From Saprospiraceae bacterium (GTDB lineage Bacteria > Bacteroidota > Bacteroidia > Chitinophagales > Saprospiraceae), in contig JABSSK010000004.1 in NCBI GenBank assembly GCA_013214265.1, forward strand, positions 1 to 40,774: a stretch of 40,774 bases of DNA, written 5' to 3'. A program made the position numbers and the translations under genes. The notes under the pieces were generated by a model. It did no database searches. It had not been told where the DNA came from and was given only the letters and a program-made list of their open reading frames with translations. Positions 1-40,774 of this stretch are shown in pieces. How positions within the stretch are numbered: the first letter of the stretch is position 1; every line of letters starts with the position of its first letter.

Positions 1-30
1 ATAAAATGATATAAAATCTGGATTTGCGTT

Positions 31-909
31 TTATAATTGGATGCCTTCCATTTGTTCCCGCTCCACATATTTTTTCCAAGTCTCTATTTTACTATCAATA
101 CTTATAGAGATTATTTCCAGATTATTATTGTCAGCATAATCCACTTCCAGTTGTCGGAGATAAGGATGTTCTTTAATGCACGGCTTGCACCACGTGGCCC
201 ATACATCAATGTAGAGATATTTGCCCTCATAATCACTTAAGTCAATTTGGTTACCGGAAGCATCTTGAAAGGTGAAAGCATTACCTTTTTGCCCAATCAG
301 CGAAAGCTTATATTGATTTTTTTCGTATCGTGCTGCCAGAACATCTTGGAATCGATTCAGTTCTTCCTTTGCCATCTCTTTGAATACTTCAGAACAGCTG
401 CTATTGTCAATTTCTTGTATGGCTTGCTTCATTTCGGTGGCCAGCATGATGTTGAAACTGTCTTGAGGAAGTGGTGAACGTATTGCATTATTGAGTTTGT
501 CTCTGATTTTTGCAATGGAGGCTAAAACCAGGTTGTTGGGTGATGTTGGTCCGGAAATGATAAGGGAAGGTACGGGGTTCTTTACTTCGAATGTAACCGT
601 AGTTTGTTGGCCATCCTTTAAAAATAAATCAGCTATGGTCTTCACATTTTCTCCTGAGTAATAAAACAGCTTATATCTTGTTTCTTCCGGAGAATGGATG
701 GTTATCTTACTTTTTCCATCTTCATTAGCAAAACCGATACCTACTTGAATCATAGGAGATGCACTTGGGTCATATAATACAAGGCTATCTACGGATGAAT
801 GGTCACCAATCATTGCTATATCCACGGTAGTCTGATCAGGACTACAAGCTACTAGTAAAACAAGCCATAACCAGGAATAATTGACGAAGGAAATAAGGTA
901 GGTTTTCAT
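31..909 (-). CDS. TlpA/AhpC-type thioredoxin-fold lipoprotein, probably truncated by a premature TAA
   Basis: A 292-residue envelope protein with a lipoprotein-type signal (hydrophobic stretch ending LLVAC, Cys at about 22), a 170-residue poorly conserved middle part, and a C-terminal thioredoxin fold with the redox motif WATWCKPC at about residues 235-242. TlpA-like proteins reduce or exchange disulfides in the periplasm. The fold is incomplete: the family normally continues for another 50-60 residues, including the cis-proline strand (typically GIPxFILID). Here the frame stops at TAA (31-33) just after EGIQL. Reading past the stop gives NANPDFISFY up to the window edge, which fits the expected next helix. 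I therefore infer a nonsense change or a sequence error rather than a natural end. Start ATG at 909 is supported by the signal peptide. It lies downstream of gldK on the same strand but beyond gldK's terminator, so it is probably a separate transcript. Confidence 0.75.
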   Translation of the reverse strand: MKTYLISFVNYSWLWLVLLVACSPDQTTVDIAMIGDHSSVDSLVLYDPSASPMIQVGIGFANEDGKSKITIHSPEETRYKLFYYSGENVKTIADLFLKDGQQTTVTFEVKNPVPSLIISGPTSPNNLVLASIAKIRDKLNNAIRSPLPQDSFNIMLATEMKQAIQEIDNSSCSEVFKEMAKEELNRFQDVLAARYEKNQYKLSLIGQKGNAFTFQDASGNQIDLSDYEGKYLYIDVWATWCKPCIKEHPYLRQLEVDYADNNNLEIISISIDSKIETWKKYVEREQMEGIQL

Positions 910-1402
910 AGACTGATCTTTTTTTGTTTGATAAAATTCTCTTTTCGTAAAAAAATGAAATGACCCTGAGTATGAAAAGGAAGTTGACTAATCTCTTTGT
1001 AGGAAGGGGTTACAGTACTTCAGGTTTTGTACGGACAAATTGTTGGTTGAGGAAGAGTATTGATCCTATTATGATGTTAAGCAAAGTTTTGGGTAGTATT
1101 AGCTTTCCACTTTGATTGGGATATCCAAATGGTCAGTTTACTACTATTTTACGGTTTTAAGGTTAAATTAAAAAGAGACTGACGATTTCTTTTTTTGATA
1201 ACCGCAGGTGAATACTTTTTGAGTAGCCCCGATTGAATTGGGATACACCTTATGTTTTACATGATTGATCAGTATAGCAAACAAATCAATAGGTTTGAAT
1301 ACAGCGAAAGGTATGTAAATTATCAAGTGCCTTGAGTTGGGGGGTGTTTTAAGCAAGAGAGGGAAAAATACGCTTACAGAACAGCAAATAAACACAAAAT
1401 AA
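910..1402. other. Non-coding stretch between the thioredoxin-like gene and the gldK terminator
   Basis: About 490 bases without a convincing gene. The only open frame of any size (1168-1395, minus, 75 codons) has no recognisable domain and lies in AT-rich sequence just downstream of the gldK terminator. I see no RNA gene, long repeat or clear promoter; the promoter of the thioredoxin-like gene should lie near its right-hand start. Confidence 0.5.
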
Positions 1403-1437
1403 AACCAGGGGAATCTGCATTACAGATTCCCCTGGTT
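1403..1437 (-). terminator. Rho-independent terminator of gldK
   Basis: A perfect 15-bp stem (AACCAGGGGAATCTG and its complement) with a 5-nt loop, followed on the minus strand by TTTATTTTG. It sits about 60 nt beyond the gldK stop and should end that transcript. Confidence 0.85.
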
Positions 1438-1498
1438 AAGCGTCCTTAGACATTTCTGGGTTAATAGACGACAGATATTATTCGAGCAAATAAAACTA

Positions 1499-2746
1499 TT
1501 AGAAGTCGTCGTTAATTGAGCGACCCATAAAGGTTAATGCAGAACGGAAACCTACGTACGACTTAGTGGTGTCCTGATATTCATACGCACGGGTGCTGGT
1601 TTGTAAGAAATGGTAAACATCCTTCCAAGAACCCCCACGAATCACTTTCCGTTTGTCTGCTTCGGAGTCATTTTCCTGAGCATCGTATCGTATGTCCGGG
1701 TTCATGTCGTGAATAAAAGCATAAGAATTCTCATAGTATGCACTGCTTGTCCATTCGGCTACATTTCCTGCCATATTAAACAAGCCATAGTCATTGGGGA
1801 AATAGGCATCAGCTCGTACGGTATACATTCCACCATCTTCTGGATAATTACCACGCCCTGGTTTAAAGTTGGCTAGCAGGCAACCTTTGGCATTTCGCAC
1901 ATAAGGGCCACCCCATGGATAAGGAGCTAAATCTCGACCACCACGGGCAGCATATTCCCACTCAAATTCCGTAGGTAATCGGAAGTCTTCGATTTTCACA
2001 CCTCCGTTTTTCAGGCCTGACTGGTATCCATTCCAAAGGCGAGTACGCCAATCACAGAATGCATTCGCCATTTTCCAATCTATACCCACCACGGGATAGT
2101 CGTCATAAGAGGGGTGTGAAAAATAGTTACGCGCCATAGGTTCATTGTAAGAGTAGGCGAAATCACGTACCCAGACGAGTGTATCCGGATATATCTTAGT
2201 TTCCTGCTCGACAATAAAAGAGCTTCGTGGTGAGTTACCACGATCCCTTGATGCACGCTTCCAGTCGTACCAGTCGTATTTGTAATCGAATAATTCGACG
2301 TTATATTCTTTGTTTGTGCCTAAGCGATCTTCACCTTGATAGTAAAGATCTTCCAGTGCTTCATCCGACCAATCAATATCGTATTCCCAGTCAATTTTTT
2401 CGTCTTCTGTATCATCTCTAAAATGACCCAGTATAGAATGAGCAATAGAATCGCGAACCCAATAAACAAATTGACGGTATTCATTATTGGTAATTTCAGT
2501 ATCGTCCATGTAGAAACCTTGAATGGATATGGTTTTTGGACGTTGAATGAAGGTATTGGCTACGTCTTGATCCCCAACGCCTATTGTGAATGTTCCGGAA
2601 GGCACATATACCATTCCATATGGATTGATACCATTCCAAGAAGGGCGATTTTGAACGCCGATCAATTCTCCTGTCCCGCGGCTACCACCGCAAGATGTTA
2701 CTAACACCACTAGCGCAGCCAGTGTAATCTTGAGTACATTTTTCAT
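1499..2746 (-). CDS. gldK: GldK, gliding motility / type IX secretion lipoprotein
   Basis: GldK forms, with GldN, the periplasmic ring of the type IX secretion system under the outer membrane. The protein is a formylglycine-generating-enzyme-like (SUMF1) fold used structurally. It has a lipoprotein signal ending LVTSCGG, then the GldK signature PYGMVYVPSGTFTIG, FYMDDTEITNNEYRQF and VYWVRDS, and a C-terminal RKVIRGGSW...VGFRSAL typical of the fold. I chose the ATG at 2746 (415 residues): the ORF-track start, a TTG at 2830, coincides with the -33 element of a good promoter, and the lipoprotein signal begins at 2746. A PorP/SprF-family gene lies upstream, as in por/gld clusters. GldL, GldM and GldN, which usually follow, are absent; a terminator comes directly after the gene. 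Confidence 0.93.
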   Translation of the reverse strand: MKNVLKITLAALVVLVTSCGGSRGTGELIGVQNRPSWNGINPYGMVYVPSGTFTIGVGDQDVANTFIQRPKTISIQGFYMDDTEITNNEYRQFVYWVRDSIAHSILGHFRDDTEDEKIDWEYDIDWSDEALEDLYYQGEDRLGTNKEYNVELFDYKYDWYDWKRASRDRGNSPRSSFIVEQETKIYPDTLVWVRDFAYSYNEPMARNYFSHPSYDDYPVVGIDWKMANAFCDWRTRLWNGYQSGLKNGGVKIEDFRLPTEFEWEYAARGGRDLAPYPWGGPYVRNAKGCLLANFKPGRGNYPEDGGMYTVRADAYFPNDYGLFNMAGNVAEWTSSAYYENSYAFIHDMNPDIRYDAQENDSEADKRKVIRGGSWKDVYHFLQTSTRAYEYQDTTKSYVGFRSALTFMGRSINDDF

Positions 2747-2800
2747 GTTAACACCCGAGTTTTCCTTCAGATTTAATGTTTGACCTTTTGAAAGCGTTCG

Positions 2801-2830
2801 TAAAGATATACGGTTTGTAGTTTTTACCAA
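2801..2830 (-). promoter_or_regulatory. gldK promoter (Bacteroidota sigma type)
   Basis: On the minus strand TTG (2830-2828), a 19-nt spacer, then TATCTTTA (2808-2801), matching the TTG / TAnnTTTG pattern with one mismatch. Transcription would start near 2794, leaving a leader of about 48 nt before the ATG at 2746. It gives gldK expression independent of the upstream PorP-like gene. Confidence 0.6.
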
Positions 2831-2956
2831 AAATTAAAAAAATACAAATATCTCAATACGGATTAACACTAACATCTCATTAACGATGGCTTTCTTGAGC
2901 TTATTATCATGCACAGACTTTATTTTTAAAAATGTCCTACAGCCCAACGGTTAAGG

Positions 2957-3925
2957 TTAGAACGCGCGTGGATGATAAATAATTCTGGGTGGTCGACCCT
3001 GACCAATTGTTTTATTTAATCTATAGGTGAGTAATAACTCATGAGAGCCATTACTAACGTTATTTAAAGAGCTGATTGTCAAATCGTAAGCGTACGCAAG
3101 ACGTAAGCCGTCACTTATATTCCAAGCACCAATTATTGCTACTGCATCTAGGCTGTTCGAGTTGTACCCTCGCAAAGAGCCACCAATGCCATATTTTTGT
3201 TCATAAACACCTAACACCGAAATTTCTGTTTGGGTTTGTAATATGTCGGAGCGAATCATAAAAGAGGGTTGGAGTGCAAAAGAATAACCCACGTCTACAT
3301 TTGCAGAAAAAGTAGCGAAATAAGTACGAGTAGTTTGAATGTCAAGGCTGGTAAGGCCAATTGATGGTTCGGTTACATTACGCACCGAAACGCCTCCTTC
3401 CAGCCATTCTCCTTTGTAGTAAACACCAACATCAAATACAGGCCTTTGTCCATTTTCTTCTGAAACAGGTAATAGGCCATCATTGTGATTAATGATGCCA
3501 TTGGATTCGTCGTAAATACCATCAGGTGTTCTAATCATAGATCCGTCCAGAGATCTTTGTAAAAAACCGGCACCTAAACCTAGTGCAAGGACTCCGTTAC
3601 CTATTTCTAACTGATAATTATAAGCTAATTGGATTAAGGTACTCTTTTGCACCCCTATTTGATCCGTTTTTAGTTGGAAGCCTAAGCCACCTCTTGCAAT
3701 ATATAGTGGCATATGTGCATTGATAGCTGTACTAGTTGGACTACCGGGTAAGTCAACCCATTGTTGACGATAGGTTCCATTAATATTGATATCATAATCA
3801 AGGCCAGCGTAGGCAGGATTATAATTGAACCGATTCATCATATATAGGCTGTACTGAATACCTTGTTGGGCATGTGATTGAAGAAGGCTTATGCCAAAAA
3901 AAAGTAAAATCAATTGTACTCTCAT
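2957..3925 (-). CDS. PorP/SprF family type IX secretion outer-membrane protein
   Basis: A 322-residue protein with a Sec signal (MRVQLILLFFGISLLQSHAQ) and then the family's hallmark start of the mature part, QYSLYMMNRFNYNPAYAG, followed by alternating beta-strand sequence to the C-terminus, as expected for an outer-membrane barrel. PorP/SprF members are T9SS partners: PorP belongs to the Porphyromonas system, and SprF is needed for secretion of the SprB adhesin in Flavobacterium. Its place upstream of gldK matches the porP-porK order in many genomes. The gap to the upstream DUF255 gene is only 26 nt, so it may share that transcript; gldK downstream has its own promoter. Bacteroidota often carry many paralogs, so whether this is the core PorP or a cargo-specific SprF is uncertain; synteny favours the core type. 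Confidence 0.88.
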   Translation of the reverse strand: MRVQLILLFFGISLLQSHAQQGIQYSLYMMNRFNYNPAYAGLDYDININGTYRQQWVDLPGSPTSTAINAHMPLYIARGGLGFQLKTDQIGVQKSTLIQLAYNYQLEIGNGVLALGLGAGFLQRSLDGSMIRTPDGIYDESNGIINHNDGLLPVSEENGQRPVFDVGVYYKGEWLEGGVSVRNVTEPSIGLTSLDIQTTRTYFATFSANVDVGYSFALQPSFMIRSDILQTQTEISVLGVYEQKYGIGGSLRGYNSNSLDAVAIIGAWNISDGLRLAYAYDLTISSLNNVSNGSHELLLTYRLNKTIGQGRPPRIIYHPRAF

Positions 3926-3951
3926 CTAGACAGCTGTTTTTGGACTAAAAT

Positions 3952-6015
3952 TTACGGGTTACTTCGTGTTTTAGCCAGTTGAATCGAATCAATTATTGTT
4001 TGTGCTTCGTGTACATCCTTTACCGGACGTTGGCAAGTATAATCTTGACACACATATATTAAGGCCTCATGTGTTGATCCAGTTCTATTACGCAGTAAAG
4101 GGAATGCTGAATTTTCTTCGTTTGAAGCCATTACTAAACTTCCGGGCGCATACCGCTTTAAAATCGCATCTCGCTTTTCTTGATAGTCGGAGCCCACGAT
4201 GGCCACTTCGTAATTAGGGTTTTCCTGCCAAAGTAAAACCCTGGCCCAGCGACCGAAAGATGATGGATAACGAAGAATCGCATTTCTCAATGATTCAATC
4301 ATGTTTTCGGATTGCTGAATCCATTCAGGTTTACCTAAATATTTACCGAGTAACCACAAGTTCTGACACATCGTAGCATTACCTGACGGTACTGCCGAAT
4401 CATACAAGTCTTTTTTACGCACGGGAGTTTGGGTTCCAGCTTCCGTAGTAAAATAAAACATTCCTGACGTTACATCAAGGAAGTGCTCAAGGACGAATTC
4501 AGTTAGGTCGGCTGCCTTACCAAGGTAGTCTAAATTTCCAGTAGACTTATATAATTCAATCAGTGATTCTATTAGAAAAGCATAGTCATCTAGATAGGCC
4601 CTGTTTTTGGACGTTCCCTTTTTCCAAGAATGGAATAACTGGGGGAAATCACCCCCTAAATGCGTCAGTAAAAATTGCATTTTAACCTTGGCTTTAGCCA
4701 ACAAGGATTCGTCGTTGAGGGCTAAACTACATTTTGTCAATGCAGTAATCATAAGTGCATTCCAACTCAAAAGTTGCTTGTCATCAAGGCCCGGTATAAC
4801 GCGTTGGTTCCGAGCTACAAGTAATTTCTCAATACTATGGTTCAAACTTTGATTTATCTCCTCATAATTGGCACTTATACCATTTGCATATTCCGTAAGG
4901 GAATGGGATCTAAATAAAATGTTTTTCCCCTCCCAATTTCCATCAGATTGCACGCCAAAGAAAGCTTTAAATAGATTGGTTTCACTTTCAAGGGTATTAT
5001 CTATTTCCGCCTCAGTCCAAACATAAAAACCACCCTCTTCACCTTCCGTATCTGCATCAAGAGCCGAAAAATAACCTTCATTGTGATGATCCATTTCTCG
5101 GTCTACCCACGCCAAAGTCTGCTTTAATGCAGTTTCGATTTCTTGGTCAGGGTAGATTCGAATGTAATCAGCCATCAGTCCGGTGAGGAGTGCGTTATCA
5201 TAGAGCATTTTTTCAAAATGGGGTATAAGCCAAGCTTCATCGGTGGCATAACGGGCAAACCCTCCTCCCAACTGGTCGTATATTCCACCGCGTAACATTT
5301 TTCGTAATGAAAGTAAAATATGCTGTTTGGCCTGTACATGACCCGTTAACAGATGATAGTCATAAGTATACCGCAAAGCCATAGTTTGCGGAAACTTTGG
5401 TGCGCCCTTAAAACCACCAAAATACGGGTCAAAGTCTTTGGATATCTGATCGAAGATTTGATGGGAAAATCCTTCAAATTCAGTAACGTTATCGTCAATT
5501 GGAGAAAGAATAGCGGCTTCTGTTCGATTGATCATTTCTATCAATTTGCCAGCCTGTTCTGTAACTACATCCTTTTTAGTAGTATAGAAAGTATGAATTC
5601 GCTGTAAAAGGTCTAACCAAGAAGGTCGGTTATGCTTGGGGGTAGGCGGAAAATATGTCCCCGCATAAAATGGCCTTCCATCTGGTAATAAAAAACAGTT
5701 AAGTGGCCATCCACCCGAACCGGTAAGGGCCTGGCATACCTCCATATAAACCTGGTCCAGGTCAGGTCTTTCTTCCCTATCAATTTTTATATTTATAAAA
5801 TGTGTATTCATATACGCTGCGGTGGCAGGGTCTTCGAATGATTCATGAGCCATGACATGACACCAATGGCAAGATGAATAGCCTACACTCACAAGAATTG
5901 GTTTGTCCTGCTGTTTAGCTAATTCGAGAGCAGATGTTGACCAAGGATGCCAATCGACTGGATTTTCAGCGTGCTGAAGTAAGTAAGGACTGGTTTCGTG
6001 TTGAAGTCGGTTCAT
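3952..6015 (-). CDS. DUF255 thioredoxin domain-containing protein (YyaL/SPATA20 family)
   Basis: A 687-residue cytoplasmic-looking protein without signal peptide. The N-terminal thioredoxin-like domain (about residues 1-165) begins with the family signature [20 protein letters not shown] and contains SSCHWCHVM, a CxxC motif. The remaining 500 residues resemble an (alpha/alpha)6 barrel like those of sugar epimerases, with [25 protein letters not shown] and [17 protein letters not shown]. The biochemical function of this conserved family is not established; it is usually annotated as a thioredoxin domain protein or, by fold, as a possible N-acylglucosamine 2-epimerase relative. Full length, no sign of damage. 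It lies 63 nt after the S24 regulator and 26 nt before the PorP-like gene on the same strand, so all three could be cotranscribed. Confidence 0.92.
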
Positions 6016-6078
6016 AAACAGGTTGTATTCCTATTCATATAACCTTCCCTGTGGGTCATGGTTCATTTATATGCCTGA

Positions 6079-6795
6079 TCAACTAATGGCATAGGAAGTT
6101 AGACGACATTTAACTTCCAGTATTTGCTTGACCTCTTCCAGGTCAACTTCATAAGGTTTATAGACAACATCGTTATCTGATATCAACCTGAGTTTTCCAG
6201 ATGGAGTGCCTGACTTTATCTGTTGTACACGTTTGGCTACTACAACATCTGTGACGACCACATAAACATGGTTGTCGCGAATCGGAGCACCACGGCGCAG
6301 CTTTTCACATATTACCAAATCACCATTTGTTATGGTAGGTAGCATGCTGTCACCACTGATTTCAACCGCAATTAAATTACCATCCAAACCTGGTATTGAG
6401 AAACGGGGTAGGTTGTCATTATTGTTGCTTTCTTGATTGATCGCATCTCCAGCAAGCGCTCTTAGTGGAGCTAAAACAATATTTCCTGAGCGGCCAAACT
6501 GCCTTTCTTCTTTATCACGTGCTGGAATACCACCAGTGATTTCGGCATTTGGTAAGAACATTTGTAGGCTAATACCAAAGAGATAATTCGCATTTATGCT
6601 GAAATGATCAAACAATTTGTTTAGTTGATCGACCGTTATGTTTCGTTGCCCCTTTAAAATGCTGTTAATAACGTGGTTATAAGTTCCAAGTTTTTTGGCA
6701 ATGTCTGACTTTCCTTTGATAATATTCCTTTTTTCCAACTCTTGGAATACTTGACTAAAGCGTTGATTGACGATATGATCCGAAAAATTACCCAT
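6079..6795 (-). CDS. XRE-family HTH repressor with S24 (LexA/CI-type) peptidase domain
   Basis: A 238-residue regulator. The N-terminal helix-turn-helix spans about residues 7-75 (DIAKKLGTYNHVINSILKGQ). The C-terminal S24 domain has the serine in ISGDSMLP (Ser150) and the lysine in VVVAKRV (Lys188), the catalytic dyad of LexA/CI-type self-cleaving repressors. An Ala-Gly pair at 115-116 (RALAGDA) sits in the hinge where such proteins are cleaved. It could therefore be inactivated by RecA-stimulated autocleavage after DNA damage, though many Bacteroidota S24 regulators are not known to be RecA-dependent. It is transcribed away from the glucosaminidase gene across a 134-bp region with two dyads, suggesting autoregulation and control of that neighbour. 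No phage genes lie nearby. Confidence 0.9.
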   Translation of the reverse strand: MGNFSDHIVNQRFSQVFQELEKRNIIKGKSDIAKKLGTYNHVINSILKGQRNITVDQLNKLFDHFSINANYLFGISLQMFLPNAEITGGIPARDKEERQFGRSGNIVLAPLRALAGDAINQESNNNDNLPRFSIPGLDGNLIAVEISGDSMLPTITNGDLVICEKLRRGAPIRDNHVYVVVTDVVVAKRVQQIKSGTPSGKLRLISDNDVVYKPYEVDLEEVKQILEVKCRLTSYAIS

Positions 6796-6829
6796 TTTTG
6801 TTTGAAATGTTTTAAAAAGACTGGATTTT

Positions 6830-6852
6830 TAAAACTATATGTTTTATATTTG
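6830..6852 (+). promoter_or_regulatory. Candidate operator overlapping the -7 element of the glucosaminidase promoter
   Basis: TAAAAC-N5-GTTTTA (6830-6846) is a perfect 6-bp inverted repeat. Its right arm overlaps TATATTTG (6845-6852), an exact TAnnTTTG -7 box on the plus strand. A repressor bound here would block the box. The -33 element is weak. The S24 repressor encoded immediately to the left is the obvious candidate ligand, by inference. Confidence 0.45.
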
Positions 6853-6860
6853 TATTGTAA

Positions 6861-6893
6861 GCCGTTTCAAAAACAAGTTTGTTTCGAAAAGGC
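6861..6893. repeat. Imperfect 33-bp dyad in the S24/glucosaminidase intergenic region
   Basis: Outer arms GCCGTTTC and GAAAAGGC pair at 7 of 8 positions, and the inner arms AAACAA-GT-TTGTTT form a second, perfect inverted repeat with almost the same centre. With transcription starting near 6859 this would lie at the very 5' end of the glucosaminidase mRNA; it may be a second operator or an RNA hairpin. Confidence 0.45.
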
Positions 6894-6929
6894 ATGATCA
6901 AGATACAAAAAGTTGTTAAGTAAGAAATC

Positions 6930-7748
6930 ATGAAACATCGTCCGTCAAAAAAAAATAAAGCCAAATCCGCTGCCCGGTCCCGATTTAGCGGTTCTGTTTT
7001 ACTAGGAAAATATGTTAAGTCGTCTTCCTCGTTCAACCGCCTTATCCGATGGCCCATTCGTTTTTTTTCAGGGCTACACAAATGGTATGTTGCGCTTAAG
7101 TATAAGGTGTTTAGATTTAGCGGAGGTATATTAGGAAGCGGTAAAATGCCGTGGCTAAAGTTTGGTATTTTGGTTGCAGCGGTCTTTTTTGTTTTCAAAA
7201 AAGATATTAAGCTTACGCTAAATATGGGTGCTCTAAAACATTCTGCTGCAGCCCAACCACATCCAAAAGAGAACCCTAGTACCATTACTGAAATGGGTAT
7301 TTCGCCTTCGCCACCAGTCAAAAGTTATAACAAAAAAATTACTTTAGCCAATGCATCTATGTTGTCACAACAAGATGTAGATGCTTACATCAGGAGATTT
7401 TTGAAGGTTGCTCAAATGGAATATAAAAAGTACCGAATTCCAGTAAGTATAAAGCTAGCCCAAGGCTTAGCGGAGAGTGAGGCTGGCAAAAACAATGCCG
7501 CATTAACAGATAACAATCACTTTGGGGGTGCAATGCAAATCATGACCTATCACACCGCTTGGGAAAACTGGAGAGCTCATTCTGTTCTTTTACATCGGTC
7601 CTATCCTGAATTATTTGAAATGGATTCGCAGGACTACAAAAGTTGGGCACAAGGACTGAAGAAATCTGGTTACTCCAAAAAAAGAAACTACGACCAAATA
7701 TTAATCAACATTATTGAAACATTCTCTCTGCAGCAATTTGATGTTTGA
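6930..7748 (+). CDS. Membrane-anchored glucosaminidase-domain peptidoglycan hydrolase (FlgJ/LytG-like)
   Basis: A 272-residue protein. Residues 1-75 are strongly basic (many Lys/Arg/Ser), then one hydrophobic segment (about 76-89, WLKFGILVAAVFFVFKK) predicts an N-in single-pass anchor. A Pro/Ser linker follows, and the glucosaminidase domain fills about 150-272: KLAQGLAESEAGKN with the likely catalytic Glu182, NNHFG, WENWRAHSVLL, and DYKSWAQGLKKSGYS. The family cleaves the N-acetylglucosamine linkage in peptidoglycan. The segment between NNHFG and the TAWENWRAHS motif is very short and lacks the usual Cys/Lys-containing loop, so substrate handling may differ. The long basic cytoplasmic tail is unusual and could bind nucleic acid or membrane phospholipid. 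It is divergent from the S24 repressor, suggesting repressor-controlled cell-wall hydrolysis. Confidence 0.85.
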   Translation: MKHRPSKKNKAKSAARSRFSGSVLLGKYVKSSSSFNRLIRWPIRFFSGLHKWYVALKYKVFRFSGGILGSGKMPWLKFGILVAAVFFVFKKDIKLTLNMGALKHSAAAQPHPKENPSTITEMGISPSPPVKSYNKKITLANASMLSQQDVDAYIRRFLKVAQMEYKKYRIPVSIKLAQGLAESEAGKNNAALTDNNHFGGAMQIMTYHTAWENWRAHSVLLHRSYPELFEMDSQDYKSWAQGLKKSGYSKKRNYDQILINIIETFSLQQFDV

Positions 7749-7861
7749 TGTCAACAACCACAATGGCCTTGAAAATATAGACAGCGTTCAAAGCAAGTAT
7801 CAGTTAACCATAAACATGCAAAAGCTTAATATCCTTTTTTAAAGTGGTTTTTCTCTTGATG

Positions 7862-7893
7862 AAGGCCGTCGTAACTGACGGCCTTATTTTTTA
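7862..7893 (+). terminator. Rho-independent terminator after the glucosaminidase gene
   Basis: A 9-bp stem AAGGCCGTC / GACGGCCTT with a 6-nt loop followed by ATTTTTTA on the plus strand. The T-run overlaps the stop codon of the convergent manA gene. Confidence 0.75.
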
Positions 7894-9096
7894 TTGAGGT
7901 AAAGCAGCCAAGACAATAGTAGCCTCGTCTTTTCCGATCGATGACATGGTAATAGCTTGATTAGAAGGAATGTAAAAGTGATCGCCTTTAGACCATATTT
8001 TTGAGGCTGCTTTCATTTTACCATGTAAGATCAAACCTATAGTTGGACCTTCTTTTGTTCCTGACCACTTGGGTGTGGTCTTACCGAGCTTTATTTGACT
8101 TAATTCGAAATCTGGTGCAGGCGTTGGAAATTTAACCTCTCCCGCTTTTATTTTTATCGGATCAACCATGAAAGGAGGGTGGTTTTGTAATATGGTATGA
8201 TTTAATAATTCATGAACGGCAATGTGTTTGATGGTAAGACCACCCCTAAAAACATTGTCTGAATTGGCCATGATTTCGACATTTAAACCTTCAAGATAAG
8301 CGTGCAAAATACCAGCATCTTGATAAATAGCTTCACCGGGATTTAGTTTTAAAATATGCATGAGAAATATAGATAATATACCTCGATCGAAATCTCCATT
8401 TTGGTTAGTGTAAGTTGAAAAGGCTTTTTTTGCCCAATAATCAGGTGATGTTTTGAGCAAATTTGCTAATGGTTTTTCCACTAGTTCCTCGTAAAGCGGT
8501 TGCAAATACAGGTTTATTGTTTCCTGCGGGCATGTCATAATATGCCGATAAAGTTTTTCTATACTTATTTGCAAATAGTCATGGAGTATTTTCCACTGCT
8601 CATAGCGAGCCATGGATATAGATATCTGTTGCGCTGATTTGAAGCCATGTAGCAAATAAAAATCAGTAAGGGCTAGCATTAACTCTGGTTTGTGATTGGC
8701 GTCACGAAAAACCCGATTGTAAGCTGTTGTTGGTATTCCTAATTTTTCTTCTTTTATGAAACCAATTTGTGCTCGCTCTTTATCGGGGTGTGCCTGTATG
8801 GAAAGCATATCGTGCACATCTAAAACTTTGAACAGAAAAGGAAGGGTGCCGTCAAATTCGTTGATAACTTTTTTGCCTAGGGATGATTTTCCAGGACCAG
8901 AGAGCCATTGGTTAAGATTCATTTTTTCCTCGTTGGGTAAATGAATGACAGCTGGCCCTTTTGGATGAGCGCCCATCCACAATTCGGCTTGTGGTTGGGA
9001 AGCAGGTGATGGCAGGTTCAAAAGATTTGTGATTCCGGATTTTCCACCCCAGGCATATGGCTGAATAAATCCGCTCAATTGATACATGTTTTCCAT
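7891..9096 (-). CDS. manA: Mannose-6-phosphate isomerase, class I
   Basis: Zinc-dependent cupin enzyme that interconverts mannose-6-phosphate and fructose-6-phosphate, linking mannose metabolism and GDP-mannose synthesis to glycolysis. Visible motifs: YAWGG near the N-terminus, LSIQAHPDK (Gln and His zinc ligands), HKPELMLAL (Glu ligand), YQDAGILHAYLEG (His ligand) and NSDNVFRGGLTIKH. About 400 residues, the usual length. The ORF-track start is a GTG at 9117; I prefer ATG 9096 (MENMYQLSG), because the family begins only a few residues before the conserved YxLxGxIQPYAWGG; ATG 9087 is also possible. Single gene, convergent with the glucosaminidase and divergent from ruvX. Confidence 0.93.
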   Translation of the reverse strand: MENMYQLSGFIQPYAWGGKSGITNLLNLPSPASQPQAELWMGAHPKGPAVIHLPNEEKMNLNQWLSGPGKSSLGKKVINEFDGTLPFLFKVLDVHDMLSIQAHPDKERAQIGFIKEEKLGIPTTAYNRVFRDANHKPELMLALTDFYLLHGFKSAQQISISMARYEQWKILHDYLQISIEKLYRHIMTCPQETINLYLQPLYEELVEKPLANLLKTSPDYWAKKAFSTYTNQNGDFDRGILSIFLMHILKLNPGEAIYQDAGILHAYLEGLNVEIMANSDNVFRGGLTIKHIAVHELLNHTILQNHPPFMVDPIKIKAGEVKFPTPAPDFELSQIKLGKTTPKWSGTKEGPTIGLILHGKMKAASKIWSKGDHFYIPSNQAITMSSIGKDEATIVLAALPQ

Positions 9097-9258
9097 AAGG
9101 GAAGGTATTAAAATCACTTCGATTTATTCATTTTTGTAATGGTTATGTTGAATATTAGCGCCTTTTGCGTGTAGACACAAGTTTTGTTTGGATGTCATCA
9201 TAAACATCCCGAAATTCGCAGTTTTGCAAAATGAAGCATTTTTTTAAAAACTTTTGTA

Positions 9259-9675
9259 TTGGGAAGAATTCTAGCTTTTGATTACGGTACCAAACGAATA
9301 GGAATAGCTGTTACTGATCCGCTTAGGATCATTGCTAACGGACTTGATACCGTGCCAACATCGGAAATTTTCAACTTTTTAGATCATTACTTGAGTGAGC
9401 AAGAAGTGGAACAATTTGTGGTGGGTGAGCCGATGCATGCGGATGGATCTCCGGCTCAAATTGCCCACCTGATTATCGGTTTTGTGCGAAAGTTGAAGAA
9501 ACGGTATCCAAACATACCCATACAATTGATAGATGAACGTTACACGTCGGAGGAAGCTAAACAGATCATCAGACAAAGTGGGTTGAGCAAAAAGAAAAGA
9601 CGGGATAAATCGCTTGTTGATAAAGTGAGTGCAGTTATTATTTTACAGGATTATATGGACGAGTTCCTATCCTAA
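9259..9675 (+). CDS. ruvX: YqgF/RuvX-family putative Holliday junction resolvase / pre-16S rRNA nuclease
   Basis: A 138-residue RNase H-fold nuclease. It has the N-terminal FDYGTKRIGIAVTDP, central VVGEP, IDERYTSEEA and the C-terminal DKVSAVIILQDYM, covering the acidic catalytic positions of the family. YqgF proteins process the 5' end of pre-16S rRNA in E. coli and have been proposed as resolvases. The start is a TTG at 9259: an in-frame stop at 9232 excludes anything further upstream except non-canonical codons, and the family begins exactly at (M)GRILAFDYG. An ATG at 9231 is in another frame and yields only 16 codons. Stops 13 nt before def, so the two form an operon. Confidence 0.9.
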   Translation: MGRILAFDYGTKRIGIAVTDPLRIIANGLDTVPTSEIFNFLDHYLSEQEVEQFVVGEPMHADGSPAQIAHLIIGFVRKLKKRYPNIPIQLIDERYTSEEAKQIIRQSGLSKKKRRDKSLVDKVSAVIILQDYMDEFLS

Positions 9676-9688
9676 AAATTGTGTATTA

Positions 9689-10255
9689 ATGTTGTTACCA
9701 ATTTATGCTTATGGGCAACCTGTGTTGAGAAAAGTCGGGTTGGATATTGATCAGGAATATCCTGGATTGGACAAGCTGTTATCCGATATGTGGGAAACCA
9801 TGTATAATGCTAACGGTGTGGGCTTGGCCGCTCCGCAAATCGGCAGGGCCATACGATTGTTTCTAGTAGACACAGTTCAAATTATGGAAGAAGGAGAAGA
9901 AGATAATGGCATTAAACAAGTATTTATTAACGCACAAAAAATAGAAGAGGGTGGTGAGCCATGGACATACGAAGAGGGGTGTTTGAGTATTCCAGATATT
10001 CGTGGGGATGTGGACCGCCCCGAGCAAATCAAATTAGCGTTTTACGACGAAAAATTTGAGCGTCATGAAACTGTATTTACTGGGATGAATGCACGCGTCA
10101 TTCAACATGAGTATGATCACATTGATGGCATTCTTTTTACGGAGCATTTGAAGCCTGTAAAGAAGCAATTGGTTCGACGGAAACTGGAGAACATTAGAAA
10201 AGGAAAGGCACAATCGGATTATAAAATGGCATTCGCAGTTAACAAAAAACGCTGA
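9689..10255 (+). CDS. def: Peptide deformylase
   Basis: Metalloenzyme that removes the formyl group from the N-terminal methionine of new proteins at the ribosome. All three motifs are present: GVGLAAPQ (43-50), EEGCLS with the metal-binding Cys98, and QHEYDH with His140, Glu141 and His144. It is 188 residues from ATG 9689 (MLLPIYAYGQPVLRK). The ORF-track start at 9629 lies inside ruvX and adds 20 residues absent from the family, so I reject it. It lies directly behind ruvX, a pairing common in Bacteroidota. Stop codon TGA. Confidence 0.95.
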   Translation: MLLPIYAYGQPVLRKVGLDIDQEYPGLDKLLSDMWETMYNANGVGLAAPQIGRAIRLFLVDTVQIMEEGEEDNGIKQVFINAQKIEEGGEPWTYEEGCLSIPDIRGDVDRPEQIKLAFYDEKFERHETVFTGMNARVIQHEYDHIDGILFTEHLKPVKKQLVRRKLENIRKGKAQSDYKMAFAVNKKR

Positions 10256-10269
10256 GGTAAAGGCACGCT

Positions 10270-10914
10270 CTATCCTTTGCGCCCAAAATCGGCTGGTATT
10301 TCTCCCCAATTTTTTGTGTCCCATTTCAGAATTGGGTTGTCGTAAGTGTTTTCTTCGAGCCATTTCTCTCCGCGCGCAATAAGCTCATAGAGAAAAGCAG
10401 TTTTGTTGGTTCTTTTTAGTTTGGTTCGGCATTTTTTGGCCTTAATCCATTTCATGGCTATAGCTGAATCCGTATAGACAGGAATATCTGATTTTTGTTG
10501 CTTCAACCAAGCCAATCCGTGAACTAATCCAAGGAACTCACCTATATTATTAGTACCCAAGGGAAATGACTGATGAAATATTCGCTCACCAGAACGTGTA
10601 TCCACGCCCTGATATTCCATTTTGCCGGGGTTTCCACTACAAGCGGCATCCACACTAAGGCTATCCCAAATAATTTTATCTCCGTCGGGATCCTCTGGTC
10701 TGATCGTACTATGTGACTTTTTTGTAGGTACACCTGATTTAGCGATATAGTTACTGCTATTATCTGAGAATGCTTCCTCTGCCGCCGAAAGAGAAGTGAA
10801 AGATTTGTATTTTGCGCCCGGAAAATTTTTGACCTGACGCAGGCACTCTGTCCAGGAGCTATAAATACCGGGCTCGTGACCCTCCCAAACTACATAGAAC
10901 TTTTTCTTTGCCAT
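10270..10914 (-). CDS. rnhA: Ribonuclease HI with N-terminal viroplasmin (RNA-DNA hybrid binding) domain
   Basis: Degrades RNA in RNA-DNA hybrids. Residues 1-48 form the viroplasmin-like hybrid-binding domain (FYVVWEGHEPGIYSSWTEC). The catalytic domain runs from about 82 to 214 with Asp89 (SVDAACSGNPGK), Glu126 (NNIGEFLGLVHGL), Asp149 (VYTDS) and Asp209 in the terminal WGEIPADFGRK, the arrangement of the Bacillus halodurans-type enzyme. I start at ATG 10914 (MAKKKFYVVWEGHEPG); the longer track ORF adds 23 hydrophobic residues and overlaps the divergent TatD ORF. Its stop is TAG, which shows that TAG is a normal terminator in this genome. Convergent with def, 14 nt apart. Confidence 0.94.
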   Translation of the reverse strand: MAKKKFYVVWEGHEPGIYSSWTECLRQVKNFPGAKYKSFTSLSAAEEAFSDNSSNYIAKSGVPTKKSHSTIRPEDPDGDKIIWDSLSVDAACSGNPGKMEYQGVDTRSGERIFHQSFPLGTNNIGEFLGLVHGLAWLKQQKSDIPVYTDSAIAMKWIKAKKCRTKLKRTNKTAFLYELIARGEKWLEENTYDNPILKWDTKNWGEIPADFGRKG

Positions 10915-11039
10915 ACATTTATTTGGTACTGAGAAAAGTAAAGGTACGATAAGAAATGGACTCGTTTTTATGATTGTTTTCATTTCATCTACCTATTATG
11001 ACCAAACACCAAAAAGCAAAGAAATTGAATCCTGCATAC

Positions 11040-11804
11040 ATGAAGTTCATTGACACACATACTCATTTATATGTAGAGCAATTTGATGATGATCGTCATA
11101 CCGTAATAAAACGAGCTATTGATAGTGGGGTAACACGTTTTTATTTACCCAATATTGATACGGAAAGCGTAGAGGGTATGTTGGTGCTCGAAAAAGAATA
11201 TCCTGATCACTGTTTTCCTATGATCGGACTTCATCCTTGTTCGGTCAAAGCGGATTACAAGGAGCAATTAACTGTTATGCGAGGATGGCTCAACAAGAGA
11301 TCATTTGCAGCTATCGGAGAAATTGGTATGGATTTGTATTGGGATACAACATTTCGCAAACAGCAAGAAGATGCTTTTCTTAGGCAATGCGAATGGGCTA
11401 TGGAATCAGATCTTCCCATTGTTATTCATAGCAGAGAAACTACAGAAGTATTGATAGAGATGATACAATCCATTAATGATATTCGGTTACGAGGTATTTT
11501 TCATTGTTTCACCGGTAATGTAAAACAAGCGGAGGCTATTACTAATTTGGGATTTAAACTTGGTATAGGTGGGGTTGCTACATTTAAAAATGGGGGATTG
11601 GACAAAACACTGGCTGACGTTAATTTGGAACATATAGTGTTAGAGACCGATTCACCCTATTTGGCGCCAAAGCCTCATCGGGGGAAAAGAAATGAATCTG
11701 CTTACATAGTGCTAGTGGCAGAGAAATTAGCTGAAATTTACGGAGTTTCACTAGCAAAAGTTGCTGAGGTTACATCAAAAAATGCTAGAGAAGTATTTAA
11801 ATAA
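11040..11804 (+). CDS. TatD-family metal-dependent DNase/hydrolase
   Basis: A 254-residue TIM-barrel amidohydrolase with the full metal site: FIDTHTHLY (His7, His9), AIGEIGMDLYW (Glu94), IVIHSRE (His130), FHCFTG (His155) and LETDSPYLAP (Asp204). TatD-family (YcfH/YjjV type) enzymes act as 3'-5' DNases and have also been linked to D-aminoacyl-tRNA or quality-control roles. ATG 11040 is chosen because the family starts at MxxDTHxHL; two upstream in-frame ATGs (10974, 10998) add residues with no counterpart. No terminator is obvious behind it. Confidence 0.92.
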   Translation: MKFIDTHTHLYVEQFDDDRHTVIKRAIDSGVTRFYLPNIDTESVEGMLVLEKEYPDHCFPMIGLHPCSVKADYKEQLTVMRGWLNKRSFAAIGEIGMDLYWDTTFRKQQEDAFLRQCEWAMESDLPIVIHSRETTEVLIEMIQSINDIRLRGIFHCFTGNVKQAEAITNLGFKLGIGGVATFKNGGLDKTLADVNLEHIVLETDSPYLAPKPHRGKRNESAYIVLVAEKLAEIYGVSLAKVAEVTSKNAREVFK

Positions 11805-11927
11805 TAAGAAAGTATATAGGTAACAGACTGTAAACAACAAGTAAAGCTAGGTGTATGATCTAGATTGGTGTACAATCAAAAATTTTGAATTATTGCATCT
11901 TTTTACAAATTTTATCGCCCCTTACAG

Positions 11928-11957
11928 TTGTTAAAAAGCGGTTAATACTTATTTTTG
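11928..11957 (+). promoter_or_regulatory. Upstream promoter candidate of the tRNA-Ser / exb region
   Basis: TTG (11928-11930), 19-nt spacer, TATTTTTG (11950-11957), an exact TTG-N19-TAnnTTTG match. Transcription would begin near 11964, about 130 nt before the tRNA. Confidence 0.5.
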
Positions 11958-12048
11958 CCCAAGTTCGAACCTTTCGTTAGCTAAGCATAATCCCTCAAAA
12001 GAACATTTACGGATTACATAAAACCCGTTAAAAGATTAAGCGGAAACA

Positions 12049-12078
12049 TTGGAATGCTTGTCGAAAAGTATATCTTTC
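12049..12078 (+). promoter_or_regulatory. Proximal promoter candidate of tRNA-Ser
   Basis: TTG (12049-12051), 19-nt spacer, TATCTTTC (12071-12078), one mismatch to TAnnTTTG. The predicted start near 12085 lies about 7 nt before the tRNA 5' end, an ordinary tRNA promoter position. Confidence 0.55.
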
Positions 12079-12091
12079 GCTTTTATTGAAT

Positions 12092-12179
12092 GGAGAGGTG
12101 CTCGAGTGGCTGAAGAGGCACGCCTGGAAAGCGTGTATACCCTAACAGGGTATCGAGGGTTCGAATCCCTCTCTCTCCG
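12092..12179 (+). tRNA. tRNA-Ser (anticodon GGA)
   Basis: 88 nt with a full cloverleaf. The acceptor arm GGAGAGG pairs with TCTCTCC (one G-U). The anticodon arm CACGC-CTGGAAA-GCGTG has GGA in the loop centre. A long serine-type variable arm (TACCC...GGGTA) and the T arm GAGGG-TTCGAAT-CCCTC follow, with discriminator G. CCA is not encoded. The exbB-like gene starts 46 nt downstream with no promoter visible between them, so the tRNA may be released from a longer transcript. Confidence 0.96.
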
Positions 12180-12225
12180 CATTTGTTTAACTGATTAAAA
12201 AAACAATCGTAAAACCTTATTGACT

Positions 12226-13062
12226 ATGCGAAAATTGTTAGCACTACTGCTTATCATGGGTTTGGCAGTTTTTTCTGCCAACGTAGCATACGCCCAGGAC
12301 GCTGACACTACTTCAATGGAAGCTGACACGGCAGCTGCGGAAGACGCTGCTATGGATGAAATGGCTGAAGAACCAGCTGCACCTGCTGCGGATGATGCAG
12401 GAGTGGAATCTACAGCTCCTTCTTTGAGTGGTTATCAGATTCTGAAAAAGTATTTCATCGATGGTGACTGGAGATTCATGAGCTTCGTATTGATTTGCTT
12501 GATTCTAGGTCTGGCATTCTGTATTGAGCGTATAATCACACTCAATATTGCTACAACCAACACGGATAAGCTATTGTCTCGTATTGATGAGACTCTCAAA
12601 GCCGGAGATGTTGACGGCGCCAAAGAAATTTGCAAATCAACACCTGGACCAACAGCAAGTATTCTTTTCGAAGGATTAAAGAATGCTGACCAAGGACCTG
12701 AGGCTGTAGAGAAAGCTATCGTTTCTTACGGTGGTGTTCAGATGGGTCTGTTGGAACGCGGCTTGGTTTGGATTTCTCTATTTATCGCTATTGCACCGAT
12801 GCTTGGTTTCATGGGTACAGTAATTGGTATGATTCAGGCTTTCGACCGTATTGAAGCTGTCGGTGACTTATCTCCTTCTGTAGTAGCAGGTGGTATCAAA
12901 GTGGCTCTTTTGACTACGGTATTTGGTCTGATTACTGCGATTATCCTACAAATTTTCTACAACTACATCGTGAACAAAATCGATGGTATTGTGAATAAGA
13001 TGGAGGATGCTTCTATCGCACTTGTGGATATCATGGCCGAGAACAACGTATTCAAAAACTAA
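12226..13062 (+). CDS. exbB: MotA/TolQ/ExbB proton channel family protein
   Basis: Inner-membrane proton-channel subunit that, with ExbD, drives TonB- or Tol-type energy transfer to the outer membrane. The protein has a Sec-like signal (residues 1-24, ending AYAQ), a 45-residue acidic/Ala-rich stretch, then three membrane segments (about 84-104, the long WISLFIAIAPMLGFMGTVIG region and the C-terminal VALLTTVFGLITAIIL region) with the family core GLLERGLVWISLFIAIAPMLGF. The ORF track starts at TTG 12220; ATG 12226 two codons on gives the natural signal peptide (278 residues). It is the first gene of a four-gene cluster (ExbB, 4-TM protein, ExbD, ExbD). The leader plus acidic periplasmic segment is absent from classical ExbB but seen in many Bacteroidota homologs. 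Confidence 0.9.
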   Translation: MRKLLALLLIMGLAVFSANVAYAQDADTTSMEADTAAAEDAAMDEMAEEPAAPAADDAGVESTAPSLSGYQILKKYFIDGDWRFMSFVLICLILGLAFCIERIITLNIATTNTDKLLSRIDETLKAGDVDGAKEICKSTPGPTASILFEGLKNADQGPEAVEKAIVSYGGVQMGLLERGLVWISLFIAIAPMLGFMGTVIGMIQAFDRIEAVGDLSPSVVAGGIKVALLTTVFGLITAIILQIFYNYIVNKIDGIVNKMEDASIALVDIMAENNVFKN

Positions 13063-13080
13063 GAAAGACCTCTATTAATT

Positions 13081-13563
13081 ATGTATAAGTTTCTTGTAGC
13101 AAACGGTCAGCGCTTAGCGTTTGGACTGGGAATCCTGATCACAGCGATTTTCCTGTTCAGTGTTATCGGTGGCTTAGATCAATTCAACGAACTTCCCGAT
13201 GAGGATCAAGCAACAACGTCAATTTTTAACGCGGGTATTTCCGGGGCAATCATTTTGATTGTAATTGCTGCTGTTGCTTTGATTGCATTTGGGTTGATGC
13301 AGGTGCTTTCCGACCTGAAGGGTTCGATGAAAGGGATCATTGGCTTAGTAGTATTGCTAGTGATTTTCTTTATCGCATACTCTACTGCAAATGGTGATGC
13401 GGCGGCAGAAATAGCCCCAATAAGCACAGCGATTGAAAAGGTTGGAGGAATTGCACCCGGTAACTTGAAGTTTATAGGGGGGTCAATCATAACTGCAATG
13501 GTTTTGGTTGGAACTGCTTTTGCTTCATTTGTACTAGCAGAGATCATTAACTTTTTCAAATAA
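13081..13563 (+). CDS. Small four-helix membrane protein within the ExbB-ExbD cluster
   Basis: 160 residues, no recognised domain. Four hydrophobic segments are visible: about 12-32 (LAFGLGILITAIFLFSVIGG), 50-76, 82-101 and 130-155, with short acidic loops (NELPDEDQ) and a Gly-rich last segment. It lies 18 nt after exbB and 6 nt before the first exbD, so it is almost certainly translated with them and may be an accessory subunit of the channel complex. Its conserved position rather than its sequence gives this hint; no motif identifies a function. Confidence 0.82.
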   Translation: MYKFLVANGQRLAFGLGILITAIFLFSVIGGLDQFNELPDEDQATTSIFNAGISGAIILIVIAAVALIAFGLMQVLSDLKGSMKGIIGLVVLLVIFFIAYSTANGDAAAEIAPISTAIEKVGGIAPGNLKFIGGSIITAMVLVGTAFASFVLAEIINFFK

Positions 13564-13569
13564 TACATT

Positions 13570-14130
13570 ATGGCAAGGACAAGCGCTAGAGATCGGATGA
13601 AGAACGAGATCAATGCCGGTTCAATGGCCGACATTGCCTTCTTGCTACTCATCTTCTTTCTCGTGACGACAACGATTGTAGAAGACAAAGGGATTACCGT
13701 TAAGCTGCCACCATGGTCAGAAGAAGACCCAGAAACGCAGCGCTTGAAAGAGCGTAATGTATATGCTGTGTTGGTAAATGCCGGGAATGAACTTCTTGTT
13801 CGTGGACAACCAATGCGGGTATCTGATCTTCGTGATAATGCCAAAGAGTTTATCGCAAACCCGAATGGTCGTTCGGATTATGCAGAAAAACCTACCATGG
13901 CAATTATCTCACTCAAAAACGACCGAGGTACGGAATACAGAACGTACCTAGCCGTTTATAATGAGTTAAAAGGAGCCTATAACGAACTCTGGGATGAACT
14001 GGCACAAAGAAAGTTTGGTGTGCCTTACAGTGATGATCTTCCTCTGGCTCAACGAAAAGCCATAAAGGATGAGATTCCTATGGTTCTTTCTGAAGCTGAA
14101 CCTACCAACTTCGCTGAAGGAGGTAGCTAA
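13570..14130 (+). CDS. exbD: ExbD/TolR-family biopolymer transport protein (first copy)
   Basis: A 186-residue protein with a short cytoplasmic N-terminus, one membrane helix (MADIAFLLLIFFLVTTTI) carrying the proton-relay Asp21, and a periplasmic domain of about 140 residues. ExbD couples proton flow through ExbB to movement of a TonB-type partner. The periplasmic domain is larger than the E. coli protein (141 residues in total) and has a Bacteroidota-type ending rich in charged residues. Located 6 nt after the four-helix protein; no TonB gene is in the window. Confidence 0.92.
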   Translation: MARTSARDRMKNEINAGSMADIAFLLLIFFLVTTTIVEDKGITVKLPPWSEEDPETQRLKERNVYAVLVNAGNELLVRGQPMRVSDLRDNAKEFIANPNGRSDYAEKPTMAIISLKNDRGTEYRTYLAVYNELKGAYNELWDELAQRKFGVPYSDDLPLAQRKAIKDEIPMVLSEAEPTNFAEGGS

Positions 14131-14197
14131 AGGCGATCGTCGTCGAAAACGCCATTTATTGCAAAAGCTGCTGTAAAAGGCACCAAAAACGATCATT

Positions 14198-14671
14198 ATG
14201 TCTAAATTTTCCAAAAAAAGAGGTAAGTCGGATCCCGCTATTTCGACGGCTTCCCTCCCGGATATCATCTTCATGCTGCTTTTCTTCTTCATGGTAGTAA
14301 CCGTGTTAAGAGATGCGGAGCTGAAGGTAAAGGTGGTTACACCTTACGCTACTGAATTGACCAAACTCGAGGAAAAGTCTCTGGTAAACTACCTGTATAT
14401 TGGGCGCCCAACCCAGAAATTTCAGGATGTCTACGGAACAAAACCTCGTTTGCAGCTAGGGGATAAATTTGCAACAATCGCAGAAATACCTCTCTTCCTT
14501 GAAAAACACAAAGTGAAAATCCCAGAAGCAAAGCGGCCGAAGATTACCTCTTCTCTGCGCGTGGATGGTGAAGTAACTATGGGTGTAGTTCAGGATGTGA
14601 AAACAGAACTGCGAAAAGCCGGTCAACTCAAAGTGAATTACTCTGCAAAAACAGATCCTAATGCGAATTAA
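14198..14671 (+). CDS. exbD: ExbD/TolR-family biopolymer transport protein (second copy)
   Basis: A 157-residue second ExbD-like protein. Its single membrane helix is LPDIIFMLLFFFMVVTVL with the relay Asp22, followed by a periplasmic domain (RDAELKVKVVTPYATELTKL). It differs clearly from the first copy (67 nt upstream) outside the helix, so the pair is probably a fixed heteromeric arrangement rather than a recent duplication. Tandem exbD genes behind exbB are common in Bacteroidota and serve TonB-dependent uptake, which here includes the SusC-type receptor further right. The cluster ends at a strong terminator. Confidence 0.92.
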   Translation: MSKFSKKRGKSDPAISTASLPDIIFMLLFFFMVVTVLRDAELKVKVVTPYATELTKLEEKSLVNYLYIGRPTQKFQDVYGTKPRLQLGDKFATIAEIPLFLEKHKVKIPEAKRPKITSSLRVDGEVTMGVVQDVKTELRKAGQLKVNYSAKTDPNAN

Positions 14672-14692
14672 TCCATTACGATCATGAAACAT

Positions 14693-14725
14693 AAAAGCCT
14701 TTCTGGATTTCCAGAAAGGCTTTTT
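14693..14725. terminator. Bidirectional terminator between exbD and the DUF4293 gene
   Basis: Perfect 14-bp stem AAAAGCCTTTCTGG / CCAGAAAGGCTTTT with a 4-nt loop (ATTT). T-runs follow in both directions, so it serves both convergent units. Confidence 0.88.
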
Positions 14726-14728
14726 AAT

Positions 14729-15169
14729 TTAACGTAAACGGTCCATCGATTTTACTAGTTGATCATCTTTTTGTATGAAGCGGTACGCGAGTCCGAGTAA
14801 AAGAATTGCTAATAATGGAAAAGCAATACCAACACCCGCTTGTAAAGTATCCGCAGAATCCACCATGCTATCTTGAAAAATAATTCCCATAACAAAACCA
14901 ATTCCAGACAGCATGTATAGGATGGAAACGAAAGTTAAGCGCATTTGTGCTTTTCGGTTCTTAAATAGGAAAATAGAAACAAAAGCCAATAATCCTGATA
15001 AACCGAAGGCGACCATTAATGCAATATGATCCATCGCATTAAATATGCCGTCTTCCATATAAACGGAGGCTGGTATGGCATCAGAAGAAGTTATAGTTGG
15101 CGCAACAAATAAAGCACCTGCCGAACCAGAAGCTAATAGCAAAAATAAAAATTGTATTCGTTGTAACAT
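14729..15169 (-). CDS. DUF4293 family membrane protein
   Basis: 146 residues starting MLQRIQFLFLLLASGSAGAL, the characteristic opening of this Bacteroidota-restricted family (MxQRIQTxxLL). Four membrane segments are visible (about 5-24, 46-67, 77-99 and 110-131) and the C-terminus is charged and cytoplasmic. Function unknown in the family. It is monocistronic, converges with the exb cluster, and is divergent from the FAD oxidoreductase. A candidate -7 box (TATATTTG) lies about 70 nt upstream. Confidence 0.85.
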   Translation of the reverse strand: MLQRIQFLFLLLASGSAGALFVAPTITSSDAIPASVYMEDGIFNAMDHIALMVAFGLSGLLAFVSIFLFKNRKAQMRLTFVSILYMLSGIGFVMGIIFQDSMVDSADTLQAGVGIAFPLLAILLLGLAYRFIQKDDQLVKSMDRLR

Positions 15170-15236
15170 GATATCAGATTTTCGGAATCATAATGAAGCT
15201 AATTCGAAAATTTCCTGGAGGAAAATTTTTAATGGT

Positions 15237-15244
15237 CAAATATA
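15237..15244 (-). promoter_or_regulatory. -7 box candidate for the DUF4293 gene
   Basis: The minus strand reads TATATTTG, an exact TAnnTTTG match, about 70 nt upstream of the start codon. No TTG is seen at the expected -33 position, so support is moderate. Confidence 0.35.
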
Positions 15245-15311
15245 GTGTATTCTCATACGCCTTGGGGTAAGACGACCAGCTAAAGATTGGTGGTCTGCAA
15301 TTCGGATTTAC

Positions 15312-15319
15312 TACCTTTG
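15312..15319 (+). promoter_or_regulatory. -7 box of the FAD oxidoreductase operon, start-codon proximal
   Basis: TACCTTTG followed by CGGAATG: an exact TAnnTTTG box that ends only 4 nt before the ATG at 15324. Transcription starting the usual 5-8 nt downstream of the box would give a leaderless or nearly leaderless mRNA. A -33 TTG is present only with a longer spacer (22 nt). Confidence 0.5.
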
Positions 15320-15323
15320 CGGA

Positions 15324-16481
15324 ATGAAAAAACAACCTGAATGTCAATCTAGCTACTGGGAATATGATGTTTTTCTAAAAGAAATAGATGTAGCTATTAT
15401 TGGCTCCGGATTGGTTGGCCTGAATGCAGCTATTTACCTAGCAGAAAATTACCCAAAACTAAAAATTGTAGTTCTGGAACGAGGTTACCTGCCTGTTGGT
15501 GCCAGCACGAGAAATGCTGGGTTTGCTTGCTTTGGAAGTATGACAGAATTATTAGATGACCTCTCCACTCAAAAAGAAGATGAAGTATGGAAACTGGTGG
15601 AACAGCGCTACAGAGGATTACAGAAACTTCGAAAACGTTTGGGAGATAAAACTCTGGATTATATACCCTACGGTGGGTTTGAATTGTTTTCCAAAGACGA
15701 AGAAGATTCATATCAGGAATGTATGGATCATATGAGTGCATTCAATCGGACCCTTTCCTCCATAACAGGAGCCAAGGTGACATTCTCTAGCGCAGAACAT
15801 AAAATAAAAGATTTTGGCTTGAGTAATATCAAATATCTAATTCATAATAAAGAGGAAGGCGGCCTCCATCCTGGAAAAATGATGGCTGCACTTCAGAAAA
15901 AATCAAGAACATTAGGTATTACTATCCTGTCAGGTGTAGAAGTAACTCACTTTGAAGAAGATCACCAGCAAGTTGTTCTACGTTTTTATAATGGACAAGC
16001 TATTACCGCCAACCGCTTACTTGTAGCTACCAATGGATTTGCTAAGCAATTACTCCCCAAATTAGGTGTGACCCCAGCAAGGAATCAAGTCTTTATCACA
16101 AAGCCAATACCTGGATTACAACTACAGGGCACATTTCATTTTGACAAAGGGTACATTTATTTTCGTAATGTTGACAACCGAATCCTCATAGGCGGTGCCA
16201 GGAATATTGATCCAGTTACAGAAGCAACTGTATCTTTTGGAGCAACAAGCGTTATCCAGAACTATTTGGTCCGATTTGTAGATCAGTATATTCTTTCAGA
16301 TACACCAAACTGGGAAGTGGACCAAAGTTGGAGTGGTATAATGGGTATAGGGTCAACAAAAAAGCCGATCGTTAGCCATATCGGAAGGCGGGTTGTGGCT
16401 GCTGTTCGTTTAGGAGGTATGGGTGTTGCGCTTGGGAGTCTGTTAGGGGAAGAAGGGGCCAACTTATTAATGGAATGTTAA
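15324..16481 (+). CDS. FAD-dependent oxidoreductase of the D-amino-acid oxidase (DAO) superfamily
   Basis: 385 residues. The Rossmann FAD-binding motif VAIIGSGLVGLNAAIYLAE (about 23-41) is followed by VVLERGYLPVGASTRNAGFA, where the second part contacts FAD, and a C-terminal VDQSWSGIMGIGSTKKPIV typical of DAO enzymes. Such enzymes oxidise amines of amino acids or related compounds, giving imine and H2O2; the substrate cannot be read here (glycine/sarcosine oxidase and gamma-glutamylputrescine oxidase are the nearest themes). No signal peptide. The 22-residue extension before the Rossmann strand (SYWEYDVFL) is shared by Bacteroidota members of this group, supporting the ATG at 15324. First gene of an operon with the OstA-like and BatE-like genes. 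Confidence 0.88.
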   Translation: MKKQPECQSSYWEYDVFLKEIDVAIIGSGLVGLNAAIYLAENYPKLKIVVLERGYLPVGASTRNAGFACFGSMTELLDDLSTQKEDEVWKLVEQRYRGLQKLRKRLGDKTLDYIPYGGFELFSKDEEDSYQECMDHMSAFNRTLSSITGAKVTFSSAEHKIKDFGLSNIKYLIHNKEEGGLHPGKMMAALQKKSRTLGITILSGVEVTHFEEDHQQVVLRFYNGQAITANRLLVATNGFAKQLLPKLGVTPARNQVFITKPIPGLQLQGTFHFDKGYIYFRNVDNRILIGGARNIDPVTEATVSFGATSVIQNYLVRFVDQYILSDTPNWEVDQSWSGIMGIGSTKKPIVSHIGRRVVAAVRLGGMGVALGSLLGEEGANLLMEC

Positions 16482-16538
16482 TCCAGAGTTGTAAGAAGGC
16501 TGTTTCCTTTTTCCAATCGTTAGCATCATATTAATCGT

Positions 16539-18386
16539 ATGAAAAAAATAACTGTAACAATAGTAAAGCTGTCGGCCATAATTATGGGCTACCTCCTTGT
16601 ACCAACTATGTATGGGCAGAATGTGGCAACCGAGCCAGCAGACACAACGGGTAATCAGCGTATAGAAATTATCTGGTCAGATAGTCTGATCGTAAAGCGG
16701 ATAGATGGCAACGAAGTCAATCAGCTAATAAGCATTGTCGTACTGCGGCAGGATAGTGCTTACATGTATTGTGATTCGGCTATCCTGATCAATGAAATTG
16801 ATCTATATGCTTATGGTAATGTGAGTATTCGTCAGGGGGATTCCCTTACTGTTTTTGGCGATAGCCTTATTTATAATGGTAGGTTACGTCAAGCCAAACT
16901 AAGTGGTGAAGAGGTTGGGCTGTCGAATAAAGAACAACAACTTTTTACAGAACAATTGGATTATGACCTAAATACTAAAATGGCTTCCTATACATCTGGT
17001 GCTACTTTGGTCAATGAAGAAACACAACTCAGTAGTAAAGTCGGATATTATGATTTGGAGACGGAAACAGCCTATTTCAGCGATAGTGTTGCAGTTGCAG
17101 ATGACGCTTTTGAGCTAAGAGCGGATACACTAGTCTTTCATGTGAACACTAAAATAGTGGATTTTGTAGGCCCTACTGTAATCCAAACAGATTCTGCTCA
17201 GATATACTGTGAAGACGGATATTATGATACAGAAAATGGATTTGCTGAATTTGCCCAAAACGCGCAGTATGTAAAGAATGACCAGCGTGCAAGTGCAGAC
17301 CGAATGCGCTATAATGACGCGACTGGCGAGTATCAGTTAGAAGGTAATGCTCTTGTTATTGATACCATACGTCAAGCTAGGGCTCAATTTATCCAATATC
17401 AAGAAAGATCAGAAGATATTTATATGAGGGGTAATGCATATTATGTGGATAGTGAGCAGGAAATTACAGCTGAGGAAATTCAATACAACGGTACAACGGG
17501 GCAGTATGCAACTCGAGGGCGGTCTCGAGTAAGTGATCCGCCACAAGTATTATTAGCAGATCAGATAGACTTTCAGGATGAAGAAGAAAGTGGGTACGGC
17601 GAAGCCATCGGGAACGTAGTATGGCAAGATACCTCAGCAGCACTTACCATCAACACGGATACTATGCAATATGAAAAGGGTAGGGACTATTTGAAAGCTA
17701 TTGGTGGGCCACAAGGTCGACCAGAATTGATTACGATTTCAGAGGGTGATTCCCTTTTTATGGCTTCTGATACTCTAGTGGGTAGCCAAGCGGATACGCT
17801 TGAATCAGACACGAGTAGGCTTCTACTTGCGTTTAATGATGTTAGGATTTTTAAATCTAATTTGCAGGCGGTAAGCGATTCGCTGTCATACCATACCGGT
17901 GATTCCTTATTTGTGTTTTATGGAGATCCGGTGCTTTGGTCCGATACATCACAATTTACAGGGGATACCATCCTTATGCGGTTGAAGAATGATCAGATTG
18001 ATCGGATTTTCCTTAGGGGTAATGCATTTATTATTAATATTTCGGATGACCAGTTTTTTAATCAAATTAAAGGAAAATATATCGAGGCCATCTTTAGAAA
18101 CAATGAACTTTGGCGAATTAATGTTGACGGTAATGCCGAAACTATCTATTATGCAAAGGATGATGTGGGTGGTTATGTTGGTGTCAATCAGACTGTCTGT
18201 AGTGAAATGATTCTGTATTTTGGAGCCAACGAGGTAGAGAGAATAAAGCTATTTAAAGATCCCGACTCAAGTATTACGCCTATGAGGCAAGCTGATCATG
18301 ATACCCTCAGACTAGATGGGTTTGAATGGATAACGGATAAGCGACCTCAGTCCAGAGCGGATCTTTTTGTTCAATTATTCGAATAA
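16539..18386 (+). CDS. OstA/LptA-like periplasmic protein
   Basis: 615 residues with a Sec signal (residues 1-30, ending TMYGQ). The rest is a long run of beta-strand repeats of the OstA/LptA type, recognisable by the rhythm 'LxGNAxxxD...AxxxxY...D', for example YQLEGNALVIDT and DIYMRGNAYYVDSEQEITAE. LptA-like jellyrolls form the periplasmic bridge that carries lipopolysaccharide to the outer membrane. This protein is several times longer than E. coli LptA and lacks the LptD barrel, as in the 'OstA-like' family of Bacteroidota, so its exact role in LPS export is inferred. It starts 57 nt after the FAD oxidoreductase, and its stop overlaps the next start (TAATG), indicating coupled translation. 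Confidence 0.87.
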   Translation: MKKITVTIVKLSAIIMGYLLVPTMYGQNVATEPADTTGNQRIEIIWSDSLIVKRIDGNEVNQLISIVVLRQDSAYMYCDSAILINEIDLYAYGNVSIRQGDSLTVFGDSLIYNGRLRQAKLSGEEVGLSNKEQQLFTEQLDYDLNTKMASYTSGATLVNEETQLSSKVGYYDLETETAYFSDSVAVADDAFELRADTLVFHVNTKIVDFVGPTVIQTDSAQIYCEDGYYDTENGFAEFAQNAQYVKNDQRASADRMRYNDATGEYQLEGNALVIDTIRQARAQFIQYQERSEDIYMRGNAYYVDSEQEITAEEIQYNGTTGQYATRGRSRVSDPPQVLLADQIDFQDEEESGYGEAIGNVVWQDTSAALTINTDTMQYEKGRDYLKAIGGPQGRPELITISEGDSLFMASDTLVGSQADTLESDTSRLLLAFNDVRIFKSNLQAVSDSLSYHTGDSLFVFYGDPVLWSDTSQFTGDTILMRLKNDQIDRIFLRGNAFIINISDDQFFNQIKGKYIEAIFRNNELWRINVDGNAETIYYAKDDVGGYVGVNQTVCSEMILYFGANEVERIKLFKDPDSSITPMRQADHDTLRLDGFEWITDKRPQSRADLFVQLFE

Positions 18387-19174
18387 TGGAAAATCGAATA
18401 TCTGTTATGCCTAGTATCAAAAAGACTTTAAGCATTTTGGTTGCTATTTTCTCCCTATGCATCCTGACATGGGCAAACGAACCTATGCAGATGTTAAATT
18501 ATGCCAATGAGTCCTATCAAAAAGGTAATTACCTAGAAGCCATTCAAGCTTACGAAGCTATTCTAGATAATGGCTATTCTTCAACGTCCTTGTACCATAA
18601 TTTGGGAAATGCATACTACAAAGAGGATCAACCTGGGTATGCAGCGCTTAATTTTCACCGTGGCCTGAGGTTATCTCCCCGCGACCAAGGTCTGAAAAAT
18701 AACCTCGAGCTGATATACAGCGGAGTTTCAGCACCCATTTCAGAGATACCGCCTGTTTGGGGCCGGAGCGTCTGGAGGGGTACACAAATTGCTTTGGGTA
18801 GTAACGGATGGTCTATAGTTGGTGCTTTTTGCATTTGGGCTGGTTTCTTTTTTTTATATCAGTGGCGTACAGCTCCAGTTCGTAAGGTTCGGAAGCGAGG
18901 GTTTGTATTGGGAATACTTATTATTATGCTATCCGCTTTACCTTTTACTTTAGCATGGGGTGCTTTTCAGAATCAGATGAGTAAAAATATTGCAGTTGTT
19001 GTGGATATGCCTAAATCGTTTTTTCGTGCTGCTGATGATAGAAGCGAGATGATACGTTCTTTGCCCGCAGGAACTACACTATATCTTCGAGATCAAATCG
19101 GGCCATGGGTTAAAGTTCAACTACGCAATGGGCAATCTGGATGGATGAATGAAGGTGATTTCATCAAAGCCTGA
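18386..19174 (+). CDS. BatE-like TPR protein with two membrane helices and a C-terminal SH3 domain
   Basis: 262 residues: signal sequence (about 10-30), TPR repeats (36-109, NLGNAYYKEDQPGYAALNFHRGL), two membrane helices (142-158 and 172-192) and an SH3b-type domain (202-262, ending WMNEGDFIKA). This TPR-TM-TM-SH3 order matches BatE of the Bacteroides aerotolerance (Bat) set, but the partner genes batA-D and the MoxR ATPase are not in the window. The start overlaps the OstA-like stop (A of TAA is A of ATG), so translation is coupled; ATG 18407 is an alternative. A role in envelope assembly is plausible by context; no function is shown. Confidence 0.82.
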   Translation: MENRISVMPSIKKTLSILVAIFSLCILTWANEPMQMLNYANESYQKGNYLEAIQAYEAILDNGYSSTSLYHNLGNAYYKEDQPGYAALNFHRGLRLSPRDQGLKNNLELIYSGVSAPISEIPPVWGRSVWRGTQIALGSNGWSIVGAFCIWAGFFFLYQWRTAPVRKVRKRGFVLGILIIMLSALPFTLAWGAFQNQMSKNIAVVVDMPKSFFRAADDRSEMIRSLPAGTTLYLRDQIGPWVKVQLRNGQSGWMNEGDFIKA

Positions 19175-19328
19175 TGTGCCCAACGTATTTAGAGGGGGTA
19201 TAAATCAATTTGATATTAAGACCTGTCGTTCCGCAGCATCCCATTTTCCATAATCTGCAATGTTTGTATTTGTAATCTCGCTAGTATGCGTGCTTTTACC
19301 TCATATCCATAATTTCATTTATACTTTA

Positions 19329-20258
19329 TTAAGGACGTAACACAATTAATCGTTCAGTGATGGTCTCACCTGCAAAGGTGAAATGAACAAAGTATACACC
19401 CGCAGCCAAGCGTTGTACTGCTATATCCTTCTGGTAGTTACCTTCCGGTAAAAAGGTATCCTTACTTAGGGTCTGAACCAATTGTCCAGAAACCGTTCGG
19501 ATAGCAAGGGAGTACGCACCAGCGCTTGGCAGATTGAACGCAACAGAAGATTTGTCGAGCGCCGGATTCGGTTGTACGCGCAAATATAGACGGCCTAACT
19601 TTTCCAATTGTTCATCTGCAGTGTGCGTCTCGCCAATCATATTAGCCACAATATTGGGCTCCTCTTGAATAGAATCATTAGTAGGAGAAGTATTACACCC
19701 AAGTATGGTGGCGAGTAATTCGCTATTAGGGGGTGCATGAAATCCTGGTTTCAGGATAATGCTCTCACCGGCTACTAAAACGGTTTTACTTCCGGGGGCT
19801 AGTTTACCATCCGCAATTAGGGTAGAACCAGCATTGTGCCGACCCAAAGCAATTGTTCCACTAATTAGCGTGTCTCTGGGTTCGCAGGTGTTTTGAGGAA
19901 TTGGGGTGCCCCGACATTCGCACATTTGTGTATAGATATCGTTATTCGTATTTGGGTCATTATCATTGCAATCGGTCCCAACTGGTGGGCACGGATATAC
20001 ATCAAATTGTACTTCTGATATGCCACTGCAAAGAGCACCATAATTGGCAATAGCGGTGAATAACAAATATCTGGCACCAATCCCACGCAGTGCATCCCAG
20101 TCAAAACCAGAGTAATCGGGCTGTCCAGAGGCGGCATCCCAGGTAAAGACACCTGCTTCAAACCAAAATGAACCATCAAGAGAATAATCAACAGCTACCA
20201 GCCTGAATCCTTGATCTGTTGCTTGCGTAGCATTGTAATTCCATATGTGTAGATTGAC
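19329..20258 (-). pseudogene. C-terminal remainder of the PA14/discoidin T9SS cargo gene, separated by an internal TAG
   Basis: 309 codons in the same frame as the upstream CDS (20259-21743), divided from it only by the TAG at 20259-20261. It opens in the middle of a discoidin-like (F5/8 C) fold, VNLHIWNYNATQATDQGFR and VDYSLDGSFWFEAG, whose first strand (WIEYDLGEIYL) lies before the stop. Then come a Cys motif (CPPVGTDCNDNDP...CECRGTP), a segment ILKPGFHAPPNSELLATI common next to sorting domains, and a T9SS type A sorting domain (about the last 80 residues, LRVQPNPALDKSSVAFNL to ITERLIVLRP). The ORF-track start at 20066 is an internal codon, not a natural beginning. Without readthrough the product lacks its secretion and anchoring signal. 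Confidence 0.8.
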
Positions 20259-21743
20259 CTATAGATAAATCTCCCCCAGGTCATATTCAATCCAATGACT
20301 TAAACCGCGCAAAGGGTTGGGACTTTGTCGAGGAAGGCAACTCGACCAGCTATCAGCTGGGTGTGTAGAATGGCTACCTTGGTCACCACATGAGGCTACG
20401 GGCTCATAATCTCTTGCATTTGAGCAATCTTCATCAATACAAGGTGTACCTACGCATATGCACTGATCATTATAGTGATCATCAAAGGTTTGTGTATTAC
20501 TGTCGTCACAGGCTGTACCCTCAGGAATACATGCCGTTAGGCAGGTGTATTCCCTTAAGAATGAGCCATCAATAACTTGCCATATTCGTTCTTTTTGAAA
20601 AGGCGTTTTCCAATGCACGGCGAAATCTTCACTGCCCCAGTTGTCTTGATGCAATACTTCTAAATAATATAGCCTACCCTGAATAAGCCAAATGGAATCG
20701 GAAGTTTGTGATTCCTCATCATCAAAGTCTGTTTCGTAGGTATGAGCATCTACTCTAGCAATCTCCATGTTGTCGTATGAAAGGGTATCGCTATACCCCA
20801 AGTACAGAAAGACCTGATAATCGCCAGTAACATTGAATTGATAAAAGCCGCTTTCTGGAGGGTATAGCCAGGCGCGGATTCTTGTTCCGTAGTTATCATT
20901 TCTTTCCAAAGGCCCTTTTAATTCATGGAGGGTTTCACTACGACTAGGTTGGGCAGGAAAGGATTCGCTGATAAGCAAATCTTTAATTTTACGACTGTAG
21001 ATTGAATCAAAATACAATGCGTTTACCTGACCAAAGGCACCTGCACAAGGTGACGGTTCAATTGGTGTGCCATAACAATGGCAGTGGCCGTCAGCTTTAT
21101 CATTTGTGGTACTGGGATCACCATCATCACATGGTGTTCCGGCAGGTGGGCAATTTTCGATACAAGCATTGTCAAATAAAAAGTCTCCATGGATTACCTC
21201 CCATTCTGCTGTATCAGGCATAGAGGGTCTGTTCCAATAAATAGTGCCATGGTCGTACCCTAGGTGTTCTTTGTAAATAAACCAGAAATAGTAAAAATGA
21301 CCTGATTCAAGATACAAAGAGTCAGAAGTTTGAGATGCATATTTGTTGTGTTGGTCAGATTGTGTGTACCCATCAATGAAAGCAATAGTGTCTAAGGGAC
21401 TGCCGGCTCCTCCAAGGGAAAATTTTAATAAGGCATAATCGTCAGCTGTGAGATTAAAAGTATAGTACCCTGTTTCTGGTGCTTGAATAAATCCCTCCAT
21501 TACTGCACCAAAGTATTTATAATAGTTTTTAGGTGTTTCTAGTACATTGAGGTGTTTAATAATATCCGGGGACTGAGGGTAAGAAGAAGCAGCAGTCATA
21601 TCAGAAATCTTTAATCCCCTGATATCGCTGTATACACGCCATTGAATGGTTCCAGCTTCCCCCAAACAGGTGGTATCTGGTGATTGCCCCCTCAGGTAGA
21701 TGGTAGCAAGTAAAAAGATAGAAAAGATGATTGTTTTACGCAT
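20259..21743 (-). CDS. N-terminal part of a secreted PA14-domain protein, cut by an internal TAG
   Basis: 494 residues before the TAG; the intact gene would encode about 804. Signal peptide MRKTIIFSIFLLATIYLRGQ. Two PA14-like lectin modules are visible: about 30-192 (GFIQAPETGYYTFNLTADDY) and about 236-398 (YPPESGFYQFNVTGDYQ). Each is followed by a Cys motif of the form GTxCxDxxxxTxxDxxxxxCxCxGTP (about 202-227 and 409-434). A discoidin-like fold starts at about 475 (LSHWIEYDLGEIYL) and is broken by the stop. PA14 and discoidin modules bind carbohydrates, so the intact protein was probably a surface or secreted glycan-binding T9SS cargo. Third gene of an operon with DUF1800 and DUF1501, 20 nt behind the latter. 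Confidence 0.82.
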   Translation of the reverse strand: MRKTIIFSIFLLATIYLRGQSPDTTCLGEAGTIQWRVYSDIRGLKISDMTAASSYPQSPDIIKHLNVLETPKNYYKYFGAVMEGFIQAPETGYYTFNLTADDYALLKFSLGGAGSPLDTIAFIDGYTQSDQHNKYASQTSDSLYLESGHFYYFWFIYKEHLGYDHGTIYWNRPSMPDTAEWEVIHGDFLFDNACIENCPPAGTPCDDGDPSTTNDKADGHCHCYGTPIEPSPCAGAFGQVNALYFDSIYSRKIKDLLISESFPAQPSRSETLHELKGPLERNDNYGTRIRAWLYPPESGFYQFNVTGDYQVFLYLGYSDTLSYDNMEIARVDAHTYETDFDDEESQTSDSIWLIQGRLYYLEVLHQDNWGSEDFAVHWKTPFQKERIWQVIDGSFLREYTCLTACIPEGTACDDSNTQTFDDHYNDQCICVGTPCIDEDCSNARDYEPVASCGDQGSHSTHPADSWSSCLPRQSPNPLRGLSHWIEYDLGEIYL

Positions 21744-21763
21744 GATTTCTTCATCAAAAAGGG

Positions 21764-23179
21764 TTACAGAATAAATCCAATAGGAGCGCTTTGTGATTGA
21801 ATGGAATGGAAATTGCGGATATTAGGAAGTATAATACTAAGGTCATTTGGAGATACACCGAACCAAAGGCATAGCTCTGCAAAATATTGATCAGCTGCGG
21901 TAGTTGGGATCAAGTTACCACGCCTACTTACCATAAGCGGATTATCTTGTATATATAAATCGGGATACTGGCCATACACATCGCCCCCATTGACTGCCCC
22001 TCCAGCTACAATGGCATTTCCGCCCCAGGCATGGTCAGAGCCATTGCCATTGGAAGTTAAGGTGCGAGCAAAGTCAGAAATAGTAAATAAGGATACTTGC
22101 CGATCGAGCCCTATCTCTTCCAAAGCATTATATAAATCGCCAATAGCTCGACTTACAACACCCAGCATAAGCTCTTGTTTGTTTAGTACTTCATTATGAT
22201 GGTCCCATCCTCCGAAGGTCATGAAGAATGTTTGGCGATTATTTCCCAAGATACTGTTGGCAGCTATGGTTCGTGCGACCATATGCATGTTCTGAGATAA
22301 ATAATGACTGCTGAATTGGGTGTTGAAGGGAGGTATTTGACCCACCGCAGCTTCAAATTCTTCAATAGAGTCTAGTGTTTGGTTAGTCAAATTTCCCATT
22401 GTCTGCTCAAAGACATTACCGTACATTTTGTCAACTATACTTTTGTAAGCATTGTCCCGTACTTCATTGTTAAAACCAGCATTCCCATTCCAGCGGCTGT
22501 AAGACTTTATTCCCTGTACGCCATTCCCTCGGTTGCTAATAGAATATTCCAGCGTATGACGTCCAGACTGAAATACGTTCCTACCTGATAAGGATATATT
22601 CATAGAAACGCCTTGGTTGGTGTCGGTCTCTTGAAGCAGATCGGCTAAGCGTCCGCCCCAACCAATAGCTTCACGACTTTGGGGGATTGCAGTTTGCCAT
22701 TGTTGTATTTGATCAGAGTGGGAATATATTCCTAGTGGCAGTTTTTTTAAACCAGAACGGAAATCTGCTTCGTTTGCGAGCGGTTCAACCAGAGTACCCA
22801 CATTGGTGATAAAAGCCAGATTTCCACTTTCATATAAGGAATGAACGTGTGTCATGCTAGGGTGAATACCCAGTTGTTTAGTCTGGGACGGCGCATGTAT
22901 GGGTAGAAGAGAATCACGAGGAATGGCTAGATCAGAGCGTGTAGCAGCGTATTCAGCATATTCTGTTTGGCCAAATGGAACCAGCATGTTGTAACTGTCA
23001 TTACCACCAGCCAATAGGATACAGACAAGTGCTTTATAGTCGCCAGGCGTTTCTAGCGAAGTACTAATCAGTTTGTTAGTGCCCATAAGACTGGCTAAAG
23101 TCGACATTAGTGTTGTAGTTCCCATAGCAGCGCAACCTGCTTGGCCCAAAAAGTGACGACGAGAGATTGATTTTGACAT
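21764..23179 (-). CDS. DUF1501 family secreted protein with Tat-like signal
   Basis: 471 residues. It begins MSKSISRRHFLGQAGCAAMG, a twin-arginine export signal (Arg7-Arg8, RRHFLG). The body shows DUF1501 features: VCILLAGGNDSYNMLVPFG near the N-terminus, MTFGGWDHHNEV (His/Asp-rich) and FSDFARTLTSNGNGSDHAWGG, which resemble metal-binding segments of the alkaline phosphatase/sulfatase superfamily to which DUF1501 is related. Enzymatic activity is not established. DUF1501 genes are very often paired with DUF1800, as here (25 nt apart), so the two products probably act together outside the cytoplasm. The gap to the next gene is 20 nt. Confidence 0.9.
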   Translation of the reverse strand: MSKSISRRHFLGQAGCAAMGTTTLMSTLASLMGTNKLISTSLETPGDYKALVCILLAGGNDSYNMLVPFGQTEYAEYAATRSDLAIPRDSLLPIHAPSQTKQLGIHPSMTHVHSLYESGNLAFITNVGTLVEPLANEADFRSGLKKLPLGIYSHSDQIQQWQTAIPQSREAIGWGGRLADLLQETDTNQGVSMNISLSGRNVFQSGRHTLEYSISNRGNGVQGIKSYSRWNGNAGFNNEVRDNAYKSIVDKMYGNVFEQTMGNLTNQTLDSIEEFEAAVGQIPPFNTQFSSHYLSQNMHMVARTIAANSILGNNRQTFFMTFGGWDHHNEVLNKQELMLGVVSRAIGDLYNALEEIGLDRQVSLFTISDFARTLTSNGNGSDHAWGGNAIVAGGAVNGGDVYGQYPDLYIQDNPLMVSRRGNLIPTTAADQYFAELCLWFGVSPNDLSIILPNIRNFHSIQSQSAPIGFIL

Positions 23180-23204
23180 AGCTTATTTTTTGTGGGGCAT
23201 TGTG

Positions 23205-25001
23205 TTATCGTAATACTAAGAAGTCGGGGGAAACCATTATGAGAAAAAGCATAAGGCGTATCTGATCTTCTGGTTTTTCTGCAGAGAAATCATGCATTGC
23301 ATTCATGATGACGGCTTTGGTCTCCTCGGAGAGTTGACCCTGAGCAAGAATAAGGTTTAAGCGTTCGAGTACTGCGTTCAACTGGCCTTCCTCTGCCATG
23401 GTAAACTCTATATCTAACCCAAGGTAGGTACGGCGTGATTCTGTATATTTTTCGCCTGAGAAAATTGATTTAAACTCCATTGGGTCATGGCCACTGATAA
23501 GCCAGTTATGCATCAAATTTGCGTAACCTGTTATGGAGACCGAGTTTGTAATTTGGAATTCGGGGCCTACCAAGTTATTGTCAGCAATAGAACCTATTGG
23601 TTGGTAGTCGGGCTGGAAGAAATTGAAAACACTGGGCGATCCAAGTGGTTTCTGAAAAGTAGCACGATAGAATTTTTGCATTGCATTACGATACAATCCT
23701 TCCTCGCTGGCAGCATTAAGGCCACGGCACAATTGGGTATAACGAACAATAGGTTCTTTCAACATACCATGCCAAGGGTCATCTACATGATAACAATCGC
23801 GAGCCTCAGGATCGAGCAAGATCGCCCTGATCATTGATTTCATATCTCCACGCTCACCTTTCCCATTATCATTGAAAGCCTCCGTGACTCGTTGTATATA
23901 TTCTGGCGACGGATTTGATTTTACTAATCTTTGGATGAGTAAACGTCCAATAAATGGACCTACGTTAGGATGGTTAAACAAGTTATCAAGTGCAGCATCA
24001 ATATCCGCCATTCCATCAGGTATGGGGCGATCGGGAATCGAGTCGCCCAGCAGTAATTTCTTGGTACCGGTTTGATGCCATTGATCGAACATACGCATGG
24101 GTCGTAAAAAGCTCTGCTCACTCAGGGGGCGTTGGCCAAAGAGATAAGCATCCCCAAATGATAAGCCGGTGAATACTTTGGCAAATTCGTAGATGTCTTC
24201 ATTGTCATACGTTGGAACTGGCGTACCCTGTTCATTCATGATCTGGGTACCATCTGAATTGAGCATATATAGTCCGATCGTAAACAATTGCATGACTTCG
24301 CGCGCATAATTTTCATCGGGAAAACGATTGCGGCTAGGATCTGCTTTAGGGTTATTGATGTGGGTAAGGTAAAGGCCCATGGCAGGATGCAGGGTGATAT
24401 CTTGAAGTAAGTCACGAAAATTGCCAAATGAATGATCTAATAATACATCATAATAATTGGCGAGTGCTAGCGGATAATCGGCCAAGTCAGGTAGCTCAGA
24501 AAGAACAAAAATTTCACTGAGTCCTAGTGCAATTCGTGCACGAAGTACATCTGGTGCAGTCATGGTATATTGCCACCATGCAGTATGCCAGTAAAGGAGC
24601 CTGGGTTCTATTCGGTTGGGGTCCCCGCCACGAGCAAAAGTGGAGTCCAGTGCCATAACTGTTAATTGGCGCGTCAGGTCTTCTAATAAAAAAGGACGAT
24701 CAATTTGAAATTGCTCTTCCAGCCATTCATTATAGCTTTTTTGGGTAGTAGCTTGTATGGATGTATAGTCTGCACCTAATGTGGCTTGTGCTAAAAAACG
24801 AGATGCAGCAGTTTCATTGGGTAGCAACCCTAAACCGTTGATCGTTGAGTTGTGTGCATGGTTGTCATGGCTGCTGCGAATTTGTACGCCTCCGGTATTA
24901 CCATTTCCAATTCGTATAGGACTTTGACCAAATGAAACAGTAATTACTACAACCCACAAGCATGTCGTGAGCAAAGCCCTATACAGGTAGACATGTGACA
25001 T
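23205..25001 (-). CDS. DUF1800 family secreted protein
   Basis: 598 residues from ATG 25001 (MSHVYLYRALLTTCLWVVVI), giving a proper signal peptide ending SFGQ; the longer track start is a TTG at 25031. DUF1800 hallmarks: ASRFLAQATLG near the N-terminus, EWLEEQFQ, NFRDLLQDITLHPAMGLYL, NYAREVMQLFTIGLY and AVIMNAMHDFSAEKP. The family is helical, of unknown biochemical role, and occurs with DUF1501 in Bacteroidota, Planctomycetes and others. First gene of the operon DUF1800-DUF1501-PA14 protein; a weak -7 candidate (TAATTTTG, minus strand, 25076-25083) lies 75 nt upstream. Confidence 0.9.
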   Translation of the reverse strand: MSHVYLYRALLTTCLWVVVITVSFGQSPIRIGNGNTGGVQIRSSHDNHAHNSTINGLGLLPNETAASRFLAQATLGADYTSIQATTQKSYNEWLEEQFQIDRPFLLEDLTRQLTVMALDSTFARGGDPNRIEPRLLYWHTAWWQYTMTAPDVLRARIALGLSEIFVLSELPDLADYPLALANYYDVLLDHSFGNFRDLLQDITLHPAMGLYLTHINNPKADPSRNRFPDENYAREVMQLFTIGLYMLNSDGTQIMNEQGTPVPTYDNEDIYEFAKVFTGLSFGDAYLFGQRPLSEQSFLRPMRMFDQWHQTGTKKLLLGDSIPDRPIPDGMADIDAALDNLFNHPNVGPFIGRLLIQRLVKSNPSPEYIQRVTEAFNDNGKGERGDMKSMIRAILLDPEARDCYHVDDPWHGMLKEPIVRYTQLCRGLNAASEEGLYRNAMQKFYRATFQKPLGSPSVFNFFQPDYQPIGSIADNNLVGPEFQITNSVSITGYANLMHNWLISGHDPMEFKSIFSGEKYTESRRTYLGLDIEFTMAEEGQLNAVLERLNLILAQGQLSEETKAVIMNAMHDFSAEKPEDQIRLMLFLIMVSPDFLVLR

Positions 25002-25239
25002 ATCATAATGTATTTGTAATATGAAAACCAAGGACTACCGAGCTCCTAATCCGGTTTGGAATAAGATCTTAATATCAAAATTAGAATAATGCTGTAGAGC
25101 TTACGGCATGAACGCGTGACATGAAAAGATTAGAAAAATCAGGTTTGGTTAGAACGAGATGAATAGATAAGATCTAGGAGGGATTGATCGATTCTCTAAT
25201 TTACATAAAAGCTTTGTGTAAGTAAAGGTTTATACAAAG

Positions 25240-25273
25240 AAAAAGGCTCAGACCCAACAGTCTGAGCCTTTTT
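25240..25273 (-). terminator. Terminator of the rplU-rpmA operon
   Basis: 13-bp perfect stem AAAAAGGCTCAGA / TCTGAGCCTTTTT with an 8-nt loop, ending in a T-run on the minus strand, 35 nt downstream of the rpmA stop. Confidence 0.88.
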
Positions 25274-25307
25274 ATCAGCTTCGTGTTATAGATTGGATAG
25301 AGGCTTT

Positions 25308-26036
25308 TTATTCCTTGCCCCCTTTGAGTTGATTTTGGTATTCTTCCAAGTCAGCCCATTTCTCCTCAACACAAAGTTGTGCTTGCTTGGCCCAAGTTCC
25401 TGGGTCATGCATACGGTAGCGGGATCCAGCTGCGTCCAGAACAGCTTGTAATTTTTCGAGGTCTGCATTAGCAAGGTCTGCCCAGCTATTAATACCAGCA
25501 TCATTGAGTAGGCCTTCAATTTTAGGTCCGATACCTTCAACAGCTTTTAGATCATTAACTTTGATCTTTTTCCCAGAAGGAAGTTCAACTTTGGCAACTT
25601 TAGCTTTAGCGGCGGGTTTTGCCTTCTTTTCTGCTGGAGCTTCCTTAGCAGCAGCTTTTTTCGTTGCCTTAACGGGTGCTTCCTCTACAGCAGGTGCAGC
25701 AGCCACAGGTGCTGGCTTCTCTGCTTTAGTTTTTTTCTTAGCAGTTGGAGCAGCTTTGGTAGCTACGGTAGTTGCTACATCTTCCTCAGTTAGAATAGAA
25801 ACGTAGGTACGGTTATTTTTTTTGCGGCGGAAGTGGACCGTTCCGTCAATTGCTGCGTGCAGGGTAAAGTCTTTACCCATGTATACATTTTCCCCAGCGT
25901 GGAATTTAGTTCCGCGTTGGCGAATAAGGATATTTCCGGCTTGCGCTTTTTGGCCTCCGAATAACTTTACACCAAGACGCTTGCTTTTACTATCCCGGCC
26001 ATTATCCGTACTACCTACACCTTTCTTATGTGCCAT
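25308..26036 (-). CDS. rpmA: Ribosomal protein L27 (bL27) fused to a C-terminal helix-hairpin-helix domain
   Basis: 242 residues, almost three times the usual L27 (about 85). Residues 1-85 are ordinary bL27 ([41 protein letters not shown]), which sits next to the peptidyl-transferase centre of the 50S subunit. Residues 86-160 are a low-complexity Lys/Ala/Pro linker like those of DNA-binding tails. Residues 161-237 form a helix-hairpin-helix-type domain ([20 protein letters not shown], then [20 protein letters not shown]). The frame is continuous with no stop or shift and no internal start of note, so the fusion appears real. The same type of tail is, to my knowledge, found on some other ribosomal proteins of this group (for example L21), but L21 here lacks it. 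The extra domain could contact rRNA or another ribosome factor; its role is unknown. Confidence 0.93.
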
Positions 26037-26085
26037 GACGACTAATTTTTATATTCAATATTAGATTAGGAAAACGGATAGTTGT

Positions 26086-26394
26086 TTATCCGGCAATGCT
26101 TTCAATGCGAATTTTCGTGAAACGCTGACGATGGCCATTTTTCTTACGATAGCCTTTGCGACGTTTTTTCTTGAAAACGATTACTTTATCGCCTTTCTGA
26201 TGACCTAAAACCGTAGCATTTACGGATGCTTTCAGGACGGGCTTACCCAATTCGATAGTTCCGTCGCGGTCAATGAGGTGCACTTGGTCGAAGTCGACTT
26301 TGTCCCCTTCTTCTGCCTGTAACTGGTGGACGAAGAGCTCCTGCCCTTCCTCAACTTTAAATTGTTGACCAGCTATGGTTACAATTGCGAACAT
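26086..26394 (-). CDS. rplU: Ribosomal protein L21 (bL21)
   Basis: 102 residues, standard length. Begins MFAIVTIAGQQFKVEEGQEL and ends with the basic block FKKKRRKGYRKKNGHRQRFT typical of L21. It binds 23S rRNA in the 50S subunit. First gene of the usual rplU-rpmA pair, 49 nt ahead of rpmA, driven by a promoter about 45-50 nt upstream. Confidence 0.97.
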   Translation of the reverse strand: MFAIVTIAGQQFKVEEGQELFVHQLQAEEGDKVDFDQVHLIDRDGTIELGKPVLKASVNATVLGHQKGDKVIVFKKKRRKGYRKKNGHRQRFTKIRIESIAG

Positions 26395-26438
26395 TATTAA
26401 TTTCCTTTACGTTATTAACTATTTTTGAAATCGAGGTG

Positions 26439-26446
26439 CAAAGATA
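26439..26446 (-). promoter_or_regulatory. -7 box of the rplU-rpmA operon
   Basis: The minus strand reads TATCTTTG followed by CACC, an exact TAnnTTTG match. At the 19-nt upstream position the sequence is TTC, close to the TTG of the other promoters in the window. The leader would be about 38 nt. Confidence 0.6.
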
Positions 26447-26496
26447 ATTTTTTCCTGATAAATTTGAAAGGCTAATTCACTGATTTCCTTTGAAAA

Positions 26497-27840
26497 CTAT
26501 AAAAGGTTACGCAATGTGAAGTTTAATTTAAGTTTCTCATCCCCGCGACGCACTTTGACCTTTATTTTTTTCCCTTCTTTTTTACTGAATTTTCGCATCA
26601 TGCCCTCCATGTTAAAAAAGTTGCTCGGCAAACCATTGATAGAAGTGATTCTATCCCCTTTTTGCAAACCAACTTTGTCCGCAGGACTATCGGGAATGAC
26701 ATAAAAAACAGTGAACTTATTGAGGTTGGCACCAAACGCACTCAAAACGAGACCACTACGATCAAAGTCATAGTCTTTGGATAAATCCTGGATAGGCCTT
26801 ACGTAGATATTTTCGTCAATGTAGTCCAGAATGATGGAAAAATGCTCCAGCAGTTTATTCCCTATAATACCATTTCGGTTGTTGAGGTATACAGAGTCAG
26901 CCCGGTCAGAAAGTGCTTGAAAATGAGTTATGGGCTCGTCTAGTATCAACGTAGGCGGTAACAGATCAAAGTTTTGTACCCGCCCTAAATAACCATTAAG
27001 GGTTCCTCCCAGGCCAAAACCCAATGGACTAGGAATGACTTTTTCCGGTAGCCTGAGCAAGGAATCGGTGTTGGTGTAAAGCAGTAGGGAAAGACCTGCT
27101 CCAGTATCCATAAGCATTTTAGTTTCGATGGTTTGCTGATTGGGCAGCAAGGTTTGTGTAAATAGATAGGGTTTGCCACGGTGGAACTCAGTAGCTAAAG
27201 TTTGATACAAGCTTAAATCACGTTCGAAGAGCTGAGGGTCATAGAAGGTAACGGTTCGCTTACGATAATTAATTTCTAAAATAAATCTTCGGATCAGATC
27301 GGCTCCGATGATCCCATGAACGTTTATACCTGAAAATTGGTCAAACCGGAAATAGTCATCTTCAAGAACCAAAATGGAGCGATTATGAAGTGTCAAGCGA
27401 TCCATTTTTAGATTGATTCCACGCACTAGATAGGCATACAGCTCAGTTTTCATATCAGCACCTAAAATGGTAAAGCGCTTTTGATAGTTCACATTGAGCA
27501 TATCCGTTATCTCACGGTTGGTTAAAATGGTATGTTCTGCTCCGGTATCCAGAATAAAGCGAAGTGGGAAAATACGATTGAATACTATATTTAAGACAAT
27601 GAAATTATTTTCATATTCAAATGGTATCTCTACTTTCCCTTTCGCGGCTAAAGGGAATTTGATGTCCGTATATTGACCATGTAATACGTTCAAACTAAAA
27701 AATAGAATGAACAGAATACAAATCCGGATACCCCTTATGTTGGTATTTTTTTTAAAAGTTGGCTCCTTTTTCCTGAAAGAATTTAGTCTATGGAACAAGT
27801 ACTGTTCGCCGTCAAATATCCGCTCTAACATGATATGCAT
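26497..27840 (-). CDS. Retropepsin-like aspartyl protease with duplicated active-site motif and PDZ domain
   Basis: 447 residues. An N-terminal 35-residue charged stretch precedes one hydrophobic segment (about 40-55, ICILFILFFSLNVLHGQ), either a late signal peptide or an anchor. Two clan AA aspartyl-protease motifs follow: FILDTGAEHTIL (Asp98) and MLMDTGAGLSLLL (Asp245), with GIIGADLIRRF and GIIGNKLLEHF as the matching flap/hydrophobic motifs, so one chain may form both halves of the active site. A PDZ domain occupies about 363-447 (SPADKVGLQKGDRITSINGL). This arrangement is found in periplasmic or outer-membrane-linked proteases of Bacteroidota; the substrate is unknown. ATG 27840 or 27831 could be the start. 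It ends in TAG and is separated from rplU by 102 nt. Confidence 0.87.
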   Translation of the reverse strand: MHIMLERIFDGEQYLFHRLNSFRKKEPTFKKNTNIRGIRICILFILFFSLNVLHGQYTDIKFPLAAKGKVEIPFEYENNFIVLNIVFNRIFPLRFILDTGAEHTILTNREITDMLNVNYQKRFTILGADMKTELYAYLVRGINLKMDRLTLHNRSILVLEDDYFRFDQFSGINVHGIIGADLIRRFILEINYRKRTVTFYDPQLFERDLSLYQTLATEFHRGKPYLFTQTLLPNQQTIETKMLMDTGAGLSLLLYTNTDSLLRLPEKVIPSPLGFGLGGTLNGYLGRVQNFDLLPPTLILDEPITHFQALSDRADSVYLNNRNGIIGNKLLEHFSIILDYIDENIYVRPIQDLSKDYDFDRSGLVLSAFGANLNKFTVFYVIPDSPADKVGLQKGDRITSINGLPSNFFNMEGMMRKFSKKEGKKIKVKVRRGDEKLKLNFTLRNLL

Positions 27841-28605
27841 TGATTCGAATTTATTCTTTATCTGAGGCTCTTACCGTCCGGTAGGTTGAGTGTAAAGCCT
27901 ATTAGTAGGTAGTGCTGTAGAATATACTTTTTGTAACACATTCATTTTTATAATTTTTTACTTTGGTTACAAGGTGCTATAAACAACAAATAGCGCAAGA
28001 TGTTAGAGGGGAGTAATTTGTGATGTGAGTGTTCACACCTTTGATTTATTTGTTAAATATGTATCACTCCTTTTACATGCTGATATGATCTGAAGGGAAA
28101 AAGCCAGAATACTCATGAGGTAAGGCAAAACCCAGTAACAATAATTAATCGGTGCACCACTTCTCGCAGCCAATAATGCGGAATAGAGCTATCGAAACTG
28201 CGATATAAATCTATTCGCTCAGGTAAATTTAATTGGTTCAGGAATCATTAAGTGAGGCAAGTCAAAAAAAAACTGTCTCGAATTTGACATACAATTTACC
28301 TTTGATCAGCCTATGAATATTCTATTTGTTAATTCCCAACATTATTCTGTTTATGCTTAATTTTGGAAAAACTTTCAAATGATTTTTGGTTTTTTCGAAC
28401 ATTATTGTGAATTTAGTTGAATCGTAGTTAGTGTACAAAAAACACAAATTATGATCTAAAGCCCCCAAACAGACGCTAGTTTCAATACAACAAAAGGTTT
28501 AAATAGAACAAACCGAATCGACATTGCTGATGATATGCTTGTCCAATTGGATAACGCATATATTTTTATATGGATAGTATTTTACTTAATCAAACTGGAT
28601 ATTGT
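27841..28605. other. Long intergenic region / susC leader
   Basis: 765 AT-rich bases without an open frame I would defend. Contents: a small dyad TACCG-TC-CGGTA (27872-27883), TGTGA-N4-TCACA (28024-28037), and an exact -7 box at 28297-28304. If that box is used, the susC transcript would have a leader of roughly 295 nt. I recognise no riboswitch or small RNA. Confidence 0.5.
28297..28304 (+). promoter_or_regulatory. -7 box candidate for the susC-susD operon
   Basis: TACCTTTG, an exact TAnnTTTG match, about 300 nt before the chosen susC start. The -33 position lacks TTG (GTC at a 19-nt spacer), consistent with an activated rather than constitutive promoter. Confidence 0.4.
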
Positions 28606-31557
28606 ATGAAACTTAGAGTCGACACTTGCCCAAAATGGGCGCTCCTTGTCGTAGCTTTGTTGTTTAGCAACATGGCTTTGGCTCAACGCACCGTTGTTGG
28701 TGTAGTTACAGATGCCGAAAATGGAGAGCCACTGATCGGAGCAAACGTTTTAGTCGTTGGCACCACAACAGGTGCCGTTACTGACATCGACGGGTCTTAT
28801 TCTTTGGATGTGCCCGGTGATGCCACCCAATTAGAGTTCTCCTATACGGGGTACACAACACAAACCATCACACTTGGTGCGACAAATGAACTCAAACTTT
28901 CACTCCGTGCAGGTGAAACGCTGGATGAGATCATTGTTGTTGGTTATGGAACACAGCGTAAGCGTGATCTTACTGGATCCGTAGCATCGTTGGATGAAAA
29001 GGATTTCAACCAAGGTGTTATTGTTGCGCCTGACCAATTGATTCAAGGACGTACACCTGGTGTACAGGTTGTAAACAATAGTGGTCAGCCTGGTGGTGCA
29101 ACTACGGTTCGTATCCGTGGTAATGCATCTATTCGTGCCGGTAATGCGCCTCTTTTTGTAGTTGATGGTGTTCAGCTTAGCGGAGCTTCAACTAAGCCGG
29201 GAACAAATGCCGGAGGTTTGGGTGCTACGCCTCCTTCTAACCCACTGAACTACTTGAACCCAAATGATATTGAGTCCATTCAGGTCCTTAAGGATGCCTC
29301 AGCGACTGCTATCTACGGTTCTCGTGGTGCTAATGGTGTGGTTTTGATCACCACTAAGAGAGGACAATCAGGTGACCCACGCGTAAGCGTTAATACCTCC
29401 CTTGGCTTCTCAGGTGTTCTTCGTAAGTACGATGTGCTTGATGGTGACGAATACCGGGATGCGCTACGTCAGTATGGATTATCTAGCGGTGATTTTGGTG
29501 GGAATGTAGACGCTTTCGATGAAATTACCCAAACAGGTGTGGTTAACAACCACACGGTTGCAGTAAGTGGCGGTACAGACAAAGGTCGTTACCGGGTTTC
29601 TGTAGGCTATTTTGATCAGGATGGTATTATAAAGAATAACAACTTGACGCGCCTGAGTGCTAACATTAATGGTTCCTACAAGGTACTGAAAAATGATCGT
29701 TTGCAGTTAGATTTCAACTTGATCGCTTCTCGTACAGACGAGAATGCTCCTTCGATTTCAACGAATGCTGGTTTCCGAGGATCTTTGGTAGGTAACGCGC
29801 TGCAGTGGAACCCTACTCATCCATTGTACAACGCTGACGGGTCACCAATTATCATCCCTCAGTTCGGTAACTTTACGAACCCAGTAGCATTATTAGATGC
29901 TTTCGATGATAGAGTTGAAACAACAGACCTAATCTTTAGTATTGCGCCTTCTTTCAAAATTTCGGATAATCTGACTTATAAGCTTTCTTATGGTCTGAAT
30001 ACAGGTATTGGTTCTCGTCGTACGCAAATAAAAGGGTACTTGAACCTAGAGAATATCGAAGGTCGCGGGTTGGCATCATTCAACGAGACTACCAACAAGC
30101 AGCAAATCGTTACGAATACGTTACAGTACAACAACGATTTTGGTGGAATTAACTTCACTGGTCTTCTTGGTTATGAGTACCAATTGACCGAAGGTCGGGG
30201 TATTGGGTTTTCTGCTCAAGATTTCATCGTTGATGATATTGACTTTACTAATATTTTCCAAAACTCTACGCAAGGTAGCCGAGGTGTTGGTTCTGGACAA
30301 GGTCCTGATCAAGAACTACAATCATTCTTTGGTCGTGTGAACTTTAACATCAAGGATCGTTTCTTGGTAACAGGTACTGTTCGTATTGACGGTTCCAGTA
30401 AGTTCGGTGAAAACAATAAATACGGTACGTTCCCTGCATTCGCTGCAGCTTGGAACTTACATAATGAAGACTTCCTGGCGGGAGGACCTTTCGATAACCT
30501 TAAGTTTCGTGTAGGTTGGGGACAAACAGGTAACTCTGCTTTCCCTGCTGGTGCCGCTCAGGATCAGTTCTCTTTCGGTCAGCAGTCTATCGCTCTGTCC
30601 AACGTGGCTAACCCTGACTTGAGCTGGGAAACAACCACTACGTTCAATGCCGGTTTTGACTTCGCATTGTTCGACTACCGTCTGACGGGTTCTTTGGAGT
30701 ATTTTAACCGTAATAGTGAAGACTTATTATTCCAGTTCCCAACGATTCAGCCAGCACCTGCTGGTTTCTACTGGATCAACCTAGATGGTAATGTAATTAA
30801 CAAAGGGGTTGAATTAGCGTTGAACACAACACTAATCCAGAATGAAAAATTCTCATTTGATTTAGGTGGTAATATTACTTTCCTAGACAACACAATTGAG
30901 AATTATGACGGACCTGCTGTTCGTTATGGTCAGTTATTTGGTCAGGGTATTTCAGGTGCTACTATTCACTTATTACAGAATGGTCAGGCACTGAACTCTT
31001 TCTACCTACGTGATCACATAGAAATTGGTGATGATGGCCAATCTGTATTCGCTAACAACGAAGCACTTTCCTTCTTAGGAGATCCTAACCCAGATGTATT
31101 GTTAGGCTTGAACGCTGGATTATACTATGGTAATTGGTCATTGACAGCTAACTTCAATGGCTCTTTTGGAGCTGATGTTTATAACAACACTAAGAACACC
31201 GTTATTCCTATCGGTAACCTCGGATCTCGTAACATTGATGCGAACCTATTAGGTGGTGAAAACCAAGAAGCTACGTCTAACGCGATCAAATCATCTGATC
31301 GTTACTTAGAGAGTGGAAGCTATCTGAAGTTAGCTAACGCCACACTGGCTTACAACGTAGGAAACATTGGAGATGCAATTAGTGGTGTTAGATTATACGT
31401 GACTGGTCAAAACCTTTTCGTAATTACAGATTACACTGGATTTGATCCTGAGGTGAATACAGTGAATGACTTCAACGGCCTGCCTTCTGCAGGTATTGAA
31501 TATGTTCCTTATCCATCAGCTCGTACAGTTGTATTCGGTGCAACGTTTAATTTCTAA
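28606..31557 (+). CDS. SusC/RagA family TonB-linked outer-membrane receptor
   Basis: 983 residues from ATG 28606 (MKLRVDTCPKWALLVVALLF), which begins a clean signal peptide ending MALAQ; the track start at 28570 adds 12 residues in front. It has a carboxypeptidase-regulatory-like domain (VVGVVTDAENGEPLIGANVL, about 28-110), the TonB box/plug entry (LDEIIVVGYGTQRKRDLTGS), the plug (GRTPGVQVVNNSGQPGG, IRGNASIRAGNAPLFVVDGV, YGSRGANGVVLITTKRG) and a beta barrel ending TVVFGATFNF. With SusD it forms a lid-operated importer of oligosaccharides (or peptides) powered by TonB-ExbBD. Arg codons are dominated by CGT, unlike most neighbours, suggesting high expression. No SusR/HTCS or ECF sigma regulator is in the window. 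Confidence 0.95.
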   Translation: MKLRVDTCPKWALLVVALLFSNMALAQRTVVGVVTDAENGEPLIGANVLVVGTTTGAVTDIDGSYSLDVPGDATQLEFSYTGYTTQTITLGATNELKLSLRAGETLDEIIVVGYGTQRKRDLTGSVASLDEKDFNQGVIVAPDQLIQGRTPGVQVVNNSGQPGGATTVRIRGNASIRAGNAPLFVVDGVQLSGASTKPGTNAGGLGATPPSNPLNYLNPNDIESIQVLKDASATAIYGSRGANGVVLITTKRGQSGDPRVSVNTSLGFSGVLRKYDVLDGDEYRDALRQYGLSSGDFGGNVDAFDEITQTGVVNNHTVAVSGGTDKGRYRVSVGYFDQDGIIKNNNLTRLSANINGSYKVLKNDRLQLDFNLIASRTDENAPSISTNAGFRGSLVGNALQWNPTHPLYNADGSPIIIPQFGNFTNPVALLDAFDDRVETTDLIFSIAPSFKISDNLTYKLSYGLNTGIGSRRTQIKGYLNLENIEGRGLASFNETTNKQQIVTNTLQYNNDFGGINFTGLLGYEYQLTEGRGIGFSAQDFIVDDIDFTNIFQNSTQGSRGVGSGQGPDQELQSFFGRVNFNIKDRFLVTGTVRIDGSSKFGENNKYGTFPAFAAAWNLHNEDFLAGGPFDNLKFRVGWGQTGNSAFPAGAAQDQFSFGQQSIALSNVANPDLSWETTTTFNAGFDFALFDYRLTGSLEYFNRNSEDLLFQFPTIQPAPAGFYWINLDGNVINKGVELALNTTLIQNEKFSFDLGGNITFLDNTIENYDGPAVRYGQLFGQGISGATIHLLQNGQALNSFYLRDHIEIGDDGQSVFANNEALSFLGDPNPDVLLGLNAGLYYGNWSLTANFNGSFGADVYNNTKNTVIPIGNLGSRNIDANLLGGENQEATSNAIKSSDRYLESGSYLKLANATLAYNVGNIGDAISGVRLYVTGQNLFVITDYTGFDPEVNTVNDFNGLPSAGIEYVPYPSARTVVFGATFNF

Positions 31558-31572
31558 AAATTATTCATTTTA

Positions 31573-31610
31573 GAGAATCTGACAAAAAGTCTAGATTTTG
31601 TCAGATTCTC
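31573..31610 (+). promoter_or_regulatory. Perfect 15-bp hairpin between susC and susD
   Basis: GAGAATCTGACAAAA / TTTTGTCAGATTCTC with an 8-nt loop (AGTCTAGA), starting 15 nt after the susC stop. No T-run follows, so it is not a simple terminator; it more probably protects the susC 3' end or sets the susC:susD ratio. Confidence 0.75.
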
Positions 31611-31684
31611 ATTAATTCTTGCAGGTTCGATTTATATTTTAGAAATTCTTGAAAGAATTGAAATCTGCTAAAAAGAAGAATTGT

Positions 31685-33208
31685 ATGAAACTATTAGCTA
31701 AATGTTCACTTATCCTTGGTATGGTGGCTCTTATGGGGGCTTGTACAGACCTAGAGGAGGATTTGAACGATAACTTAACCAGATCAGAAGCTGAAACATT
31801 CTTAAATGCGAATACGGACGTTTCTGCTCTATTAGAATCCGCTTATCGTGGATTAGATGGTCCTTTTCAGGATCAAGCTCTTTTTTGGGCTGCTCAAGAG
31901 CACACCACTGACGAAGTGATGGGGCCAACGCGTGGACCAGACTGGGATGATAATGGTATCTGGCGTGTGTTACACGATCACACATGGTCACCTGACCATG
32001 CTTTCTTGGAAAACACGTTTAATCAGCTACTGCAAGTTGTATTTACAACAACTAATATCCTTACTTTCGAAACATCAGCTGCAGAAGCAGCGCAGGCGCG
32101 TTATATTCGTGCTTTCGTTATCTACTGTCTGGTTGACGGATGGGGTCAAGTACCTTTCAGAGAGGCAGGAGGTAATCTTCTTGAAGCGCCTTCTGTATTA
32201 AGTGGTGCTGAAGCTGTTGATTTAATTGTTAGTGAGTGTCAGGCTATCATCAATGATTTGCCAGAAGGTCCTACCCACTTAGCAAATAAAGATGCTGCTC
32301 GTACGCTTTTGATGAAAGCATACCTCAATAAAGGTGCTTTCGCTAACCGTGAAAATCCTACTTTTGATGGAGGTGATATGAATCAAGTTATCTCATTTGC
32401 TGACCAACTGATTAACTCAGGTAAGTACAGCCTTGCAGATAACTTCTTTGATAACTTTGCACCAAACAACGACCAAATCTCCACTGAGAATATCTGGACA
32501 GGAGAAAATGTTGGTGGCTCTCGCTCTGGCAACGTACGCTCTCGTTGGTTCTGTACGCTGCACTACAACCAGAATCCATCGGGTTGGAACGGATTTACCA
32601 CTATTGCTGAGCTGTATAACAAGTTCGAAGGTGGTGACTCGCGCGCAGGTGGTGATTATGCTGGTATGACTGATGTGTCTGGTATCAAGGCTGGTTTCTT
32701 GGTAGGCCAGCAGTTCAATGGCAACGGAGATGCACTGCAAGATCGTAAAGGTAATGCACTTGCATTCACTGAAGAGGTGGCATTAGTTGAAACCGGAAAT
32801 AATTTGGAAGTTACAGGTATTCGTGTGATCAAGTATCCAATTGATTACCTGAACGGCGATAACGTGGATAACGACTTCGTATTTTTCCGCTACGCTGATG
32901 TTTTGCTGATGAAAGCAGAAGCACTTTTGCGCTCTGGTAATGCCGGAGCTGCATTGGACATCGTAAACGAGATTCGTACTAAGCGTGGCGCTGCGCCATT
33001 TGCTTCTCTAGATCTTAATAACCTGCTTGATGAACGTGCACGCGAATTGTACTGGGAAGGACACCGTCGTACTGACTTGATCCGTTTCGGTAAATTCTTG
33101 GATGCATGGACAGACAAGCCAGCTTCAGGTCCTGAGCGTTTGTTATTTGCTATTCCTCCTACGGCACTGGCAGTTAACCCGAACCTGGCTCAGAATCCTG
33201 GATATTAA
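31685..33208 (+). CDS. SusD/RagB family nutrient-binding outer-membrane lipoprotein
   Basis: 507 residues from ATG 31685 (MKLLAKCSLILGMVALMGAC), giving a lipoprotein signal with lipobox MGAC and Cys20; the track start at 31649 is a non-ATG codon. SusD features include the SusD-like N-terminal segment (SEAETFLNANTDVSALLESAYRGL), helical TPR-like parts, and the C-terminal RYADVLLMKAEALLRSG...VNEIRTKRGA...LLDERARELYWEGHRRTDLIRFG signature. It caps the SusC barrel on the cell surface and binds the glycan. The start context TTGTATGAAACT is nearly the same as that of susC. It follows susC by 127 nt containing the hairpin, and is followed by a strong terminator. Confidence 0.95.
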   Translation: MKLLAKCSLILGMVALMGACTDLEEDLNDNLTRSEAETFLNANTDVSALLESAYRGLDGPFQDQALFWAAQEHTTDEVMGPTRGPDWDDNGIWRVLHDHTWSPDHAFLENTFNQLLQVVFTTTNILTFETSAAEAAQARYIRAFVIYCLVDGWGQVPFREAGGNLLEAPSVLSGAEAVDLIVSECQAIINDLPEGPTHLANKDAARTLLMKAYLNKGAFANRENPTFDGGDMNQVISFADQLINSGKYSLADNFFDNFAPNNDQISTENIWTGENVGGSRSGNVRSRWFCTLHYNQNPSGWNGFTTIAELYNKFEGGDSRAGGDYAGMTDVSGIKAGFLVGQQFNGNGDALQDRKGNALAFTEEVALVETGNNLEVTGIRVIKYPIDYLNGDNVDNDFVFFRYADVLLMKAEALLRSGNAGAALDIVNEIRTKRGAAPFASLDLNNLLDERARELYWEGHRRTDLIRFGKFLDAWTDKPASGPERLLFAIPPTALAVNPNLAQNPGY

Positions 33209-33286
33209 TCTGGAATAACTGTGAATTGATATTCCACTTAGTAGGATTCCTATTAGAAAAAAATTCTATTAAGTAGTCTACATGTT

Positions 33287-33323
33287 GATAGGTCATTCGG
33301 CTCCCGAATGACCTATCTTTTTT
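33287..33323 (+). terminator. Terminator after susD
   Basis: Perfect 14-bp stem GATAGGTCATTCGG / CCGAATGACCTATC, 3-nt loop CTC, and a TTTTTT tail. It lies 79 nt after the susD stop and 19 nt before the next gene, so expression of the propeller lipoproteins is separated from or attenuated relative to susCD. Confidence 0.88.
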
Positions 33324-33341
33324 AACTTCGCAGTTTCAACA

Positions 33342-36300
33342 ATGAAAAAAATGGAGGTTATGAAGCAACTCATTGCAGGGCTCATGTTTGTAGCCCTTTG
33401 GTCATGTTCTGACCATAAAGCATTTGATGATCAAAAACTGCTGAAACTTCTCGATCCTGCTGAAACAGGACTGGTATTCAAGAATCATATTGAAAATACG
33501 GAGGACTTTAACATATTTAGCTACCGAAACTTCTACAACGGTGGGGGTGTGGCGATTGGTGACCTCAATAATGATGGCCTGTCAGATGTTTATATGACTG
33601 CCAATATGGGACCTAATAAGTTATTTCTCAATACTGGAAACTTGACATTTGAGGATATTTCTGAAAAAGCTGGTGTTGGGGGTAATAAAGGATGGAGCAC
33701 AGGCGTGGTTCTTGTCGATATTAATCAGGATGACTGGTTAGACATTTATGTCTGTAATGCCGGATATGTGGAAGGTGATGATCAGGCTAATGAACTATTT
33801 ATAAATCAAAAAGATGGTACGTTTATTGATCAAGCCGAAGCATATGGGCTAGATGAAAAAGGATATACGACCCATGCAGCTTTCTTTGATTACGATCAAG
33901 ACGGAGACTTAGATGTCTATATTCTTAACAACAGCTTTATTCCGGTCAATACCCTCAATTATGCCAACAAGCGAGAACTGCGGGCTCCAGATTGGCCTGT
34001 CAGAGATTTTTTGAAAGGCGGAGGAGATAAACTCCTAAGAAATGACAACGGCCAGTTTTCGGATGTAAGTGAAGAAGCTGGTATCTATGGGAGCTTGGTT
34101 GGGTTTGGATTAGGCATTACAGTAGGAGACATTAATGGCGATTTACTACCAGATATGTATGTGTCTAATGACTTCTTTGAGCGAGATTACCTATATATCA
34201 ATCAGGGTAATGGAACCTTCAAGGAAGATATCAAAAACTGGATGCAGCATATTAGCCTATCATCCATGGGGGCCGATATGGCTGATATCAATAATGACGG
34301 GTATCCTGAAATATTCGTTACCGAAATGCTTCCTGAAACAGATCGTCGCAGAAAAACTACCACTACCTTTGAAAATTTTAATACTTACTATCTAAAGCTT
34401 GAGCGTGATTTCTATCATCAATATATGCAGAACACGTTGCAGCTTAATAATACGGACCAAACGTTTAGTGAGGTAGCTAATTTTAGTGGTGTTGCTGCTT
34501 CTGATTGGAGTTGGGGAGCCCTCATGTTTGATGTTGATAATGATGGATATCGGGATCTTTACGTTTGTAATGGTGTGTATCAAGATGTGACTGATCAGGA
34601 CTTTATTGATTTCTTCGCGAACGATATTGTTCAGAAGATGGCACTCACAGGAGAAAAAGAAGAGATGCAAAATGTAATTGATCGTATGCCTTCTAATCCG
34701 CAAAAGAATAAGCTTTTTCAGAATCAGGGTGACATAACTTTTAAGGACATAGGGGAAGAGTGGGGTATAACCCAACCTTCTTTTTCAAATGGAGCGGCTT
34801 ATGGAGACTTGGATAATGATGGTGATCTCGATCTGGTAGTCAATAACCTGAACATGGACTCTTATCTTTTCGAAAATATGACGAATGAAAAGAGGGCACA
34901 CCATTATTTAACGCTTGAACTCAAAGGAGATGAGGTGAATACCCGTGCCGTTGGTGCTGTGGTAGAACTGTACAAGAATAACGAAATCCTTAGCTTCCAG
35001 CAAATTCCCTTCCGAGGTTTTCAGTCTTCAGTTGACTACCGAATGACCTTTGGATTAGGGACAAATAATAAAGTGGATTCTCTCAAAATAAAATGGCCAA
35101 ACCGGAACATATCTGTATTTACTGACATTCCAACGGATACCCTTTTATTAATTGATTACAATCAAGTGGAGAAAAACCCCCTTGCTCCTTCTTTAGTACA
35201 GGCTGGAAAGAGAAATGATAAATTTGTGAAGCCCGTAGCGGCTAACTTTGATGCACACCAGGAAGATGATTATATTGATTTTTTCCAAGAAGGACTCACG
35301 ATACGCTTATTATCAAAAGAAGGTCCTTGTTCGGTCGTTGGTGATCTGAATGGTGACGGAAAAGATGACATGTTTGTTGGAGGAGCTGCTGGTCAGGAGG
35401 GAACAGTCATGTTGCAGAAAGATGGAGAATTAGTTGCTGTTGAAAACCCATCCATTGGTAAATATGCAGATTTCGAGGATACTGCAGCGCATTTATTTGA
35501 TGCTGATCAGGATGGTGATCTGGATCTGTACATAGGTTCGGGCGGGAATCAGCGTCCTATGCGTGCTCGCTTGTTGCAGGACAGGTTATTCTTAAATGAT
35601 GGTCAAGGCCAGTTTACCCTTTCAGCAAGTGCTATTCCATTGAATGGGTACAATACGGCAGCTGTCGCAAGTTTGGATATCGATCAAGATGGTGATCAAG
35701 ATATTGTTGTAGCTAGCCGTTCCTTTCCTCAACAATACGGTCGTAGCCCTAGATCTTACATTTTTCTAAATGATGGTGCTGCTAATTTTGTAGATGCTAC
35801 CGAAGAATGGGCTCCCGAACTCATTACCGCAGGGATGCTTACAGATGTGAAAGCTGTACAAATTAGTGGGGACGAACGTCCTGAGTTGGTCTTTACTGGG
35901 GAATGGATGGCGCCGTTAATTCTTGGGTATAAGAACGGAAAGTACGAATCTTTTTCTACCAATCTGGAGGACAAATCGGGATGGTGGTATGCCGTTCAGC
36001 CACTAGATGTAGATGGTGACGGCGATCAGGATCTGATTTTGGGTAACCGTGGGGATAATTTCTATTTCCAAGGTACGCAAGAGGAACCCGTCAAGTTATG
36101 GGTTGCTGATTTTGATAATAACCAAACCATTGAAAAAATCATTACCTATACCATTGATGGAGAGGATAAACCTGTAGCAATGAAAAGGGAATTGACAGGT
36201 CAATTGGTAAGCCTTAAGAAAGAGAATCTAAAGCATAATGATTATGCGGATCAAACCATGAATGATTTGTTTTCTCCGGAAGCGCGCGCCAAAGCAGTAG

Positions 36301-36686
36301 TGAGAATAGGAAATTATTTTCAATCAGCTGTTGCCATCAATCAAGGAGATGGTACGTTCGTACTTCAACCTCTTCCCCAAGAGGTACAATTCTCTTGTGT
36401 ATGTGCTATCTATTGCACGGATCTGAATCAGGACCAATTACCAGATCTTATTCTTGCGGGTAATGAAAGTGGATTTTTACCCCAATTCTCTAAGCTAGAT
36501 GCAAGCTATGGTCATATTTTGCTGAATCAGGGTAATGGAGCTTTCTCCGGTATACAGGCCAAGGAATCAGGCTTCTTCGTGCCCGGAGAAGTGCGTACCA
36601 TACAGGGCGTACAGCTGGATGGGCAAGATCATATTTGGGTCGGTAGAAATGACCAGACCCCTATTTTATTTAAAATTCAAGACTAA
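33342..36686 (+). CDS. FG-GAP/VCBS-repeat, ASPIC/UnbV (CRTAC1-like) surface lipoprotein, copy 1
   Basis: 1,114 residues. Lipoprotein signal with Cys in ALWSCSDHK; ATG 33342 is used, ATG 33360 (MKQLIAG) gives an equally good signal. The first half is a beta propeller built from FG-GAP repeats with Ca-binding loops: DLNNDGLSDVYM, DINQDDWLDIYV, DYDQDGDLDVYI, DVDNDGYRDLYV and DLDNDGDLDLVV. An ASPIC/UnbV domain follows at about 535-610 (PFRGFQSSVDYRMTFGLG). The second half has a further set (DLNGDGKDDMFV, DADQDGDLDLYI, DVDGDGDQDLIL). Such lipoproteins frequently accompany SusC/SusD in marine Bacteroidota and probably bind ligand or partner proteins at the surface; enzymatic activity is not known. 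A paralog follows 16 nt later. Confidence 0.9.
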   Translation: MKKMEVMKQLIAGLMFVALWSCSDHKAFDDQKLLKLLDPAETGLVFKNHIENTEDFNIFSYRNFYNGGGVAIGDLNNDGLSDVYMTANMGPNKLFLNTGNLTFEDISEKAGVGGNKGWSTGVVLVDINQDDWLDIYVCNAGYVEGDDQANELFINQKDGTFIDQAEAYGLDEKGYTTHAAFFDYDQDGDLDVYILNNSFIPVNTLNYANKRELRAPDWPVRDFLKGGGDKLLRNDNGQFSDVSEEAGIYGSLVGFGLGITVGDINGDLLPDMYVSNDFFERDYLYINQGNGTFKEDIKNWMQHISLSSMGADMADINNDGYPEIFVTEMLPETDRRRKTTTTFENFNTYYLKLERDFYHQYMQNTLQLNNTDQTFSEVANFSGVAASDWSWGALMFDVDNDGYRDLYVCNGVYQDVTDQDFIDFFANDIVQKMALTGEKEEMQNVIDRMPSNPQKNKLFQNQGDITFKDIGEEWGITQPSFSNGAAYGDLDNDGDLDLVVNNLNMDSYLFENMTNEKRAHHYLTLELKGDEVNTRAVGAVVELYKNNEILSFQQIPFRGFQSSVDYRMTFGLGTNNKVDSLKIKWPNRNISVFTDIPTDTLLLIDYNQVEKNPLAPSLVQAGKRNDKFVKPVAANFDAHQEDDYIDFFQEGLTIRLLSKEGPCSVVGDLNGDGKDDMFVGGAAGQEGTVMLQKDGELVAVENPSIGKYADFEDTAAHLFDADQDGDLDLYIGSGGNQRPMRARLLQDRLFLNDGQGQFTLSASAIPLNGYNTAAVASLDIDQDGDQDIVVASRSFPQQYGRSPRSYIFLNDGAANFVDATEEWAPELITAGMLTDVKAVQISGDERPELVFTGEWMAPLILGYKNGKYESFSTNLEDKSGWWYAVQPLDVDGDGDQDLILGNRGDNFYFQGTQEEPVKLWVADFDNNQTIEKIITYTIDGEDKPVAMKRELTGQLVSLKKENLKHNDYADQTMNDLFSPEARAKAVVRIGNYFQSAVAINQGDGTFVLQPLPQEVQFSCVCAIYCTDLNQDQLPDLILAGNESGFLPQFSKLDASYGHILLNQGNGAFSGIQAKESGFFVPGEVRTIQGVQLDGQDHIWVGRNDQTPILFKIQD

Positions 36687-36702
36687 AAAGGGTTTGTAAG
36701 AA

Positions 36703-39700
36703 ATGAGGAAGATTCAAGCTACACTTAGAATCATAGGGCTTTGCTGTTTGGGCTTAATGAGCTGTAATCAGGAAACTCCAATCGAAACAGCAAGACCATT
36801 TGCCTTTACCATGCTGAATGGTAATGATATAGGACTCCAGTTCACAAATGAGCCAGAGCAATCCAGTGAATTCAATGTTTTTAATTATATGTACTTCTTC
36901 AATGGTGGGGGTACCGCTGCTGGGGATTTTAACCAAGACGGACGCATTGACCTGTATTTTACGAGTAATATGGGTAAGAATAAATTATTCCTGAACGAAG
37001 GCGACTTGTCTTTTCGTGATGTTTCAGCCGCTGCTGGTATTGAAGGTTCTGGCGGTTGGAAAACAGGTGCATCTGTGGTGGATATTAACCAGGATGGGCT
37101 ACTAGACATTTACGTGAGCCAGATGGGCGATTTTCAAAATGTATCAGGAAAAAATCAACTGTTCATCTGTCAGGGGATTGAGGATGGGATACCTACCTTC
37201 AAGGATCAAGCTGATGCCTACGGGCTAGATCTTGTTCTGTTCGGAACCCAGTCTTCTTTTTTTGATTATGATCTGGACGGTGATCTTGATTTGTTTTTGC
37301 TCAATCATTCTCTGCATGCGAATGGTACTTTCGGGAAGCGTAAAGTCTTTGACGAAACCCATCCAAAAGCAGGAGATCGTTTATTTAGAAACGATAATGG
37401 AACCTTTACGGACGTTACTAGGCAGGCTGGAATTTTCAGTACCGTAATTGGGTATGGCCTAGGGATTGCTACAGGTGATATTAACTTAGACGGATGGCCC
37501 GATATTTATATTGGTAATGATTTTCATGAAAATGACTATTTGTATCTCAATCAACAAGACGGGACATTCAAAGAGGTGTTAAACGAGCAGATTCGGCATA
37601 CCAGCAGGTTCTCTATGGGAGTCGATATGGCCGACCTCAATAACGATGCCTATAGTGAAATCATATCCTTGGATATGCTGCCCGAAGACCCTTTCATCCT
37701 GAAAAGTTCATTGGCCGAAGATTCATACAGTATTTTCAATTTTAAGTTGAGCTACGGGTATAACCATCAATACTCCAGAAACAACCTTCAGCTTAACCAT
37801 GGAGATAATTCATTTAGTGAGATTGGAATCTTTTCTGGAGTTTTTGCTAGTGATTGGTCATGGGCACCTATTTTTCTTGATTTTAACCATGATGGATGGA
37901 AGGACTTGTTTATATCCAACGGTATTCCCCGTCGAATGAATGATATTGACTACATCAATTTCCGCGCAAACAATGAGTTTAGATGGAAACAGCAAACCAA
38001 TAACTTAGAAGAGGATGACTTATCAGTTATCGAAAAGATGCCTCAGATTAAGTTAAAGAATAAATTCTACCAGAACTTGGGAAATCTTCGCTTTGAAGAT
38101 ATCGAAAGTCGGGTAGATAAGGCATCACCTACATTCTCTAACAGTGCGGTTGCGATCGACTTGGATAACGATGGCGACCTGGATATTGTAACCAATAATA
38201 TTTACGATGCCCCCTCTGTTTATAAAAATCTACTCATGGACGGAGCATCTGAGGGCCCAAAAGATTATTTGTCATTGGATTTGGAAGGCACTGTTGGCAA
38301 TCGAGATGGTATTGGAACTCGAGCTATCTTATTCAAAGGGGATGACATATTGTACTTTGAGTACTTCCCCGTTCGGGGTTATCAGTCGAGTACCCAAGTA
38401 CCTTTTCACATTCCGGTTGGTGATAAGTCAGCCATGGATAGCATATTGCTGGTCTGGCCTGATCAGTCAGTTCAGCGACTTGACGCACCTGATTGGAATA
38501 CCACACAAGAAATAAGGTATGATCCGCAGTCTACTCTTTTTGATTGGTCTCTGTTAAAGAATAGAAAAGATCAATCCAATTTTGATTTATCTGATCAGAC
38601 AACCAAGACCGGACTCGACTACGTCCATCAGGAAAATGATTTCATTGAATTTAATCGGGAAGGCTTAATTCCGTTTATGGTATCTGCCGAAGGACCCGGA
38701 GTCGCGATAGGGGATTTGAATCAGGATGGGCTGACGGACATCTTTCTAGGTTCTTCCAAGCGATTTAAGAGTGCTGTGTATTATCAGCAAGATAAAGGAC
38801 AATTTAAAGAATTGTCTATTCCTGCTTTGGGTCAGGATAGCCTTTTTGAAGACGTTGACGCTAAAATGGCTGACTTTAATGGGGATGGTTTGGTGGATAT
38901 TGTGGTTGCAAGTGGTGGAAATGAGTATTGGGGTGAGCAGTCTCCTCGACAACAGCGTCTTTACTGGAATAAGGGAAATGAAACATTCCAGGTAGATACG
39001 ACTGTTTTTGCGGAAGCATTGCTAACAGCAGCGACTGTTCAGGTTGCAGATATCAATGGCGATAAACGTCCTGATATTTTCTTTGGTGCTCGTGCAGAAC
39101 CCTGGAATTATGGGCAAGCACCTACATCATTTCTATATATCAATCAGGGTGACGGTACATTCCGGGAAGTTGCAAAAAGCTATGCCCCTGGCTTATCGAA
39201 TGTGGGCATGATTCGAAGTGCCAACTTTGCTGATGTTGACCAGAATGGTTATCCTGACTTGGTCCTAGCGATGGACTGGGGCCCCGTGATTGCCTTTATG
39301 AACCAGAATGGACGCTTGCGCAAAAAAGTGTTATGGGAAGAGAATGGTTGGTGGAATGTAGTGCGGGTATGTGATCCTGACCAAGATGGGGATATGGATT
39401 TATTGGTTGGAGGTACAGGTGCCAATGCAAAATTACAGCCTTCTGTCGCTGAGCCCGTTCGATTATATATTAATGATTTTGATGATAATAATCAGATCGA
39501 TCAGATCTTGACTTATTACTTAGATGGTAAAGAATATCCCTTTGCTACCTTTGCAGAATTAACAAAACAGCTACCACCACTAAAGAAAAAGTACTTATAC
39601 TCAAAGGATTTAGCCAGAGCTAATCTTACTGATGTTTTTGGTGATAAAAAGTTGGCTAAAGCTAAGGTACTTCAAGTAGAAGAGGCCCGTCATTTGTTTT

Positions 39701-40056
39701 TAGAAAATGTGGGGGATGGGACGTATACCAAACACTTATTGCCCGATCGGTTACAACTGTCAACAGTAAATGATTTTTGTCCGATTGATTTAGATGGTGA
39801 CGGAAAAGAGGAATTGGTAGTGGGAGGTAATTTCTATCGGAATAATATTGAAATGGGAAGATATGATGCAAATCAGGGCCATGTTCTGGAGTTCCTTGAT
39901 GATGGCACTATGTCCGTGAAGCCACTGGGCGATATAAGGCTTGAAGGTGTAGTTCAACGTATCCTGAAGATTCCTGTTGGAGGGGAACCACAATTGCTAA
40001 TTGTCAAAAATGATGGCCCGGTGCAGTTACTCAAATCTGCACGTAGGCCCATGTAA
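36703..40056 (+). CDS. FG-GAP/VCBS-repeat, ASPIC/UnbV surface lipoprotein, copy 2
   Basis: 1,117 residues, same architecture as the preceding gene: lipoprotein signal (LGLMSCNQE), a propeller with DFNQDGRIDLYF, DINQDGLLDIYV, DYDLDGDLDLFL and DLDNDGDLDIVT, an ASPIC/UnbV segment (PVRGYQSSTQVPFHIPVG), then a second repeat set (DLNQDGLTDIFL, DFNGDGLVDIVV). The two copies can be aligned along their whole length (for example FNxFxYxxFxNGGGxAxGD), but identity is clearly partial, so this is an old duplication that has diverged, perhaps to bind different ligand faces. It is translated from the same transcript as copy 1 (16-nt gap). It ends 5 nt from the convergent hydrolase gene, with no terminator between them. 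Confidence 0.9.
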   Translation: MRKIQATLRIIGLCCLGLMSCNQETPIETARPFAFTMLNGNDIGLQFTNEPEQSSEFNVFNYMYFFNGGGTAAGDFNQDGRIDLYFTSNMGKNKLFLNEGDLSFRDVSAAAGIEGSGGWKTGASVVDINQDGLLDIYVSQMGDFQNVSGKNQLFICQGIEDGIPTFKDQADAYGLDLVLFGTQSSFFDYDLDGDLDLFLLNHSLHANGTFGKRKVFDETHPKAGDRLFRNDNGTFTDVTRQAGIFSTVIGYGLGIATGDINLDGWPDIYIGNDFHENDYLYLNQQDGTFKEVLNEQIRHTSRFSMGVDMADLNNDAYSEIISLDMLPEDPFILKSSLAEDSYSIFNFKLSYGYNHQYSRNNLQLNHGDNSFSEIGIFSGVFASDWSWAPIFLDFNHDGWKDLFISNGIPRRMNDIDYINFRANNEFRWKQQTNNLEEDDLSVIEKMPQIKLKNKFYQNLGNLRFEDIESRVDKASPTFSNSAVAIDLDNDGDLDIVTNNIYDAPSVYKNLLMDGASEGPKDYLSLDLEGTVGNRDGIGTRAILFKGDDILYFEYFPVRGYQSSTQVPFHIPVGDKSAMDSILLVWPDQSVQRLDAPDWNTTQEIRYDPQSTLFDWSLLKNRKDQSNFDLSDQTTKTGLDYVHQENDFIEFNREGLIPFMVSAEGPGVAIGDLNQDGLTDIFLGSSKRFKSAVYYQQDKGQFKELSIPALGQDSLFEDVDAKMADFNGDGLVDIVVASGGNEYWGEQSPRQQRLYWNKGNETFQVDTTVFAEALLTAATVQVADINGDKRPDIFFGARAEPWNYGQAPTSFLYINQGDGTFREVAKSYAPGLSNVGMIRSANFADVDQNGYPDLVLAMDWGPVIAFMNQNGRLRKKVLWEENGWWNVVRVCDPDQDGDMDLLVGGTGANAKLQPSVAEPVRLYINDFDDNNQIDQILTYYLDGKEYPFATFAELTKQLPPLKKKYLYSKDLARANLTDVFGDKKLAKAKVLQVEEARHLFLENVGDGTYTKHLLPDRLQLSTVNDFCPIDLDGDGKEELVVGGNFYRNNIEMGRYDANQGHVLEFLDDGTMSVKPLGDIRLEGVVQRILKIPVGGEPQLLIVKNDGPVQLLKSARRPM

Positions 40057-40061
40057 GTTAA

Positions 40062-40774
40062 TTAATATAAAGGGCCAAGTATAAATGCCGGTTTGCTCAA
40101 TTCATTGCGCCAATTTACCGAAAGGGTAGAGTCGTTTTGTAACCGAGCATCAATATGCTGAAAATAAGGATTGTCCACCCACATAGGGTGGGCTTTCCAA
40201 TGGCAATTGATATAGCTAAATGCTTTGACGATATCCGGATTCTGGTCTATTGTTCTGAAAAAAGGAACAAACCATGCTTCCCAAGCAAGTGCTGCTTCTT
40301 GCTCGTTATCGAAATCGATAGGCGTGACACGCCCTGTAGAATCTACCAATATAGGAGTAGCCTCTGCTAAGAATACAGGTTTGTTATGCTGGCGAGCAAA
40401 TGCCAGCATGGGGTGATTTTCGTTATCAGGAGCAAAAAAAGAATATCCACACCAGTCAACATAATCATCTCCGGGATAGTATCTATTCATATCTTCTAAA
40501 GTAGTTCCCCGCCCTTTGGATTGCCACACGTAGGTGATATTAGCTACACCGCTTTGCTCCATTATATGTCGAATTCGCTTAAATGAAGATACATAAGCTT
40601 CAGCCTGATAATGATTCCAGTCGTGGCCGTCAAATTCATATCCAATTCGCAAAAAGATGGGTCGTGGAGCAGTTTTTTTGATCCAATCTGCTAGCTTGAA
40701 GATTAGGTCATCATGGTCACCCTTTGCAACAAGGGTATCATGGCCACCCTTCATATCTAATCCAATGGCTAATG
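40062..40774 (-). CDS. GH26-like glycoside hydrolase, C-terminal part (runs off the right edge)
   Basis: The frame is open to the window end (residues ...LAIGLDMKGGHD), so the ATG at 40754 reported in the track is an internal Met and the start lies outside. About 236 C-terminal residues are visible. The TIM-barrel pattern fits clan GH-A, best GH26: RPIFLRIGYEFDGHDW with the presumed acid/base Glu (residue 40 of the track ORF), YVWQSKGRG, VDWCGYSFF, and KPVFLAEATP with the presumed nucleophile Glu (residue 131). GH26 members are mainly beta-mannanases and some beta-1,3-xylanases; the substrate cannot be told from this fragment. It supports the view that the SusC/SusD locus handles a polysaccharide. 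Confidence 0.75.
   Translation of the reverse strand, partial: LAIGLDMKGGHDTLVAKGDHDDLIFKLADWIKKTAPRPIFLRIGYEFDGHDWNHYQAEAYVSSFKRIRHIMEQSGVANITYVWQSKGRGTTLEDMNRYYPGDDYVDWCGYSFFAPDNENHPMLAFARQHNKPVFLAEATPILVDSTGRVTPIDFDNEQEAALAWEAWFVPFFRTIDQNPDIVKAFSYINCHWKAHPMWVDNPYFQHIDARLQNDSTLSVNWRNELSKPAFILGPLY

Follow-up and report, generated by a model that had tools for sequence, protein, structure and literature searches.

The question raised by this locus is what to make of a single TAG in an otherwise open reading frame. The window (the whole stretch of DNA analysed, 40,774 nucleotides) is contig C334 of the MAG of an uncultured Saprospiraceae bacterium, 5.07 Mb in 676 contigs and 88.6% complete. 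On its minus strand, an 804-codon frame (21743-19329) opens with an ATG at 21743, runs for 494 codons to the only in-frame stop, a TAG at 20259-20261, and then continues for 309 open codons to a TAA at 19329-19331. A preliminary description, made from the letters alone, had placed the ORFs 20259-21743 and 19329-20066 (both on the minus strand) in one frame with a single TAG between them, and these coordinates are correct. The gene and its parts are as follows.

19329 to 21743, minus strand: interrupted T9SS cargo gene, with a signal-peptide-like N terminus, two PA14/GLEYA modules, a discoidin domain and Por_Secre_tail; its orthologue in G001 is full-length and in frame.
20262 to 21743, minus strand: upstream part, 494 codons, with PA14 (8.7e-17) and GLEYA (1.1e-9) matches.
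20259 to 20261, minus strand: the in-frame TAG, within the discoidin domain, at a position occupied by Leu, Ile or Met in 19/19 homologues.
19329 to 20258, minus strand: downstream part, 309 open codons, with the remainder of the discoidin domain and Por_Secre_tail (2.8e-8).

The N terminus of the cargo (MRKTIIFSIFLLATIYLRGQS) resembles a Sec signal peptide, as judged by eye only. In this N terminus, its adhesive modules and its C-terminal sorting domain, the protein is like other T9SS cargo with Por_Secre_tail (PF18962), from which it differs in that the sorting domain is situated beyond an in-frame stop. Matches to the PA14 modules in plasmid records were distant only. The cargo also contains a Cys/Asp-rich linker, present three times (GTPCDDGDPSTTND...C.C.GTP) and without a Pfam match here; similar stretches recur across many proteins of the family.

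The two ORFs are halves of one gene, since the same-genus orthologue (G001:C7, JASBTH010000148.1, Saprospiraceae MAG BWSM_29) aligns with both over its whole length in one frame, at 60% identity. The earlier proposal of one cargo gene with its sorting domain cut off by the TAG is thereby borne out. BWSM_29 shares the domains and the neighbours, and differs in having a Leu codon in place of the stop. The order DUF1800-DUF1501-cargo, facing genes for TPR-SH3, OstA-like and FAD oxidase proteins, is the same in the window and in G001, with the neighbours intact in both, and a more distant member of the family (G004) retains the DUF1800-DUF1501-cargo row. The names given to these neighbours (DUF1800-like, DUF1501-like, TPR-SH3, OstA-like and FAD oxidase) are putative family assignments. 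The two that precede the cargo are the following.

21764 to 23179, minus strand: DUF1501-like gene, the upstream neighbour in the conserved row; intact, with 81% identity to its G001 counterpart.
23205 to 25031, minus strand: DUF1800-like gene, first in the conserved row; intact, with 70% identity to its G001 counterpart, and the order kept in G001 and G004.

Further along the same strand (25308-26036) lies a gene for a bL27-like ribosomal protein of 242 aa, identified by eye only; its G001 copy (L136:3720-4439) has, also by eye, a Lys/Ala/Pro-rich linker and a helix-hairpin-helix-like tail.

The sequence following the TAG reads VNLHIWNYNATQATDQGFR, as the preliminary description had it, and its assignment to a discoidin fold agrees with a match to F5/8 type C and with a structure model of the orthologue. 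The orthologous region matches PF00754 at 4.8e-6, with a score of 27.2, just below the Pfam cut-off of 28.2. The AlphaFold model of the orthologous domain (mean pLDDT 86) has a predicted fold that matches the structures of the Bacteroides chitobiase F5/8C domain and of clostridial CBM32. The TAG corresponds to residue 61 of the modelled domain, inside a predicted beta strand (residues 47-68). On this model, truncation at the TAG would leave a broken discoidin domain, with the CTD missing. Downstream of the TAG, the first candidate start is a TTG 64 codons on and the first ATG is 111 codons on. The absence of a start codon near the stop, together with that of a signal peptide, makes it unlikely that an internal restart yields a separate functional downstream protein.

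Comparison of the codon in relatives, a check put forward at the outset, found Leu, Ile or Met in 19/19 homologues and a stop in 0/19, the syntenic same-genus copy included. The part of the gene downstream of the stop bears no mark of decay. The stretches before and after the stop share 63.0% and 60.3% identity with the orthologue, relative-rate counts against the orthologue gave no consistent acceleration of the window lineage 3' of the stop, and no second stop or frameshift occurs across the 309 codons after the TAG. Stop-creating changes make up 3.8% of all single substitutions in these codons, and by our own estimate ∼0.09 neutral substitutions per site should suffice for a second stop to have arisen with 95% probability. 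The 309 clean codons and the lack of relaxed constraint downstream exclude an old dead gene or established pseudogene. This leaves a stop that is young, tolerated or not real.

Were it young, the TAG would be a genuine nonsense mutation of very recent date, whether fixed in the population or polymorphic there, giving a truncated periplasmic protein and an incipient pseudogene. A sense codon such as relatives carry is a single substitution away from TAG, the clean remaining 309 codons are what a young lesion predicts, and cargo genes are often dispensable. We regard such an allele as a possibility to be taken seriously, though as the less probable account, and it is the main rival to a base error.

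Were the stop tolerated, it might be decoded. Reassignment or suppression of TAG throughout the genome has in its favour the open frame after the stop and nothing else. The preliminary description had already thought general reassignment unlikely, pointing to an rnhA-like gene (10270-10983) and an aspartyl-protease-like gene (26497-27840), and both do end in TAG (the gene identities are its own). In the sampled genome, TAG terminates 99/476 long non-overlapping ORFs (21%), prfA (release factor 1) is intact, and a CUA-anticodon tRNA was not found among the tRNA loci detected in this 88.6% complete MAG. The one tRNA missed by ARAGORN was considered as a suppressor and reads by eye as tRNA-His. 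In the crAss-like phages described as using code 15 (TAG = Gln; PMC9523058), as here, TAG occurs within an otherwise coding frame; those phages are reported to reassign TAG throughout, whereas in this genome it terminates genes normally and the homologues have no Gln at the site. Genome-wide reassignment or suppression is accordingly given almost no credence.

Programmed or leaky readthrough of the TAG, yielding a short form without the CTD and a long sorted form, had also been proposed, and the frame does remain open and constrained beyond the stop. Against this, the stop is missing from the same-genus orthologue and from all 19 homologues, the 103-nt stretch from the stop onward folds no more stably than shuffled versions of it (z = +0.88) and so offers no stimulatory 3' RNA structure, prfA is intact with no CUA tRNA among those found, and other genes of the same assembly are split by TAA and TGA as well. 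Nor is there support for the earlier suggestion that the short form is released. Secretion by the T9SS requires the CTD (PMC10202324), so the CTD-less form should remain in the periplasm, where it would be trapped. Readthrough as a programmed or leaky process is therefore very improbable, and a species-specific leaky termination, in which a small share of full-length adhesin sorted to the surface accompanies a truncated form in the periplasm, is likewise highly doubtful. If the TAG were real and leaky, one gene would supply two cell compartments via termination; nothing here supports that, nor does anything support a new decoding mechanism.

The assembly itself bears on whether the stop is real. 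A sample of ∼1.07 Mb of the MAG was scanned for frames that a single stop interrupts and whose flanks both look coding, and at least six further genes proved to be each split by one in-frame stop, with TAA, TAG and TGA all used. These six, and one case from outside the sample, are listed here by position.

L079:696: recG, split by TGA; the stop is found in 1/21 genomes searched (this one), and the best recG match is stop-free in 20/21.
L175:9963: Cys/Met-metabolism PLP enzyme (cystathionine-synthase-like), split by TAA; the Pfam match (29-402) spans the stop at 154.
L135:2477: ChaN-family protein, split by TAA within the Pfam domain.
L086:3793: GH5 protein, split by TAA within the Pfam domain.
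L112:7617: PepSY-flavodoxin reductase, split by TAA within the Pfam domain.
L124:2878: O-antigen ligase-like gene, split by TAG; continuity was judged by eye, and Wzy_C starts after the stop.
L205 (G000:C365:5-1246), outside the ∼1.07-Mb sample: C-terminal fragment of sprA (T9SS translocon), with one in-frame TAA.

The G001 copy of the Cys/Met PLP enzyme is an open frame of 406 aa. A T9SS is present in the MAG, the SprA match being over the cut-off and fragmentary. The split genes have no common function, no shared stop codon and no shared 3' context. The dicodon scan worked on this AT-rich genome and was swamped by antisense ORFs in a GC-rich control (G007) and in the small G001 sample, giving no clean baseline rate; it failed to pick up the split in the window and the one at L124, both of which came from a simpler scan, so the count of split genes is a lower bound. 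Its rows L078, L094, L097 and L123 were left out of the count, and several long same-frame extensions were rejected as split genes since they look like ordinary neighbouring genes. A scan for frameshifts gave seven candidates only, two of them at N-gaps. Some 80 other sorting-domain matches over the cut-off in this genome have no stop inside the domain, from which little follows given how short the domain is. Were every one of these splits an error, about 1.7-2.0e-4 of the bases would be wrong (about 2 per 10 kb); the seven cases within the sample, this gene included, correspond to about 1.7e-4 per base. Literature searches on stop-codon errors in MAGs yielded nothing of direct use.

Since unrelated genes, including basic metabolic ones, are cut alike, the TAG is most likely either an error (of assembly or of a single base) or a loss-of-function mutation of recent origin. 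That single-stop splits are scattered over the genome speaks for error. A recent nonsense mutation in the cargo gene would require recG, the Cys/Met PLP enzyme, sprA and other genes to have each gained a stop just as recently. A similar list would, on the other hand, result from real nonsense alleles or from a consensus of mixed strains, and a rate near 2e-4 is high for a well-covered short-read consensus. On balance, the TAG is most probably one incorrect base in the consensus sequence of this fragmented, incomplete MAG. Consensus base errors would be scattered across the MAG, and one of them would have hit the cargo gene, which is last in the DUF1800-DUF1501-cargo row, uninterrupted in relatives and broken here by a single stop; the wrong letter would have arisen in sequencing or assembly and be absent from the cells. 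Of the three options offered at the start, sequence error and recent nonsense mutation thus survive, while programmed partial readthrough is unsupported, the stop being unconserved and neither a signal nor a suppressor tRNA having been found.

With the TAG read as a probable base error, the gene is probably that of an ordinary T9SS-exported PA14-PA14-discoidin-CTD protein with a putative sugar-binding role. When a gene in a draft MAG looks strikingly split, the case has to be judged against how often single stops split genes across that assembly, and since this MAG carries several such splits, its other split genes deserve equal caution.
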